Below, in pieces: positions 1-64,000 of a stretch of 64,000 nt of DNA. Origin of the DNA: Methanosarcina sp. KYL-1 (lineage in GTDB: Archaea; Halobacteriota; Methanosarcinia; Methanosarcinales; Methanosarcinaceae); NCBI RefSeq assembly GCF_024372725.1, contig NZ_VOUA01000016.1:1-64000 (forward strand), read 5' to 3'. The notes under the pieces are model-generated. The model was not told the DNA's origin, did no database searches, and saw only the letters and a list, made by a program, of their open reading frames with translations. The position numbers and the translations under genes are program-made. How positions within the stretch are numbered: position 1 is the first letter of the stretch; each line of letters starts with the position of its first letter.

Positions 1-63
1 ATCTCATAAATTTAAGATATCTGGGCAACGGAAACTCGACGATTTCTGAGTTCCCAAAAAACC

Positions 64-116
64 GGGCGGGCGGCCCGAAGCATACCCCATCCTTTAGGGT
101 GGGGTGGCCGCCCGCA
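64..116. repeat. GC-rich double hairpin, IS200/IS605 right-end-like
   Basis: A perfect 10-base inverted repeat (66-75 with 106-115) encloses a second 9-bp stem (84-92 with 97-105, one G-T wobble) with loop TTTA. A T-run follows at 123-129. The inner part (GAAG, C-rich arm, TTTA, G-rich arm) resembles the hairpin at the right end of IS200/IS605-group elements, where it also forms the 3' end of the TnpB guide RNA. That resemblance is from memory. No tnpB lies in the window, so this could equally be the terminator of a gene left of base 1. Confidence 0.5.
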
Positions 117-220
117 ATTTGATTTTTTTAAGTTGACTGCTTTCCTTTTCCCGAAGTTGCGGCTCGATACTATATTCCTTTTTGCTCTTTTCTTATTAAA
201 TCAGAACCCCTCTCGTGAGG

Positions 221-246
221 ATTAAATAAGGACAAACTTATTTATG
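221..246 (+). promoter_or_regulatory. Candidate pgk promoter (two overlapping TATA-like boxes)
   Basis: Two TATA-like stretches, 221-229 and 237-245, lie upstream of pgk in an AT-rich region. With an archaeal spacing of about 25 bases they predict transcription starts near 251 or 267, giving a leader of about 60-80 bases. The region 117-329 otherwise holds only a short upstream ORF. Confidence 0.4.
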
Positions 247-257
247 GAAAAAATCCT

Positions 258-323
258 ATGACAAAGGTAAACACAATTGAACAAACAAAAATGTCTAAAG
301 TTTTATTCACAAAGGTGCGCTGA
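258..323 (+). other. 21-codon upstream ORF before pgk
   Basis: An ATG at 258 opens a 21-codon frame with an internal ATG at 291. It ends with TGA at 321-323, six bases before the pgk ATG, so its stop overlaps the only SD-like bases of pgk (GAGGG, 322-326). It has no SD of its own. It could be a translated leader coupled to pgk, or chance. Confidence 0.25.
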
Positions 324-329
324 GGGTAC

Positions 330-1568
330 ATGACATCCAGAGACTTTCTTACGATCGACGACTTTGACATTGATGGAAAGACAATTCTTTTAAGGGTTGA
401 CCTTAACTCTCCCATGGATCCGGACGGCAACATCCTGGATGATATGCGGATCAAGAGCCATATTGCCACCCTGAAGGATCTCGAGAACGCAAAAGTTGTC
501 CTGCTCGCCCACCAGAGCAGGCCGGGGAAAAAAGACTTTACGGTCATGAAGCCCCATGCCTTTCTGATGTCCAAACACCTGGGCAGGGAGGTCCGCTACG
601 TGGATGATATTTTCGGGACCTTTGCAAAGACCCAGATTGCTTCAATGGAAGACGGCGACGTCATAATGCTTGAAAATGTCAGGTTCTATTCCGAAGAAAG
701 TCTCGAAAGAACGGCAGCCGATCATGCCAATACGTACATGGTCAAGAAACTGGCACCTTTTGTGGACATTTTCCTTAACGACGCCTTTGCGGTCTCTCAC
801 AGGTCTCACCTTTCCGTTGTCGGGTTCACCGAAGTCCTTCCCACCGGGGCGGGGAGGGTCATGGAAAAGGAGCTCATGTCCCTGGACAGGGGGATTAAAG
901 GAGGGGAAAGGCCCTGCATCTTCGTGCTCGGAGGGGCGAAGGTGGACGATTCCCTGAAAGTTGCGGAAAATGTGCTTGCCAGCGGGGGGGCTGACCGGGT
1001 ACTCTTAACAGGTGTGGTCGCAAACGTGGCGCTTGCAGCTTCAGGTGTCGAGATCGGAACCGCCAACCTCGAGTTCATCAAATCCCAGGGCTACGAAGAC
1101 CAGATCCACAAGGCAGAAAACATGCTTGCAAAATTCGGGGACCGGATCGGGCTTCCGAAGGATGTTGCCCTTAACGACGGAAAGAAGAGGACTGAAGTGC
1201 AGGTCTCGGAACTTAGGCCGGACTCTCTCCCCATCAACGACATAGGGCTTGAGACCATTGTGGAGTTCACTAACGAAATCGAAAACGCCAAGACCGTTGT
1301 CCTGAACGGGCCTGCCGGAGTTTCAGAAATCGATGACTTTGCCCTGGGGACCCATGAAATCATCAAGGCTGCCGTAAAGTCCGAGTTCTCGATCATCGGC
1401 GGCGGGCACATCTCCGCAGAAGTCGCCCACCTGGGCCTGGAACACCGCTTCTCCCACATCAGTACGGGCGGAGGGGCCTGCATCGATTACCTTGCAGGGG
1501 AAAAGCTGCCCGGAGTCGAAGCCCTGAAAGTTGCGGCCAAAAAATACCAGGAAGCCAAAAAGCTGTGA
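330..1568 (+). CDS. pgk: Phosphoglycerate kinase
   Basis: Transfers phosphate between 1,3-bisphosphoglycerate and ADP in the cytoplasm. In a methanogen it serves mainly in gluconeogenesis and also in glycogen breakdown. The 412 residues are normal length. The N-terminal substrate domain shows RVDLNSP (residues 22-28), LENVRFY (114-120) and a histidine-rich DAFAVSHR (151-158). GGAK (201-204) and the C-terminal nucleotide-domain motifs GGGH and STGGGACI follow. The usual final S-L of the last motif is replaced by C-I, a mild variant. The ATG has a weak GAGGG before it and a short upstream ORF ends six bases earlier. It stands alone: the next gene has its own promoter. Confidence 0.97.
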   Translation: MTSRDFLTIDDFDIDGKTILLRVDLNSPMDPDGNILDDMRIKSHIATLKDLENAKVVLLAHQSRPGKKDFTVMKPHAFLMSKHLGREVRYVDDIFGTFAKTQIASMEDGDVIMLENVRFYSEESLERTAADHANTYMVKKLAPFVDIFLNDAFAVSHRSHLSVVGFTEVLPTGAGRVMEKELMSLDRGIKGGERPCIFVLGGAKVDDSLKVAENVLASGGADRVLLTGVVANVALAASGVEIGTANLEFIKSQGYEDQIHKAENMLAKFGDRIGLPKDVALNDGKKRTEVQVSELRPDSLPINDIGLETIVEFTNEIENAKTVVLNGPAGVSEIDDFALGTHEIIKAAVKSEFSIIGGGHISAEVAHLGLEHRFSHISTGGGACIDYLAGEKLPGVEALKVAAKKYQEAKKL

Positions 1569-1728
1569 GGGGTTTTCAAATCCCTTTTTCCCTCAACCCA
1601 GCTTTCCCCGTCCGGATTTCTCTTAATTCATATTCACTTAATTCATAGTTTTTGTGCCCATTTTTTGTATCCGCGCAGCTTTTTATCTTCTCCTTGCATA
1701 TACTGTTCGGGGCATATACTGCTTAACA

Positions 1729-1832
1729 TTCGTACCATACGATACCATAATACTATACAGTACCACAGGTTCGTACCATACGATACCATAATACCATACA
1801 GTACCACAGGTTCGTACCATACGATACCGTAG
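1729..1832. repeat. 41-bp tandem repeat, about 2.5 copies
   Basis: Units start at 1729, 1770 and 1811, and the first two differ by one base. Each is built from smaller TACCATA-like sub-repeats. It lies between pgk and the AMMECR1 gene, ahead of the latter's TATA box. No coding potential is seen. Confidence 0.9.
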
Positions 1833-1923
1833 TTTGTACATACTTTCGTACAGTCATTCGTACCACACATTCGTAACTTTAGCACACGAGATTTGTTTTA
1901 ATATACAAGGGCGTGATCCAGGT

Positions 1924-2523
1924 ATGCTTACAGAATCGGAAGGCAGGACTGCAGTCAAACTCGCACGGGCAACCATCGAATCGTTCCTGGGGGGGAAGGG
2001 GCGCATTAAGCCCTCAGAGAAAGGCTTTGAACTCTCCCCGGTTTTTAAGGAAAAGCGGGGGGTTTTTGTCACCCTTACGGAACATGAGCTTCTCAGGGGC
2101 TGTATAGGGCACCCATTCCCTGACACCTCCCTTGAAGAGGCGATCCTGGACTCCGCAATCTCGGCGGCGACCAGAGACCCCCGCTTTCCTCCCGTGGAAA
2201 ATACCGAGATGGAAGAGGTTGTTGTTGAGGTAACGGTCCTGACCCCCCCGGAAAGGATAGATGCCCCTCCCGAAAAGCTCCCCGAACTGATCGAGATCGG
2301 AAGGCATGGACTTCTCGTACGGCAGGGCTACTACCAGGGCCTGCTCCTCCCCCAGGTCGCCCCTGAGAACGACTTTGATGCAATCGATTTCCTGAGCCAC
2401 ACCTGCATGAAAGCTGGGCTCCCTGCAGACGCCTGGCTGACAGGGGCTGAAGTCTACTGGTTCGAAGGGCAGATCTTTAAGGAAAAAGAACCCCGAGGCG
2501 AGGTTTTCGAGGAGAAGTTCTGA
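1924..2523 (+). CDS. AMMECR1 domain protein
   Basis: A 199-residue protein of the AMMECR1 family (TIGR00296), conserved in archaea and eukaryotes. Its biochemical role is not firmly known. In many genomes it neighbours the radical-SAM AmmeMemoRadiSam and Memo proteins, but neither is here. The invariant LRGCIG motif is at residues 57-62, followed by the conserved S-A-x-x-A-A-x-D-P-R-F segment. I chose ATG 1924 because a TATA-like box (1897-1905) sits about 23 bases upstream, suggesting a leaderless mRNA. The open frame reaches back to 1834 but that part runs into the tandem repeat. A dispersed hairpin repeat follows the stop. Confidence 0.93.
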
Positions 2524-2594
2524 ATCTTTGGAAACGGCATCTTCTGAGCTTTTTTTCCCGCGCCGCACAGGGAACCTGAATACCTGGAATACTT

Positions 2595-2680
2595 CCCCGG
2601 TCCCCGAAAACCTTTTTTCAATCCAAATGCGAGGGAGATTCCTCCACCAGCTTGCCTGGCGGCGCCTTTTCAAAAAGAAA
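2595..2680. repeat. Dispersed hairpin repeat, copy 1
   Basis: The core 2644-2666 is a near-palindrome (CCACCAG, CTTGC, CTGGCGG, then CGCC). It is preceded by a loosely conserved CCCCGAAAACC-TTTTTTCAATCC segment. Related copies occur at about 6250-6345 and 22920-23015, each after the stop codon of a plus-strand gene. The rest of the gene-free stretch 2524-2900 is AT-rich with nothing recognisable. Confidence 0.75.
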
Positions 2681-2900
2681 TGAAAAAGAGATCTGATAAC
2701 ATCGAATGAAAGGACTCTCCTTCAAGAACTTATAAAAACCCTGAAAAAAGGTAAGAGCTACGAATGACATCCTAAAAAAGTCAGCAAACTCCTTTTACTC
2801 ATACGTTTCTCTTTGCGTCATTAGCAAGAAGGAAAGGTTTACCATATCTGTTTTTCCTGTCGGAAACTCTACCTGAAAAATGTCCGGAAGGCCGTAATAC

Positions 2901-3893
2901 TCAAGTGGTGCTGTTATAGGTGGATTCGTTTAGAAAATCTTTTACAAGCACCCTCGTACTGTTCATTTGAGACAACATCCCATGACCACCGGTATCATAT
3001 AATACCAGTTGCGATTGGCTTATTTTATTGTGGGCATTTTCCGCATGTTCGTAACTTACCAGCGCATCGTCTTTAGCGTGGATAATCAGTGTTGGTGCAC
3101 GAAGATTGCCTGCGGGTACGGTATAAAATTCAATCATTTTTTCATCGTTTACGGTGCCTTCATACCTCTGGGACATGGGATGCATTATATCAAGCATTTC
3201 CTGTGCCAGTTCTTTCTGTTCCGGATTAAATGCTTCATATACTTCTGTTGGAATTCCCATCAGGTCCAGAATTGTAGCTTGAAAAAATCTTGTGAAGAGC
3301 CAGTATGCATAATCAGATTGCTGGATCGTGTGAATGATGCCAACATAAAGCGGATCCTTATCACCCGGTGCCGGACCCATACTTACAGCAGACACCAGTA
3401 CCAATGCCGAGCACCTGTCAGGATAGTCGTTGGCAAACTGAGTGGCTGACGGACCTCCGGCTGATGCGCCGACAACAATTGCTTTATCAATGCTTAAATT
3501 ATCCAGAAGAGTTTCGTACGCAGCGGCCTGCGATTCAATCGAAGCATTCTCCGGAATGGATGATCGAAGATAGCCATACCGTGAAACCGAGATAAATTTA
3601 TACCCGTCCCCGAAAAATACTTTGCCCAGCCAGAGTCCCTGGTCATAGCCGCCTCCTGCACCATGCAGCAATATGACAGGTGTCCCTTCTCCCATTACGG
3701 AATACTCAATATCCCCATACTCTGTTTCCAGAATATTACTGTTCGCAAGCAATTGTTTTTGTGCTTCCGTCATCGTATCGTGGTAATTCGGATAAGTTAG
3801 AGCGATCAGTATGACGGTTGTGCAGATTAAACATGCCGCTATAATTAGTAAAATCTTCCTGAATCTTCCCTTAACTTCTTTCAAGAATACCAC
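2901..3893 (-). CDS. Membrane-anchored alpha/beta-hydrolase
   Basis: A 330-residue serine hydrolase of the alpha/beta fold. An N-terminal hydrophobic segment (about residues 13-33) after a basic stretch looks like a signal anchor, so the catalytic domain is probably outside the membrane. The oxyanion region is HGAGGG (77-82), the nucleophile elbow is G-A-S-A-G (Ser144), the acid is Asp275 or 276, and the base is His304. The substrate cannot be deduced; epoxide hydrolase, haloperoxidase-like esterase and peptidase members share these features. Codon use is visibly richer in A and T than in neighbouring housekeeping genes, which suggests acquisition by transfer. The next gene upstream on the same strand begins about 190 bases away. 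Confidence 0.85.
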   Translation of the reverse strand: MVFLKEVKGRFRKILLIIAACLICTTVILIALTYPNYHDTMTEAQKQLLANSNILETEYGDIEYSVMGEGTPVILLHGAGGGYDQGLWLGKVFFGDGYKFISVSRYGYLRSSIPENASIESQAAAYETLLDNLSIDKAIVVGASAGGPSATQFANDYPDRCSALVLVSAVSMGPAPGDKDPLYVGIIHTIQQSDYAYWLFTRFFQATILDLMGIPTEVYEAFNPEQKELAQEMLDIMHPMSQRYEGTVNDEKMIEFYTVPAGNLRAPTLIIHAKDDALVSYEHAENAHNKISQSQLVLYDTGGHGMLSQMNSTRVLVKDFLNESTYNSTT

Positions 3894-4082
3894 TTCTTAT
3901 CTGCAACTATATCCCGGGCTTAAGTCCAAAGCCTTTTTGCAACTCCAAAGGCTCTCTGTTTTTGACCCTGTCCGGGATATATTTCTCAACAACTTTCCAA
4001 CCACTTAGTTGCAGGAATTCTCTCTGTAATATCACATAACTCCAACTTCTTATAATCTTTCAGACTTTCTTCCCCGAATCGT

Positions 4083-4724
4083 TCACGCTATTTCAAGTTC
4101 CTCAGAACTGCAAACCTTACCAAAGAAGGGGAAAATCACATCTACGGCAAAGCTCTGGGCCTCTTCACTGATTGAAGCAACACAGTCACTCAGAACAACA
4201 CAATTATATCCTCTGTCAAAAGCACTTCTCACTGTACTTTCAACACAGAGGTTCGTTATGGCCCCGGCAAATATCAGGGTATCGCAGTGGAGGGCCCTGA
4301 GTATTTTGTCAAGGTCCGTGTTGTGAAAACCGCTCATTGTATGGTGTTTGGCAACCATAAGGTCTTCAGGATGAGGGGTGAACTCATCTATTATCCTCCC
4401 CTGGAATTCTCCTTGTTCGGGACTTATTTTCGTGAAGTCCATTTCCCTGAGGTTTTTCCAGAAATCGATGTCCGGTAAGTTATCATTCAGGGCATGTGAT
4501 ATCTGGGGCCGCAGCTCCATTACAACGAAGATTACGGGTATATTTGCTGCCCTGAATCTTTCTATGGCTTTGGCAGTTCTTTTCACCATATCCTTTTCCT
4601 GAGAAAATTTCCAGGCACCCCAACCTGCACCAAACCCGTTTTCGTGAAGAACGAAGTTCTGTGCATCCACGATTATGAACGCAGTGCTATCTTTATTTAT
4701 TTTTGTCACAAGTATCCCCGCCAA
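4083..4724 (-). CDS. Isochorismatase-family cysteine hydrolase
   Basis: A 213-residue member of the isochorismatase/nicotinamidase superfamily. The catalytic triad is visible: Asp20 in VDAQN, Lys126 in AKHHTM, and Cys160 in ITNLCVEST with the usual preceding cis-peptide-like A-x-T-N. The family hydrolyses isochorismate, nicotinamide, N-carbamoyl compounds or related amides. The metal-binding His pattern of true nicotinamidases is not evident, so I do not assign a substrate. The annotated TTG at 4724 has no SD. A GTG at 4709 lies just after GGGG and may be the real start, giving 208 residues. It is divergent from the MFS transporter across about 218 AT-rich bases. Confidence 0.85.
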   Translation of the reverse strand: MAGILVTKINKDSTAFIIVDAQNFVLHENGFGAGWGAWKFSQEKDMVKRTAKAIERFRAANIPVIFVVMELRPQISHALNDNLPDIDFWKNLREMDFTKISPEQGEFQGRIIDEFTPHPEDLMVAKHHTMSGFHNTDLDKILRALHCDTLIFAGAITNLCVESTVRSAFDRGYNCVVLSDCVASISEEAQSFAVDVIFPFFGKVCSSEELEIA

Positions 4725-4942
4725 AAATAATTTTAATGTATTCCTATAATAGCAACGTTAGTTTTTCAAAAAAATATAATTTTGGAATTCTTTTTTCTAA
4801 AATTTGTTACTGATTTGAAATAAGAAAAAGATCGAACAAAACCGATGACTATCTAAACTAGCTTTAAAATATAATATTTAGAACCACCCGACCTTACAGG
4901 GTAAAAATCGAACTTACTTTTAAATAAAAATGGGAAAAAAGC

Positions 4943-6211
4943 ATGAAAACCCGCTTCCTGCCCCAAAGCATATACCGTAACTTCTTTGAAGGGATAAAGC
5001 CGGAACTTTACGTGCTGTCCTTTTCCAGGTTCTGCGAAGACCTGGGTTCGGGGATGCTGGTGACTTTGATCCCCCTTTATATTGCCGACCTCGGGGCATC
5101 TTTTTTCTCGGGCCTCCCGGTGGTTGCAAAAGCAGGGCTTGTGGTGACGGTATTCGGGCTTTTCAGTGCGCTTACCCAGCCCCTTATGGGGAGGCTCTCG
5201 GACAGGCTGGACCGCAGGCGGCCTTTCATTGTCCTGGGGCTTATCGGATATACGCTCTTTTCCTTCCTCTACTCCCGGGTGGAAAGCTATGAACAGCTGC
5301 TCCTGATCCGACTGCTCCAGGGCATAACCGTAGGCGCAACAATCCCTGCGGTCATTGCAATGGTCACCCATATCTCGACCCCCGATACCCGGGGAAAGGC
5401 TGTCGGGGTCTACACCACCATCCGTGGAATCGGTTTTGGGCTCGGGCCTATTGTCGGGGGGGCGATTGCCGGGTACTGGGGCTTCAATGCCGGGTTTTAT
5501 TTCTGCGCCTTCCTCGGGGTGGTGAGTTTCGTGCTGGTCACCCTTTTTGTAAAAGAAACAAAAAGCTCTCCTGATCCAGTTCCGAAAGATGAGGCCGGAA
5601 ACGGCTATGTTTCGATTTACCCCCTTGCCGGAGCCATGCTCATGATGATGGTAGGGATCATGATGGTCGTAGCCCTCCTCCCCGAATACGAGCTCAGGCT
5701 CAAAGCTTCCGAGCTTTCCCTGGGGGTAGCGGTCTCAGCCTACATCTTTGCAAGGCTGCTTTTCCAGGCCCCCCTCGGCAGCCTCTCGGACAGGATAGGC
5801 AGGAAGAAACTGATCGTATCCGGCCTCTTCCTGAGCATCCCTCTTGTCGTGGGCATGGGCTATGTAACAAGCATCAACCAGCTTATCCTGGTCAGGGCCC
5901 TCCAGGGGCTGCTTGTTGCGTCCATCGATACCCCTGCCATGGCTCTTGCAGCAGACCTTTCCGACGGCTCTTCCTTAAGCTCCAAACTCAGCATCATCAC
6001 CACCGCCCAGGCTGCAGGCATGGCTTTTGGCCCCATCTTTGCAGGTTTCCTTGCAGGGTACATGGGCTTTATCACCCCTTTTTACGCCTGCGCCGTACTT
6101 ATGCTCCTGGCAGGCTTCGTGGTCATGAAAAAGGTGGATGAACCCAGGAAGGCAGCCGAGCCCGGAAATGTGTATGAGCCTCTGGCAGTTAATGAACCGG
6201 GCAGGTCCTGA
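4943..6211 (+). CDS. MFS transporter
   Basis: A 422-residue major facilitator superfamily permease with about 12 hydrophobic segments. The cytoplasmic loop motif after TM2 is GRLSDRLDRR, and its counterpart in the second half is GSLSDRIGRKK. The GIGFGLGPIVGG stretch in TM5 resembles the antiporter motif of drug-efflux members, so export of a small molecule is plausible but the substrate is unknown. The N-terminus carries a short extra segment before TM1. The ATG lacks a good SD. It stands alone, divergent from the isochorismatase-like gene, and a dispersed hairpin repeat follows the stop. Confidence 0.9.
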   Translation: MKTRFLPQSIYRNFFEGIKPELYVLSFSRFCEDLGSGMLVTLIPLYIADLGASFFSGLPVVAKAGLVVTVFGLFSALTQPLMGRLSDRLDRRRPFIVLGLIGYTLFSFLYSRVESYEQLLLIRLLQGITVGATIPAVIAMVTHISTPDTRGKAVGVYTTIRGIGFGLGPIVGGAIAGYWGFNAGFYFCAFLGVVSFVLVTLFVKETKSSPDPVPKDEAGNGYVSIYPLAGAMLMMMVGIMMVVALLPEYELRLKASELSLGVAVSAYIFARLLFQAPLGSLSDRIGRKKLIVSGLFLSIPLVVGMGYVTSINQLILVRALQGLLVASIDTPAMALAADLSDGSSLSSKLSIITTAQAAGMAFGPIFAGFLAGYMGFITPFYACAVLMLLAGFVVMKKVDEPRKAAEPGNVYEPLAVNEPGRS

Positions 6212-6249
6212 ACCTATTTTTCCCGCACCTGGCCTGAGAAATACTTTTC

Positions 6250-6345
6250 TTTAATACATTTCTTTACCCCGGAAACCATTTTTCAACCCAAAAATTATAA
6301 AGTGCCCCCGCCAGCTTGCCTGGCGGCGCCTCCCCAGAAGAAATA
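6250..6345. repeat. Dispersed hairpin repeat, copy 2
   Basis: The core 6308-6330 is CCGCCAG, CTTGC, CTGGCGG, CGCC, a perfect 7-bp stem with a 5-base loop. As in copy 1 it is preceded by a CCCCGGAAACC-TTTTTCAACCC-like segment and lies just after a stop codon. Confidence 0.8.
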
Positions 6346-6500
6346 AAAAAGGACTAAAAAAGATGTGAAAAAGAGTAGTAAAGATGAATGAAAAAAGGGC
6401 GGAGGAAAAAGGTGGAGGAAAAATGTTTTTCTGACACGGGAGTTTTAGGAGTTTTTCTGTGGGTTTTTACTTTTGTTTGAGGATTCACGTTTTGGTTGTT

Positions 6501-6600
6501 GGTGGACTGGATTGTGGACTGGGGTTGTTGGTGGACTGGATTGGGGACTGGAGTTGAATTTAGTGGACTGGATTGGGGACTGGAATTGAGCTTAGTGGAT
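6501..6600. repeat. About 32-bp tandem repeat of GTGGACTGGATT-type units
   Basis: Three and a partial unit begin near 6501, 6530 and 6563. Each contains two GGACTGG half-units. It occupies the gene-free region 6212-6826 between the MFS gene and hsp20. An 80-codon frame crosses it but is low-complexity and lacks a start signal, so I do not call it. Confidence 0.8.
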
Positions 6601-6785
6601 TGGCCAGGAAGGTTGGCCTGCAGGCCCGGTTGCCTGCAGGTCCTATCGGCACATTTGGTTTTTGTGGCTTAAGAGGTTTTACTGGTACAGGTTTTATCGG
6701 GTTTGAGGGGTTGATTGTTTTCATCGTTTTGTGGTATTTAAGGCAGCAGTTTTCTTTGCAGTACCTCTGGTTATGTTTGCATCTT

Positions 6786-6842
6786 CTATCACTCGATCAG
6801 GATTTTATCACTTAAACAGGATTTTATCACTCGATCAGGATC
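6786..6842. repeat. 19-bp tandem triplication spanning the hsp20 stop codon
   Basis: Units 6786-6804, 6805-6823 and 6824-6842 are near-identical. The last contains the final codons of hsp20 and its stop. The two others lie downstream, each repeating ATCCTG..GAGTGATA-like sequence as read on the minus strand. The 19-base period shifts the frame, so the extra copies do not extend the protein. Confidence 0.85.
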
Positions 6843-7285
6843 TTTTTCCCTTCCTTCAATTTCAGTTTCGGCAGGGTGACAGTTAATACGCCGTTTTTGA
6901 GGCTTGCAGTTGCCCCATCTTCGGTTACGCCTTCAGGGAGGAGGACTTCACGGTAGTAGCGGGTGTAGGAGCGCTCTTTCCTTAGGTAGCCTTCCTTTTC
7001 GCTTTCCTCTTCTTTGCCGCGTCCCGCACTGATTACAAGGGCATTGTCCTTCAGGCTCAGTTCGACATCCCCTTTCTCAATGCCGGGCATGTCGGTTGTG
7101 ACGGTAACTTTGTCTTCCTCTTCCATCACGTCCGTGAGGGGAGATAAGGTCTCGCCGCCGAGCCGGGTTTCCAGCGCCGGGAAGGTCCTGAACATTTGTT
7201 CCATGTATTCCTGCATCCTTCTGACCTCTTCAAACGGGTCCCAGTTGTATACATCACGCGGTGTTCTCTTCATCGGCAGTCTCAT
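6827..7285 (-). CDS. hsp20: Hsp20/alpha-crystallin small heat-shock protein
   Basis: An ATP-independent chaperone that holds unfolding proteins in the cytoplasm. The 152 residues are typical. A short N-terminal arm (W-D-P-F-E-E) precedes the alpha-crystallin domain (about 45-140), with the MPGIEKGDVELSL and A-SLKNGVLTVTLPK signatures. The final I-L-I is the I-x-I/V tail used for oligomer assembly. The SD is GGAG at about 7297 with a spacer near 9, and a TATA-like box sits at 7338-7349 on the minus strand. A perfect palindrome (7364-7386) lies just upstream of that box and may be an operator. The C-terminal codons are part of a 19-bp triplication. Confidence 0.95.
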   Translation of the reverse strand: MRLPMKRTPRDVYNWDPFEEVRRMQEYMEQMFRTFPALETRLGGETLSPLTDVMEEEDKVTVTTDMPGIEKGDVELSLKDNALVISAGRGKEEESEKEGYLRKERSYTRYYREVLLPEGVTEDGATASLKNGVLTVTLPKLKLKEGKKILIE

Positions 7286-7337
7286 GTAATGATTTCTCCG
7301 TATCTGGTTTCAAGCTTTGTTGGTTTTTGGCATCGGG

Positions 7338-7386
7338 TTAATTTTTATGTGGTTTTGTTCGGCGATTTCTATCGGCGATAGAAATC
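7338..7386 (-). promoter_or_regulatory. hsp20 promoter with upstream perfect palindrome
   Basis: Reading the minus strand, a perfect 10-base inverted repeat with a 3-base centre (7386 to 7364, arms GATTTCTATC and GATAGAAATC) precedes a TATA-like CATAAAAATT (about 7349-7338). Transcription should start near 7315 and the ATG is at 7285. The palindrome thus abuts the likely TFB/TBP site, a position typical of archaeal operators or activator sites. Confidence 0.5.
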
Positions 7387-7461
7387 GATGACCTGTTTAT
7401 TTGTAACTGGTTTTGATCTGCAGGTTAAGAGCATTTTTTTCTGTCCCTAAGGAGGTGGCCT

Positions 7462-7653
7462 GTGAAAAGTCCGGGTTTTGCCGAGGGTGATGATTTGAGA
7501 GTGGAGATTTTTTTCTTCCCTTTTCCCGGCTTCTCACTGGCACAATGGCATGGGAGTCTGGATCTTCTTGTCCGCATCTTGAGGAGGCGGAAATGCTCTG
7601 TCTTCAGGTGGTACACAATTCCACCTTTTCTTGTAGGTCGCTTGCTAGGGTAA
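7462..7653 (+). CDS. Possible 63-residue small protein with strong SD
   Basis: A GTG start follows AAGGAGGT (7448-7455) at a 6-base distance, the strongest SD signal in this area. The frame runs 63 codons to TAG-like GGG-TAA. The predicted product is rich in Phe, Leu and Arg with one hydrophobic stretch, and matches nothing I recognise. An 86-codon frame on the opposite strand (7425-7685) overlaps it and is highly basic; I consider that one less likely. The surrounding gene-free stretch 7286-8048 also contains an unassigned AT-rich part (7654-7840) and a 14-bp repeat. Confidence 0.3.
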   Translation: MKSPGFAEGDDLRVEIFFFPFPGFSLAQWHGSLDLLVRILRRRKCSVFRWYTIPPFLVGRLLG

Positions 7654-7843
7654 CTGATGGTGACTGTCTTACTGGTAATGCCCAATAGTTACTGTAAGGC
7701 AGTTATTATCATTCAGTTACTAACCTATAGATAGGGTTTCAAATATTTAAATTTTTCGTTACGTTGGGGATATTTGGGGTTAAATATTCAAAGATGTATG
7801 AAAACCGGTATGAGAACAAGCATAAAATAAACAGATTCAGTTA

Positions 7844-7955
7844 GGAAGAGCAGGTCCGGAAGAACAGATCCGGAAGAACAGATCTGGAAGAACAAATTCG
7901 AAAGAGCAGGTCAGGAAGAACAAATTCGAAAGAGCGTATCCGGATAAATAGGTCG
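7844..7955. repeat. 14-bp tandem repeat, about 8 degenerate copies
   Basis: Units of the form GGAAGAACAGATCC run from 7844 to about 7955 with scattered substitutions. It lies between the candidate small ORF and the hsdR remnant. The 14-base period recurs at 51767-51948 and 58257-58312 with unrelated sequence. Confidence 0.85.
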
Positions 7956-8048
7956 GGTAAGCCGGCTCCATAAGGTCCGCAGACATTAAAAATAAGATTC
8001 GTGGGTTTATTTGTGGATTCTGTGGGATTTTTGTGAGTTTAGGGGTTT

Positions 8049-8312
8049 TCAAACTGCTGAAACGCCCATGTCTATGCACAGCAGTTCCGCCTGCTTGAGG
8101 ATACTCTCTGTCGCAAGTTTCTGTTTGTCGGGTGGGTAACCGTATTTTTTCAGGAGCCGCTTTACGCTGACTTTCATCTTTGCCTGGATGTTTTTCCTGA
8201 CAGTCCAGTCAACCCCTGCGTTCTTCCTGATGATCCCGACAAGTTCTGCTGCCATGAGCCTCAGGGTCTCGTCGCCCAGAACTTCTACGGCACTTTTTAC
8301 TATCTTTTTTTC
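8049..8312 (-). pseudogene. C-terminal remnant of type I restriction subunit HsdR
   Basis: The conceptual translation contains [10 protein letters not shown], then R-K-N-x-x-V-D-W-T-V-R, [15 protein letters not shown] and K-Q-A-E-L-L. These are the hallmarks of the C-terminal helical region of type I restriction endonuclease R subunits. In the intact protein this is only the last 80-90 of about 800-1000 residues. An internal ATG at 8255 gives a 68-codon frame, but homology continues upstream of it to about 8312 without a start. No helicase, nuclease, HsdM or HsdS sequence is present. The fragment ends 86 bases from the MITE-like element. It is a relic of a lost restriction locus. Confidence 0.8.
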
Positions 8313-8397
8313 TGTCGGCGTCCCCTCTTCAGATTGACAATAGGTATTTAATTTTGACAGGATACCGAAGATGTCTTATGTTATTGAATTTCCAAAA

Positions 8398-8688
8398 TAC
8401 TAATCTGGATTAGTACTCTGACTTTCCGCAGATGTCTCCAAAAAATAACATTTTTCCTGTTATCGTTTTTGGAGAATTATTTGAAAATTTGCAGTAATAA
8501 TCTCAACTGAAGCTTAGGGAAATGGCTGCTGGAAGTTTTCAATGAAGGCAAAAAGCCAAAAATGTTGGAAAATCATCAAAAACACACGTTTGAGTAAACA
8601 TGGGATTTTTCAGAAAAACGATAGCAAGAAAAATTGTGAAAATTGAAAGGACATCTGCGGAAAGTCGGAGTACTAATTACGATTAGTA
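8398..8688. mobile_element. MITE-like element with about 39-bp terminal inverted repeats
   Basis: Bases 8398-8436 and 8650-8688 form inverted repeats that match at about 35 of 39 positions, ending in TACTAATC and GATTAGTA and including ACTTTCCGCAGATGTC. The 213 bases between them are AT-rich, without an ORF of useful length. They contain a second partial inverted match (TATCGTTTTT near 8460 and its complement near 8620). Size, TIRs and lack of coding fit a non-autonomous transposon. I could not define a target-site duplication. The family of the parent transposase is unknown and none lies in the window. Confidence 0.75.
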
Positions 8689-8704
8689 TTATTTTCCAGC
8701 ATTT

Positions 8705-8932
8705 GAGCAATTATCTCTTTTTTCAAATGCGAATGGCGAAGCCTGAACCGCCCCTCCGCCGAAAAGTTCCTCTAAGCCCTGGAACAAAAAGCCCCCCTCG
8801 TCCAGTGGCAAAACGAAACTCGCCGCGAAACCTTCGGGCTCCTTACCAGGAAAATAGAAGGCAAAAAAGAACCCCGGAAAAAAGGCTATCTGGTCTTTGA
8901 CCTGGAGGATTTTGAAAAAGCTCTCTTATGAA
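8705..8932 (+). pseudogene. Decayed ORF fragment of unknown family
   Basis: A plus-strand frame translates as coding-like sequence (E-W-R-S-L-N-R-P-S-A-E-K-F-L) up to a TAA near 8772. It then continues in the same frame (A-L-E-Q-K-A-P-L-V-Q-W) to a final E-D-F-E-K-A-L-L and TGA at 8930. One in-frame stop and no start suggest a broken gene tail. I do not recognise the family. It begins within about 20 bases of the MITE right end, so insertion and decay may be linked. Confidence 0.35.
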
Positions 8933-9054
8933 ACCCGGCGGTCTTTTTGAAGTTTCTCTCAGCTCTGTCCCATCGTGGCTTTTTAAGGCAGGGAGTGGAA
9001 AATCAAAGGGGCAGAAAGAAAACGGGGCATGGTTTTTTAATATATTTTTTATGT

Positions 9055-9140
9055 AGGCAGCCCCTCACCAACTACTCTGAAGAAAGCACAAACAGAGTGA
9101 AGCCTCTTGAGAAAACGACTTGAACAAAAAGGGGCAGCCT
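9055..9140 (+). other. Candidate structured RNA or palindromic element
   Basis: Bases 9055-9065 pair with 9130-9140 at 10 of 11 positions, closing an 86-base segment. Inside it a perfect 6-bp hairpin forms (9074-9079 with 9093-9098). A TATA-like AATATATTT lies at about 9039-9047, and a further perfect 6-bp, 4-base-loop hairpin is at 9179-9194. This lies in the gene-free region 8933-9278. Nothing else was recognised there. Confidence 0.25.
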
Positions 9141-9278
9141 TATTAGTCGTATTTATGGTGTCCTGGCGATCTCGGATTCCTGCTCGATAGCAGGCTTCTG
9201 CTTTCAACCTTTTTGTAACGGGACCAGTTTACGAAAACGGGTCCTGTTCACAACCGTTCACAATAAGTCTTTTTGCAA

Positions 9279-10226
9279 TCAGCTTATTTTCATTATCAGG
9301 ATACTGAGGCTATCTCTTAATTCCTCTTTCATGGAGTCGGGCAGGTCTTCAAGTTTGTCCAGGACAGCTAACGCCTTTTCATAATAGGACTTTGCAAGGG
9401 CAGGGTCCCGATCAAGGTATACTCCACCCATTGCAGCGTAAAGGTAGATGTGTTCACCGTATTTTTCAATGAGCCTGTCATACAGTTCCTGGATTTTTTC
9501 GAGTTCGCCTTTTTCCGAAAGTTCAGATATGTAAAGCCCCAGAAGTTCATAGAATTCAGGGCCGTTTTCCAGCAGGAAATCGAATTTTTCGGCGTCTGGC
9601 AGTGAAAGGAATTTGCTTTCCATCTCGGCTCTTAGCTCCTCTTCTTCTCCCAACTCTTCGAAAAACTCTAAATAATCCTCCTCTTCTTCCCCTTTCATAA
9701 GCATGAGGTCTACATGCTTACTTGAAAGCCCGAGCCTGGAGGCAAGCTTTTTGACACTCTCTTCGTACTCCACCTTCTCCTCTTCATTATAAAAGCCCAT
9801 CATGTAAGCAGCCCATTTTACGTATGCCTGTTCATCTTCCATCCAGGACCTGTTCTCGATGGTTTCCAGGACATAGTCTATCACAAGCCTGAACTCGTGG
9901 TGGGTTATGGGCTCTTCTTCCATGAGCTCAATCATAGTTTCCAGAATTTCTTTTTCAAGGTCCAGTTTAAAAAAAGAGATGTTTTTTCCGAAGTTTTTCC
10001 TGATATTCTTTAAAGCCGAAACGACATCTTTGTCCTTTATCTTTCTGTCAGCCTCATAAAAATGCCGGGAAATTGAATATTCCACTTCTCCCAGGTAATC
10101 TCCGTATTCGTACTCCTTCTCATGCAGGTCTTCGATTTCCTTTACTTCCGGCGTATCGGGCTTGAGATAGCGGGAAAGTGAGTCATCACCTTCTCCGGTG
10201 GATATGTTTTCCCTGTAAGGATTCAT
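9279..10226 (-). CDS. Acidic helical protein with C-terminal TPR-like repeats
   Basis: A 315-residue, Glu-rich, probably all-helical cytoplasmic protein. The only domain I can see is a tetratricopeptide-like region near residues 240-300, including Y-x-x-x-G-x-x-Y-L-D and A-K-S-Y-Y-E-K-A-L. The middle has runs of acidic residues. The N-terminal half matches nothing I recognise. A scaffold or chaperone-adaptor role would fit TPRs but is not shown. The ATG is preceded by GGAG at a distance of 10, and a 47-bp tandem repeat occupies the upstream region where its promoter should be. It stands alone on this strand. Confidence 0.7.
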   Translation of the reverse strand: MNPYRENISTGEGDDSLSRYLKPDTPEVKEIEDLHEKEYEYGDYLGEVEYSISRHFYEADRKIKDKDVVSALKNIRKNFGKNISFFKLDLEKEILETMIELMEEEPITHHEFRLVIDYVLETIENRSWMEDEQAYVKWAAYMMGFYNEEEKVEYEESVKKLASRLGLSSKHVDLMLMKGEEEEDYLEFFEELGEEEELRAEMESKFLSLPDAEKFDFLLENGPEFYELLGLYISELSEKGELEKIQELYDRLIEKYGEHIYLYAAMGGVYLDRDPALAKSYYEKALAVLDKLEDLPDSMKEELRDSLSILIMKIS

Positions 10227-10250
10227 GACCTTTGATCTCCAGATTATTTA

Positions 10251-10370
10251 TTCCCTTTCTTAATTCCCTTTTTAATTTCTTTTTAATTTCCTTTTAATTC
10301 CCTTTCTTAATTCCCTTTTTAATTTCTTTTTAATTTCCTTTTAATTCCCTTTCTTAATTCCCTTTTTAAT
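10251..10370. repeat. 47-bp tandem repeat upstream of the TPR-like gene
   Basis: Units start at 10251, 10298 and 10345 and are almost identical. Each consists of TTAATTCCC/TTTAATTTC sub-repeats. It lies 25 bases upstream of the minus-strand ATG at 10226, in the promoter position, and fills much of the gene-free stretch 10227-10561. Confidence 0.9.
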
Positions 10371-10561
10371 CTAGGTTTCTTCGTATACTGTGATAACATT
10401 GTTGATTCTAAGCTACGCTCTCTATTTTTCTAGCTAAGGCAGTTTTTCAGTAAACCAGGTTACGGTAAATCAGGTTATTTCCGGGATAAAATGAGTTTTC
10501 AGGTACGTATGCCTGTTTTAGGCTTGCTTTTAAATCTTTGAAGGTTTTTAAAATTCAAACC

Positions 10562-10984
10562 TTATCCCCACTCCATCAAAAGCTGCACGCAGCCGGTATG
10601 CCCGTCAATCTCTTCTCCTGCCGCAGTAAACCCGTGTTTCTCGTAAAACCCGGGGGCTTTTTTGTTTTCCCTGTATACCCTGAGGGACAGTTTTCCTTTA
10701 AGGGCTTTTGCGTGTTCGAGGAGGGCGCTTCCAATTCCTCTTCCCTGGCTTTCCGGGGCCACGAAGAGGGCGCAGACTCTGGTGCCAACAAGCGATATGA
10801 AGCCGGAAACCTTTCCTTCTTCCTCAAAAACCAGGTTCTCGGCTCTCGGGAGGTAAAGGTTCCTCATCGCCTCCCTCTGTTCCGCCCAGAAGTCCGCAGG
10901 GACGAAATCGTGGGCAAGGACTGAGGCTTCATACCAGATCTTTACCATATCTTCAAGGTCGTTTTCCAGATACGTTCTAATCAA
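10562..10984 (-). CDS. GNAT-family N-acetyltransferase
   Basis: A 140-residue GCN5-related acetyltransferase. The acetyl-CoA pyrophosphate-binding motif is Q-G-R-G-I-G (80-85), preceded by L-F-V-A-P, and the C-terminal motif is F-Y-E-K-H-G-F. The overall pattern, with N-terminal I-R-x-Y and D-x-x-x-V-x-I-W-Y-E-A, is like the YjaB/PhnO group. The acceptor substrate cannot be predicted. The start is TTG at 10984 with only a weak GGA upstream; no ATG is available before the conserved N-terminal strand. It is a single gene. Confidence 0.88.
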   Translation of the reverse strand: MIRTYLENDLEDMVKIWYEASVLAHDFVPADFWAEQREAMRNLYLPRAENLVFEEEGKVSGFISLVGTRVCALFVAPESQGRGIGSALLEHAKALKGKLSLRVYRENKKAPGFYEKHGFTAAGEEIDGHTGCVQLLMEWG

Positions 10985-11215
10985 CGGAATCCATTCCCCG
11001 GTTTTGCAGTATTTTTCATTTTTATGTTATTTTTCATTTTTATATTATTAAACCCTGCCGTAAGCCGGGAAAAGGCAGTCAGGGGTTAGAAACAGTAGGA
11101 AAAATAAACTAGGGAATTTCCATAATTTAAATTAAAGAAAAAAGTTAAAATTGAGTTTAAAAGTAAAAAGTGTCCGAATCAAAAAGACAAATTCGGAAAT
11201 TCTTTATTTCTTATT

Positions 11216-11380
11216 TTAGGACTCAATCTGTCGGATTAAGTCGTTAGTATATCTTTCGGATATCCTCACATTTGGACCGCAGGGCACTACCTTGATCATT
11301 TCTCCATACTGAGATACGTAGACTCCGGACCCATGTGAAGTTTTTACCTTCATGAAGGTATATCCTTTAGGGTAGGTCAT
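11216..11380 (-). CDS. 54-residue small protein of unknown function
   Basis: A short gene not obvious by length alone. It has ATG 11380, an SD GAGGT (11392-11388) at a 7-base spacer, and a TATA-like TGTTTATATGG (11425-11416 on the minus strand) that predicts a start near 11396. The protein begins M-T-Y-P-K-G-Y-T-F-M-K-V and contains S-H-G-S-G-V-Y-V-S and I-K-V-V-P-C-G-P-N-V. That suggests a small beta-rich domain with one Cys, ending in a helix. No family is recognised. The complete expression signals and coding-like composition make it a likely real gene. Confidence 0.7.
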   Translation of the reverse strand: MTYPKGYTFMKVKTSHGSGVYVSQYGEMIKVVPCGPNVRISERYTNDLIRQIES

Positions 11381-11387
11381 TTTCTTA

Positions 11388-11426
11388 ACCTCGTATATCT
11401 AATATGTATGGCTTACCATATAAACA
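11388..11426 (-). promoter_or_regulatory. Promoter and SD of the 54-residue gene
   Basis: TATA-like sequence at 11425-11416 and SD at 11392-11388 on the minus strand, giving a leader of about 15 bases. The rest of the gene-free stretch 11427-11859 is AT-rich. From about 11690 to 11830 it has degenerate ATGACTATGGGA-type repeats and nothing else recognisable. Confidence 0.6.
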
Positions 11427-11859
11427 TTTTTTAAAGTATTAATCATTATAAATTATGCCTGCAGAACTTGAATTTATAATTTTATTTGTAATCATTGAGG
11501 GATAATTTAAATAATAATCATGAAGGGGCTTTGGACCGATCCGAATAAATAAAAGTTATTTTTATGACTATGTTCAATGCCCCTCGATTTCCCTATATCT
11601 CAGAAATGTATGAATTTATGAGCTAACCCTCCTATAAATGCCAGAGTAAATGCTAGAGGATGGCATGGAAAACTTGTTAAGAAAAAAATGCCAGCTATGG
11701 CTGTGGTATTAACTGTATAAAAATAACTGTAATAAAATGCCTGCAGCTGTGGAAATGACTATGGGAATGACCATGGGAATGACTGTGGAAAAAATGCCAG
11801 TTTTATATAGGGCAATGGCTATGGAAATGAAAGAATAGAAGCAGGTAATTATCCGGTAG

Positions 11860-12282
11860 TTACCGGAATTTTTCCATCACTTCCATAAGCTCTTCTTCGG
11901 TCCTGGCAAGGGCATTGGCGGATACTTCGATCATCAGGTTCACAATCCCGTTCGAAAGAGCCCTGAAATCGGTCCGGAGCCCGATTATCGGTTTGCCTTT
12001 TGCATAAGCATATCCGATCTCCCAGGCCGTGCCCGAGTCCACGTCCCCGCCGTCCAGGACTGCGACGATGAGGTCCGAACCGTCAACGCCTTCTACACAG
12101 CGCCGGAAGATATACTCCTGGTTCTGGCGTTCATGCTCTTCTTTTGCATCCTCGGCGTCTTCCTGGGGTAAAAAGACAGAAAATCCTTTATTGAGGAGCA
12201 TGTCCCTCAGTTTCCTGTTAAACTCAAGTTCGGCGTGGGTGAAGAGCGGGCCTGCAAGGTAGATTGTCTTTTTTTGATTCAG
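11860..12282 (-). CDS. Nucleoside 2-deoxyribosyltransferase-like protein (CTG start)
   Basis: A 140-residue protein of the nucleoside 2-deoxyribosyltransferase family, which cleaves or exchanges N-glycosidic bonds of (deoxy)nucleosides or nucleotides. The family N-terminus I-Y-L-A-G-P-L-F is at residues 7-14. The active-site motif D-x-G-T-A-W-E-I-G has the presumed nucleophile Glu88. The first ATG (12201) would remove the N-terminal motif. The frame upstream has no ATG, GTG or TTG before a stop. A CTG at 12282 lies exactly 7 bases after AGGAGG (12295-12290), so I take CTG as the start. The alternative is that a mutation destroyed the original ATG. Substrate specificity is unknown. Confidence 0.8.
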   Translation of the reverse strand: MNQKKTIYLAGPLFTHAELEFNRKLRDMLLNKGFSVFLPQEDAEDAKEEHERQNQEYIFRRCVEGVDGSDLIVAVLDGGDVDSGTAWEIGYAYAKGKPIIGLRTDFRALSNGIVNLMIEVSANALARTEEELMEVMEKFR

Positions 12283-12532
12283 GTTTTTTCCTCCTGTTGT
12301 TTCCGAATTCAGGGCTCATAAGAATTTTCTTACTGGAAAATATGTTTATAAAGATGAAATAGTTTGCCTGCACAGAGCAGCTTTTTCCGGAGTCAAGCTC
12401 CTGAACAAAGCCATTATACTGAACAAAGCCATTATACAATATATTTATATATTTAATAAGTCAAGTTTTACTGTCTTAATATTCATAGTTTTAATCTTCA
12501 TAATATGGCTGTGTTGTTTCGGGAGTGATATG

Positions 12533-13012
12533 ATGTCCAAAAATTTTCCAATACTTAAATCCCTGGACGAAAAGGGTGTGGCTCCGGTTATTGGGACTGT
12601 ATTGTCAATTGCAATTGTTGTCATACTCACGAGTTTATTGTCCTCTGTTATTTTTTCGGAATCCGCTGACTCTCCAGATGGCGAGGCGCCTTCCGCAAAG
12701 CTTGAAATCAGTTTCGCTGATGGAAACCTGATAGAATTCAAACATGGAGGGGGAGATCCTCTCTTTTTTGATAGTGCTTCCATGGCAGTTGTCCTGGGTA
12801 TCAATGAGACCTCCTATGTGCTCAATTCCTCTTCCCTGGGCAAACTGGAAGTAGGGGAAAGCAAATTCCTTGTATTGAATAATAGCGGCCTGCCTGCAAT
12901 GGAACTTGAGCCTGAAAAAGAGGTTTCCGTAAAAGTTGTTGATTACGAAAATGGGCTTCTTATCGCATACAGTAAACTTAAGGTTAACGATAAAATAGTC
13001 ATAACGCCCTGA
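12533..13012 (+). CDS. Archaeal type IV pilin-like secreted protein
   Basis: A 159-residue protein with a short basic N-terminus, the pilin-type processing region D-E-K-G-V-A-P-V-I-G, and a hydrophobic helix (about residues 16-38). This is the pattern of archaeal pilin N-terminal domain proteins (DUF1628 group) cleaved by a class III peptidase and assembled or anchored at the envelope. The remaining domain is beta-rich and acidic with three N-x-S/T sequons. Two ATGs lie in tandem at 12530 and 12533. GGAG (12522-12525) is better spaced for the second. A TATA-rich run at 12437-12460 may hold the promoter. It is a single gene, so assembly machinery must be elsewhere. Confidence 0.82.
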   Translation: MSKNFPILKSLDEKGVAPVIGTVLSIAIVVILTSLLSSVIFSESADSPDGEAPSAKLEISFADGNLIEFKHGGGDPLFFDSASMAVVLGINETSYVLNSSSLGKLEVGESKFLVLNNSGLPAMELEPEKEVSVKVVDYENGLLIAYSKLKVNDKIVITP

Positions 13013-13121
13013 CCTCCTATCCGACCTCAATCCCTGGCTATGAATCAGTGGCCGGACAGTATCCTTTTTTCCTCAGTTTTTTTTCCGATAACAAGCTTAA
13101 TTATCCTGTGTCAACATTACA

Positions 13122-14150
13122 ATGGCAGTGAATACCATGATCAAGGCAGGAATTATAGGAGCTTCCGGATACACAGGAGGAGAACTCCTACGCTTACTGG
13201 TAAATCACCCCGATGTTGAGCTTGAGCTGGCAACTTCCCGGAGTCTTGCAGGCAAGCCCGTGGCAAGCACCCACAGGCACCTGGAAGGTTTTCTCGGCCT
13301 CAAATACGAAAATCCCGAGCCCGAAGAAATCAGGGAGCGCTGTGATGTGGTGTTTGTGGCGGTGCCCCACGGGACTGCTATGAACTACGTCCCGCAACTG
13401 CTCGACGGCAGCACGAAGGTGGTCGACCTTAGCGCAGACTATAGGCTTGAGACGTCCGTGTTTGAGAAAGTTTATGGGATAAAGCACATCGACCCCAGGA
13501 ATACCGTGTACGGGCTTGTTGAACTTCACCCCGAAGCCGCAAAAGAAGACCTGGTGGCAAACCCCGGGTGTTTCCCAACAGGAGCGAACCTTGCGGCAGC
13601 GCCCCTTGCGGCAGCAGGGCTTATTGATGTGGCGGTCTTCGATTCCAAGACAGGGATTTCGGGAGCCGGCATCGCGCCTTCGGAAACTTCACACTACCCG
13701 AACCTGGCAGAAAACATCATTCCCTACAAGCTTACGGCCCACAGGCACAGGGCGGAAATTTTCCAGGAACTGAACAGGCTGGACCCAAACCTTCGGAACA
13801 TCAGTTTCACTCCCCATGTGATCCCCACCGTAAGGGGCATCCTTACCACGGCCCACCTCTTCACGAAAGAGCCCCTCTCCACCGGGGACGTGCAGGCGCT
13901 TTATGAAGAGTTTTACAGGGACAGGCCCTTTGTCCGGCTTCCGGGAGGCGTACCGTCCCTTGCCGCTGTCAGGGGCTCGAACTTCTGTGACATAGGCTTT
14001 GAGGCGGATAAGGAAAACAACCGGGTGGTAGTGCTCTCGGCAATCGACAACCTTGTGAAAGGTGCATCAGGCCAGGCGGTCCAGAACATGAACCTTATGT
14101 TCGGGATGAAAGAGATCCGCGGGCTCTGGTTACCTGCTGCGGCTCCTTAA
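13122..14150 (+). CDS. argC: N-acetyl-gamma-glutamyl-phosphate reductase
   Basis: Reduces N-acetylglutamyl phosphate to the semialdehyde with NADPH in arginine synthesis. The 342 residues are normal length. The nucleotide-binding G-A-S-G-Y-T-G-G is at 13-20 and the catalytic cysteine is Cys150 in A-N-P-G-C-F-P-T. H-R-H-x-x-E and the C-terminal D-N-L-V-K-G-A-S-G motif are present. ATG 13122 is about 22 bases after a TATA-like TTAATTAT (13097-13104), fitting a leaderless mRNA. ATG 13137 is an alternative. argJ lies two genes downstream with a CBS protein between them, so the two arginine genes are probably not one transcript. Confidence 0.96.
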   Translation: MAVNTMIKAGIIGASGYTGGELLRLLVNHPDVELELATSRSLAGKPVASTHRHLEGFLGLKYENPEPEEIRERCDVVFVAVPHGTAMNYVPQLLDGSTKVVDLSADYRLETSVFEKVYGIKHIDPRNTVYGLVELHPEAAKEDLVANPGCFPTGANLAAAPLAAAGLIDVAVFDSKTGISGAGIAPSETSHYPNLAENIIPYKLTAHRHRAEIFQELNRLDPNLRNISFTPHVIPTVRGILTTAHLFTKEPLSTGDVQALYEEFYRDRPFVRLPGGVPSLAAVRGSNFCDIGFEADKENNRVVVLSAIDNLVKGASGQAVQNMNLMFGMKEIRGLWLPAAAP

Positions 14151-14163
14151 GACTCGGTTTAAG

Positions 14164-14300
14164 TGAGCAGTTAGCTTGATGAGCGCTTACTCCGGTGAAC
14201 AGTTAGCTTGATAAGCGCTTACTCCGGTGAACAGTTAGCTTGATAAGCACTTACTCCGGTGAACAGTTAGCTTGACGAGCGGTTAGCTTAATGAGTGGCT
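14164..14300. repeat. 32-bp tandem repeat, about 4 copies
   Basis: Units start at 14164, 14196, 14228 and 14260, each containing GAACAGTTAGCTTGA and a GCTTACTCCGG block. It lies between argC and the CBS gene. There are no long inverted repeats or coding frame. Confidence 0.9.
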
Positions 14301-14404
14301 AAATTTATCTAGTAAGAAAGACTTGCAAGCCGGCAGGCAGGCGAGAACATATAACTCGTGACGTATAAAAATAAAGAATGGAATCCATTTGCAGGGGTAG
14401 TCTG

Positions 14405-14869
14405 ATGAAGGTAAGAGATGTCATGAATCCGGACGTTGTTTTCTGCAAGCCCGACGACACCGTCCGCGACACTGCGAAAATTTTGAAAGAAAACGATATC
14501 AGCGGGGCTCCGGTCCTCGAAGACGGAGAGCTTGTCGGGATCGTGAGTGAAGCCGACCTGCTGAAACTGCTGGTCCTCCCCGAGAAAGGAGAGCTCTGGC
14601 TTCCGAGCCCCTTTGAGGTCATAGAGGTCCCTATCCGGGAACTCCTGGGCTGGGAAGAGACAAAGAAGATGCTCTCGGACGTGGGCTCAAAACAGATCCG
14701 GGAGATCATGAAAAAGGACGTGTACACTATTTCTCCCGAAACGTCCGTGGAAGAGGCTTCCGAGCTCATGATCAGGCACAGGATCAACAGGCTCCCTGTT
14801 ATGGAAGAAGGCCGTCTGGTGGGCATTGTCACCCGCGGGGACATAATCCAGGGGCTTGCAAAAGTCTAA
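14405..14869 (+). CDS. Two-CBS-domain protein
   Basis: A 154-residue protein made of two CBS domains (about residues 1-60 and 90-150), each with the V-x-D-V-M or I-R-E-I-M-K-K-D opening. Each also has the G-A-P-V-L / R-L-P-V-M core and a G-I-V-S/T-x-x-D end. Such stand-alone CBS pairs bind adenosine nucleotides and regulate partner proteins; the partner is unknown. I chose ATG 14405, which has GGGG nearby, rather than 14378, because a TATA-like element at 14362-14373 predicts transcription beginning near 14392. argJ begins 23 bases after its stop, so the two may be co-transcribed. Confidence 0.92.
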   Translation: MKVRDVMNPDVVFCKPDDTVRDTAKILKENDISGAPVLEDGELVGIVSEADLLKLLVLPEKGELWLPSPFEVIEVPIRELLGWEETKKMLSDVGSKQIREIMKKDVYTISPETSVEEASELMIRHRINRLPVMEEGRLVGIVTRGDIIQGLAKV

Positions 14870-14891
14870 AGGAAGACAGCGGGGGTTTTTC

Positions 14892-16079
14892 ATGAAAATA
14901 ATTGATGGTGGTATCTGCGCAGTCAGGGGCGTGTCCGCATACGGGATCAAGCCCGGAAAGATGGGGCTTGCAGTCATTCTGGCCCATGGCCCGGCTGCCG
15001 GTGTCTTTACAAGGAACAAAGTGATTGCAGCTCCGGTTACACTCAGCAAGGAGCGCATTGAAACCGAACACAAGCTTTCGGCAGTTATTGCAAACAGCGG
15101 GAATGCCAACGCCTTTACGGGAGACGACGGTTTCCTGGACGCAATGGAAATGGCTTCCATGCTTTCCGAAAAACTCGGGCTTGATCCCGATCAGGTCGGG
15201 GTTGCCTCCACAGGAGTTATCGGCAGGAAGCTTGATGTGGCCTGGATAAGGGACCATCTTCCCGAAGTCCTCGCAGGGCTGGGCGAATCTCCCGAATGCA
15301 GCAAAGCTGCTGCAAAGGCGATAATGACCACGGACAAAGTCATGAAAGAGGTGGCCGTGGAGCTCGACTGCGGGATAAGGATCGGGGCGATTGCTAAAGG
15401 TTCCGGGATGATCGAGCCCAACATGGGGACGATGCTCTGCTTTGCGTATACGGATGCAAAGGTGCCTGCTGACGTGCTTGACGCAGCCCTTCAGGAAGCA
15501 GTTGACAAAAGCTTCAATATGATCGTCGTTGACGGGGACACCAGTACCAACGACATGGTGCTTTTCACAGCCACCTGCAAGTCCGGGGTCAAGCCCTGCC
15601 TGGAATGCCTTGACGAGTTTCAGGAAGGGCTCCAGTACGTGCTCACCGAGCTTGCAAAGCTGATCGCAAAAGACGGGGAAGGGGCCACAAAACTGATCGA
15701 GGCCCGGGTGCAGGGTGCCAAAAAATACGAAGATGCAAGGCTTGCGGCAAAAGCCATAGTCCGCTCTCCCCTTGTCAAGTCCGCAATTTTCGGAAAGGAC
15801 CCTAACTGGGGCAGGGTCGTGGCTGCGGCAGGGTATTCTGGTGCCGAACTTGAACAGGAGAGGCTTTCCCTGTCCTTTTCAGGCGGGGGAGAAGAAGTCG
15901 AACTCGTGAAAGCCGGGGAAATCACCAGGTCTGCTGACCTTGACCTCCTGAAAAGGATCATGGCAAGCGAGGAAATTTTCGTCACTCTTGACCTGGGGCT
16001 GGGAGAAGAGTCCGCGACAGCCTGGGGCTGCGACCTGACCTACGACTACGTCAGGATCAATGCCGAGTACACGACTTAA
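14892..16079 (+). CDS. argJ: Glutamate N-acetyltransferase (ornithine acetyltransferase)
   Basis: Transfers the acetyl group from N-acetylornithine to glutamate, closing the cyclic arginine pathway. Some members also use acetyl-CoA. The protein has 395 residues. It is made as a precursor that cleaves itself before a threonine, seen here as Thr180 in K-G-S-G-M-I-x-P-N-M-G-T-M-L. The residue before it is Gly rather than the common Ala. The ATG at 14892 follows GGGGG (14881-14885) at a 6-base spacing, which settles the start over earlier in-frame codons at 14856. It follows the CBS gene closely and shares the pathway with argC upstream. Confidence 0.95.
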   Translation: MKIIDGGICAVRGVSAYGIKPGKMGLAVILAHGPAAGVFTRNKVIAAPVTLSKERIETEHKLSAVIANSGNANAFTGDDGFLDAMEMASMLSEKLGLDPDQVGVASTGVIGRKLDVAWIRDHLPEVLAGLGESPECSKAAAKAIMTTDKVMKEVAVELDCGIRIGAIAKGSGMIEPNMGTMLCFAYTDAKVPADVLDAALQEAVDKSFNMIVVDGDTSTNDMVLFTATCKSGVKPCLECLDEFQEGLQYVLTELAKLIAKDGEGATKLIEARVQGAKKYEDARLAAKAIVRSPLVKSAIFGKDPNWGRVVAAAGYSGAELEQERLSLSFSGGGEEVELVKAGEITRSADLDLLKRIMASEEIFVTLDLGLGEESATAWGCDLTYDYVRINAEYTT

Positions 16080-16108
16080 TGGAGTTCGCGGCTTAATTCC
16101 GGATAAAC

Positions 16109-16153
16109 AACCGATTGATGCACAACCGATTGATGCACAACCGATTGATGCAC
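16109..16153. repeat. 15-bp tandem repeat, 3 copies
   Basis: Three identical copies of AACCGATTGATGCAC at 16109, 16124 and 16139. The gene-free stretch 16080-16394 contains this repeat and then an AT-rich promoter region with TATA-like boxes at 16354-16361 and 16362-16373 for the next gene. Confidence 0.95.
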
Positions 16154-16394
16154 AGCTTATAACGGGCTTTGGGACCGGGTTTTACTTCTTGCCGGATTTG
16201 AAGCCTGAACAAAGCTAAATAAAATAAGCATGTAATGTGAAGTAATGAAAATCCAGGTGGAATAAAGTCCGGGTCCGTAAAAACCCGGATTTAAAGCCCC
16301 TTAATTCCGGAAATGTTCAATTTTTTATTTTTATGTTTCATCCGGTTTCAAATGTTATATGATTTTATAAACCATAAAATTCTTCAGGGGGGTT

Positions 16395-17879
16395 TTGAAG
16401 TCAGTGGACCTCGCAGAATGGGAACAGCGCCACAGGGATGCGTTTAACAGTGTAAAGGAAGCCCTTCCTTATCTGGACGGGATGTTCGTAGCTTACAACA
16501 GCAATATCGATGCCATCAAGCACCTCACGGAGGAAGACCTTACCAGGCTTTTCGGGCTTTTTGAGCCGGCTGAAATCCAGGAGAGGATCGCATCTTATCC
16601 CCGGGAGGTCGGGGAACCCCTTGATTTCATTGCCCGCCTCATTATCTCAATGCGGGAAGGAAAAGCCGCAGAAGTGCCTGCATACACCGGAGGGCCCCAT
16701 GAATGGCTGAAGGAGCACCTGGGCTTTGACTATGCCCGCATGGGCGGGCAGGCAGGTATCATCACGAACCTTCTCTCCCGCCTGGGCCTGGAAAAGGTGG
16801 TTGCCTACGTTCCCTGGCTTTCGGAAGAACAGGCTGGGTATTTTGCGGAATCAGAAAATCTCCTGCACCCGGCCCTTGAAGGGGGAAAACTCCTCCTGAA
16901 ACACCCAAGGGAAGCCTTCAGGCCCGGAATCGAGTCCAAGGTCAACTGGATCCTGGAATATTCGAAGGACCTGAACGTAAGCTGCGGGGGAAGCACCTTC
17001 AAAGTGCCGAGAGACAACCGCCTGATCATTTCCTCCCGCCCCAAATGGCTCCGCCTGGACATGGACAGGGAGGTCTACTCCCGGCTCGATTCCCTGGGCC
17101 CGCTCGATGGTGCGATCCTTTCCGGGTACCAGATGATAAAAGAAGAATACGAGGACGGGTCCACTTATAAGGACTACGTCGAAAGCTCGGTCAGGGTCAT
17201 TGAAAAGCTAAAAGCCCTGAACCCGGAACTCCGCATCCATGTGGAGCTTACCTCCATCCAGAACCGGGTGATAAGGAAAGCCATCCTTGAAGAAATCGTT
17301 GCCGGGCATGTGCATTCCCTGGGCCTTGACACTGTGGAAGTGGCAAACGCCCTTAACGTGCTCGGGTATGAGGAACTCTCATACGCCGTTATAAGGAAAG
17401 GGGAAACCGGGATCATGTCGCTTTACGAGGGGGCTGTCCGGCTGCTGGAAGACCTGGACCTTGAAAGGGTCCATGTGCACTGCCTGGGCTATTTCATCTG
17501 CACCCTTGCAAAAGGCCATCCCCTCACTCTGAAAGATCACCGTGACTCCCTGCTCTTTTCCTCAGCCCTTGCTGCCACTCAGGCCCTCACGGGCAGGATC
17601 GAAAGCCTGGAAGATGTGGAAGCAGGCCTCAAAGTTCCGGTCTCGGACAGGGGGCTTGAAGACCTGGCAAACTTCAAGCTCTACTGTACCGGAAGAAAGT
17701 TCTGTTCTCCGGATGAGTTCAGTTACGGTTACATCTACGGGCCTGACCATGACGCGGTCATCATCCCTTCGAAAGTGGTCGAAAAGCCAAAAGCCACCGT
17801 GGGAATCGGGGACGCGATCTCGGCCGGGGCTTTTGTTGCCATGCTCGCCAGGATGAAGCAGAAACGGGCAGGGGAATAA
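16395..17879 (+). CDS. pfkC: ADP-dependent phosphofructokinase/glucokinase
   Basis: A 494-residue ADP-dependent sugar kinase (ribokinase fold, PfkC family), which phosphorylates fructose 6-phosphate or glucose with ADP in the modified archaeal glycolysis. Motifs seen are N-S-N-I-D near the N-terminus, R-M-G-G-Q-A-G-I for sugar binding, D-N-R, H-V-E-L-T and the catalytic G-I-G-D (Asp473) before A-I-S-A-G. The methanogen enzymes of this length are usually the phosphofructokinase type. The start is TTG 16395 or GTG 16404. AGGGGGG at 16386-16392 is too close for the first and better for the second. A paralogue follows 82 bases downstream. Confidence 0.92.
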   Translation: MKSVDLAEWEQRHRDAFNSVKEALPYLDGMFVAYNSNIDAIKHLTEEDLTRLFGLFEPAEIQERIASYPREVGEPLDFIARLIISMREGKAAEVPAYTGGPHEWLKEHLGFDYARMGGQAGIITNLLSRLGLEKVVAYVPWLSEEQAGYFAESENLLHPALEGGKLLLKHPREAFRPGIESKVNWILEYSKDLNVSCGGSTFKVPRDNRLIISSRPKWLRLDMDREVYSRLDSLGPLDGAILSGYQMIKEEYEDGSTYKDYVESSVRVIEKLKALNPELRIHVELTSIQNRVIRKAILEEIVAGHVHSLGLDTVEVANALNVLGYEELSYAVIRKGETGIMSLYEGAVRLLEDLDLERVHVHCLGYFICTLAKGHPLTLKDHRDSLLFSSALAATQALTGRIESLEDVEAGLKVPVSDRGLEDLANFKLYCTGRKFCSPDEFSYGYIYGPDHDAVIIPSKVVEKPKATVGIGDAISAGAFVAMLARMKQKRAGE

Positions 17880-17961
17880 ATACCCGGAATCGGGCTGTGG
17901 GCTCTGCGGCTATCTTCGTGGGCCTGAGCCGTGCCCTGAAAACGAAAAAGGACCTGGTAAG

Positions 17962-19362
17962 ATGAAGATACTTTGCGGTTATAACGTGAACATCGATTCG
18001 GTGTACAGGATCAGCGGAACCGAGCTCTCCGAGCTTCTGGAGTCTTTCGAGAGCGCCGAAATCCTGGATAAAATAGAAAACCCTCCGGGCAGGATCGAGA
18101 GTGTTTCCGATTTTGTGGCCGGGCTTGCCTATTGCATGAAAAATGGGTGTGGAGCTGAATGGCTGGTTTTTCAGCGTTCAGTTTTTGAGTTCCTGAAAGA
18201 ACGCTATTTCGAAAAGTCCCTTGTGAGGATGGGGGGAAACGCCGGGATAATGGCAAATGCTCTGTCGGAAATCGGGGCTTCCCTGGTCGTCCCGAATGTT
18301 GCCGTCCCTTCGAAAGCTCAGCTTTCCCTTTTTTCCGGAAAGAACATGTATTTCCCCAATAACGTTCTGCCCTCTTCGGGGCCGGAAAGTCCAGGGGGTG
18401 GGAATACAGCTGAAGCGGCTTTTCCGGACCAGGACCCTATCCATTTCGTCTTTGATTTTTCCGGAGGGGACAGTTTTTCCCTTTACGGGACCCGGGTCAC
18501 TGTCCCGCGGGAAAACCGCTTTATAGCGACCTGTGACCAGCTCAATTTCAGGCTTTTTACCAGCCCTGCCTTTGAAGCCTATGCCCTCCGGCATGCCGGA
18601 GAGATTGACGGCGCCCTTATCTCGGGTTTTCACCTCCTGCTTGAGACCTACCCTGACGGGAGCAGCTATGAAAAGCTTCTTGATAATGCCCTTGCCCGGC
18701 TCCGGGCCTGGAAAGGGGCAAACGAAAAACTCAGAATCCATCTGGAATTCGGGCATTTCGGGAGCAGGGAAATTGCCAGGACCGTTTTTTTGAGGTTTGC
18801 CGGGATTTCCTACAGCATGGGAATGAACGAGGACGAGCTTGCAGTGTTCCACGACCTGCACGGAGTTCCGCCTGAGGGAATCCGGCGCATGGAAGCCGAA
18901 TCCGTGGGAAAAGCAGCTTCAGGCCTTGCTTCCGGGCCCGGGCTCCGAAAACTCCTGGTCCATACAAGGGAATTTGTGCTGTCCGCAGTTGCAGTGGACC
19001 CTGGCCGTGTCGAAGCCCCTGCCCTCTTACAGGAGGCTGAAAAGGAACTCGAAGCCCTTGAATTCGGGGTCAGGTGCGCGGGCGTGTATGCTGCAACCGG
19101 CAGGCTGGACGGTAGGGAGTTTGTGGAAAACAAATCTGAAAAACTTGAAGAGAGCGTTTTTGGAGGGGAACAGCTTTCCCGCTTCCTTGACGCCTTTGGG
19201 GGACAGGCTTTCCGGCGGGGGGCTTTTGCCCTCTATGGAGGGTACATGCTCTGCATGCTTCCCACACTGCTTTCAAAATCTCCGGTGACAACGGTAGGCC
19301 TTGGGGATACGCTTACATCGGGGACATTTTTGAGGAGGCTCGAACTTGATGTACAGGTTTAA
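17962..19362 (+). CDS. ADP-dependent sugar kinase paralogue
   Basis: A 466-residue second member of the ADP-dependent glucokinase/phosphofructokinase family, immediately downstream of pfkC. It keeps the fold landmarks: Y-N-V-N-I-D at the N-terminus, R-M-G-G-N-A-G-I-M, P-R-E-N-R, H-L-E-F-G and the catalytic G-L-G-D (Asp449) near the end. It is diverged along much of its length and has an insertion rich in Pro/Gly around residues 120-150. It may have a different sugar substrate or a regulatory role. Its last codons overlap the DNA glycosylase gene, so these three genes form a likely operon. Confidence 0.85.
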   Translation: MKILCGYNVNIDSVYRISGTELSELLESFESAEILDKIENPPGRIESVSDFVAGLAYCMKNGCGAEWLVFQRSVFEFLKERYFEKSLVRMGGNAGIMANALSEIGASLVVPNVAVPSKAQLSLFSGKNMYFPNNVLPSSGPESPGGGNTAEAAFPDQDPIHFVFDFSGGDSFSLYGTRVTVPRENRFIATCDQLNFRLFTSPAFEAYALRHAGEIDGALISGFHLLLETYPDGSSYEKLLDNALARLRAWKGANEKLRIHLEFGHFGSREIARTVFLRFAGISYSMGMNEDELAVFHDLHGVPPEGIRRMEAESVGKAASGLASGPGLRKLLVHTREFVLSAVAVDPGRVEAPALLQEAEKELEALEFGVRCAGVYAATGRLDGREFVENKSEKLEESVFGGEQLSRFLDAFGGQAFRRGAFALYGGYMLCMLPTLLSKSPVTTVGLGDTLTSGTFLRRLELDVQV

Positions 19363-20197
19363 GCCCGAACTTTTCAACCTGGACTACACCCTTGACTGCG
19401 GACAGGTATTCCGCTGGGACAGGGAGGGGGACTGGTGGACTGGCGTTGTCGGAGACCACGTGGTCCGGCTTTCTCAGGAAAAAGACAGCGGGGAGCTGCT
19501 TATCGATTCTGAACTCCCTCCTGAGTTTTTTGTGTACTACTTCCGCCTGGATGACGACCTGCCCTCGATCTATGAAAGCATCAACAGGGACCTCCTTATT
19601 GACAGGGCAATAAACAGGTACAGGGGCTTGCGCCTTATCCGGCAGGACCCATGGGAATGCCTTATTTCTTACATGCTCGCAACAGCCTCAAGCATCCCCA
19701 CAATCCAGAAAAGGATTCATCTACTCAGCAAATTTTTTGGAGAAGAGCTCGAAGCCGGATACCGCAGTTTCCCTTCCCCGGAAGCCCTGGCAAATGCGGA
19801 CCTCTCCATGCTTGACAAATGCAAGCTGGGTTTCCGGACCGAGCGCATAAAATCCGCAGCTCAGGAAGTGCTCTCCGGGGAACTGGACTTTAGAGCCCTC
19901 AACCGCCTGGAATACCGATATGCCAGGGAACGCCTCATGAGGGTCCGGGGCATAGGGGAAAAGGTTGCTGACTGCGTCCTCCTCTTCGCTTTCGGAAAAA
20001 TGGAAGCCTTCCCGGTGGATACCCACATCCGGCAGATCATCCAGCACTACCACATCGATGATAATTTCTTCGATGACTGCTCAAGCCTCAGCAGGATGGG
20101 AGACTGGGGCAGGGAATATTTCGGGCATTACTGCGGGTATGCCCAGCAGTACCTCTTTTACCAGAAAAGGGTTGAGGGGTTCGTCTCCCTTTATTAA
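19349..20197 (+). CDS. ogg: OGG1-type 8-oxoguanine DNA glycosylase/lyase
   Basis: Base-excision repair enzyme that removes oxidised guanine and nicks the DNA. Counting from ATG 19349 it has 282 residues. An N-terminal OGG domain (D-C-G-Q-V-F-R-W) leads into the HhH-GPD domain. The hairpin V-R-G-I-G-E-K-V-A-D carries the catalytic Lys (about residue 205) and V-D-T-H carries the catalytic Asp (about 224). The final C-G-Y-A-Q-Q-Y-L-F matches OGG1 members. GAGGAGG (19332-19338) sits inside the preceding kinase gene, 10 bases before this ATG and 7 before a TTG at 19346, so either could be used. The overlap indicates translational coupling. Confidence 0.93.
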   Translation: MYRFKPELFNLDYTLDCGQVFRWDREGDWWTGVVGDHVVRLSQEKDSGELLIDSELPPEFFVYYFRLDDDLPSIYESINRDLLIDRAINRYRGLRLIRQDPWECLISYMLATASSIPTIQKRIHLLSKFFGEELEAGYRSFPSPEALANADLSMLDKCKLGFRTERIKSAAQEVLSGELDFRALNRLEYRYARERLMRVRGIGEKVADCVLLFAFGKMEAFPVDTHIRQIIQHYHIDDNFFDDCSSLSRMGDWGREYFGHYCGYAQQYLFYQKRVEGFVSLY

Positions 20198-20322
20198 AAC
20201 GTAAATTGGCTCAAAAACTGGTAAAAAAGGTTTAAAAACAGGTAGATAATTGATTATAATAGGTAAATTCGGCTCAAAAACCGTAAATAAGGAATTAAGT
20301 GAGGAAAGGCTGTTTTCTTTCT

Positions 20323-21702
20323 TCACAGCCATTTCCTCAAAAAAACCCTGAAATCCGGGTCCTTCAGCCTGCAGATCCCGGCGTCCTCAAGGACTTCGAA
20401 GCCCTCTTTTACGCTTTTCTGTATGTGTTTTCCGAGGGAGCAGTTCTTGAGCTGCTTTTCTAATACCTCTTTTGCCGAGGTATACTTGCGCCGGATTTCA
20501 TAGACGTATTTCCCGTTTTCTATGTAGCCTGCAAACACGTCCCCGTCTTTTTCCTTCATTTCCTTCTCGTACCTGGCCTTGAACCGTTCGGCATGGCTCT
20601 CTACCCAGACGGGGGGGCCTACGTGCTTTTTGACGTTAGGGAGGTTGTTTGAGATCAGCTCGAGAATAAGGACGCTTTCGTTTTCCCCTGACCAGACTCC
20701 GCTTTTGACCATGGAAAAATCGTGTTCCTTAAGGAGGTTTGAGGCAGCCTCTTCCATCTTGTAGAGCTGAGGGTAAAGTACGTCTTCCACGACGTCCGGG
20801 GTTTTGAAGACAATGGCAAGCTGCCCGGTCCCCCGGCGGTTGAGCTTCTCGAGAATTTCGGAGTCTTCCACTGGCAGGGGAGGTTCGGGGAAAAAGAATT
20901 CAATTCCGGGGTTTGCAAGGAACTCCCGGCAGTGATCGATGAACATGCAGAATTTGTCCAGGGAAAGGGCGGCTGCAACGTTTCGCTTCGGGTCTGTCGG
21001 GTCAACCATGACCAGGGGTTCATCGTGTTCGATTTCGGCATGCTGCATAATGTCGATTTTTTCCCCCGGCTTCCAGGAGCAAGCTGCTTTGATAGTGTTT
21101 TCAAAAGAGCCGTAGTGGATGACCAGCAGCTCGGTCAGGTAGCCCGAAAAGCCCCGGGTCCTCAGTTCCGAGCCGTAGACCCCGCCGCCCCGCATGAATT
21201 GCTTCATGAGCAGCACATCGTCTTCGCATCCATTTATGCGGGCCTTTACGAATTCATTATGAAACGGGGTCCTGTCCACTGCGGACTTGAGCTGGCAGGC
21301 CGAGGCTACCCTGAAGCAGGGGACAAGGTCCACGTCATAGCCCTTGAATATGATGTTCAGGTAGGGGTGTTCGGCGTGGCGGTCTTCGGCATGTTCTGAA
21401 AACCTTGCCACATGCCTGGCAATTGCCAGGCCCCGGGTTTCCAGTTCCTGCCTCGACGTTTCCTCCGGAAAACTTATGAATACGTCAATGTCGTGAGTAC
21501 CCGAAAGCCAGGTGCCCCTGGCAGCCGAACCCACCATCTTTGCAAATACGCCGGGGACGCCCAGTTTCCTTGCGGCTTCATTAACCTCCGAGGCCAGCTC
21601 TTCCTGGACAGCCAGGAGCTTTTTTCTTTCAGCTTCGGTAGGTTTTATTTTCTCAAGCACCGCACTTTTCAACTCTTCGGAAATGTTGTTATTTGTTTCC
21701 AT
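20323..21702 (-). CDS. cca: CCA-adding enzyme (archaeal class I tRNA nucleotidyltransferase)
   Basis: Adds or repairs the 3' CCA of tRNAs using CTP and ATP without a nucleic acid template. The 459 residues are typical of archaeal class I enzymes. The nucleotidyltransferase signature G-S-A-A-R-G-T-W is at 58-65, followed by the metal-binding D-I-D (71-73). A third acidic residue lies in D-V-D-L-V-P. The R-x-x-x-W central region and C-terminal tail domain follow. It converges with ogg across about 125 bases containing short GGCTCAAAAAC repeats. A TATA-like GTATAGT lies about 30 bases before the ATG. Confidence 0.96.
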   Translation of the reverse strand: METNNNISEELKSAVLEKIKPTEAERKKLLAVQEELASEVNEAARKLGVPGVFAKMVGSAARGTWLSGTHDIDVFISFPEETSRQELETRGLAIARHVARFSEHAEDRHAEHPYLNIIFKGYDVDLVPCFRVASACQLKSAVDRTPFHNEFVKARINGCEDDVLLMKQFMRGGGVYGSELRTRGFSGYLTELLVIHYGSFENTIKAACSWKPGEKIDIMQHAEIEHDEPLVMVDPTDPKRNVAAALSLDKFCMFIDHCREFLANPGIEFFFPEPPLPVEDSEILEKLNRRGTGQLAIVFKTPDVVEDVLYPQLYKMEEAASNLLKEHDFSMVKSGVWSGENESVLILELISNNLPNVKKHVGPPVWVESHAERFKARYEKEMKEKDGDVFAGYIENGKYVYEIRRKYTSAKEVLEKQLKNCSLGKHIQKSVKEGFEVLEDAGICRLKDPDFRVFLRKWL

Positions 21703-21764
21703 GCCGGGGACGGCTCCATGTGTTTTTTGACTATACGGGTCTGGTATTGATTCTATGGGACTTT

Positions 21765-21876
21765 GTTCTTCAGATATTCCAGTTCTACGGATATTTTGTT
21801 CTACAGATATTCCGGTTCTACGGAGATTCTGGTTCTGTAGAGATTTTGATCTGTAAGAACTCTTGATTCTACAGGT
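21765..21876. repeat. 16-17-bp degenerate tandem repeat upstream of cca
   Basis: About seven degenerate GTTCTACGGATATT(CC)-type units. The remainder of the gene-free stretch 21703-22151 is AT-rich. It holds the divergent promoters of cca and the YhhQ gene, and no gene is seen. Confidence 0.75.
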
Positions 21877-22151
21877 CAGAAATCATGTCCTGAAACTTAT
21901 AATTTGTGCATTTTCCGCTGAATTTATAAAGGCAGGAATTTTTTTCACATCTCTGTGTCCTCTGAACCGGTCCTATCCCCGGGCGGTTCAAGGAATCCCT
22001 GTGTATGACCCCGGGATTCCTGTACACTTTAAATAAAATGAATAATATCTATAGCTCCCTGATTTGAAGCCCCTCAGTTTATCAGTTTTATTCTTTTTCC
22101 CTAATCCCCGATTCCCACTCTAAGTTACATAAAACCCGGTTGTGATTAAAA

Positions 22152-22871
22152 ATGTTTGTCTGGTTATACTGGATTGTCACCCTTACAATTGCCACATATG
22201 CATCCGTTTATATTATTAAAAAAATGCCCGAGAACGGCTTTACCGTGCTCACCGCTTTTTATGTGGTCTACCTCCTGGCGTCTCAGGTACTTGCCACCCG
22301 CATAATCGTATTTGACCTGGGCTTTTATTCCTTCTTTGCCCCTGCAGCCGTTTTCATCTATCCTTTCATTGCGCAGGTCGTGGACATGATCAACGAGGTC
22401 TACGGGGAAAGGAGGACGCATATCTCCATCCTCATAGCCTTTGCGACCCAGGTTCTCTTCGTGCTCTTCATAGGCATGGCAACCACCCTTTCCCCTGCAC
22501 CGTTTTTCGAGCTTGAAGATGCCTGGATGAGCCTCTTCGGGCTGAGCATCAGGATTACCTTTGCAAGCTGGATTTCCTTCCTGGTCTGCTCAAACCTCGA
22601 TGCCTGGATCTTTGCATCCCTCAAGAAACGCTTTGCAAAAAGGGAAGAAAACTTCAAGCACGGCACGATGCTCAACCCCTACATCTGGCTGCGCTCAAGT
22701 GCAAGCGACATCGTCAACCTGACCCTGGACTCCCTCATCTTCGTCTTTGTCGCATTTTACGGCGTGATGCCTGTTGTCCCCCTTGTCATAGGGCAGCTTA
22801 TCAGCAAAAACATCATCGGTTTTCTGGACAACCCCTGGTTCGTACTCTACAAGAAACTCCTTAACAAATGA
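22152..22871 (+). CDS. YhhQ-family queuosine/archaeosine precursor transporter
   Basis: A 239-residue integral membrane protein of the YhhQ/Vut_1 family (COG1738) with about six hydrophobic segments. The diagnostic motif is D-M-I-N-E-V-Y-G (about 76-83) after a conserved P-x-x-Q. Bacterial members import queuosine precursors. In an archaeon the analogous role would be uptake of a deazapurine for archaeosine in tRNA, which is inference. The ATG is about 25 bases after a TATA-like ACATAAAA, suggesting a leaderless mRNA. A degenerate double copy of the dispersed hairpin repeat follows the stop. Confidence 0.88.
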   Translation: MFVWLYWIVTLTIATYASVYIIKKMPENGFTVLTAFYVVYLLASQVLATRIIVFDLGFYSFFAPAAVFIYPFIAQVVDMINEVYGERRTHISILIAFATQVLFVLFIGMATTLSPAPFFELEDAWMSLFGLSIRITFASWISFLVCSNLDAWIFASLKKRFAKREENFKHGTMLNPYIWLRSSASDIVNLTLDSLIFVFVAFYGVMPVVPLVIGQLISKNIIGFLDNPWFVLYKKLLNK

Positions 22872-22884
22872 AACTAAGCGCTAT

Positions 22885-23015
22885 AAGAATACCGCCACCA
22901 GTTTGCCTGGGAAGTACTATCCCTTGACCCATACCTTGACCCCACAAACCGTATTTCAGTCCAGGTGTCGATAGGAATGCTTCCGCCAGCTTGCCTGGCG
23001 GCGCTTCTCCATATT
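22885..23015. repeat. Dispersed hairpin repeat, copy 3 (with degenerate half-copy)
   Basis: The core 22983-23005 repeats the CCGCCAG-CTTGC-CTGGCGG-CGC hairpin of copies 1 and 2. A degenerate core (CCGCCACCAGTTTGCCTGGGA) precedes it near 22894. It again follows a stop codon. The rest of 22872-23456 is AT-rich upstream sequence of the S-layer gene with no gene seen. Confidence 0.8.
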
Positions 23016-23456
23016 AAAATAAAAAATATGATGTTTCTCTCTAAAAGAAGCACAAAATATAATGGATAAATATATTTTCAGGTTGTGACGGCTAGCGCAT
23101 TAATTTAAATTGAATCCTGTATTTTTTCCTTAACTCTTCCATTAGTCACCGTGCTAGTCACCGTGCTGCTCTTTTTGGTTGTCCCGGTATATTTTTAAGT
23201 CATTCGGGTGCCCTTTTTGGTTATCACAGTGTACTTATCAGTTATCAGACTAATTTTTTTAGCTATCCCAATGTATAATACCTGAAAAAATTATTATAAC
23301 ATTAAAACAATTATTTTGCATATTCTCAGGTTAGGGGGGCAGTTCTAATTCAGGGGAATATCCGGGGCATTCTCCGGGTTTTTGCTTCTGGCATCTTCGG
23401 ATATCGGAGATATTCTTTACAGCCTCCCGAATTGAAAGTACAAAGGAGGTTTTAGA

Positions 23457-26060
23457 TTGGGGATTAAAAATTATGCAAAAATATTGTGCTTGATTTTTAT
23501 TTTCGGGTTACTGTGCGGGTCCGCAGCTGCAGCTTCTGGTTCGGTCGGAGACCGTATCTGGGATGAAAATACCGGCCAGAGCCTCAACTATACGTGGACG
23601 CCTCAGACCTACTCGGGCTTTTATTACGACCTGGATACCGGAGAAGGGTCGGAAAACCTGACAGTCCAGCTTACTGAAGGGAGCCGGTCCATCGGAAAGG
23701 AAAAGCTGCAGTACGAAACAAAACCTATAGAAACAGAGTTCGAATATGGTGATTGGGGCTCTTACCAGGTCATAGGGTTCATGGCGGAGCGCTATTTTGC
23801 AGGCTATACGGAAAATTCCGGGTTTGTAAAAGACGACATCAGTGTGATTTCGGACGGGCAGCTTTCGAAGGTCCTGTTTGATGATGATGAGAAACGTTCT
23901 TTTTATACGGGTTCCTCCCTCCTGCTTGAAGAGGGCTATACCCTGAATATCCAGGAGGTCGACCTGGAAGGGGACAAGGTCTGGGTCAGGCTTGAAAAGG
24001 ACGGGGACACTGTTGATGATGCTTTTCTTTCTTCGGGGGATGACTACGTCTATAAAACGGACCTTGGGGACGCTGAGGATGTGCCCATAATTGCGGTTCA
24101 TTTTGCCACCATTTTCAGCGGCACGGAAACCAATGCAGTCTTCGTTGAAGGGGTCTTCCAGATCTCGGACGAGTACCTCGAAATCGAAGGGGGGGACGAA
24201 TTCGGAGAGCTTGAGGTAAGTTCCATTTCCAGCTCAGGAATAGAAATGGAGAATAAAAATTCCATATCCCTCAGCAAAGGAGACACCGTCGATGTCATGG
24301 GAAAGCTCAGCTTTGTCGTAGCTGATGCCGATGAACTCCGCTTTGCTCCCGTGGTTGAGGTGTCCGAGCCCGGGATATACGAGTTAAGGGGTACGGTCTA
24401 CGACGAAAACCTTAAGACTCTTGCCTGGACTCCGTTTAACTTCGAAGGTTTCTATTACAGCATTGATGAAAACGTGTCCACGGAAAGCCTGGTAATCGAA
24501 GAACTCGATGGCAGGACAATTGATGATGAGATGCTGGTCTACACCACAAAACCTGCACTTGTGGAATTCGAGCGGGAAGCCTGGGGCAGTTATGAGGTCA
24601 TAGGCTTTTTTGCCGAGAAGTACTTCGCAGGATACCCCGAGGAAACTTTAGGCAATTCCGGGGGGGTAAGTGTGCTTTCGGACAACATCCTTTCAAAAGT
24701 CCTGATTGATGAAGACGACAAAAAGTCTCTTTATACAGGCTCTTCTCTTGCCCTTGAAAATGGCTACTCCCTCCAGGTGGCGCAGATCGACGTTAGCGGC
24801 GAGAAAGTCCTTTTCGAGCTTTATAAAGACGGAAAACAGCTGGATACCGGAGTGATCTCCCAGAACGGGGACTATATCTACGAGGCCGATATAGGAGGGG
24901 CTGAAAATGTGCCCATGATCGCGGTCCATGTAAGTACCGTGTTCAGGGGGCAGGAAGTCGATGCCGTGTTTGTGGAAGGTATTTTCCAGATATCGGACGA
25001 TTATCTGGAACTTGAGGACGGGGATTCCTTTGAGGAAATGGAAATAAGCTCGATATCCAGTTCGGGGATAACAATGGAAAATCCGGACTCTATCTCCCTT
25101 TCAAGGGACGATACCATTGACATTATGGGCAATGTCAAGTTCAGGGTTGCAGATGCCTCTGTCCTGCGTTTCTATCCCTTTGTCGAGCTTGAGAGTGCTG
25201 AGGGAGACCAGCTGGAAATCGACATGCCCGATGTCCTCGTGGCCGGAGAGGAAGTAAAAATCCTGGTTACGGCAAGGAATGTTGCGGTAAGTGACGTTGA
25301 AGTGTTCTTCGAAGATGGATACATAGGAACTACGGGAGACGACGGGACCCTCACTTACACGCCTGAAAATGAAGGCAGCTTCACGGTTTTTGCCAGGAAG
25401 GCAGGTTACGTTTCCGGGAGCAAGGACGTGGATGTTGTCGGGGAAGGTGTCCTTAAACTGAAACTCGCTGTCTCTCCGGAAACCATTCTGGAAGGGGACC
25501 AGATCAGCATAAAAGTTACGGATTCCGTGGAAGACAAATCGGTTTCTGGAGCAGATGTTTTCTTCGGCGGGGAGAAAATTGAAGAACAGACGGATGCAAA
25601 GGGTACCGTTTCCTACTGGGTGACCACGCCGGGTACCTACGTGATAAATGCCACAAAATCGGGGTACGAAGAAGGGAAGACAACGGTTGAAGTAAAGGAA
25701 CACAGAGAGGATTTTGTGTTTTCAAACCTGACAATCGAGCCTGCTTCGGTTGAAGCCGGGACTGCCGTTACCATCAAGGTAGATGTCGTAAACAACGGAA
25801 ACGCCCCGGGTGAATCCGAGGTCGAACTGCTGGTCAACGGAGAGGCAGTGGATTCCGGCAATGTAAGCCTGGAACCGGAAGAGAGCCAGGTGCTTGAGTT
25901 CTCCCATGTGGAAGAAGAGCCCGGCACATACACCGTTGAAATCGGGAGCCTGAGCGGGACCTATGAGGTCACGGAAAAAGCTCCGTTTGTCAGTGTTGGG
26001 GTGACTCTGGGAATCCTTGCTGCAGCATTCGTGGTCCTGCGGAAAAGAAGGGAGCAATAA
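23457..26060 (+). CDS. S-layer protein with tandem DUF1608 domains
   Basis: An 867-residue envelope protein. After a signal peptide (about 1-26) come two homologous S-layer domains of about 280 residues (roughly 27-310 and 312-595). Both carry the D-x-G-E-x-x-x-E-x-L and W-G-S-Y-x-V-I-G-F motifs. Next come Ig/CARDB-like beta domains (about 600-840) and a single C-terminal transmembrane helix ending in R-K-R-R-E-Q. The tandem layout is that of the Methanosarcina S-layer tile protein. The extra beta domains make it longer than the roughly 670-residue form I know. The start is TTG, 7 bases after AAAGGAGGT (23441-23449). A strong T-rich tract follows the stop. Confidence 0.93.
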   Translation: MGIKNYAKILCLIFIFGLLCGSAAAASGSVGDRIWDENTGQSLNYTWTPQTYSGFYYDLDTGEGSENLTVQLTEGSRSIGKEKLQYETKPIETEFEYGDWGSYQVIGFMAERYFAGYTENSGFVKDDISVISDGQLSKVLFDDDEKRSFYTGSSLLLEEGYTLNIQEVDLEGDKVWVRLEKDGDTVDDAFLSSGDDYVYKTDLGDAEDVPIIAVHFATIFSGTETNAVFVEGVFQISDEYLEIEGGDEFGELEVSSISSSGIEMENKNSISLSKGDTVDVMGKLSFVVADADELRFAPVVEVSEPGIYELRGTVYDENLKTLAWTPFNFEGFYYSIDENVSTESLVIEELDGRTIDDEMLVYTTKPALVEFEREAWGSYEVIGFFAEKYFAGYPEETLGNSGGVSVLSDNILSKVLIDEDDKKSLYTGSSLALENGYSLQVAQIDVSGEKVLFELYKDGKQLDTGVISQNGDYIYEADIGGAENVPMIAVHVSTVFRGQEVDAVFVEGIFQISDDYLELEDGDSFEEMEISSISSSGITMENPDSISLSRDDTIDIMGNVKFRVADASVLRFYPFVELESAEGDQLEIDMPDVLVAGEEVKILVTARNVAVSDVEVFFEDGYIGTTGDDGTLTYTPENEGSFTVFARKAGYVSGSKDVDVVGEGVLKLKLAVSPETILEGDQISIKVTDSVEDKSVSGADVFFGGEKIEEQTDAKGTVSYWVTTPGTYVINATKSGYEEGKTTVEVKEHREDFVFSNLTIEPASVEAGTAVTIKVDVVNNGNAPGESEVELLVNGEAVDSGNVSLEPEESQVLEFSHVEEEPGTYTVEIGSLSGTYEVTEKAPFVSVGVTLGILAAAFVVLRKRREQ

Positions 26061-26063
26061 ACC

Positions 26064-26115
26064 TGCTTTTCTTCTTTTTTACTTTTTATCTTTCTTATCT
26101 TTTTAGCTTTTTCTG
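26064..26115 (+). terminator. T-rich terminator of the S-layer gene
   Basis: Four to five consecutive T-clusters (CTTTTCTTCTTTTTTAC and similar) begin four bases after the stop, as expected for archaeal factor-independent termination of a strongly expressed gene. The remaining gene-free sequence to 26440 holds GGATGG/CTGGATG-like short repeats (26240-26310) and nothing else. Confidence 0.55.
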
Positions 26116-26440
26116 GAATTCCCTGTCCTGCATTCCCATATCCGGGCTTTTCTTTTCCCTGTCCGTATCTAGTTCGGCAGGGATATCTCAAATCTGGACT
26201 CCCGGCAGGTTGTTTGGTGCAGCCCTGCACAAATATAAATATGCTGGATGGCAGTAGATATGCTGGACGGTATAATTTGTATACAGGATGGTTACCGATA
26301 CGCAGGATAATAAGTAAGAGTAAAACATATGCAAGAGTAAACCCTGGATACGAAGAAAGAAAACGCATATGAAATAGAAAAAAATCCCATAATCCCGAAA
26401 AAGCGGCAAATCCAGGAAATTTGCCCTTAGGATCAATACA

Positions 26441-26902
26441 ATGCTTGAACTTCTGAGTTCCTTTATCATTGATAATGGCTACCTGAACCTCTTCATCCTG
26501 AGCTTTCTGGCCTCCACTGTCCTTCCTTTCGGGGCGGAAGCACTGTTAGTTGCGCTTATCTACAAAGGTTTCAATCCTTTTATTGTCGTAATGGTCGCAA
26601 CCATAGGAAACTATCTTGGTGCATGCACCACTTACTACATAGGTTTGAAGGGCAGGGATGCAATTGAAAAATACTTCTCTCCCTCCCCCGAGAAGCTCAA
26701 AAAAAGCGAACGCCTTTTTAATAGGTACGGGGTTTATACTCTGCTTTTTACCTGGGTCCCCGGGATAGGAGATGTTATCACCATGGTTGCAGGGCTCATG
26801 AACCTTCGATTTAAGCTGTTTTCCATCCTGGTCTTTGCAGGTAAGTTCGTGCGATATTTTGCTATTGCTTATCTGGTAGCATTTCTGAACCATGGTCTCT
26901 GA
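26441..26902 (+). CDS. DedA/YqaA-type SNARE-associated membrane protein
   Basis: A 153-residue inner-membrane protein of the DedA/VTT superfamily, YqaA-like branch. Four to five hydrophobic segments are seen. The family motif G-N-Y-L-G-A-x-x-x-Y-Y-I-G is at about 62-74, and the G-V-Y-T-L-L-F-T-W-V-P-G-I-G-D-V motif with its conserved Arg/Gly region lies in the second half. Relatives act in lipid scrambling or membrane homeostasis; the role here is unknown. AGGAT precedes the ATG at a suitable distance. It stands alone between long gene-free regions. Confidence 0.88.
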   Translation: MLELLSSFIIDNGYLNLFILSFLASTVLPFGAEALLVALIYKGFNPFIVVMVATIGNYLGACTTYYIGLKGRDAIEKYFSPSPEKLKKSERLFNRYGVYTLLFTWVPGIGDVITMVAGLMNLRFKLFSILVFAGKFVRYFAIAYLVAFLNHGL

Positions 26903-27594
26903 GCCGTCTCGCATGTGAACCACGGTCTCTGAACCGTCCTGTGAGTGAGTCCTCATCTTCGGGTCATTTCGTTTCCGGGTCTTTTCGTTTCTGGGTCATA
27001 TCTCGGTTCTGGAAGTCAGGCTCACAGGGAAAGGAAATCTGATCTTTTTTCAAACAGCGTTTTTCCTCCCTTTTCTCTTTTGTTTCTCAACTCAAGTGGA
27101 TTTTCTCTCAGGAGAGTTATTTTCCTTTTTTCAGGGAAATTGATTCTCAGCATTGTGTTTTTTCATAGAATTCTTTATATTGGGAGCAAATCGGCATGTA
27201 TATATATCACGAGGTACAATATTTAATTGTAAAATCAAATTTAGTTGATTTTGCTTTGCTTTGCACTGCCATCTTTGACCTATCTTCCGGGTCACAAAAC
27301 GGGACTATATGCGGATATAACCTCCATTTTTATTTTTTTTATTTTTATTTTTCTTTTATTTTTTCTTATTTTCAGGACAACTTTACTTTTTATGGGGGAA
27401 AATTTGCTTTTGCCCTGCCCTTCAGGCAACTCTTTTTTCTCTTGCCGCTGTAATGAGGCCCAAAGACTCGTATTTTTTTCCTTTAATTATTCAAAATATG
27501 CATAATATATTTTGCATTTTATATCTTTTATTATTCAAGTTTGCTTGTTTTTTCTCCAGGCCTTTTCTTATCGCAAATCTTAAGGTCCATAAAC

Positions 27595-27606
27595 TTATTA
27601 TATAAG
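27595..27606 (+). promoter_or_regulatory. Candidate cbiMNQO promoter
   Basis: A TATA-like TTATTATATAAG predicts initiation near 27625-27630, giving a leader of about 100 bases before cbiM. I see no cobalamin-riboswitch-like structure in this leader. The rest of the gene-free stretch 26903-27594 is pyrimidine-rich, with a T/A-only run at 27325-27370, and contains no convincing ORF. Confidence 0.4.
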
Positions 27607-27728
27607 TCCTTATGCACTCGCTTCTTTCTCGCCGTAACCTTTATTTACTAATTAACTCAATTTAATTTGTCTTAATATCAGTAATGTTTACTTGTTATCC
27701 CTCTATTCATACTTCTAATGGTGATCGA

Positions 27729-28424
27729 ATGCATATAATGGAAGGTTTTTTACCCACGCCCTGGTGGCAGATCTGGTTTGCAATATCTATCCCGGTGATA
27801 ATGTACGGCATCTATAAATTGAACAGACTGGTGAACGAAAAACGTGAAATATTGCCTCTACTGGCTGTCGCGGGCGCGTTTGTCTTCGTGCTCTCTGCCC
27901 TTAAATTGCCCTCGGTTAATGGCAGTTGCTCACACCCCACAGGGACAGGTATTGCAGCAATCATGTTCGGGCCGGCAATTTCCGCAGTGCTTGGAACAAT
28001 TGTGCTGCTCTTCCAGGCGCTTTTCCTGGCCCATGGCGGATTGCTTCCTCTCGGGGCAAACGTCTTTTCCATGGGCATTGTGGGCCCGGTTGTGGCATAC
28101 CTGGTCTACAAAGCCGGTATGAAAGCAAACCTTAACTTCTACGTTGTTGTCTTCCTGGCCACAGCTCTCGGGGACTGGGCGACCTATGTTACGACTTCGG
28201 TAGAACTTGCCCTGGCGTTCCCTGAACCAGTCGGAGGGTTCCTTGCATCCTTCGAAAAGTTTGCGATGATCTTTGCAGTTACCCAGGTGCCCCTGGCCAT
28301 CATGGAAGGCGCTGTCAGTGCCCTGCTCTTCAAGTATGTTGTCAACCTTAAGAGCGATATCCTTGTGGAAATGAAAGTAATCGAAGAGTCGGTTGTCCGC
28401 AAACTCAGGGGGATTTCCGCATGA
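27729..28424 (+). CDS. cbiM: Cobalt/nickel ECF transporter substrate-capture protein CbiM
   Basis: The metal-binding S-component of a group I energy-coupling-factor transporter. I placed the start at ATG 27729 because the mature N-terminus of CbiM/NikM must read Met-His-x-Met-E-G: the N-terminal amine and His2 coordinate the metal, and this gene gives exactly M-H-I-M-E-G. That leaves 231 residues with seven or so membrane segments and the conserved central histidine (S-C-S-H-P-T-G-T-G). The next gene overlaps by four bases (ATGA), so cbiM and cbiN are translationally coupled. Cobalt is expected to feed corrinoid synthesis for methyltransferases. Confidence 0.95.
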
Positions 28425-28765
28425 GCAGGAAACTTGAACTTATCGTGCTTGCCATCTTACTGGTCTTTGCAGTCCAGTTCTTTTACATGTCTTCTACCAC
28501 GGATGCCGAGTACGGCGGGGCTGACGGGGAAGCCGAAGGCGTAATCAACGAGCTGACCGGGGGGACCTACGAGCCAAATGCAGAACCTTTCTGGGAACCA
28601 CCAAGCGGTGAGATCGAAAGCCTCCTTTTCGGGCTCCAGGCAGCCATCGGTGCAGGGATTATCGGCTACTTCCTCGGGTATTACAGGGCTAAAAACCGCT
28701 ATGAAGATGAGATCGGATATAACGACGGGAAAAACCGGTCGAAAAGCGAACCCCGGTCTTTATGA
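28421..28765 (+). CDS. cbiN: Cobalt transport protein CbiN
   Basis: A 114-residue small membrane partner of CbiM with two transmembrane helices (about 5-25 and 65-88) and an extracytoplasmic loop rich in acidic residues and Gly. This matches the CbiN topology, and CbiN is needed with CbiM for metal loading. It overlaps cbiM by four bases. After its stop there is a hairpin plus T-run before cbiQ. Confidence 0.92.
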
Positions 28766-28800
28766 CCTGAGTTTTTATCGTTAATTTCTTTTCAGGGTTT

Positions 28801-28836
28801 ACTTTCCATTCCGTTCTGGAAAGGAAAGTTTTTATC
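28801..28836 (+). terminator. Hairpin with T-run between cbiN and cbiQ
   Basis: Two alternative perfect 7-bp stems overlap: 28801-28807 with 28823-28829, and 28802-28808 with 28817-28823. They are followed by TTTTTATCTTTT. It could terminate part of the transcription after cbiMN or attenuate cbiQO. Confidence 0.4.
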
Positions 28837-28890
28837 TTTTGTCTATTATTTTTACTTTTTAACTTGAATTCATCCGGAGCGGGTTCCCCA

Positions 28891-29673
28891 ATGACAAGTA
28901 TTCTTGATGATTATGCCCTGATGAGTCCTCTCAGGTCCCGGAATAACTGGCTTAAGCTGATGATAGTAGCTTTCGGCCTGCTTGCAGGAGTTTCAGCCAC
29001 TTCCCCTATTCCTCCTCTGTTCATAGCGCTCTGCATGAGCCTTGCAACGCTTCTTCTCGGGAAAATCCCGCTCTCATTTTATCTGAAACTCCTGGCAGCT
29101 CCTCTTGGCTTTGCCGTGATGGGGGTTTTGATAATCGCTTTTTTTTCGGGCTCGGGGGCTGAACTTTATTCCTTTAATCTTGTCGGCTATTCCCTGGCTA
29201 TCCGGGCAGACGGCGCAGAACTTGCATCACTGGTCCTTTCGAGGTCCGTTAGCGGGATGTGCTGCCTTTATTTCCTGGCTCTCTCAACCCCCATGATCGA
29301 GCTGTTTTCCGTCCTTAAGGCTACCCGGCTTCCTGATTCCCTTCTCGAGCTTTCCATGCTTATTTATCGCTATATCTTCGTTTTTCTGGATATGGCCCTC
29401 TGCATAAAGTTTGCCCAGACTGTCAGGCTTGGGTACGGAGATTTCAAAAAGTCCTTCCATTCCTTCGGGATGCTCACAGGTACACTCTTCATCCGGTCCT
29501 GGGAACAGGGAGAAAAACTGTTTATATCCATGAACTCCAGGTGCTATGACGGGAAAATGATGTTGTTTGAGGCAAGAAAACCGGTCAAAGCGCCAGAGGT
29601 CCTGCTCACATCCATGTATTTCCTATCCACAATCGCACTGCTCTATCTTACAAGGGGCGTATCCGTCATCTGA
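28891..29673 (+). CDS. cbiQ: ECF transporter transmembrane subunit CbiQ
   Basis: The T-component that couples CbiM to the ATPase. Counting from ATG 28891 it has 260 residues with five to six hydrophobic segments. It ends with the cytoplasmic coupling region: the S-R-C-Y-D-G motif corresponds to the A-R-G motif that docks into the ATPase. A TTG at 28864 is an alternative start but has no better SD. cbiO follows nine bases after the stop. Confidence 0.92.
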   Translation: MTSILDDYALMSPLRSRNNWLKLMIVAFGLLAGVSATSPIPPLFIALCMSLATLLLGKIPLSFYLKLLAAPLGFAVMGVLIIAFFSGSGAELYSFNLVGYSLAIRADGAELASLVLSRSVSGMCCLYFLALSTPMIELFSVLKATRLPDSLLELSMLIYRYIFVFLDMALCIKFAQTVRLGYGDFKKSFHSFGMLTGTLFIRSWEQGEKLFISMNSRCYDGKMMLFEARKPVKAPEVLLTSMYFLSTIALLYLTRGVSVI

Positions 29674-29682
29674 GGTAAAAAC

Positions 29683-31044
29683 ATGACCATTATCGAGACT
29701 AAAGGGCTTAAGTACTCCTACCCTGACAGGACCGTTGCTGTCAGGGATATCAATATCAAGATCGAAAAGGGGAAAAAAATTGCTTTTGTAGGGCAGAACG
29801 GGTCCGGCAAATCAACACTTTTCCTGCTCCTAAACGGGACTTTAAAGCCTGAAACAGGTGAGGTCCTTTTCCATGGCAAGCCCTTGAAATACGATTCAAA
29901 GTCCCTCCGGGAAATCCGAAAGTCCGTAGGGCTTGTATTCCAGAACTCGGATGACCAGCTCTTTGCCCCTACCGTGTATCAGGACGTGGCCTTCGGCCCG
30001 GCAAACCTGGACTACCCCCGGGAAAAGGTTGAGGCCTGCGTGAACCGTGCACTTGAATGCGTGGGGCTTTCCCATCTCAGGGACCGGCCTCCCCACCACC
30101 TGAGCGGGGGGCAGAAGAAGAGGGTGGCAATTGCAGGGGTAATGGCAATGGAACCCGAAGTGATCGTCCTTGACGAGCCCCTCTCAAACCTGGACCCCGT
30201 GGGAGCGGACGACATCATGGACCTTCTCAATGAGTTCAACCATTTCGGAAGCACCATCATCATCTCAACCCATGATGTCGACCTGGCATACCGCTGGTCG
30301 GACTACGTTTACCTAATGTCAAACAGCGAGCTTATCGGAGAGGGCGTTCCTGAGGAACTCTTCAGGCAGACCGAGCTCCTGAAACTTGCCGGTTTGAGGC
30401 AGCCCTCCTCTCTGGAGGTCTACCACGAACTTGAAAGAAGGGGCCTTGCGTGCGGGTACCAGTCCCCAAAAACGCTTCCCGAGCTCGTAAATGCACTCCG
30501 GCCTCCCGAATTGATGTGGGTTGACGCCCCGCCAGGAATCCGGGAAGGAGATACCCTGAACCTCGGAATCCTTTACGGGGAGTACTCCCCCAATTCTCCT
30601 TATGAAGCTGTCAATGCAAAAGTCCTTCATATCCATCCCGAAGGAAAAGCCATTGTGGAGCTGAAACGCCGCAGCATCAAGGCAGGGGGAATCCTGCTCT
30701 ATGACACGGACAGTTATTCCTACCCCGAGATCCTCCACCTTATTGAGGAAGGGGACATCACCTTCGTGGGTGCCATGGGCAAAAAGAGCAAGACGCTGGC
30801 CGAAGAGGACGGCATCTTCCTTGACGTCACCACAGGGGTGATAGATAAGTCCATCCTGACCGCCCTCTGCGGGAAACGCTGCATGATCCTGACAGGCGGT
30901 GGCATGGTCGAACATGCTTTCAAGCGGATCCGCGAGTATGTGGAAATGAGCGGGATCGAGTTAAACGTGGGCGTGTTCAATAAGGAAGAAGGCCTTCCGT
31001 GGATTGAAGCCTTTGAGGATTCCGTGGAAGTTTTCCGGACATGA
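29683..31044 (+). CDS. cbiO: ECF transporter ATPase CbiO with long C-terminal domain
   Basis: The ATPase of the cobalt ECF transporter. Residues 1-230 form a standard ABC domain: Walker [10 protein letters not shown] (about 38-46), signature L-S-G-G-Q-K-K-R, Walker B V-I-V-L-D-E-P, and switch His in S-T-H-D-V-D. At 453 residues it is far longer than the usual 270-280. Residues about 290-440 form an added alpha/beta domain with I-L-L-Y-D-T-D and [11 protein letters not shown] motifs that I cannot assign. The SD GAGGT (29672-29676) overlaps the end of cbiQ. A T-rich tract at 31062-31100 probably ends the operon. Confidence 0.93.
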
Positions 31045-31137
31045 ACCGTGTCCGTCACCGGTGATTTTTCTTCTTTCTTATCTTTCTTTTTCGGCCTGTT
31101 TTTGGCCACTTTTACTTTTTGCCTTCAGACAATTTTC

Positions 31138-31971
31138 TCAAATAGACTGGTAGCAGTTCTTTAGCAGTAGGGCGTCTTCTTCCTGGGAAGGGCTCTCGCA
31201 GATGAGCAGCCCTCTGGCCCTGAAATCCTTTAAGGCTTTCATAAGTTCGGGGTAATTGAAATCGGACTCTTTAAGGAGCAGGTGCTTTTTTTCTCCGTTC
31301 CGGTCGTATTCGATCCCCGAGACGTGCATATGCATGCTGCAAAGCCCTTCTTTTCCCAGGGCCTCTTCCACCTTTGAGAGGATTGCCGTAAATTCCGGGT
31401 AGGAATTTTCCTTTCCTTCCCTTGCGTGCATGTGGGAAAAGTCCAGGCAGGGCCTGACGCCCTCTATTTCCGAGCTTAAGGCAAGCACTTCTTCAAGGGT
31501 GCCGAACTGCGTGCGTTTGCCCATCGTCTCGGGGCGCAGGACCGCAGGGATTCCTTCGTCCAGAAGCTGCCCTGTAAGTTCCCGAAGGGCTTTTGAGACT
31601 TTTTCATAGGTGCTTTCTTTGCTGCTCTTCTGGTAGAAGGCTGCATGCAGCACAATGGACTCAGCCCCGCAGAGGCTGCCTATCCTTGCAGCCTGGTAAA
31701 TCCTTTCTACGCTTGCCTTAAGTTTCTCTTCTTCAGGGGAGTTCAGGTTGATGTAGTAAGGCGCATGGACGCTGAGGGCCACGCCTTCTTTTGAGGCACT
31801 TTCCCAGACGTTTTCTGCCCCTTTTTCACTCATCCGTACTCCCTGCACGAATTCAAGCTCCATGCATTCAAGGCCGAGTTCCCGGATGCGTTCAATCCCT
31901 GAAGTGCTGTTTTTCCCCTTTGCACTCCCCGGGACCCCGGCGGTTCCGAATAACAGTTTTTCAGGCGGCAT
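31138..31971 (-). CDS. Endonuclease IV-like TIM-barrel protein
   Basis: A 277-residue protein of the AP endonuclease family 2/xylose isomerase-like TIM-barrel superfamily. Candidate metal ligands appear in order at strand ends: His in S-V-H-A-P-Y-Y-I-N, His in V-L-H-A-A-F, Glu in R-P-E-T-M-G, Asp and His in L-D-F-S-H-M-H-A-R, and a late Glu in I-C-E-S-P. This is the zinc-site pattern of endonuclease IV (Nfo), so abasic-site cleavage is the favoured role. The superfamily also includes sugar isomerases. It converges with cbiO. The ATG at 31971 has no clear SD. Confidence 0.85.
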   Translation of the reverse strand: MPPEKLLFGTAGVPGSAKGKNSTSGIERIRELGLECMELEFVQGVRMSEKGAENVWESASKEGVALSVHAPYYINLNSPEEEKLKASVERIYQAARIGSLCGAESIVLHAAFYQKSSKESTYEKVSKALRELTGQLLDEGIPAVLRPETMGKRTQFGTLEEVLALSSEIEGVRPCLDFSHMHAREGKENSYPEFTAILSKVEEALGKEGLCSMHMHVSGIEYDRNGEKKHLLLKESDFNYPELMKALKDFRARGLLICESPSQEEDALLLKNCYQSI

Positions 31972-32075
31972 GTTTTTCCAAAAGTTTATCTAAGAACTTC
32001 AGCAGGCTGTAAGTTTCTCCTTCACTCCTGCATGATTTGAGGTTGAGCTTTCTTTCTTTCGGACAGTCCGGTGAT

Positions 32076-32408
32076 TCAGACAACCCCGAGGAAGTTCTTT
32101 AGCTCCTTTGTCCTCTCGGGAGGAAGCTTTTCGGCTACAACGGCTACAAATTCTTCGAGGTCTTCGTCCAGGGACTGGATGTCTTCTTTTCCTTCAAGGG
32201 CAAGCCCTACAAGATAGTCAAGTTCCTCCGGGTCCAGCCTTTCCAGCCGCTCCCTGAAGTCTTCCGGAGACTCGGCAAATTTGTGTGAGATGGGACGCAG
32301 GATGAAGGGGAAACGGTGTCCTGCTTCTCTGGAATAGGTTTCTCCTCCGGCTTCCGGGGCTAGCTTGTTGAAAATCTCAATGTCCTTTTTTGTAAATTCT
32401 CTTGGCAT
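32076..32408 (-). CDS. Conserved hypothetical protein, 110 residues
   Basis: A small, acidic, mostly helical soluble protein beginning M-P-R-E-F-T-K-K-D-I-E. It has P-E-D-F-R-E-R-L-E-R-L-D-P-E-E-L-D-Y-L and a second acidic helix near the end. I do not recognise a domain. Composition and codon use match neighbouring genes, and a TATA-like GTATAAATC lies about 25-30 bases before the ATG, so it is very likely real. It lies between endonuclease IV-like and coaD genes on the same strand but with its own promoter. Confidence 0.75.
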   Translation of the reverse strand: MPREFTKKDIEIFNKLAPEAGGETYSREAGHRFPFILRPISHKFAESPEDFRERLERLDPEELDYLVGLALEGKEDIQSLDEDLEEFVAVVAEKLPPERTKELKNFLGVV

Positions 32409-32569
32409 GCTAGCAGTTTATAACCCTATCCCGATTTATACTTGTTGAAAACCGTGAACATATGAAAAAAGCGGTAATTGAATCAAGTGGCATCGGGAGA
32501 AAAGTGCCATCTGAAAAAGAGACATTTATTTAGAAAACGGCCTCCGGAAATACGGACTCCTTCTGCTAC

Positions 32570-33034
32570 TCACGGTTCTTTTTTTAACCTGCCGTGCCGG
32601 TCTATTTCCCCTTTTGCGATCCTCGTGGAGGAGATCGGGATCCCGTCTTCAGCCATCACATATTCTACGTATGCGATTTCCAGGGGTTTTTTCCCTTTTT
32701 CTTCCCGGATGCTGTTGATCTTGAGGGCAACGGGATATGTCTCAGGGGAGACAACGATGTAATCAAAGTCGTCTTCAAGGGTGGGGCCGTAAGGATCGTT
32801 CAGTTTGGTAATCTCATATTTTTCTGCCGTGATTCCCATTTTTTCTATGCACGCCAGCAGGCGGGACCTTCTGGTTTCATAATCGTCAACATTGTGGTTT
32901 TTGCGTAGCATCTCATCCGAGGTGAGCCCTATGTAGACTTTCTCATCCCCGGCTACCTCAAATGCTTTCTCTATAAGTTTGGAATGTCCATCATGAAGAT
33001 ACTGAAAAGTACCGCCTACAGCAACCTTTGGCAT
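32570..33034 (-). CDS. coaD: Phosphopantetheine adenylyltransferase (archaeal type)
   Basis: Catalyses the fourth step of coenzyme A synthesis, joining phosphopantetheine and ATP to dephospho-CoA. The 154 residues show the cytidylyltransferase-fold signature G-G-T-F-Q-Y-L-H-D-G-H (7-17) with the H-x-G-H active site at 14-17. The late S-S-T-R-I motif is also present. This is the archaeal/eukaryotic-like branch rather than bacterial CoaD. The ATG lies about 22 bases after a TATA-like GATATAGTA, suggesting a leaderless mRNA. It is divergent from radA across about 410 bases. Confidence 0.95.
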   Translation of the reverse strand: MPKVAVGGTFQYLHDGHSKLIEKAFEVAGDEKVYIGLTSDEMLRKNHNVDDYETRRSRLLACIEKMGITAEKYEITKLNDPYGPTLEDDFDYIVVSPETYPVALKINSIREEKGKKPLEIAYVEYVMAEDGIPISSTRIAKGEIDRHGRLKKEP

Positions 33035-33193
33035 GATGGGTGATACTATATCAAGTAAAAAGAAGTTTTTGGTTTTTTTCAGTTTTTTAGAAGCATTTTC
33101 TTCTTTTTCTTCTTTTCAACTATCTCTCCGTGTGAAATATCTCCATGTGAAATATGCCTTACTTTTTCCATGTTATTCTTTGTTTTTCCATTT

Positions 33194-33280
33194 TGTTCCC
33201 GTTCTGTTCCCGTTCTGTTCCCGTTTTGTTCCTGTTATTTCCTGTTATTTCCTGTTATTTCCCGTTATTTCCCGTTATTT
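33194..33280. repeat. 10/11-bp tandem repeat (TGTTCCCGTTC to TTTCCTGTTA)
   Basis: Four 11-base units are followed by about four 10-base units in which the sequence gradually shifts. It lies in the pyrimidine-rich gene-free stretch 33035-33445 between coaD and radA. The region otherwise contains only the radA promoter. Confidence 0.85.
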
Positions 33281-33364
33281 TTTCTTTTTCTTTTGTCATG
33301 CCTTTTCTGCCTCTTGATTGTGTTTCCAGGGTCTCGGTGAATACTTTCACCCCGCCCCCTCCAG

Positions 33365-33375
33365 CTTTATATACC
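33365..33375 (+). promoter_or_regulatory. radA promoter (TATA box)
   Basis: CTTTATATACC is close to the archaeal TATA consensus. It predicts transcription from about 33395 and a leader of about 50 bases with SD GGAG at 33433-33436. Confidence 0.6.
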
Positions 33376-33445
33376 TGCAAGACAATAGGGAAGCAACTGT
33401 TATGCACCTTATGCAAACATGTGCATCTTAACGGAGTTATCCTTA

Positions 33446-34423
33446 ATGAGCGAAATAGCACTGGAAGAGTTGCCCGGAGTTGGCCCTGCAACTGCAGAAA
33501 AACTCAAGGAAGCCGGATTTAACACTGTCGAGGCGGTGGCGGTAGCCTCCCCTGCCGAACTTGCAACAACAGCCGAAATCGGGGAGTCGACGGCTGCAAA
33601 GATCATTAATGCCGCAAGACAGGCTGCTGACATCGGAGGTTTTGAGACGGGGGATGTCGTGCTGGAAAGGCGGAAATTGGTGGGGAAACTGACCACCGGC
33701 TGTACGGAATTTAACGAAATGATGGGTGGGGGCATCGAGACCCAGGCCATTACCGAACTTTACGGTGAATTCGGTTCAGGAAAGACCCAGCTGGCCCACC
33801 AGTTTGCCGTGAATGTCCAGATGGACAGGGAACACGGGGGCTTAAACGGCTCAGTCATCATCATTGACACCGAAAATACCTTCAGGCCGGAAAGAATCAC
33901 CCAGATGGTACAGGGCCTGGCCGATAAATACGGTATGGAACTGAACCCCGAAGAATTCCTGCAGAACATTCACGTGGCAAGGGCATACAATTCCAACCAC
34001 CAGATGCTGCTAGTAGACTCTGCAACGGACCTGGCAAACGAACTCAAGGACTCGGAAAAACCCGTTCGTTTGCTGATCGTAGACTCCCTCATGGCTCATT
34101 TCAGGGCGGAGTACGTGGGACGTGGCACCCTTGCAGACAGGCAGCAGAAGCTCAACAAGCACATGCACGGCCTGCTCCGTTTCGGAGACCTTTTCAACTC
34201 CTGTGTGGTCGTTACAAACCAGGTCATGGCAAAGCCCGATGCCTTCTTCGGAGACCCGACCAAGCCCGTCGGAGGGCACATAGTGGGGCACACCGCAACC
34301 TTCAGGCTTTATCTCAGGAAGTCCAAAGGGGAAAAGAGGATCATCCGCCTGGTGGACTCTCCCAACCTTCCCGAAGGGGAAGCCATTGTAGCCGTCACAA
34401 CCGCAGGGCTCATGGACCAGTAA
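33446..34423 (+). CDS. radA: DNA repair and recombination protein RadA
   Basis: The archaeal Rad51/RecA recombinase that forms filaments on single-stranded DNA and catalyses strand exchange. Counting from ATG 33446 it has 325 residues. An N-terminal helix-hairpin-helix domain ([12 protein letters not shown]) leads to the ATPase core, with Walker [10 protein letters not shown] (107-115), Walker B L-L-I-V-D-S and the L2 region ending G-G-H-I-V-G-H. The start is settled by the family N-terminus M-S-E-I-A-L and by GGAG nine bases upstream. An in-frame codon at 33419 is less likely. Confidence 0.97.
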
Positions 34424-34500
34424 AAAATTAATTTCCAGTTGAAAATTTGAATATTTGGAACGGGGAAACATTTTATTTCTCCCCGTTCTATCTCTTTTCA

Positions 34501-35181
34501 ATGAAATTCAAAGCTATTGTTGTTGACATAGACGGGACGATCACCTGCGAAGCCAGGGAACTCCACCTGGGGGCTGTCAGGAAGATCCGTGCCCTCAAAG
34601 TCCCTGTGGTCCTTGCAACAGGAAATATTTTATGTTATGCGCGGACTGCCTCAAAGCTTATCGGCCTGGAAGGAGCCGTGATTGCCGAAAACGGAGGGGC
34701 TGTTACAGTCCGCTACGACTTGAACGGGGCCTTCGAAGAAAGCCTTGAAGAATGCGAAAAAGCGTATTCTTTTCTTTCCGAACATTTCAAGCTCACAAAA
34801 CTTGACCCCTTCTACCGGAAAACCGAGATAGCCCTCAGGCGGGATTTTGACCTTGAAAAAGCCAGGGGTCTCCTGGAAACCCAGCCTCTTGATGTGGAAA
34901 TCATCGATACCAAGTATGCAATCCATATCAAAAGCAGGAAAATAAATAAGGGCACCGGCCTGGTAAAAATTGCAGGGATGATGGGGCTTGAGCCGAAAGA
35001 CTTTGTAGCTATAGGTGACTCCGCAAACGATGTTGAGATGCTTGAAGCTGCGGGTTTTGGAATTGCCGTCGGGAACGGGGATGAAGATATAAAAAAGGTT
35101 GCTGATTATGTTACAAAAGCAGGATTCGGGGAAGGGGCAGTGGAAGCCTTTGAATTCCTGGAGTCTAAGGAATGGATTTAA
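34501..35181 (+). CDS. Phosphoglycolate phosphatase (archaeal HAD family)
   Basis: A 226-residue HAD-superfamily phosphatase of the archaeal phosphoglycolate phosphatase type (class IIB cap). The nucleophile motif is V-D-I-D-G-T-I-T near residues 8-15, the second motif is A-T-G-N, and the last is G-D-S-A-N-D-V-E-M. It detoxifies 2-phosphoglycolate, for instance after DNA repair of oxidised termini. The ATG at 34501 lies about 28 bases after a TATA-like ATTTTATTT and fits a leaderless mRNA. An earlier in-frame start (34447) overlaps this promoter. It follows radA by 77 bases. Confidence 0.92.
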   Translation: MKFKAIVVDIDGTITCEARELHLGAVRKIRALKVPVVLATGNILCYARTASKLIGLEGAVIAENGGAVTVRYDLNGAFEESLEECEKAYSFLSEHFKLTKLDPFYRKTEIALRRDFDLEKARGLLETQPLDVEIIDTKYAIHIKSRKINKGTGLVKIAGMMGLEPKDFVAIGDSANDVEMLEAAGFGIAVGNGDEDIKKVADYVTKAGFGEGAVEAFEFLESKEWI

Positions 35182-35237
35182 AAATAGTTTCAAAAATAGT
35201 TTCAAAAATAGTTTCAAAAATAGTTTCAAAAATAATT
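35180..35237. repeat. 12-bp tandem repeat overlapping the phosphatase stop
   Basis: Nearly five copies of AAAAATAGTTTC begin at the stop codon of the phosphatase gene and run to about 35237. The first unit uses the last bases of TAA. Confidence 0.95.
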
Positions 35238-35320
35238 AAATTTGATGGACGGCACTGCCTTGAATTCGCAATTGCCGGGCGTTCTACTCAAAAAAATATT
35301 TAATTTGCCTCCAAGTACAG

Positions 35321-35845
35321 TTATTCTTTATTTACGTTTTTAAGAATGCTTTGTACAAATTCATGCTTTGCATTTACGTAAGCTGTAATATCAGTTCTAA
35401 ACTGTTCAGCCAATCTAATTTTGAGTTCTCCGTAAGTTTTCACGGCTTCCGGATGATTCCTTAAATAATCACGGAAAGCAATATGCTCAAGATGCCCTTT
35501 ACCATTCTTTGGACATACATACATGTGATACGGCAGAAATTCGTCTATAAAGGTTCTTTTGAAAGCTTCTCTGCCTTCAACACCTAAATTTCCTTCATGT
35601 TCAAACCCAATTTCTGAAAGCCTGTCTTTCACAGCGGGAAAAACATCATACGAATCAATGACTACATCAATATCAATGATAGGTTTTGAAGCAAGACCTT
35701 CAATCGCCGTGCTCCCAACATGATCGATATTGATTATAAGGTCTCCGACACAGTCAGAAATCATTGCTTTTATTTTCGAAAATTCATTTTTCCAATCGGG
35801 ATCGTATGGTACAACTCTTACAATACCTTTCATTTTCACATCCAT
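35321..35845 (-). CDS. GrpB-like nucleotidyltransferase-fold protein
   Basis: A 174-residue member of the GrpB/UPF0157 family, which has a nucleotidyltransferase fold. Landmarks are V-P-Y-D-P-x-W near the start, the H-V-G-S-T-A-I-E-G-L-x-x-K-P-I-I-D-I-D-V motif, and the late H-L-x-H-I-A-F-R-D-Y-L-R segment. In other proteins the family is fused to dephospho-CoA kinase or linked to glutamate metabolism; its role is not established. ATG 35845 is preceded by AGGAG at 8 bases, so it is preferred over ATG 35866. Codon use is AT-rich compared with neighbours, suggesting transfer. Confidence 0.88.
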   Translation of the reverse strand: MDVKMKGIVRVVPYDPDWKNEFSKIKAMISDCVGDLIINIDHVGSTAIEGLASKPIIDIDVVIDSYDVFPAVKDRLSEIGFEHEGNLGVEGREAFKRTFIDEFLPYHMYVCPKNGKGHLEHIAFRDYLRNHPEAVKTYGELKIRLAEQFRTDITAYVNAKHEFVQSILKNVNKE

Positions 35846-36104
35846 ACTTATTGCTCCTAAATGCAAAACAATAATGCTTCAAAACCCCTGCATAGCTGGT
35901 CCGCACCATGAACAGCGCGGCGGCCTGAATTATATATGGTAAACGGTTTTGCATTCTCGATGCCCCTGAGCCTTAAGGCGATAACAGTGGCTTACATTTT
36001 ATTTGAAATCTCAGGTCCTGATCCCGGGTCATGTTTTACTTTTGCTGGGGATGTGGCGCGCATACCTCAAACTCCTTACTCCATGCGTCCGTAACAGAAA
36101 GTAG

Positions 36105-36160
36105 GTTTCATGTGAAGTTCTCTGCCTCAGGGCGTAGAGTTAGCTATGGGGACCAGCCCT
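36105..36160 (+). repeat. Possible decayed IS200/IS605 right-end hairpin
   Basis: The stretch GTAGGTTTCATGTGAAG followed by an imperfect hairpin (36120-36126 with 36131-36139) recalls the conserved right end of archaeal IS200/IS605-type (TnpB) elements. This is a resemblance from memory. No transposase frame is visible in the gene-free stretch 35846-36406. That stretch also holds a TTTCAGGATACAACAAA direct repeat (36258-36291). Confidence 0.35.
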
Positions 36161-36406
36161 CATAAATATCTAATTATATTTGCCATAAGCACCATTCCAA
36201 CTGCCAGCTATTGTATCATGCATCGAACTATCCAGCGGTTTTGAATTTGCGAAATCATTTCAGGATACAACAAAATTTCAGGATACAACAAACATAGAAT
36301 AGCACGAATTAAAAGAAAAGTCCCTCTAGGCTGAAAGAAATATGGAATGAAAAAGAAAACAAGATATGAAAGGAAAGGAGATCACTTTCCTTTCTTTCCG
36401 GTTCAA

Positions 36407-36661
36407 TTATGCCCTGGCTTTCATCTTGTCAATGATGATATAGTCCTTGATGGCACTCACGGAATCGAAGGGCAGGAGTATATAAGTATCCTCTTTTTTG
36501 TATCTTGAGATGTCGAGGTTAACATTCGGGGTTACCATCAGGTCAATGATGCGTCCGCCTTTGATTTCCACTACAATGTTGCTCAGTGTTCCTATCTCCG
36601 TTCCGTCTGTGGCCATCACCTGCTTGTTGAAGAGAAGGTTCCTTGCAAATATTTTCGACAT
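36407..36661 (-). CDS. PRC-barrel domain protein
   Basis: An 84-residue single PRC-barrel protein: a six-strand barrel with the V-M-A-T-D-G-T-E-I-G-T-L opening, G-G-R-I-I-D-L-M-V-T-P, and a final F-D-S-V-S-A-I-K-D-Y-I-I-I-D segment. Archaeal members are common, small and cytoplasmic. The family includes RNA-associated RimM-like barrels and the Cdv-linked proteins, but no exact role is known. GGAG lies 12 bases before the ATG. It follows cdc48 on the same strand by 133 bases. Confidence 0.9.
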   Translation of the reverse strand: MSKIFARNLLFNKQVMATDGTEIGTLSNIVVEIKGGRIIDLMVTPNVNLDISRYKKEDTYILLPFDSVSAIKDYIIIDKMKARA

Positions 36662-36794
36662 TTTTATCGTTTCTCCGTCCTCGGTATAATGCGGGCTTGA
36701 ATAACGCGGGCTTTTTCCACTCTTAAAGATTTGTTTCTTCTTTAAATAGATTTTTTAAAGACTTTTTCCTTTTAAGAGTTACTCCTTTAAATTC

Positions 36795-39122
36795 TTACCT
36801 GTATCCTATATAAGCACTTGGTTCGGCAGGCTTCTGTCCACCCTTGAACTGCTCTTCTATCTTCTGGTAGAACTGGGTTATGTTTTCGGTGAGAGTGGGC
36901 TTAACCTTTTTCAGGGCTTCCCTGAAGTGCCTCATCTCTATCTTCTCCACGTCGAAGTTCTCCCGAAGAGCCAGCATCACAGCTTCCCTGCAGATGGACT
37001 CAATATCGGCACCCACATACCCTTCAGTTATATTTGCAAGGTTTTCAAGGTCAACGTCTTCGGCCAGAGGTGTGCCCTTTGTATGGATCCTGAAGATCCT
37101 GATCCTGCCCGTGCGGTCAGGGGCACCTACAAAGACCAGCCGGTCAAAGCGGCCGGGCCGGATGATTGCGGGGTCCAGGAGGTTAGGGCGGTTTGTTGCG
37201 GCAATAACCACCACGTCCTTGAGGGTCTCCAGGCCGTCCATCTCGGTCAGGAGCTGGTTCAGCACTCTCTCCGAAGTCCTGCTGTCCCCGGATTCCATTC
37301 CGGGCATGGAGGCAATGGAGTCTATTTCATCAAAGAAAATCACACATGGGGCAACCTGCCGGGCTCTCTTGAAAGTTTCGCGGATTGCTTTTTCCGACTC
37401 ACCCAGCCATTTCGAGAACATCTCGGGCCCCTTGACGCTGATGAAGTTGGCGTTGCACTCCCTGGCTACAGCCTGGGCTATCAGGGTCTTTCCCGTCCCT
37501 GGCGGGCCGTAGAGCAGGATTCCCTTTGGGGCTTTTATGCCCATCTGCATGAACTTCTCAGGCCTCTTTATGGGCCATTCCACGGATTCGATGATCGCCT
37601 GCTTTGCTTCTTCAAGGCCTCCCACGTCTCCCCAGCCTACGGAGGGCATCTCCACATAGATCTCTCTCAGGGCCGAAGGCTCGGTTTCCATAAGGGCATC
37701 TTCAAAGTTCTTCTTGCTTACCGTGATCTTCTCAAGCCTTTCAGGAGGGATGGCTTCCTTTTCCAGGTCCAGGTCAGGCAGGTTTTCCCTGAGGCAGCGC
37801 ATGGCAGCTTCCTGTACGAGGGCGAGCAGGTCTGCACCCACAAAGCCCTGGGTCCGCTCTGCCAGGTCCATCAGGTACCTATTCTCTTTCTCTTTCTTTT
37901 CCCTTGCAGCTTCCTCGGCTTCAACTTCGGTTTCTGCAACTTCAGCAGCTCCGGGTTCTTCGTCCCTTTCCATGGGCATGCCGCGGGTGTGGATCTGCAG
38001 GATCTCATACCTGTCTTTTGTGTCAGGGACTCCGATATGGATTTCCCTGTCAAAGCGGCCTGGTCTCCGAAGCGCGGGGTCGATGGCGTCCACACGGTTC
38101 GTGGCCCCGATCACAACCACCTGCCCTCTTTCTTCCATTCCGTCCATAAGGGTCAGGAGCTGGGCAACAACGCGCCTTTCTACTTCCCCTGTCACATTTT
38201 CCCTCTTTGGGGCAATGGAATCGATTTCGTCGATGAAAATGACCGAAGGAGCTTCCTGGGTAGCCTCTTCAAAAATTTTCCGAAGCCTTTCCTCGCTTTC
38301 CCCGTAGAACTTCCCTACAATTTCGGGGCCTGCAATGTAGTGGAAACTTGCTCCGGTTTCGTTGGCAACGGCTTTTGCTATCAGGGTCTTTCCGGTGCCC
38401 GGTGGGCCGTAGAGGATGACCCCCTTAGGAGGCTCAATGTTCAGGTGGCGGAAGAGCTCCGGGTGTTTTATGGGCAGCTCTATCATTTCCCTTACGCGCA
38501 CGATCTCCTGGCCAAGGCCCCCTATGTCTTCATAGGTGACGCCCCTGGCTACTTTTTCGTAGCCCTGGACCGGCTTTTTACGGAGTTCAATAGCCGTGGA
38601 TTCGGTTATCAGGACAATGGTGTTCGTCGGATCGGTCTCGACTGCGACCAGCGGGATCACCTGACTTGTGGTCAGGGACTCCGTCATGGGCTGCGCCATT
38701 GAATTGATTATCGGGATGATATCCCCCTTAAAAACGGGCCTTTTCAGGATATGCCGCTTTATAATCTCGTTTGCGTGTTCCCCGAACTGAAGCTCAGGCC
38801 CCCCGGCCTGGGTCATGCTCTCAGGAAGCGCCAGGATGAGCTTTTTTGCCTCAGGTGCTTCCACTTTTTTGATACTGACCCTCTCTCCGATGGAGACTCC
38901 GGCATTCTGCCGGATGAAGTTGTCAATCCGTACGATTCCCTGTTCCCAGTCCTGCCGGTCTGCTCTCCAGACTTTTGCGGTGGTCTTTTTCTTTCCCCTG
39001 ATCTCCACAATATCGCCAGGCGAGAGCTGAAGTTTCAGCAGCGCTGTCGGATCAAGCCGTATGATTCCTCTGCCAAGGTCAATAGGATATGCCTTTTCAA
39101 CCTTCAACTGTATTTCGTCCAT
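36795..39122 (-). CDS. cdc48: AAA+ ATPase Cdc48/VCP (VAT family)
   Basis: A 775-residue unfoldase that extracts and unfolds proteins, probably feeding the proteasome. The N-terminal double-psi barrel (1-90) and four-stranded domain (95-185) precede two AAA modules. D1 has Walker A G-P-P-G-T-G-K-T (239-246) and Walker B F-I-D-E-I-D (296-301). D2 has Walker A at 539-546 and F-F-D-E-I-D downstream. D1 carries an unusual Glu/Ala-rich insertion at about 385-412. The C-terminus ends I-G-Y-R, near but not identical to a proteasome-docking hydrophobic-Tyr-X tail. The ATG follows GGGATGA. Confidence 0.97.
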   Translation of the reverse strand: MDEIQLKVEKAYPIDLGRGIIRLDPTALLKLQLSPGDIVEIRGKKKTTAKVWRADRQDWEQGIVRIDNFIRQNAGVSIGERVSIKKVEAPEAKKLILALPESMTQAGGPELQFGEHANEIIKRHILKRPVFKGDIIPIINSMAQPMTESLTTSQVIPLVAVETDPTNTIVLITESTAIELRKKPVQGYEKVARGVTYEDIGGLGQEIVRVREMIELPIKHPELFRHLNIEPPKGVILYGPPGTGKTLIAKAVANETGASFHYIAGPEIVGKFYGESEERLRKIFEEATQEAPSVIFIDEIDSIAPKRENVTGEVERRVVAQLLTLMDGMEERGQVVVIGATNRVDAIDPALRRPGRFDREIHIGVPDTKDRYEILQIHTRGMPMERDEEPGAAEVAETEVEAEEAAREKKEKENRYLMDLAERTQGFVGADLLALVQEAAMRCLRENLPDLDLEKEAIPPERLEKITVSKKNFEDALMETEPSALREIYVEMPSVGWGDVGGLEEAKQAIIESVEWPIKRPEKFMQMGIKAPKGILLYGPPGTGKTLIAQAVARECNANFISVKGPEMFSKWLGESEKAIRETFKRARQVAPCVIFFDEIDSIASMPGMESGDSRTSERVLNQLLTEMDGLETLKDVVVIAATNRPNLLDPAIIRPGRFDRLVFVGAPDRTGRIRIFRIHTKGTPLAEDVDLENLANITEGYVGADIESICREAVMLALRENFDVEKIEMRHFREALKKVKPTLTENITQFYQKIEEQFKGGQKPAEPSAYIGYR

Positions 39123-39462
39123 GGGTCATCCCGAAAATAGTTGTCTTTTTGATTGTAATTTTTATCTGGTAAGCCGTAAAATGAACGGTATCTAATAATT
39201 TTTCCTGAAATTCCCGGATTGCGAGATTCGGGCTCTATTTTGCTCTATTTGCTATCTATATTATATGCTTCTTTTATTTCAAAGATACCTGTCACCGAAT
39301 AAGGGTGCATATTTTATAATAAACGTGCTATATTTCCCCAATATATCCTCTATTTATTAAATAAGTTTACCCTCCTTACGTTTTCCACGCAGGATTATTA
39401 TATACGGCTTACGTACTACTATAAAATGGTTTTACAGCATCTGACTTTCATATATTTTTCAA

Positions 39463-39475
39463 CATATATTATCGC
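39463..39475 (+). promoter_or_regulatory. nadE promoter, probably leaderless
   Basis: A TATA-like ACATATATTATCG is centred about 27 bases before the nadE ATG, so the transcript likely begins at or next to the start codon. The gene-free stretch 39123-39495 also carries the divergent cdc48 promoter and nothing else seen. Confidence 0.5.
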
Positions 39476-39495
39476 GAATCCAGGAATTTGAGAGC

Positions 39496-40266
39496 ATGGA
39501 CCTTAAAAGAGCGCAGAATACGATTATTGATTTTATCCGGAATGAAGTAAACAAAGCAGGGTTAAGCGGAGCTGTGGTGGGCATCAGCGGGGGCATCGAC
39601 TCCGCCCTTACCGCGACCCTTGCAGCAAAAGCCCTTGGGGCGGATAAGGTTCTGGGAATCCATATGCCCGAATCCGGCCTTACTCCTGCCGCAGACATTG
39701 AAGATGCAAAAACCCTTGCAGACTGGCTCGGGATTGAGTTCAGGACAATTGATATCTCGGGGATTATCCGGGCGTTCATGGATGCGGTCCCGGAAAGCGA
39801 ATCTTCAGACAGGCTCTCAAGGGGAAACCTGAAGGCAAGGATCAGGATGTCGCTTCTTTATTTCCATGCAAACCAGCTGGACCGCATGGTAATGGGGACC
39901 GGAAACAAAACCGAGATCCTTCTGGGCTACTACACCAAGTATGGGGACGGGGGCGTCGACACCGAGCCCATAGGAGGACTATATAAGACCGAGGTCTGGG
40001 AACTTTCCCGCAGCCTCGGAATCCCCGAGTCCATTATAAACAAAAAGCCCACCGCAGGGCTCTGGGCGGGGCAGACCGATGAAGCCGAACTTGGAATGCC
40101 TTACGTAACCGTTGATGAAGTCCTCAGGATGCTTGAAATGGACGCAAGTCCCCTGAGCATCAGGGAAGCCCTCCTCCTCTCCGAAGAGCAGCTCGTCTCG
40201 GTCCTGAAGCGCATTGAGAGAAACGAACATAAAAGGAAAGTTCCGCCAGTTCCTGAACTAGTATGA
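39496..40266 (+). CDS. nadE: NH3-dependent NAD+ synthetase
   Basis: The last step of NAD+ synthesis: ATP-dependent amidation of nicotinate adenine dinucleotide. The 256 residues are the ammonia-dependent form without a glutaminase domain. The pyrophosphatase loop S-G-G-I-D-S is at 31-36. G-T-G-N-K-T-E, G-Y-x-T-K-Y-G-D-G and K-T-E-V-W-E complete the active site. The start is supported by the promoter position. It is a single gene. Confidence 0.96.
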   Translation: MDLKRAQNTIIDFIRNEVNKAGLSGAVVGISGGIDSALTATLAAKALGADKVLGIHMPESGLTPAADIEDAKTLADWLGIEFRTIDISGIIRAFMDAVPESESSDRLSRGNLKARIRMSLLYFHANQLDRMVMGTGNKTEILLGYYTKYGDGGVDTEPIGGLYKTEVWELSRSLGIPESIINKKPTAGLWAGQTDEAELGMPYVTVDEVLRMLEMDASPLSIREALLLSEEQLVSVLKRIERNEHKRKVPPVPELV

Positions 40267-40385
40267 GTTTTTTGATGAGTTCTTTTAAAGGGTGGCGGGC
40301 ACAGTCATTCAGGTCCGCCTCTACTTCCTCTTACTCTCCCTTCAGGCCTGTTGTTCCTGTCAGGATATTCCCTACGCTTTTACTT

Positions 40386-40456
40386 TTTGTTCTTGAAACT
40401 TTTGTTCTTGAAACCTTTTGATCTTGAAACCTTTGTTCTTGAAACCTTTTGATCTG
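40386..40456. repeat. About 15-bp repeat of TTTGTTCTTGAAACC/TTTTGATCTTGAAACC
   Basis: About four alternating units. It lies in the gene-free stretch 40267-40992, which is otherwise very AT-rich (40500-40700) and presumably contains the promoter of the large surface protein. No ORF is supported there. Confidence 0.8.
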
Positions 40457-40992
40457 GACCTTTATCCCCACATTCCAGCTCATGCTTTGGTTTCTTTTTT
40501 GATTATTTTTTGACTTGACAATTTGATCCGAATATTTTTTTCAATTTTACAAATACTACTCTTGACCTTATTTAGATGATCTATTCTATTTAATTTCTAA
40601 ATATTTGAATATTTATTATTTTTATAATTATTGAAACAAAATCATATATTTTATATATCCAGTGTCATAACTATTTGATAATACTTTGTAACTTATAAAA
40701 CGTCTTTTCCATAAAATTGGTAAACCTGGTTTCCTGTTCCCTAACTATAGAGGCTCCCGGTTTCCTGTCTCTCCTGTTCGGGTCTGTTAATCTGTTGAAA
40801 TAAAGAGGGGTTGACGTCATTTTGTTCCGGAATTTTCCATATCTGTGTAGCTTGTCCTCCTGCAGGCCTTGCTCTTTGTCCTGCTCATGGTCCTATTCTC
40901 ATTCCGGGTTTTACGGGCAAGATTCATCAATTTACCTATCAATTCCATCATTTCTATCGTGGGTGTTGCGGGTGCTGTACACTACAGAAATA

Positions 40993-43900
40993 ATGCTAAA
41001 GATGTTCCTGAAGTTTGTGCTAAGTGTAGCTTTATGCGTATCCGTTGTTTTTTTCTTATTTTTGCTCTTTAGTGGTCCCTGCTCAGGTGCCACGCTTAAT
41101 GTTAGTGGGGAAGGTAGTCCAGCGGGCTATACTTCTATCCAGGAGGCTTTGAATGACTCCGGGCCCGGAGACACTGTTCTTGTGCATAGCGGTGTGTATG
41201 CCGAAAACCTCAGGGTCTCCACCTCAAATCTCACCCTCGGGGTTCCGGGAAATGAGACGGTCATCCTCAAAGCCCTGAATCCGGAGTTTCCCTTAATTGT
41301 CGTCGATGCCGACAACGTTACAATTTCCGGTTTTTCCCTGAACGGGACCGGGGGCTGGGGGACAGGCCTCGTCCTTGAGGGGAGAAAAGGGCTTATCCTG
41401 GCCAACAACTATATTGAGGCTTCTTACCTGGGCATTGCCCTGAAAAGAGGGGAAAGGTGCCTGCTGGAAAACAATAGTGTTTCAGGGGCTGATTATGGAA
41501 TCCTTTTGGAAGCTTCATGCAACGATACCCTTGCCGGAAACACCGTTACGGGCTGTTCGGAAGCTCTTGCCCTGAAAAATTCCTGCTCCGGGAATACTCT
41601 CTCCGGCAACAGCTTTTCGGACAATTTCCGGGGCATTTATCTGGGGTATTTCTGCAGCAACAACCTGCTGGAATCAAACGCTCTCCTGAATAATTCCCTG
41701 GGCATCTCCCTTGAAGACAGCTGCAGCGGCAACATCATCAAAAACAATACCGTGCAGGGAAATGCAGGGACGGTACAGGGAATAATAAGGGAAAGCCAGT
41801 ACAGGGAAAGCCAGTACGGCTTCTACCTCGATAACTCCTGCTCCGGCAACACCCTGGGGTGGAATAATGTCTCAGGAAACAGGTATGCTTTTTACCTGAA
41901 GGCTTCATGCAAAAACAATTTCCTGCACAACAACAGCGCAGCCGATAACCTCTATGGTTTCTATCTCGGGTATTCCTGCGATGGAAACACCCTTTCAGGC
42001 AATTCGGTCTCTTCCGGGATCAGGGGCATCCGCGTGGAAACCGCCTGCAGTAACAATACCGTGCAGGAAAACAGGATTACAGGGCAGACCTTTGAGGGTA
42101 TATGCCTGGTAAACAGTTCGGAGAACCTTATTGCCGGAAACGACGCTTCGGAAAATTCCGAAGGTATGGAGCTTGAGGCTTCCTGCAGCAACAATACCCT
42201 TACGGGCAATAATTTATCCGGTAATGCCAGAGGCCTGCTCCTCAGGTTCTCGGGGTCCAACCTCCTGAAAGCCAACAACGTTTCATTTAACGGGAAGGGA
42301 ATCCTTTTTTCAGCTTCGGGTGAAAATGTCCTCTGTGATAGTTCTGTCACCGGGAATTCGGAATTCGGGCTCTCCTTTGAGGCCAGTGAAAACAACACTG
42401 TCTACAATAACCTGTTCAACAATACGCTAAATGCCCTGGACGCTTCCCTGCCGGCCGGTTCCGGAAACATCTGGAACGTCAGTTCTTCTCCGGGGCCCAA
42501 CATCTACGGTGGGCCTTACATCGGGGGGAACTACTGGTCCGATTACGAGGGCAACGACTCAAACGGGGACGGTTTCGGGGACGAGCCTTATGTTTCGGGC
42601 AATATAAGCGATGCCCTGCCCCTCTTCAGGGACCTGGTGCCCCCGGTTATATCCATTCTCTCCCCGACAGAAAGAACCTATCCGGGCAGTTCCGTGCCTC
42701 TCTATGCCTCCTCGAATGAGGTGATTTCGAGCTGGTGGTACACACTTAACGGGGACGAATCCCTCAACTTCTCAGAGAGCCTCAAGTATTCAGCCGAAGC
42801 CCTTCTCGCCCTTCCGGACGGCAGTTACACCCTCCGGGTATACGGGACCGACCTTTCGGGAAACGTCAACTCGAGCACTGTGGGCTTTTCAGTCGACTCG
42901 GGCATTTCTCCTGCTGACCGCAGTGCCCCCCTGATCAGCATTCTTACTCCGGAAGAAAACAGGACCTACACCGGAAGCTCTCTTTTCCTCTACGCCCATG
43001 CAAACGAGAGCCTTTCGGAGTGGTGGTATACTCTCGACGGGTCAGGTGTCCTCGGGTTTGATCAAAATTCCTCATTCACCGCCGAAACCCTCCTCGAACT
43101 TTCCGCAGGCCCTCACAGCGTAAGGGTTTACGGGTTTGACCTTGCCGGGAACCTCAACTCCACGGCCGTAAACTTCACGGTAAGCGAAGGTGTCCCGCAA
43201 GACGGAGTCCCGCCCCTGCTCAGCATACTTTCCCCGAGGAACATGAGCTATTCCGTGCCAGCCGTTCCGCTGTACGCCTCTTCAAACGAAAGGCTTTCCA
43301 GGTGGTGGTACACCCTCAATGACTCGGGCATTTTCGAATTTAGCAGCAGCACGGAGTTTACGGCAGAAGGGCCCCTCCAGCCCGGGAACGGAGTTTTCTG
43401 CCTTGAGGTCTACGGGCTTGACCCTGCAGGAAACCTCAACTCAACAGCTGTGGCTTTCAAGGTTGAGGTAGAGGACCCTCAGGTTTCCGACCCACTCCCC
43501 CTTATTTCCATCAATTCTCCTGAAAACAGGACCTATCCGGCTTCCCTTGTCGAGCTGAATGCCAGTTCAAACGAGCCGGTCCTGGACTGGTGGTATGTGC
43601 TTGACGGATCTTCCGCCCGTCCTTTCAACGAAAGCCGGGAATCTGCATCCAGGTCTTTCCTCAACGTTTCGGACGGGCAGCACCGGGTCGCGGTCTACGG
43701 GCTTGACCTTGCGGGCCAGCTTAACTTTTCGGAAGTGAGCTTCAGGATGGACTCCATACCTCCCGTTTTCTCAATCCTCTCTCCTGAGAATAACAGGACC
43801 TATCTGATCTCCGGGCTTACCCTTTATGTTTCCGCAGACGAAAAAGTAAGGAACTGGTCCTACAGGCTTGATGGGGAAGGGCCCTTTAATTTCAGCGAAA

Positions 43901-44901
43901 ACACCGAGTTTACGGCCGAAACTTTCCTTTCCCTTCCAGAAGGCGGCCATCTGGTTGAGGTTTCGGGCTTTGACCTTGCCGGAAACCCCAATTCTACGAC
44001 CGTAAACTTCAGCGTGCAGGCCGCAGTTCCGGAGGACACCATTTTACCTGTAATTGCCATAATGTCCCCCGAGAGCCGGGCGTATGCCGCCTCCACGATT
44101 CCTCTGGAAGCAGGGGCAGATGAATGCATCTCAAAATGGTGGTATACACTGGACAACTCCAGTGCCATGTATTTCAGTGAAATAGGAGAGTTTGAAGCCC
44201 GGGATATTCTCGAACTTCCCGACGGGGCCCACAGGGTAAAAGCATACGGTATTGACCTTTCCGGAAACGTAAACTCTTCCCTGGTCGGTTTTGGTGTGGA
44301 CACGCTGCCCCCGATGCTCAGCATCGTTTCCCCCGAAAACGGGAGCAGGTATGAAACTGAAAGCAGCGAACTGAACTGGACCTCCGTCGACCTGGAAATC
44401 CGGATCAACGAGCCCGGTTTTATCTGGTATCGGCTGGACAACGGGAGCAACTCGACTCCTGCAGGCCTCATGGAATTAAAAGAAAGCCTCAGCCTTGAAA
44501 TCGGGCTCCACAATATCACCTTCTTTGCAGAAGACCTTGCCGGAAACCTTAACTCCAGTGCTTCTTCCGTGAACGTGTCAAAAAAGGCCGAGGACGGGGA
44601 TATCGGACCCGGAAGTGCCGGATCCGGGGACGGTGGGCTCCCGGCTTATTACAAGCTTAAAAGGTTGAAAGAAAAACTGGAGCAGTCAATTGTCCTTGAA
44701 CCAGCTGTTCATGGCCCGGATGAAAGCCTTTCCCCTCAGGGAAGGGAGGCAGGTTCAGTTTTCGTCCCGGAGTCAGAGGACAGTGCATCTAAAGGAATTT
44801 TAGGCTGGCTGGGTTCCGGCTTGCTTTATTCGTTGCTCGCCCTGCTGCTTGCCCTCTTCTTCCTTTTCATATTTTATGTTAGGAGGGATATGGAAAGGTA
44901 A
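40993..44901 (+). CDS. Large surface protein: beta-helix plus seven repeated domains
   Basis: A 1302-residue exported protein. After a signal peptide (about 1-34) comes a NosD/CASH-type right-handed beta-helix (about 35-540) with many N-x-x-x-x-N-x-(I/L) turns, opening with Y-T-S-I-Q-E-A-L. Then come seven homologous modules of about 90-95 residues, each starting (I/L)-S-I-L-S-P-E and centred on W-W-Y-x-L-(D/N). Each ends (F/L)-D-L-A-G-N-x-N-S. A low-complexity linker and one transmembrane helix near the C-terminus follow. Many N-x-S/T sequons fit a glycosylated, membrane-anchored adhesin or carbohydrate-binding protein. I placed the start at ATG 40993, directly before the signal peptide. Upstream in-frame codons encode Ser/Cys-rich noise. 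Confidence 0.88.
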   Translation: MLKMFLKFVLSVALCVSVVFFLFLLFSGPCSGATLNVSGEGSPAGYTSIQEALNDSGPGDTVLVHSGVYAENLRVSTSNLTLGVPGNETVILKALNPEFPLIVVDADNVTISGFSLNGTGGWGTGLVLEGRKGLILANNYIEASYLGIALKRGERCLLENNSVSGADYGILLEASCNDTLAGNTVTGCSEALALKNSCSGNTLSGNSFSDNFRGIYLGYFCSNNLLESNALLNNSLGISLEDSCSGNIIKNNTVQGNAGTVQGIIRESQYRESQYGFYLDNSCSGNTLGWNNVSGNRYAFYLKASCKNNFLHNNSAADNLYGFYLGYSCDGNTLSGNSVSSGIRGIRVETACSNNTVQENRITGQTFEGICLVNSSENLIAGNDASENSEGMELEASCSNNTLTGNNLSGNARGLLLRFSGSNLLKANNVSFNGKGILFSASGENVLCDSSVTGNSEFGLSFEASENNTVYNNLFNNTLNALDASLPAGSGNIWNVSSSPGPNIYGGPYIGGNYWSDYEGNDSNGDGFGDEPYVSGNISDALPLFRDLVPPVISILSPTERTYPGSSVPLYASSNEVISSWWYTLNGDESLNFSESLKYSAEALLALPDGSYTLRVYGTDLSGNVNSSTVGFSVDSGISPADRSAPLISILTPEENRTYTGSSLFLYAHANESLSEWWYTLDGSGVLGFDQNSSFTAETLLELSAGPHSVRVYGFDLAGNLNSTAVNFTVSEGVPQDGVPPLLSILSPRNMSYSVPAVPLYASSNERLSRWWYTLNDSGIFEFSSSTEFTAEGPLQPGNGVFCLEVYGLDPAGNLNSTAVAFKVEVEDPQVSDPLPLISINSPENRTYPASLVELNASSNEPVLDWWYVLDGSSARPFNESRESASRSFLNVSDGQHRVAVYGLDLAGQLNFSEVSFRMDSIPPVFSILSPENNRTYLISGLTLYVSADEKVRNWSYRLDGEGPFNFSENTEFTAETFLSLPEGGHLVEVSGFDLAGNPNSTTVNFSVQAAVPEDTILPVIAIMSPESRAYAASTIPLEAGADECISKWWYTLDNSSAMYFSEIGEFEARDILELPDGAHRVKAYGIDLSGNVNSSLVGFGVDTLPPMLSIVSPENGSRYETESSELNWTSVDLEIRINEPGFIWYRLDNGSNSTPAGLMELKESLSLEIGLHNITFFAEDLAGNLNSSASSVNVSKKAEDGDIGPGSAGSGDGGLPAYYKLKRLKEKLEQSIVLEPAVHGPDESLSPQGREAGSVFVPESEDSASKGILGWLGSGLLYSLLALLLALFFLFIFYVRRDMER

Positions 44902-44961
44902 TCAGCAGCCTTTCTTTTCTTTCTCTCTTTTCCTTTCTCTCTTTTCCTTTTTCCTCTCCTT

Positions 44962-46248
44962 TTATCTGGCCGGATGGACCTTGCAGTCCTGGCATCCTTC
45001 CCTTACAAGGGGCTTTGCCAGGTGCCTCCGGGCGCAGGGAGGAACTTCGTAGAACCCGGGTACGAGACTCCTTTCGGTTTCGCACCTGACTTTTGAGGGG
45101 GCTGCAGTCCCGCATTTTTTGCAGCGGAAGCCCTGTCCCTGCCCTGCGGACTTCATATGCTTGCCGCATTCCGGGCATTTCGGGTTTTCTTCCGTGTAAA
45201 GGGGGGCCAGGGCTTTGATCTCTATTTTTTCAATGTTCAGGGTCCGGGACATGACACTTCCCGAGAGGGCTATCCTGTCTCCGGGCATAAGTTTTCTTAC
45301 AAGCGCCCTGAAATTTTTGGTGGGCTCAAAGGCGGCGCAGTCGATTTCATTTCCTTTTCTGTCCCTGAGAGAAAATATTACATGCCCTCCCTGGATGGTT
45401 TTCGGGGCTGCGGATACCGTGCCTTCCGCCCTGTACGAGTGCATGTCCCGGATTTCGGCAAGGTTTGCGGCAGGCAGGAGGTGCATGTCCGTACCCTGGT
45501 TTGTCCTGTAGACTGCAAAGCGTGCTGCAGGTTCGGCCCTGACCATGGAGGCAGCTCTTGTGACGGTTTTTGGGCTTTTTCCCCGGATTCCGAAGAGAAC
45601 GGGGTCGGCAGAGTGCGGCACGCAGACCACAAGCCCGTTTGCAAGGTCCACCGTGTCCCAGGTCTCGGGATAGGTCTCCCTGTCAGCTTCAAAGAGGCTT
45701 TCTTTGTCTACGAAGCGGGGGGTGCCCCAGTTCTCCTGCTGCCTGTATGCCAGGTACTCGAAGGTGTGGTCCCATTTCTCAAGGTTCAGCATGGCCCCGC
45801 AGGCTGCAAGGGCCCCTATAAGCCCTCTCCCGTTCTTGAGGCCTTTTGCTGGAATTCCCAGTTCCGAGATCAGGGCTTTTGCCCTTTCGATTTCGATAAC
45901 GTCCCTTACGGCTTCTTCCATGAATGCCAGGAGGACGGGTTTTAAGCGTTCACAGGCTTCTTCCGGGATAAATACGGCTCCAGGGTTTGTTTTCTCACAT
46001 TCCAGGCGTGCAAGTTCCCTTATCCTGTTTATAACGTGGCCCATGACCTTCTCGGGGCAGTCAGTCCTTAGCTTGAGGGCGACTGCAGCATTTCCCCTGG
46101 TTTTGTAGGGAATTGTGGGGTTCAGGCGGACCAGGATCGGGGGAGTTTCCACTGTCCCGAAAGCCTGCAGTTCTTCCAGCAGCAGAGCTCCCAGATACGT
46201 GGTGCACATTCCTTCATTTGAGTCAGTGTCGTCAATTCCGATGATCAT
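44962..46248 (-). CDS. tiaS: tRNA(Ile2) 2-agmatinylcytidine synthetase
   Basis: TiaS attaches agmatine to C34 of the isoleucine tRNA with CAU anticodon so that it reads AUA codons, an essential archaeal function. The 428 residues begin with the family M-I-I-G-I-D-D-T-D-S. Catalytic and OB-fold nucleic-acid-binding regions follow. Near residues 375-395 there is a zinc ribbon with C-P-E-C-G-K-H and C-K-K-C-G. The C-terminus is Cys/Arg-rich. It converges with the surface-protein gene across a 60-base pyrimidine-rich spacer. Confidence 0.96.
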   Translation of the reverse strand: MIIGIDDTDSNEGMCTTYLGALLLEELQAFGTVETPPILVRLNPTIPYKTRGNAAVALKLRTDCPEKVMGHVINRIRELARLECEKTNPGAVFIPEEACERLKPVLLAFMEEAVRDVIEIERAKALISELGIPAKGLKNGRGLIGALAACGAMLNLEKWDHTFEYLAYRQQENWGTPRFVDKESLFEADRETYPETWDTVDLANGLVVCVPHSADPVLFGIRGKSPKTVTRAASMVRAEPAARFAVYRTNQGTDMHLLPAANLAEIRDMHSYRAEGTVSAAPKTIQGGHVIFSLRDRKGNEIDCAAFEPTKNFRALVRKLMPGDRIALSGSVMSRTLNIEKIEIKALAPLYTEENPKCPECGKHMKSAGQGQGFRCKKCGTAAPSKVRCETERSLVPGFYEVPPCARRHLAKPLVREGCQDCKVHPAR

Positions 46249-46402
46249 TTTTTCTTCTTTTCCTCTTTCCCGCGGCTATCCATGCCCTTCGGCTTCCTGC
46301 AACGGGAGTTTTTAGGGGGTACTCCTGCTTGTTTTGACCCTGTAAACATTATCGACAATAGAGGAATATATATATAGATGTTCAAACAGAGATTGGTATG
46401 GA

Positions 46403-47377
46403 ATGACAAAAGAAGTTCTCATACATCAAATTATTGATGTATTGTCACATGCGGGTTTCGTTCTTTCGGACCGCTGCAACATCCGGCCCCGGAGTTTTGA
46501 TATTGCCGCGCGGAAGGATGAAACACTTTTACTTTGCAAGGTTTTATTTAATATTGACGGGCTGAACGAGGAGACTGCCCGGGAAATGAAATTCCTGGCC
46601 GAGTATCTGGGAGGGTCAGCTATCGTCGTTGGGGCCAAGACGAGGGACCAGATGCTTGAGGACAGCGTGGTGTACATGCGCTATGACATCCTCGCTTTAA
46701 ACGTCCAGACCCTTCACGATTACTTTATAGAAGGTATCCCTCCCCTTGTCTCTGCAGCTCCGGGAGGGCTCTATGTTTCAATCGAAGGAGACCTGCTGAA
46801 AAAAGCCCGGACTGACCAGTCCATGTCCCTTGGAACCCTTGCGTCCATGGTCGGGGTTTCAAGGCGGACTATCAGCAAATATGAAGAAGAAGGCATGGAC
46901 GCATCCATAGATGTCGTGCTCCAGCTTGAGGAGATCTTCCGGGTTGAGCTGGCCAGGCCCATTGACATCCTGAGGCCTTACGGCAACAGGAAGTCCAGGA
47001 AAGAGCCTGAGAATGAAAAAGAGGAAACTGAAAAGTACCACATTCCTTTCCCGGAAGACTCGGTCCTCAGCATGATCTCCATGCTCGGGTATGATGTCCT
47101 CCAGACTTCCCAGGCGCCTTTCAAGGCGATTTCAAAAGATAAGTCTTCAGTTATCCTCACAGGGATAAGCGAGTTCAACACCACCGTGATCAAGCGGGCC
47201 CATCTCATGAGCAGCATTTCATGCGTTACGGAGACCCAGTCCGTGTTTATCATCAACGGGCACGCCAAAATCAAGTCCGTGGAAAACACGGTGTTGATCG
47301 AGAAAAAAGAACTCGGGAAAATCAGCGATTCGCAGGAGCTTCTCACTTTCATAGAGGAGCGCAAGGAAGGGAGCTGA
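46403..47377 (+). CDS. Archaeal HTH-type transcriptional regulator
   Basis: A 324-residue protein of a conserved archaeal family of predicted DNA-binding regulators. An N-terminal domain (about 1-120) resembles a nuclease-fold sensor. An XRE-type helix-turn-helix lies at about 130-185 (L-A-S-M-V-G-V-S-R-R-T-I-S-K-Y-E). A C-terminal domain repeats features of the first. The regulon is unknown. TATA-rich ATATATATA at 46364-46375 lies about 33 bases before the ATG, and no SD is present. The 3' side has a seven-copy 15-bp repeat that is not part of the gene. Confidence 0.87.
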   Translation: MTKEVLIHQIIDVLSHAGFVLSDRCNIRPRSFDIAARKDETLLLCKVLFNIDGLNEETAREMKFLAEYLGGSAIVVGAKTRDQMLEDSVVYMRYDILALNVQTLHDYFIEGIPPLVSAAPGGLYVSIEGDLLKKARTDQSMSLGTLASMVGVSRRTISKYEEEGMDASIDVVLQLEEIFRVELARPIDILRPYGNRKSRKEPENEKEETEKYHIPFPEDSVLSMISMLGYDVLQTSQAPFKAISKDKSSVILTGISEFNTTVIKRAHLMSSISCVTETQSVFIINGHAKIKSVENTVLIEKKELGKISDSQELLTFIEERKEGS

Positions 47378-47425
47378 AAAATCCGGCAGTTTCAATTTTT
47401 CTGCTTTCCGACCTTTTTTATCTCT

Positions 47426-47530
47426 CTTCTTCTTGTTTCTCTTCCTCTTGTTTCTCTTCTTCTTGTTTCTCTTCTTCTTGTTTCTCTTCTTCTTGTTTCT
47501 CTTCTTCTTGTTTCTCTTCTTCTTGTTTCT
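47426..47530. repeat. 15-bp tandem repeat, 7 copies
   Basis: Seven near-perfect CTTCTTCTTGTTTCT units between the HTH regulator and purN. The period is a multiple of three, so a frame crosses it encoding a Ser/Cys/Phe repeat. It lacks a start signal and begins inside the regulator gene in another frame, so I do not call a protein. Confidence 0.95.
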
Positions 47531-47624
47531 CTATTTTTTCCGGTTTTCTTTTCTGCAGTTTCTTTTTCCGGCGCTTTGAAGTTCCAAAACCCTAATATAT
47601 CACTGTTTCAATCTAAAAGCTTCA

Positions 47625-48233
47625 ATGACGGTAAAGATTGCAGTGCTGGTCTCCGGAAGGGGCTCAAACCTCCAGGCGATCATAGACAGCATTGAAAAGG
47701 GCCATATAAATAATGCCAGAATCAGTGTGGTCATTTCTAACAAGGCCGATGCCTATGCGCTCGAACGCGCCAGGAAGTACGGGATAGACGCTGTTTTTCT
47801 TGACCCGGCCGGGCACGACAGGGCCGGATACGACAGGGAAATCTTAAATATCCTGGCCGAACACGACACGGACCTTCTCCTGCTAGCAGGCTATTTCAGG
47901 CTCCTGGGCAGTGAAATAATTGAAGCATACAGGCACAGGGTCCTGAACATCCATCCCTCCCTTCTCCCGGCGTTCAAAGGCCTTCATGCCCAGCGGCAGG
48001 CTTTCGAATACGGGGTGAAAGTCGCAGGTTGCACCGTGCATTTCGTAGACGAAGGGTTAGATTCGGGGCCCATAATCCTCCAGAGCTGCGTGCCCGTACT
48101 CCCGGGGGACACGGAAGAGACCCTAACGGCCCGGATCCTCGAGCAGGAACACATAATTTACCCTGAAGCTGTCAGATTATTTGTGGAGGGTAAGCTTAAA
48201 GTCGAGGGCAGAAATGTAATAGCCCTTGACTGA
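47625..48233 (+). CDS. purN: Phosphoribosylglycinamide formyltransferase
   Basis: Third step of purine synthesis: transfers a formyl group from 10-formyl-tetrahydrofolate to GAR. The 202 residues show the GAR-binding loop S-G-R-G-S-N-L-Q (10-17) and the catalytic Asn108, His110 and Asp146 in N-I-H-P-S and L-D-S-G-P. Its folate dependence matters because a tetrahydrofolate set follows downstream. The ATG lies about 28 bases after a TATA-like CTAATATATC, suggesting a leaderless mRNA. Confidence 0.96.
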   Translation: MTVKIAVLVSGRGSNLQAIIDSIEKGHINNARISVVISNKADAYALERARKYGIDAVFLDPAGHDRAGYDREILNILAEHDTDLLLLAGYFRLLGSEIIEAYRHRVLNIHPSLLPAFKGLHAQRQAFEYGVKVAGCTVHFVDEGLDSGPIILQSCVPVLPGDTEETLTARILEQEHIIYPEAVRLFVEGKLKVEGRNVIALD

Positions 48234-48672
48234 GCCTGTACAGGGAAATCATTCTGGTCCGGTCATTTGCCCTATTAATCGAATTATACCCTTAATCAAA
48301 TAAAATTATATCCTGAATTGAATTATATTAAATGATACCCTGATACTCGATAATCATTCTAAACCAGAATTGACTAATTCCCTGCTAAAGATAATCACCC
48401 CGAAACCGGAATTGATTTTACCCATTGTCCTCATTAATACCCTAATGTTTATAAGCAGTTCAAAATTATAAGTATTCTAAATTATAAGCATTCTAAACTA
48501 GAAGTAGCTCAAAAAAGTTTATAACTGGGCAGAGCTTCTCAGATTTCAAAGTTTCAGGGGCTTGAAAAGCCTGCTGGAGGCTCCACCGGACCACCCGGCT
48601 TTCTGTAACAGAAAACCCTTTCTGGTAGCTATCAAATATGTCGGGTAACTCCTGCCTTCGAGTGGCTGTCAG

Positions 48673-48850
48673 CCTCAAACGGCTCTCAACCCCCTCAAGT
48701 AGCTCTCAACCCCTCAAGTAGCTCTCAACCCCCTCAAGTAGCTCTCAACCCCCTCAAATAGTTATTAATAATCAACTGCTTTTGAACAATCAGAAGCTTT
48801 TGAGCAATCAACTGCTCTTGAATAGTCAGAAGCTCTTGAACATTAGCTTG
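48673..48850. repeat. Two short repeat arrays between purN and glyA
   Basis: About five 20-21-bp CCCTCAAGTAGCTCTCAACC units (48673-48770) are followed by degenerate CTTTTGAACAATCAGAAG units (48777-48850). These sit in the gene-free stretch 48234-48985. A 61-codon minus-strand frame (48493-48678, TTG start) has coding-like stretches but no expression signals and is not called. Confidence 0.75.
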
Positions 48851-48985
48851 GACATTAGTAGCCCTTGAACGGCTACTTAACTAGCGTTAATCGATTCACA
48901 GGCAGTCTATCAGTACATCAAAAAGTACGTCAAAAAATTCGTGATTCAATACAGATTTAAATGCATGGATTACCAGGTGACAGTC

Positions 48986-50224
48986 ATGTCTTACATAGAA
49001 GAGATTGATCCGGAAATTGCAGCGGCTCTCAAAATGGAGGCCGAGCGTCAGGAATACAGGTTAAACCTTATCGCGTCCGAAAATTATGCGAGCAGGGCCG
49101 TTATGGAAGCCCAGGGCTCAATAATGACCAACAAGTATGCCGAAGGGTATTCGGGCAAGCGCTACTACGGCGGCTGCGATTTCGTGGATGTTGCCGAAAA
49201 CCTTGCAATTGCACGGGCCAAGGAAATTTTCGGGGCAAAATTCGTAAACGTCCAGCCTCACTCGGGCTCGGGCTCCAACATGGCCGTGTACTTCTCGGTG
49301 CTGAAGCCGGGAGACACAATCATGTCCATGGACCTCTCTCACGGGGGGCACCTTTCCCACGGCAGTCCCGTGAGCTTTTCAGGGAAGCTCTATAACATCG
49401 TGCCCTACGGCGTCAACAGGGAAACCGAGACACTGGATTATGCCGGGCTCCTGAAAATGGCAAAGGAACAGAAGCCTAACATGATCGTCTGCGGGGCTTC
49501 AGCATACCCCAGGGAGATCGATTTCAAGCAGTTCAGGGAAATCGCCGACGAAGTGGGAGCCTACCTCCTTGCAGACATCGCCCACATCGCGGGGCTTGTG
49601 GTTGCAGGTGTGCACCAGAGCCCGGTGCCTTATGCAGACTTCGTGACCACCACCACCCACAAGACCCTCAGGGGACCCAGGGGTGGAATGATCATCTCAA
49701 GGGACGAAGAGCTTGCTGCAGGCGTCAACAAGGCAGTCTTCCCTGGCATCCAGGGCGGGCCCCTTATGCACATCATAGCTGCCAAGGCCGTGGCTTTCAA
49801 AGAAGCCATGAGCGATAAGTTCAGGCAGGACCAGGCCCAGACCGTAAAGAACGCAAAGGCCCTCTGCTCCTCCTTAAAGGAAAAGGGCTTTGACCTGGTC
49901 TCCGGCGGCACTGACAACCACCTCATGCTCTTAAACCTCAACAACCTGGACATCACCGGAAAGGATGCAGAAGCAGCCCTCAGTAAGGCCGGGATCATTG
50001 CCAACAAAAACACCGTGCCTTTCGAGACCCGCAGCCCCTTCATCACCAGCGGGGTAAGGCTCGGGACTCCTGCCTGCACCACAAGGGGTATGAAGGAAGA
50101 GGAAATGGAAGTTATTGCCGATTACATCGAAACCGCAATCAAAAATGCGGCAAACGAACAGCTCCTGTCGGAAATTAATGGCAAGGTAAGGGAACTCTGC
50201 TCAAGATTCCCTGTCTACCTTTAA
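48986..50224 (+). CDS. glyA: Serine hydroxymethyltransferase
   Basis: PLP enzyme converting serine to glycine and passing the C1 unit to tetrahydrofolate, or to tetrahydromethanopterin in some methanogens. Counting from ATG 48986 it has 412 residues. The family landmarks are E-N-Y-A-S, the PLP lysine Lys226 in [11 protein letters not shown], and G-R-x-x-x-P-F-x-T-S-G-like T-R-S-P-F-I-T-S-G. Its neighbours are folate enzymes, which supports tetrahydrofolate use. AGGTGA lies just before ATG 48986 and settles the start over an upstream codon at 48941. folD starts 26 bases downstream. Confidence 0.96.
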
Positions 50225-50250
50225 TTAAATAATCTAGGATGTTTCTACCA

Positions 50251-51114
50251 ATGTCAGCTGAAGGCTATGAATCAAGGATCATAGACGGTAAAGCTCTTGC
50301 ACAGCTTGTCGAAGAAGAAGTAAGGTCAGGGGTCGAGGAACTTGAAAGCAGCCGGGGTGTTACTCCCGGGCTTGCCACAATCCTTGTCGGGGATGACCCT
50401 GCCTCAAAGATGTACGTCCGCCTGAAACACAAAGCTTGCGAACGGGTGGGCATCAAAGCCGAAGACTACCTGCTCCCTGCGGAAGCCAGCCAGGAAGACC
50501 TGCTTGCCCTGATCGAGGGCCTGAACAAAAACAAAGACGTGCACTCAATCCTGCTCCAGCTGCCTCTTCCTAAGCACTTCTCTCCCCAGGAGGCAATGGA
50601 AGCAATAGCCCCTGCCAAGGACGCGGATGGGTTCCACCCCTATAACATGGGTAAGCTCATGATAGGGGACGAAGGCCTGGTGCCCTGCACCCCCAAAGGG
50701 GTCATAAGGGCTCTGGAAGAGTACGGTGTTGAATTGAAAGGCAAAAATGCGGTCGTTGTAGGGCACAGCAACGTGGTTGGAAAACCCATGGCTGCCATGT
50801 TCCTGAACCGGAACGCCACGGTTTCTGTCTGCCACGTATTCACCGATGACCTGAAGAAGTACACCCTGGAGGCCGATATTCTGGTCGTTGCGGCCGGGGT
50901 CAAGCATCTTATAAAAGCCGATATGGTAAAGGAAGGGGTAGTAATTTTCGATGTGGGGATCACCAAGGAAGCCGACGGCGTCTACGGAGACGTGGACTTC
51001 GAAAACGTGATCAAAAAAGCTTCTCTCATCACTCCCGTGCCCGGCGGTGTGGGCCCAATGACCATTGCCATGCTCATGAAGCACGTGCTTATGTGTGCTG
51101 AAAAGAGTCTCTGA
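50251..51114 (+). CDS. folD: Bifunctional methylene-H4F dehydrogenase/methenyl-H4F cyclohydrolase
   Basis: Interconverts methylene-, methenyl- and 10-formyl-tetrahydrofolate, linking glyA to purN. The 287 residues have Y-V-R-L-K with the catalytic lysine (about 55), and Q-L-P-L-P. The nucleotide-binding [11 protein letters not shown] motif and the C-terminal [10 protein letters not shown] are also present. Two starts are possible. ATG 50251 has AGGATG upstream at a usable distance and is preferred over 50239. It is co-oriented and close to glyA, a likely operon, and a hairpin terminator follows. Confidence 0.96.
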
Positions 51115-51138
51115 ATTCGGCGTCTAATAACTTTTTCT

Positions 51139-51165
51139 TTCCCCTTACGGGGAATCTTTTTTTCT
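51139..51165 (+). terminator. Hairpin terminator after folD
   Basis: A perfect TTCCCC/GGGGAA stem with loop TTAC (51139-51154) is followed by TCTTTTTTTC, 23 bases after the folD stop. It probably ends the glyA-folD transcript. Confidence 0.65.
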
Positions 51166-51766
51166 ATTTTCCTAATTGTGGAAAATTATTGACATACATC
51201 AATATTTTTATGTATTATTGCAGCCTTCTTTAATACAATCTGGATTTCCCACATTAATAAATATTCATAATAAGTTTCTAAAAATGTAATTTATAGTTCA
51301 ATCTCAATAATATCAGGCCTGGTACCTGCAGACATTTACATATTCGGCAGTTTATGTATTTCAGTACCACTTCAAAGTTCATGTATTCAATACCTCCCTA
51401 AAGTTTACACATTTAGTGCCGCTTTAAGTTTGCATCCATACCAACGCTCATAACACTGCTCCAGATCCCCATTCCCGGAGAATCTCCCTGCTCGAGCATC
51501 TGCGGCTTTGAATTTAAGTCAAGAGGCATACCCCGAACCTCTCTTTACTTCCTCCCATACCTCCGCTTCCCGGCCGGAAACCCTGTTTCATTTCTTCTGT
51601 ATGCCCGGGTGCCTTTCAGGTGCTGGAATAAAAGAGGTTTTTTGAGGACATGTTTCTCCGGATTCGCGGAGTACGCTGCATGTTGCAGGGCACTGGAAGC
51701 ATGCCGCTAAAATGCTTCATAATTGAAAACGATTCATAAATCCGATGCATTCGAATGGTTTGGTTT

Positions 51767-51948
51767 GCATGATTGAGTTTGTATGATTAAGTTTGCATGA
51801 TTAAGTTTGCATGATTAAGTTTGCATGATTAAGTTTGCATGATTAAGTTTGCATGATTAAGTTTGCATGATTAAGTTTGCATGATTAAGTTTGCATGATT
51901 AAGTTTGCATGATTAAGTTTGTATGGTTAAGTTTACATGGCTAAATTC
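51767..51948. repeat. 14-bp tandem repeat, 13 copies
   Basis: Thirteen head-to-tail units of GCATGATTAAGTTT from 51767 to 51948; the inner nine or so are identical and the ends degenerate. It lies in the gene-free stretch 51115-52043 between folD and the dihydropteroate synthase gene. The first part (51180-51760) is AT-rich with no gene seen. Confidence 0.97.
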
Positions 51949-52018
51949 ATATGCTTATTTATTTATGAACATCTATGAGTGCCTTTGGATGTTAACTGGT
52001 TTAAAATCTATCAAATCT

Positions 52019-52027
52019 CTATATATT
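52019..52027 (+). promoter_or_regulatory. Leaderless promoter of the dihydropteroate synthase gene
   Basis: CTATATATT is centred about 22 bases before ATG 52044, placing the transcription start at the start codon. No SD is present. This favours ATG 52044 over the earlier TTG at 52026, which lies inside the box. Confidence 0.55.
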
Positions 52028-52043
52028 GATCTGGTTGTCAAAA

Positions 52044-53270
52044 ATGGTTGTTGATACTACAATCTGCGGTCTGAAAGTTGGGGACAGGTACCCTGCGCAT
52101 GTAATGGGCGTCATTAACCTGAGCCCGGAGTCTTTTTACGACGGTTCGGTCGTGACTCCGGATTCAGTGCTCGAGACTGCCCTGAAAATGGTTGAGGACG
52201 GAGCAACTTTCCTGGACCTGGGGGCCCGTTCCACCTGGCGTTTTGCCGAGCCGATCAGCAGAAATGAAGAACTGGACCGTCTCCTGCCTGTCCTGGAGGT
52301 CCTGAAAGGCAACGTAGATGCGGTGATTTCCGTGGATACTATGTTTTCGGAAATAGCAGAAGCAGCCCTCAGGTATGGGGCTGACGTTGTAAACGACGTT
52401 TCCGGTTTTACCGCTGACCCGGGAATGATCAAGGTGGTGGCTGATTACGGCTGCCCGGCTGTGGTGATGGCTTCTGAAAAGGTCCCCGGAGACCCGCTGG
52501 GAATGGATGCCATCATCGCAGCCCTTGATTCCATCATACAGGCTGCCGAATCAGGGGGTATAAGCCCGGAAAACCTGATCCTTGACCCTGCCATCGGGCG
52601 CTGGACCGAGGAAAAGTTGCCTGTCTATGATTTTGAAACCCTTGATGATTTCGAACGCCTGAAGATTTTTGAAAAACCCCTGCTTGCAGCTCTCTCAAGG
52701 AAGTCTTTTATCGGGGACGTGCTGGAAAAGCCCGCAGCTGAAAGGCTCAACGGCAGCCTGGCTGGGGCGGCTATTGCGGTTTATAAGGGAGCTCACATCA
52801 TCCGGACCCATGATGTGCCCGAAACTGCGGACGTTGTGAAACTTGCAGGGGCTTTACGGAGCCGGCCAAGTGTTGTAAAGGAAGGCAGGTACGAAGTTTC
52901 CGTGCTTGAGGTAAGGACCCCGCAGGACGCAGCAATGGCGATGCGGAAGCTGGGGGCCACGGGGACAGGCTCGCAGGTGATGCGGGACAAGAGCGTCCAC
53001 CTGGTGCTCAGGATAAGGAACCTTACGACCACCGAGGCCCTGATCATGAAACAGGAGATGCTTGCCAGGGGCGGGGATGTTGCCCTTACCCGGGATGCGG
53101 TTTCCCATGAAACGGAGATGACTGACGTACTTGTGATGGGAACCCTGTTGCAGTTCGGGCGCCTGGCCCGGAAACTGGCTGGGCAGGCCCGCTCCCTCCC
53201 TCTTATTGCCGAAATGATCCGCGAGTGTATTGCAAACCGGAACGATCTGGAATACCGATATTCGAGGTAA
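52044..53270 (+). CDS. folP: Dihydropteroate synthase with C-terminal extension
   Basis: A 408-residue protein whose first 275 residues are a dihydropteroate synthase TIM barrel: M-G-V-I-N-L-S-P-E-S-F, D-L-G-A-R-S-T, V-D-T-M, N-D-V-S-G-F, D-P-A-I-G, S-R-K-S-F-I-G and R-T-H-D-V. The S-T-R-P motif of bacterial enzymes is replaced by S-T-W-R, so the pterin or aminobenzoate substrate could differ (folate or methanopterin). Residues about 285-408 are an added alpha/beta domain I do not recognise. The metV start is placed just after this gene, within about 3 bases of its stop, and both sit with other folate genes. Confidence 0.85.
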   Translation: MVVDTTICGLKVGDRYPAHVMGVINLSPESFYDGSVVTPDSVLETALKMVEDGATFLDLGARSTWRFAEPISRNEELDRLLPVLEVLKGNVDAVISVDTMFSEIAEAALRYGADVVNDVSGFTADPGMIKVVADYGCPAVVMASEKVPGDPLGMDAIIAALDSIIQAAESGGISPENLILDPAIGRWTEEKLPVYDFETLDDFERLKIFEKPLLAALSRKSFIGDVLEKPAAERLNGSLAGAAIAVYKGAHIIRTHDVPETADVVKLAGALRSRPSVVKEGRYEVSVLEVRTPQDAAMAMRKLGATGTGSQVMRDKSVHLVLRIRNLTTTEALIMKQEMLARGGDVALTRDAVSHETEMTDVLVMGTLLQFGRLARKLAGQARSLPLIAEMIRECIANRNDLEYRYSR

Positions 53271-53272
53271 GT

Positions 53273-53887
53273 ATGATCATAACTTCAGCAAAACCCTTTG
53301 AAGAGATCCTGGAATTATTAAAAAATGAGGACTATATCTTTGTTATCGGATGCAATGTCTGTGCTGCAAAGCTGAAGACGGGTGGAGAACCCGAAGTCCT
53401 CGAAATGTGCCGCCGGCTGGAAGAAAGCGGAAAGCATGTTGTGGGCTGGGCCCTTCCCACCGCAGCTTGCAGCATCCGCTCATATGAGACCCTGCTAGAG
53501 AAAAACGATAAGCTGGATGAAGCTCTCTGCGTCCTTGTCATGGGCTGCGGGAGTGGGGTTTCCGCTGTGGCCAACGTGGTGGACCTTCCCATCTACGGCT
53601 CGAATAATACCCTTTCCCTCGGGGGCTCAAGCGGCGGGAAACTGCTCAGCAGCCAGTGTGTGATGTGCGGGGACTGCACCATCAGTGAATTCGGAGGCCT
53701 CTGCCCGAAAGCCCAGTGCCCGAAGGGGCTTTTGAACGGGCCCTGCGGGGGGGCGGTTGACGGGAAGTGTGAAGTCGACAGTGAAAAAGACTGCGTATGG
53801 TCGCTCATCTATGAACGTTTAAAGAAAATTCACCGGCTTGACCTTCTTTATACAATACATGCACCAAAAGAGCATGCTTTTAAATAA
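53273..53887 (+). CDS. metV: Methylenetetrahydrofolate reductase accessory protein MetV
   Basis: A 204-residue MetV-type protein (MTHFR C-terminal zinc-binding family), the small partner of MetF in acetogens and some methanogens. The N-terminal half holds I-G-C-N-V-C and V-M-G-C-G-S-G. The C-terminal half is a Cys-rich binding domain with C-V-M-C-G-D-C, C-P-K-A-Q-C-P-K-G and G-P-C-G-G. ATG 53273 is preceded by GAGGTAAGT and lies 2 bases after the previous stop. The larger upstream open frame overlaps the synthase gene and is not needed. metF follows 24 bases downstream. Confidence 0.9.
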   Translation: MIITSAKPFEEILELLKNEDYIFVIGCNVCAAKLKTGGEPEVLEMCRRLEESGKHVVGWALPTAACSIRSYETLLEKNDKLDEALCVLVMGCGSGVSAVANVVDLPIYGSNNTLSLGGSSGGKLLSSQCVMCGDCTISEFGGLCPKAQCPKGLLNGPCGGAVDGKCEVDSEKDCVWSLIYERLKKIHRLDLLYTIHAPKEHAFK

Positions 53888-53911
53888 TTTCATTTCTAAT
53901 ATACTTATTTA

Positions 53912-54790
53912 ATGCTTTTTAATTTTCGAGAAAAACTGAATTCCAGCAAGTTTCTTATTACTGCTGAAATTTCTCCTCCGAAAGGGGTGAATGTTTCTGT
54001 TCCCCTGGAGGACGCCCGCCAGTTGAAGGGCATTGCGGATGCCGTCAATGTCACCGATAACCAGTGCTCCATCATGCACATGAGTTCTCTGGCTTTCAGC
54101 AAGCTCCTGCTTGATGAAGGACATGAGGTGATCATGCAGCTTACCTGCAGGGACCGGAACAGGATAGGGCTACAGTCCGACCTTCTTGGAGCGTATGCTT
54201 TAGGGATCAGGAACATTTGCGTGATGACAGGGGATTTTCCATCCTGTGGAGACCACCCCGGCTCAAAACCCGTATATGACCTTGATTCCGTGCAGCTTAT
54301 GGAACTTGTCCGCAAGCTGGATTCTGGCATCGATTTTGCCGGGAACATGCTGGACGGCGGGACCTCTTTTTGCGCAGGAGCAGTCTCCGGGATAGACCCT
54401 GAAAAGACCCTTCAACTTATAAAACTTGAAAAGAAGGTCAGGTGCGGAGCGGATTTTATCCAGACGCAGGCGGTCTATGATGTGGGCATGTTCGAAGAGT
54501 TTATGGAATCCGTAAACCATCTTGAAGTTCCGGTTATCGCCGGGCTGATCCCCCTGAAGTCCCTGAAGATGGCAGATTACATGAACAGGAATATATCTGG
54601 AATTCATGTGCCCGAGGAAGTCATGGCCCGCATGAAGGGAGCCTCCGACCCCCTGGAAGAAGGCCTTTTGATTGCTTCGGAAACCATAAGGGAACTTATG
54701 AATCTCTCTCGAGGAGTTCACATAATGCCAATAGGCTCTCACAAAAATACTCCGCGGCTGCTTTCCATGGCCGGGCATTCTCTTAAGTAA
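53912..54790 (+). CDS. metF: Methylenetetrahydrofolate reductase
   Basis: Flavoenzyme reducing methylene-tetrahydrofolate to methyl-tetrahydrofolate. The 292 residues form the MTHFR TIM barrel: I-T-A-E-I-S-P-P-K-G near the start with the proton-donor Glu, L-T-C-R-D-R-N, the flavin-binding V-M-T-G-D motif, and F-I-Q-T-Q in the second half. A TATA-like TTAAATAA around 53880-53892 could give it its own leaderless transcript, but it is close enough to metV to be co-transcribed. With metV it provides the methyl branch of the folate set. Confidence 0.94.
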   Translation: MLFNFREKLNSSKFLITAEISPPKGVNVSVPLEDARQLKGIADAVNVTDNQCSIMHMSSLAFSKLLLDEGHEVIMQLTCRDRNRIGLQSDLLGAYALGIRNICVMTGDFPSCGDHPGSKPVYDLDSVQLMELVRKLDSGIDFAGNMLDGGTSFCAGAVSGIDPEKTLQLIKLEKKVRCGADFIQTQAVYDVGMFEEFMESVNHLEVPVIAGLIPLKSLKMADYMNRNISGIHVPEEVMARMKGASDPLEEGLLIASETIRELMNLSRGVHIMPIGSHKNTPRLLSMAGHSLK

Positions 54791-55618
54791 ACCTGAAAGG
54801 ACAGGTTAAGGGTATCTGCCCGGGATCATCCGGCCCAAGACCATACAGCTCGAGACCATTTATTTCATATCTACGGATTTATTTCTCCTGTTTTACCATT
54901 CAACTTCCCGGTCTCCCGGTCCCCTCTGGCTTGCAGCTTTAACTTTGTGAATTCTTCTTTCTTTCATGCCGTTAACTTCTATCACTTATCTGTTGTGTAA
55001 CAGTGTTAACTTATGTGGCGTTCGGCCAAATATTTTTGCATATATAACTTTCTATATTCTTTTTTTAGCCTGTTTTTAAGTAGTTATATCTCGTAACTAT
55101 AAGCAGTTATTATCGGCACAGTTTACATTGTTAATTGCATAATAAATGTAAATACAAATCACTCTTAATTGCGAAATCACTGTTAAACATAATATTACGG
55201 GCATGTGACATGGTAGATCGGCAGGATCGCATAAAACGTGCATTCTTCTCCTTTCTCCCGAACCTTCGCTGCTATGTTTCTTAATCTTACATGTCGCCAG
55301 GGAGATGATGTGTCAGGCAATTGCTCGGAAAAGGCATCTGAGGGAAAATCGGTTTGTACATTCCTCTTAAGGTATTATTCAAAGGCGTTGCATAAGAAAG
55401 GTCTGGTAGTCGAAAAGAGCTTTTTTGTCTGTATCTTTTTTTGGGCATAAGTTGAGCAGCTGCGGACAGGAGTGCTGAAAGTGGTGCATTCCTTTTCGGA
55501 GTTCGATTTCCTGGCCCGGACTCCGGGAGACAGGAAACACGGTCCTGCCCGGAGAGTCGGGTTATTTGAATAACCGAAAGCTTCCGCCGGGTCCGAGGTG
55601 CTCGAAAAGGAGGTTCGT
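54791..55618. other. 828-base gene-free region before the DUF1638 gene
   Basis: The left part (54960-55200) is AT-rich with several TATA-like boxes. The right part (55200-55618) is more GC-balanced and looks like a long 5' leader or a degraded coding region. A 70-codon frame (55238-55450) has no SD and no recognisable product. Confidence 0.5.
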
Positions 55619-56464
55619 ATGAGGGTAATTGGTATCATATCTTGTAAAATCTTTGAAGATGAAATTGTTCATCTTGTGGAACAGGATGATGAGGTGGATG
55701 AAGTCCTGATAATAAAAAACGAAAGTTCGGAGGGCATTGTCCGAAAGCTGGGTGAGGTCGGCTGCCCCTGCAGGGAGATCACTCTCGAAAACGTGGAAGC
55801 CCACAGGGGGCTGAGAGAGATGCACCTGGAAGGCGGGGAAGGCCTGGCGCTTGTGCTGAACGTGCTGGAAATCGTCGGCATGGGTAAAAGGCGCACCAGG
55901 CTTAAACTGAACGTCTATGAGGCTGTCCTGCGGATGTCCCTCTTCTCTGACGGGCTGCTGCTTTTCTACGGGCTTTGCGGGAACATGCTTAAAGACCTTG
56001 AGGAAGATTTCGGGCATCTGGACTGCCCCCTCCTCTTCCTCAGGGATGCCGAAGGAAACCTGGTAGACGACTGCATCTGTGCAACCCTGGGGGGAAAGAA
56101 AGCTTTCGTGGATACCGTAAAAAGCTTCACGGGTGCCCGGACCTTCATGCTGACCCCCATGTGGGCTGCCAGCTGGGAGAACATGATTGTAGCCAACGGC
56201 TTTGCCAGAAGCCTCGAAAAACTTGAAGAGTCCAGGATGGTATTCAGGGCCGCCCGGTATACACAGGTTGCAAAAATCGATACCGGCCTTAAGTATCAGC
56301 TGGATTTCGAGGCCAGGGTGCAGGAATTTGCAAGTTACTACGATTTCAATGTAAGGGAGATCGAAGCTGCCCCTGTCCTCTTTGAAAGGTGTTACAGGGA
56401 ACTTAAATGCACTGTTGAATCAGCTGGCCTGAATGTCATTAACGGCTGTTCCAGGTTAGCCTGA
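55619..56464 (+). CDS. DUF1638 family protein
   Basis: A 281-residue protein of the DUF1638 family found in methanogens and some bacteria, often near corrinoid methyltransferase genes. Its function is unknown. Conserved features here are I-S-C-K-I-F-E-D-E at the start, L-L-F-Y-G-L-C-G-N-M in the middle with Cys, and D-C-P-L-L-F-L-R-D, D-D-C-I-C-A-T-L-G-G and M-L-T-P-M-W-A. The spread of conserved cysteines could bind metal or a cluster. The start is ATG 55619, 7 bases after AAGGAGG (55605-55611). No methyltransferase gene adjoins it. Confidence 0.88.
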   Translation: MRVIGIISCKIFEDEIVHLVEQDDEVDEVLIIKNESSEGIVRKLGEVGCPCREITLENVEAHRGLREMHLEGGEGLALVLNVLEIVGMGKRRTRLKLNVYEAVLRMSLFSDGLLLFYGLCGNMLKDLEEDFGHLDCPLLFLRDAEGNLVDDCICATLGGKKAFVDTVKSFTGARTFMLTPMWAASWENMIVANGFARSLEKLEESRMVFRAARYTQVAKIDTGLKYQLDFEARVQEFASYYDFNVREIEAAPVLFERCYRELKCTVESAGLNVINGCSRLA

Positions 56465-56658
56465 ATTCCCCCTGCTCTAAGACAGCTTTCCGGGTACATT
56501 TACTGATACGGGAGTTTTCGGAAATTTCCGGATACATTCGGGGTATATTTTGGATACATTTATCAATAACTTCCGGTATTTTACGCTGGATTCCCTCTCT
56601 ATCGGTTTTTCAGTTCCGGGAATTGTAAATAAGTATTGGTTTTCAAAGGCATCAAAAC

Positions 56659-57474
56659 ATGAATTCAGAAATTACTTCCATCCAGATGTTTGGGATTAAG
56701 ACCCCGATTATCAGGGCAGGGGACGACATCATGCAGGTCCTGGAAGCTTCCCTGAAAGAAGCCGGCCTGGAGCCCCTTGAAGGGGACATTTTTGTCCTGG
56801 CCGAGTCTGCGGTTGCAACAGCGGAAAAGAGGATAGTGGAGCTTGCAAGCATCACGCCCGGGGAAAGGGCCCTGATCCTTGGAGAGAAGTACGAGCTTGA
56901 CCCCAGGGAAATGGAACTCGTGCTCAGGGAATGTGACGAGATCTTCGGGGGCGTGCCGGGGGCTGCCCTTACCATTACAAAGGGTATCCTTGCCCCTAAC
57001 GCAGGAATCGATGCCTCCAACGCCCCGGAGGGCTGCGTAGTCCTCCTCCCCGAAGACCCCCGGAAAAGTGCAGACGATCTTCGGAAACGGCTTGAGCAGC
57101 GCCATTCCTGTCGGCTCGGGGTGATTATCGGGGACAGCAGGACCCAGCCCCTCAGGCTCGGCTGTACCGGGCTTGCCCTTGGGGTTTCCGGGTTTGTGCC
57201 CGTAGAGGACGCAAGAGGCAGTTCCGACATCTACGGGAAACCCCTTCATATAACGCACAAAGCCGTGGCAGACAACCTTGTCTCGGCTGCCGAGCTCCTT
57301 ATGGGGGAGGCCGGGGAAAGAGTGCCCTGCGTGCTTATCAGGGGCGCCCCCGTAAAATTGGTGGACGAATCTCCCGAGATGCCGACTATCTCCATGGAAG
57401 GCTGCATGTACTTTGGAAATATCATCAAAGTGCAGGCCGGAAATTCTCAAACTCAGGACAGGGACAGGTCCTGA
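56659..57474 (+). CDS. cofE: Coenzyme F420-0:L-glutamate ligase (CofE family)
   Basis: Adds L-glutamate residues to F420-0 with GTP, completing the hydride-carrier coenzyme F420 of methanogenesis. The 271 residues include the family segments I-F-V-L-A-E-S-A-V-A-T-A-E, I-G-D-S-R-T-Q-P-L-R and D-I-Y-G-K-P-L-H-I-T. The usual S-K residue pattern at the N-terminal motif is changed to E-S-A, so this may be a diverged paralogue rather than the main enzyme. The ATG lies about 27 bases after a TATA-like GTAAATAAG, suggesting a leaderless mRNA. It is a single gene. Confidence 0.85.
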   Translation: MNSEITSIQMFGIKTPIIRAGDDIMQVLEASLKEAGLEPLEGDIFVLAESAVATAEKRIVELASITPGERALILGEKYELDPREMELVLRECDEIFGGVPGAALTITKGILAPNAGIDASNAPEGCVVLLPEDPRKSADDLRKRLEQRHSCRLGVIIGDSRTQPLRLGCTGLALGVSGFVPVEDARGSSDIYGKPLHITHKAVADNLVSAAELLMGEAGERVPCVLIRGAPVKLVDESPEMPTISMEGCMYFGNIIKVQAGNSQTQDRDRS

Positions 57475-57490
57475 ATTTTACCCCCTCTGG

Positions 57491-57540
57491 AAAGGTTTCA
57501 GGTCTTCAGGAAATTTCAGGTCTTCAGGAAAGGTTCAAGC
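57491..57540. repeat. 18-bp duplication (TTTCAGGTCTTCAGGAAA) after cofE
   Basis: Two copies, then a partial third, followed by a small CCCACA/TGTGGG hairpin (57540-57553). The gene-free stretch 57475-57895 also carries a TATA-like GTTATATATGC (57683-57693) for the thioredoxin gene. Confidence 0.7.
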
Positions 57541-57895
57541 CCACACCTGTGGGTGCAGGGTTGAGTTAAAGGTGTCCTGCTGGAAATTGGCCGGGGTCGG
57601 ATTTCCGGTCCTGCAGTAAAAAGCCTGAAGGCGTTCTTTTTTCGGAATACGCTGAAAATGAGACCCCTTATATCAAGATAAGCGTTATATATGCTCGAAG
57701 ATAATATATACAATTGATTCCCGACCCTGTTCTGGTAATTCTATCTTCCAGGTTATGCTTATCATTCAGGATTGGGTTTCCGGTCAGCTCTGTCGTACAG
57801 GCTGCTTGGGTGCGATTTTCTGCTGGCTACCTGAGTGAATCAACTAACGAACACCAAAAAATATTCAGATGTTTCAACGTATTGCAGGTGATTTT

Positions 57896-58162
57896 ATGAA
57901 ACCAATGTTATTGGACTTTTCAGCGACATGGTGTGGACCTTGCAGGATGCAAAAACCGATTCTTGAAGAGCTCGAAAAGCAGTATGGGGACAGGGTCGAG
58001 TTCAAGGTTGTCGATGTGGACGAAAACCAGGAACTTGCTTCAAAGTACGGCATACACGCTGTCCCGACACTTATCATTGAGAAAGAAGGTGTCGAAGTCA
58101 AGCGCTACATGGGAGTTACCCAGGGCAGTGTTCTTGCGGCAGAACTCGATAAAATTCTCTGA
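57896..58162 (+). CDS. trx: Thioredoxin
   Basis: A small 88-residue redox protein with the C-G-P-C active site (Cys13-Cys16, in T-W-C-G-P-C-R) and the cis-proline motif A-V-P-T-L. It lacks the N-terminal strand of longer thioredoxins, as many methanogen forms do. ATG 57896 is preceded by AGGTG and fits the short form. An earlier in-frame ATG at 57869 would add nine unlikely residues. No reductase gene adjoins. Confidence 0.94.
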   Translation: MKPMLLDFSATWCGPCRMQKPILEELEKQYGDRVEFKVVDVDENQELASKYGIHAVPTLIIEKEGVEVKRYMGVTQGSVLAAELDKIL

Positions 58163-58256
58163 TCCTTTATTTTTTCTTACAAGAATCTTCCCGGGGCTGC
58201 ATGGAACCCGGGGCTCATAATTTTCTTTAATTGACTCCGTTTACTTTCCGGTTTCT

Positions 58257-58312
58257 TTCTTGTTAATGGTTTCTTGTTAATGGTTTCTTGTTAATGGTTT
58301 CTTGATAGTGCT
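58257..58312. repeat. 14-bp tandem repeat, 4 copies
   Basis: Four units of TTCTTGTTAATGGT, the last degenerate, between the thioredoxin gene and the next gene. The unit length matches arrays at 7844 and 51767 although the sequence differs. Confidence 0.92.
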
Positions 58313-58427
58313 TTCCGGTTAAATTGTTTTTTGAAAGCTTTTTCCGGTCTATACCCTGTCAGGCGCATATCGGGGGCTCCACAGAAAAAATGTAAATACC
58401 TTAAGTGTAATCTCCTCAAAGATTGGC

Positions 58428-59447
58428 TTGATTTCTAAAAAGTTGATAGACCTTGGTGTGCTGGCGCTCAGACAGCGGAATTCCCGTGGAACATTTAAAC
58501 CCCATGTCTCGATCCGCTTCAGGGACGATGCCGGAAATTTGCGCATGTTTTCCGTTGACACCACAAGGACCCCGGGCAAGTATCCCCAGCCCGATGCCTA
58601 CCTGATCACCCATGCCCATTCCGACCACCACGGGAAATCGGCGATGCTCTCGGACCGAGCCTTTTGTTCGGATAAGACTGCAAGAGCGCTTGAGATCAGG
58701 CATGACCGGGAGTACAGGGGCAGCACTTTCAGGCTCGGGGACGAAGTTGACCTGGGCGGGGTCCGGGTCAGGACCTATCCCACTGAACATACGGCAGGAG
58801 CAACGGCTTTTTACTGGAAAAACGATGTAGGGACACGGATCCTGGTTACCGGGGATGTAAAGGATGCAAGCGCGCTTCCTCCCTGTGATGTCCTCATTAC
58901 CGAGGCCAACTACGGGGACCCTGAAGACCCCTCCTGCCATTTTACGGATGACCTGGAGAGCATGAAGAGCGCCCTTTTCGGGAAAGGGGCGGTTGCCTTT
59001 GGGGCATATGAGTTCGGAAAAGCCCAGCGGGCTGTAGAACTCGTTAGGGGTTTTGGGTACGACGGAGCAATCCGGATGGAGGCCAGGACCCGGGCACTTA
59101 CCCAAAGCATGCTCGAAGACGCCGGAGAGCTGGAAGGGCTTGACTCCGGAGGAGAAGACGGGGTATTCATTGTCGCTCCCTGGGACCTTAATAAGCTCCC
59201 CTGGCACATGAACAAGTACGTGTTAAGCTGCCGGATGGACTATCCTTATCCCACAATCAGGATAAGCGACCACCTTGATGCCTGCGGGCTTGAGGATATG
59301 GTCAGGAAACTCGACCCTGAAGTTACCCTGGTCTACCACCCGGGGGGGCACAGGCCTTCAAAGTTTTCAAAACATTTAAATTCAATAGGAATTGATTCGA
59401 TATCTATAGATCAGATCGGTAATGTTTTAAGTAATGAATTTGTCTAA
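58428..59447 (+). CDS. Metallo-beta-lactamase-fold nuclease-like protein
   Basis: A 339-residue MBL-fold protein with the zinc motif H-A-H-S-D-H-H (62-68), a later E-H-T-A-G, and D-V-K-D. It resembles the archaeal group annotated as mRNA 3'-end processing factor-like or SNM1/Artemis-like, so nucleic-acid hydrolysis is likely but not proven. A C-terminal H-P-G-G-H-R-P-S motif is typical of that group. The start is TTG 58428 with no SD; a TATA-like ATGTAAATAC about 30 bases before it fits a near-leaderless mRNA. TTG 58443 is an alternative. Confidence 0.82.
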   Translation: MISKKLIDLGVLALRQRNSRGTFKPHVSIRFRDDAGNLRMFSVDTTRTPGKYPQPDAYLITHAHSDHHGKSAMLSDRAFCSDKTARALEIRHDREYRGSTFRLGDEVDLGGVRVRTYPTEHTAGATAFYWKNDVGTRILVTGDVKDASALPPCDVLITEANYGDPEDPSCHFTDDLESMKSALFGKGAVAFGAYEFGKAQRAVELVRGFGYDGAIRMEARTRALTQSMLEDAGELEGLDSGGEDGVFIVAPWDLNKLPWHMNKYVLSCRMDYPYPTIRISDHLDACGLEDMVRKLDPEVTLVYHPGGHRPSKFSKHLNSIGIDSISIDQIGNVLSNEFV

Positions 59448-59534
59448 ATCAGGGACATTTCGAGTCTGATTCCCTGATGATTCTCTGGAGCCAGGCTTCC
59501 AGAAGAGATAACGGCCGTTCAGGAGAGTACATAG

Positions 59535-59957
59535 TTGAGTAAACAAACCCCCAAGTCTAAAGGCTCAAAACCCGGAAAGGAATCCGCAGAAAAGGTAGAG
59601 GCCTCCATAGAACGTGCGCCAGCAAGCGCAGAAATTACTGAAAAAAAGAGCTTTGCCAGGGAAAAAACCCCGGAAGAAAAGCAAAAGGCCCATAGGGACG
59701 GAATTATCAAGACCGCTGTGGCAACTGTGCTCGGGATCCTTGCAGGGCTAATAGCCTTCAACATGTACGGTGCCGGAGAGGACAGGATCTGGTATGCCCT
59801 GCTTACGATTATTTTTGCACTTACGTACTATATCCAGAGGTTGATTTACCCTGCTATCAAGATCGATACAAAGGAATTCAAGTTCAAGGACTGGTTTTAT
59901 GTGGAGTTCATCGTACTGGACTTCTTCCTTGTGACCTGGACCCTGCTCCTTAACTGA
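59535..59957 (+). CDS. EMC6-like small membrane protein
   Basis: A 140-residue protein with a charged, Lys/Glu/Ala-rich N-terminal half (about 1-55) and three hydrophobic segments (about 57-75, 80-98 and 117-137). This layout matches archaeal EMC6-like proteins, relatives of a subunit of the eukaryotic ER membrane protein insertase complex; I am moderately sure of the match. The TTG start is 8 bases after AGGAGA (59521-59526). It is co-oriented between the MBL-fold gene and ABCE1 but separated from ABCE1 by about 270 bases. Confidence 0.75.
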   Translation: MSKQTPKSKGSKPGKESAEKVEASIERAPASAEITEKKSFAREKTPEEKQKAHRDGIIKTAVATVLGILAGLIAFNMYGAGEDRIWYALLTIIFALTYYIQRLIYPAIKIDTKEFKFKDWFYVEFIVLDFFLVTWTLLLN

Positions 59958-60226
59958 AGTTCTTTTTTCCTGAACTGCAGAAATGGGCTTTCCCGATGGA
60001 AGGCCTTTTACCTTATCTTTTTTATAGCCCTTTTACTATCATTCCTGTGTTATAGGCAGGCATTTCAAAGCCACGAACAGCATTTATTGTGATAATTGCC
60101 TCTCCAGGAGGGGCAAACACCTCAAAACAAACACCTCAAAATCATCAGACTCATAATCATCAGACGTCGGTAAAATATAGACTGTTTAACCCATCATAAG
60201 CAAAAACGTAATTTTCGGGGATCATT

Positions 60227-61993
60227 ATGCGAATAGCAATACTTAACAAGGACAGGTGTCAGCCCAGGCGGTGCAGCAAGGAGTGCGAAAAGTACTGCCC
60301 CAGGGTCAGGACAGGGGACGAAACAATCGTTTTCGAAGAGGACGGAAAGCCGGTAATATCCGAGGAGCTCTGCGTGGGTTGCGGGATATGCATTAACAAG
60401 TGCCCCTTCAAAGCCATCATGATCATAGGGCTGCCCGAAGCCCTGGAAGAGCCCACCCACAGGTACGGGCCCAACGGTTTTGCCCTCTTCGGGCTCCCCG
60501 TGCCCAGGGTCGGGAAAGTTACGGGTATCCTGGGACCTAACGGGATAGGAAAAAGTACTTCGGTCCAGATCCTTTCCGGAGCCCTGGTCCCGAACTTCGG
60601 GAAGGGTAAAGGGGACTGGGACGCCGTGCTCGAGCACTATGCAGGCACGGCATTGCACGACTATTTCAAAGCCGTTGTGGATGGAAAGGTCCGGATTTCC
60701 CAGAAGCCCCAGTATGTGGACATGATCCCGAAAGCCTTCAAAGGCAAGACTTCCGAACTGCTCGAAAAGACCGATGAGAGAGGCGTCCTTGACGAACTTG
60801 TCGATTACCTGGACCTGAGGGGTGTAATCGGGCGCAAGATCACGGAGTTAAGCGGAGGCGAACTGCAGAGGGTGGCAATAGCTGCCTGTGCGGCCAGGGA
60901 CGCCCAGTTCTACTTCTTTGACGAAATCAGCCCTTACCTGGATATCTACCAGAGGATTAACGTGGCCCGCCTGGTCCAGGAACTTGCGAAGGAAAGGGCT
61001 GTAATGGTGGTAGAGCACGACCTTGCAATCCTGGACATGCTTGCAGACGTCGTCCACGTCACCTACGGTGAACCCGGAGGATTCGGTGTGGTCACCTACC
61101 CAAAGAGCGTACGCGTCGGGATCAACCAGTACCTAAAAGGCTACCTCCCGGAAGAAAACATCAGGATTCGGCCCGAGGCTATCAAGTTCGAGGTCCACCC
61201 CCCAAGAGAGGATTCCGCTTTAAGGTCGGCGGTGACCTTCAACGGCTTTTCCAAGCAGTACGGGGAAGGCTTCTCCTTAAAAGCCACGGGCGGCAGCCTC
61301 CGGGAAGGCGAGGTGCTCGGGATCGTGGGCCCGAACGGGATAGGGAAGTCTACCTTCGTAAAAATCCTGGCCGGGGAAATCAAGCCGGATGTCGGGGAAC
61401 CGGGAATCGATGTCAAGATTTCCTACAAGCCCCAGTACATTAAGGCCGATACGCCCGTGCGTGTCCAGGACTTCCTACGGGGAATTTCGAAGCAGTTTGG
61501 GACCAGTTACTACGAAGTTGAGATTGCAAAGCCTCTTCAGCTCGAGCGGCTCTACGACAACATACTCACTGATTTGAGCGGCGGTGAACTGCAGAGGGTG
61601 GCAATTGCAGCCTGCCTCTCCCAGGAAGCCGACCTCTATATCCTTGACGAGCCGAGCGCCCACCTTGACGTGGAACAGCGCTCCATGGTCACAAAGGTCC
61701 TGAACCGCTTTGCCGAAAACAACCAGAAAACCGCCATGGTGGTTGACCACGACATCTACATGATCGACATGCTCAGCCAGCGCCTCCTGGTCTTCGAAGG
61801 CAAACCCTCTGTCTACGGTGAAGCCCACGGCCCCTTCAACATGAAGGATGGCATGAACAAATTCTTAAAGAACCTCAGCATCACCTTCCGCCGGGACGAA
61901 GAGACCAGGCGCCCCCGCGTGAACAACCTGGGGTCAAGGCTTGACCGGGAACAGAAGGAAAGCGGGGATTATTACTACGCGGCGGCTGATTGA
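60227..61993 (+). CDS. abce1: Ribosome-recycling ATPase ABCE1 (Rli)
   Basis: Splits terminated ribosomes into subunits and is essential in archaea and eukaryotes. The 588 residues begin with two iron-sulfur cluster motifs (C-Q-P-x-x-C-x-x-E-C near 11-20 and a ferredoxin C-V-G-C-G-I-C-I-N-K-C-P at 49-60). Two ABC domains follow, with Walker A G-P-N-G-I-G-K-S-T at 103-111 and again near 365, and signatures L-S-G-G-E-L-Q-R-V-A in each. The hinge is rich in charged residues. GGGGATC lies about 7 bases before the ATG, with a TATA-like AAAATATA near 60172-60180. Confidence 0.97.
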   Translation: MRIAILNKDRCQPRRCSKECEKYCPRVRTGDETIVFEEDGKPVISEELCVGCGICINKCPFKAIMIIGLPEALEEPTHRYGPNGFALFGLPVPRVGKVTGILGPNGIGKSTSVQILSGALVPNFGKGKGDWDAVLEHYAGTALHDYFKAVVDGKVRISQKPQYVDMIPKAFKGKTSELLEKTDERGVLDELVDYLDLRGVIGRKITELSGGELQRVAIAACAARDAQFYFFDEISPYLDIYQRINVARLVQELAKERAVMVVEHDLAILDMLADVVHVTYGEPGGFGVVTYPKSVRVGINQYLKGYLPEENIRIRPEAIKFEVHPPREDSALRSAVTFNGFSKQYGEGFSLKATGGSLREGEVLGIVGPNGIGKSTFVKILAGEIKPDVGEPGIDVKISYKPQYIKADTPVRVQDFLRGISKQFGTSYYEVEIAKPLQLERLYDNILTDLSGGELQRVAIAACLSQEADLYILDEPSAHLDVEQRSMVTKVLNRFAENNQKTAMVVDHDIYMIDMLSQRLLVFEGKPSVYGEAHGPFNMKDGMNKFLKNLSITFRRDEETRRPRVNNLGSRLDREQKESGDYYYAAAD

Positions 61994-62122
61994 GCTGTGT
62001 TTTTACCTGTTACTCAAAAATTAACTGGTTAATCTAAAAATTTTGGCCTCCTTTCAAGGGGGCTCCAATTTTCTTTGTTTTTCCAAATTACTTTTTTATT
62101 TAATGCGGGAGTTTAGTTTCCG

Positions 62123-64000
62123 ATGAAGATTGAAAGCCTCGACCTGCCAGGTGAAGTGAAACGGTTTTATCAGGACTCCGGGATTCTGGAGCTTTACCCG
62201 CCCCAGGCGGAGGCCGTGGAAAAGGGGCTGCTTGAAGGGGAAAACCTGCTTGCGGCAATTCCTACGGCTTCGGGAAAGACCCTGCTTGCGGAGCTTGCGA
62301 TGCTGAAGTCCGTGCTTTCCGGGGGCAAGGCTCTCTATATCGTGCCCCTGCGGGCGCTTGCCTCGGAGAAATTCAGGCGCTTTAAGGAATTCTCTGGGCT
62401 CGGGATAAGGGTCGGGATTTCTACCGGGGACTACGACCGGCGGGATGAGGAACTGGGAATTAACGATATTATCGTGGCTACTTCGGAAAAGACGGACTCC
62501 CTCCTCAGGAACGAAACAACCTGGATGCAGGAGATCTCGGTGGTCGTGGCAGACGAGGTCCACCTTATTGATTCCCCTGACAGGGGGCCGACCCTTGAAG
62601 TCACTCTTGCAAAGCTGCGAAGGATGAACCCCTCATGCCAGGTCCTGGCGCTTTCAGCAACCGTGGGGAATGCCGGCGAGCTTGCGGACTGGCTGGGCGG
62701 GGGGCTGGTCCTGAGTGAGTGGAGGCCCACGGAACTCCGGGAAGGGGTGTTTTTTTCCGGGACCTACTACTGCAGGGACAGGGAAAGGCCAGTGGAGCAG
62801 CCCACAAAGGACGAGGCTGTAAATCTTGTGCTGGACACCCTGCAGGAAGGCGGGCAGTGCCTGGTCTTTGAAAGCAGCAGGAAAAACTGTGCGGGCTTTG
62901 CAAAGAAGGCAGCTCCCGGGGTTAAAAAGACCCTTTCTGCCGAAGATAAGGAAACCCTGGGCCGGATTGCCGACGAGGTCCTGGAAAACAGCGAAACCGA
63001 TCTGGGGACTACGCTTGCGGCCTGCATCCGTTCGGGGACGGCTTTTCACCATGCCGGCCTTAGCTCGGCCTTAAGGGAGCTTGTGGAAGAGGGCTTTCGG
63101 GCTGGCAGGATAAAGCTGATCTCGAGCACTCCTACCCTGGCAGCCGGGCTGAACCTGCCTGCGCGGAGGGTGGTCATAAGGAGTTACCGGCGCTATTCCC
63201 CCGAAGCCGGGATGCAGCCTATCCCTGTGCTTGAGTACAAGCAGATGGCAGGGAGGGCCGGGAGGCCCAGGCTTGACCCTTACGGGGAGGCCGTGCTCCT
63301 TGCCAAATCTTACGAGGAGTTCGTGTTCCTTTTCGATAACTACGTGGAGGCCGGAGCCGAAGACATCTGGTCCAAGCTCGGGACCGAAAATGCCCTTCGG
63401 ACCCATGTGCTCTCGACGGTTGCAAACGGGTTTGCCCGGACGAAGGAAGAGCTCATGGACTTTCTGGAAGCGACCTTTTTTGCCTTCCAGTACTCGAACT
63501 TCGGGCTCTCTGCCGTTGTGGACGAGTGCCTGGGTTTTTTAAGGCAGGAAGGGATGCTTGAGGATTCCGAAGCCCTCCTTCCCACTATGTTAGGAAAGCT
63601 CGTCTCAAAACTTTACATTGACCCCCTCTCGGCAGCCCGGATCGTTAAAGGCCTTAGTGATGCGGAATCCCTTACCGAACTTACCCTGCTGCACCTTGTC
63701 TGCAGCACTCCGGACATGCGCTTGCTCTACATGCGCAGCCAGGACTACGAAGAGGTTAATGATTTTGTGATGACCCATGCCGATGAGTTCGTAAAAGTCC
63801 CGAGCTCCTTTGATATGGTGGAGTACGAATGGTTCCTGGGCGAGGTCAAGACCGCCCGCCTTGTCCTGGAGTGGATCCGGGAGAGGCCCGAAAACGAACT
63901 ATGTGTAAAGTTCGGGATCGGAGAGGGGGATATCCGTGCAATTGCCGATATTGCCGAGTGGATCATGCACGTGGCCGCCCAGCTTGCAGGGCTCCTGGGG
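62123..64000 (+). CDS. hel308: DNA repair helicase Hel308 (partial, runs off right edge)
   Basis: Superfamily 2 helicase that unwinds stalled replication forks. The visible 626 residues of a usual 700-odd include motif I T-A-S-G-K-T, motif II D-E-V-H, motif III S-A-T-V, and motif [11 protein letters not shown]. The winged-helix and ratchet domains follow, with the start of the C-terminal helix-loop-helix at the edge. The frame is open to base 64000 exactly in phase. ATG 62123 is preceded by GGGAG about 12 bases away. It follows ABCE1 by 129 bases with its own AT-rich promoter region. Confidence 0.96.

Follow-up and report, generated by a model that had tools for sequence, protein, structure and literature searches.

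Insertion sequences (ISs) of the IS1634 family duplicate 5–6 bp of their target. Two MITEs attributed to ISs of this family are listed for Methanosarcina in Table 4 of PMC3852290 and are the described elements closest to the one analyzed here: a 247-bp MITE of M. barkeri attributed to ISMba11, with 23 copies, inverted repeats (IR) of 20 and direct repeats (DR) of 6, and a 249-bp MITE of M. acetivorans attributed to ISMac10, with 15 copies, IR 18 and DR 0. Activity of an IS1634 transposase has been shown in another system, with 6-bp repeats flanking the active IS1634 according to a figure legend, and the same source describes PCNA binding by a peptide from the M. barkeri IS1634 transposase (PMC4549789).

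The window analyzed in this work comprises 64,000 nucleotides of Methanosarcina sp. KYL-1 (contig NZ_VOUA01000016.1, positions 1–64,000). It contains a 251-bp non-coding element at 8418–8668 on the forward strand, which we interpret, with a probability of about 0.95, as a non-autonomous IS1634-type MITE that was moved in trans into a palindrome overlapping the start of an ATPase_2/DUF234 gene. Compared by description only, as the two relatives are tabulated, the element agrees with the ISMba11 MITE in genus, size, ends and 6-bp repeats, and with the ISMac10 MITE in size and inverted repeats, although the DR of the latter is listed as 0. Judged against that table (PMC3852290), the MITE itself is ordinary, and our analysis contributes further copies and a parent for an element type that the table already includes for this genus.

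Extent and structure of the element

An earlier note on this DNA, made from the sequence alone, had described a 291-bp MITE-like element with near-perfect 39-bp inverted ends. The inverted match is real, as 8398–8436 and 8650–8688 agree at 35 of 39 positions and a repeat search of the region returned 41-nt inverted arms at 90%, but two different structures are combined in it. Multicopy comparison together with the fit of the target-site duplication (TSD) set the boundaries of the MITE at 8418 and 8668, and the element drawn earlier therefore extended about 20 bp too far at either end. The element begins and ends with the IS1634-type termini CTGACTTTCCGCAGATGTC ... GACATCTGCGGAAAGTCGG, and its own terminal inverted repeats are 19 nt long (left, 8418–8436, plus strand; right, 8650–8668, minus strand), complementary to each other at 18 of 19 positions and resembling the ends of IS1634 elements. 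The outer 18–20 bp of the 39-bp ends, which match each other at 17 of 20 bases, represent an older palindrome that the insertion split into halves.

The copies found in relatives led to the same extent: most matches started at query positions 28–31 and ended at 276–283, which indicated a shared unit of about 251 bp rather than 291 bp. If the whole 291 bp were one element with 39-bp ends, the 35 of 39 matching end positions would be accounted for, as would the few copies whose BLAST matches reach somewhat past the core (L004, query 5–283; L025, query 2–277). This interpretation is refuted by the outer sequence, which is uninterrupted and MITE-free in relatives and is also present at ATPase genes across the phylum, and we regard it as very improbable.

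Within the 251-bp MITE, the second internal inverted match reported earlier was recovered as a subterminal pair spanning 8450–8634 (arms 8450–8470 and 8614–8634, 90%). The interior is non-coding, as had been claimed, with no ORF of at least 60 aa lying wholly inside, so that the element is both short (under 500 bp) and free of a transposase ORF. Folding of the single strand of this region was 8.7 s.d. better than that of 100 dinucleotide shuffles (z −8.67), and such a strong hairpin might also be expected of a structured RNA gene or an attenuator that is not a transposable element at all. An Rfam scan of 8200–8900 gave at best 34.5 bits against the 211 required, with an unrelated microRNA model, and the scattered copies, with their TSDs and empty sites, are as expected of transposition; an RNA gene or attenuator is thus the explanation to which we give the least weight, close to none.

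Copies in the KYL-1 genome and in relatives

A DNA search of the KYL-1 genome with 8390–8700 yielded 21 matches at E ≤ 0.1. Four of these are full-length loci (the window copy, C3:159466, C5:120142 and C5:88664) and one is an interrupted copy (C2:134471–134844), the remaining matches being fragments or inverted self-matches. Of the 39 genomes compared, KYL-1 included, 21 gave MITE matches, all of them Methanosarcina and representing 21 of the 24 genomes of that genus that were searched; the other three (G006, G015 and G021) gave no MITE match. The BLASTN-type comparison that the earlier note had proposed thus revealed multiple dispersed copies both within the genome and across the genus. One relative, G019, has 19 full-length copies at a mean identity of 99.8%.

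Several loci deserve mention in their own right. The interrupted copy of KYL-1 (L005, G000:C2) is split by about 130 bp, at about 134651–134782, and this insert has inverted ends of its own, GGACTTACGCA ... TGCGTAAGTCC, and looks like a second, nested MITE. Another KYL-1 locus (L012, 188715–188781 of G000:C3) is a 67-bp derivative that retains both MITE ends with almost nothing between them. Outside the genus, the exact 19-nt end motif occurs in Methanolobus psychrotolerans; at the ten loci tested (L152, L155, L156, L158, L159, L161, L174, L176, L179 and L201), the stretch around the motif gave no match to the MITE profile or to a transposase; perhaps these motifs belong to another element with the same ends.

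Target-site duplications and empty sites

The MITE in the window is flanked by two copies of AGTACT (8412–8417 and 8669–8674), as defined by the boundary fit at 8418–8668. This fit, in which offsets and lengths were varied, was based on 69 loci, with both ends in reach at 66 of them (L022 and L135, which have no anchor, and L029, at a contig edge, were left out), and 6 bp was the longest well-supported duplication. An exact 6-bp TSD was present at 33 of the 66 sites, whereas when the right flanks were shuffled 2000 times, 0.86 sites on average and at most 6 had one; five of the 33 sites lacking it (L105, L107, L119, L122 and L127) have a 5-bp duplication by eye. The exact duplications fit the pattern nTnnAn, with T at position 2 and A at position 5 in 57 of 66 strand-symmetrised counts, and the AGTACT of the window departs from this pattern. 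The idea that the MITE generally favours palindromic sites was considered and rejected, since flank symmetry was 3.21 of 11 against 3.02 ± 0.17 for shuffled flanks, with the window copy and L028 alone standing out.

As AGTACT is itself palindromic, the duplication at the window site could pass for a longer inverted repeat. Empty sites holding a single copy answer this reading: the window flanks joined with one AGTACT align without interruption in G008 (88%), G002 (86%) and G003 (83%). A looser version was observed in G014 (81%, over query 3–44 only), which is likewise uninterrupted. The search for empty sites in relatives, also proposed earlier, was thus successful, and the uninterrupted state of the outer sequence in these relatives indicates that the outer 18–20 bp of each end predate the MITE.

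The parent IS and the proposed mobilization

The parent, which the earlier note had not recognised, was traced by looking for pairs of the end motif in inverted orientation at a wide spacing. Elements of 1708–1709 bp in relatives have the ends of the MITE, beginning C[TC]GAC[TC]TTCCGCAGAT, and encode an intact 531-aa transposase that matches the IS1634 family model (NF033559, transpos_IS1634; E 1.4e-114 and 1.1e-117, 384 and 394 bits with a cut-off of 100) as well as PF14104 (DUF4277) and PF01609 (DDE_Tnp_1) in Pfam. The full-length IS with the same ends that had been sought is therefore an IS1634 element. The MITE resembles the ISs of this family in its terminal inverted repeats, in the 5–6-bp duplication seen at its TSD sites and in its partner transposase (PF14104 plus DDE_Tnp_1), and differs from them in that it has no transposase and is related to the IS through its terminal 40–50 bp alone. 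With the MITE profile, matches in the IS were limited to its ends, within about 50 bp, the best having an E of about 4e-5; the reversed IS, used as a control, gave no match. Formation of the MITE body by simple internal deletion of the IS was unsupported, as no IS match extends beyond 40–50 bp of the ends.

Methanosarcina also has MITEs of the IS5, IS1182 and IS630 types (PMC3852290, Table 4), and several Methanosarcina MITE families of 89–418 bp are listed in that source, so that a miniature form of one of these other IS families might be considered. The ends and the 6-bp TSD, however, match the IS1634 element, and the other IS1634 groups of Methanosarcina have different ends (for example, CCTAGATTCGGCAGGT), which makes the end match specific to the 531-aa group; an origin from another IS family thus seems most unlikely.

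We propose that a full-length IS with the common ends would supply an IS1634-family DDE transposase in trans, and that this transposase would recognise the common ends and insert the MITE by a 6-bp staggered cut at AGTACT, which lies in the middle of a double palindrome at the start of the ATPase_2/DUF234 gene, after which gap repair would leave AGTACT duplicated. The ends, the duplication, the multiple copies, the empty sites and the matching intact IS in relatives are directly seen and uphold the earlier designation of the element as a MITE; mobilization in trans by an IS1634 transposase is inferred. In KYL-1 itself, no match was found to the 531-aa protein at E 1e-20 or to the IS1634 family model at E 0.001, which indicates that the window copy is probably stranded and now immobile, and that mobilization in this genome would be a matter of history.

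A different situation is found in G019, where four intact IS copies (93–94% protein identity) are present alongside the 19 MITE copies. This co-occurrence fits recent mobilization, and the genome looks like a case of a recent MITE burst with the presumed driver IS still intact. Among eight IS copies read, L056 alone has matching 6-bp flanks of its own. The four IS copies of G019 (L219–L222) share their flanking 6-mers in a ring (ATTTCA, ATTATT, ATAAAA and TTTCAA, allowing for strand), which suggests that each copy had a 6-bp duplication and that flanks were later exchanged by recombination; an erroneous join during assembly of this metagenome would produce the same picture.

Flanking gene remnants and the interrupted palindrome

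Both gene remnants reported earlier beside the element are present. On the left, the hsdR remnant is the C-terminal part of a type I restriction HsdR-like protein (8049–8255, minus strand; PF11867, E 1.2e-23). On the right, the broken ORF, which had been left unnamed, preserves the C-terminal portion of an ATPase_2/DUF234 protein, broken by one internal stop (8728–8931, plus strand), as judged by visual comparison of its frame with the L218 protein, a DUF234 match. The place of the ATPase start codon in intact relatives is occupied by ACG at 8679–8681. The suggestion that insertion accompanied the decay of this locus was not supported. Among relatives that are MITE-free at the site, G008 has an ATPase match with three in-frame stops, and G002 and G003 gave no ATPase match at E 1e-30; as these MITE-free relatives likewise hold remnants, decay does not need the insertion, and a causal role of the MITE was not supported. 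The ATPase_2/DUF234 gene in the window is a pseudogene through other changes as well.

More interesting than the MITE is the sequence into which it was inserted. Across the phylum, the double palindrome ACTAATnnnnATTAGTACTAATnnnnATTAGT is found at ATPase_2/DUF234 genes, where it overlaps the start codon with a constant spacing. In the window, its two dyads are parted by the MITE into a left part (8399–8417, plus strand), uninterrupted in relatives, and a right part (8675–8687, plus strand), and the joined flanks match the motif with 0 mismatches at its 26 fixed positions. We searched for the palindrome at two levels (palindrome loci L213–L214, L223–L240 and L283–L302). At the order level, 18 of 99 genomes had a match, with one control match in one genome, and the full double dyad was present at 18 of the 20 loci read. 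A start codon lies at +23 in 17 of these 18, opening a protein that begins M/V-I-S-[KT]-F, and has been lost in L227; among the 17 frames, L233 is cut short by the contig end, and L234 and L236 are short because they are broken. At the phylum level, a match was found in 31 of 392 genomes, with no control match listed, and a homologue of 453–465 aa begins at +23 at 16 of the 20 loci read, the exceptions being L284, L289, L292 and L293. When 30 homologue loci retrieved by a single protein search were compared, the palindrome was present at all five with 59–68% identity (0–2 mismatches at the 26 positions) and absent at all 25 with 29–40% identity (8–12 mismatches).

The palindrome looks like a control site common to many archaea. 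We lean, somewhat beyond even odds, towards an undescribed 32-bp cis-element, probably an autorepression operator, in which the start codon of one ATPase_2/DUF234 subfamily is fixed at +23 across the phylum and whose dyads the MITE would have severed in the window. Literature queries (DUF234 with ATPase; the string TTAGTACTAAT; a mixed query), judged by titles, found no description of it. The ATPase may regulate its own gene through this element, and a palindrome at fixed spacing from the start codon in a poorly understood archaeal ATPase family offers a directly testable regulatory hypothesis. In two intact ATPase proteins, a weak TrmB winged-helix match (E about 1e-5) was observed at approximately residues 242–292.
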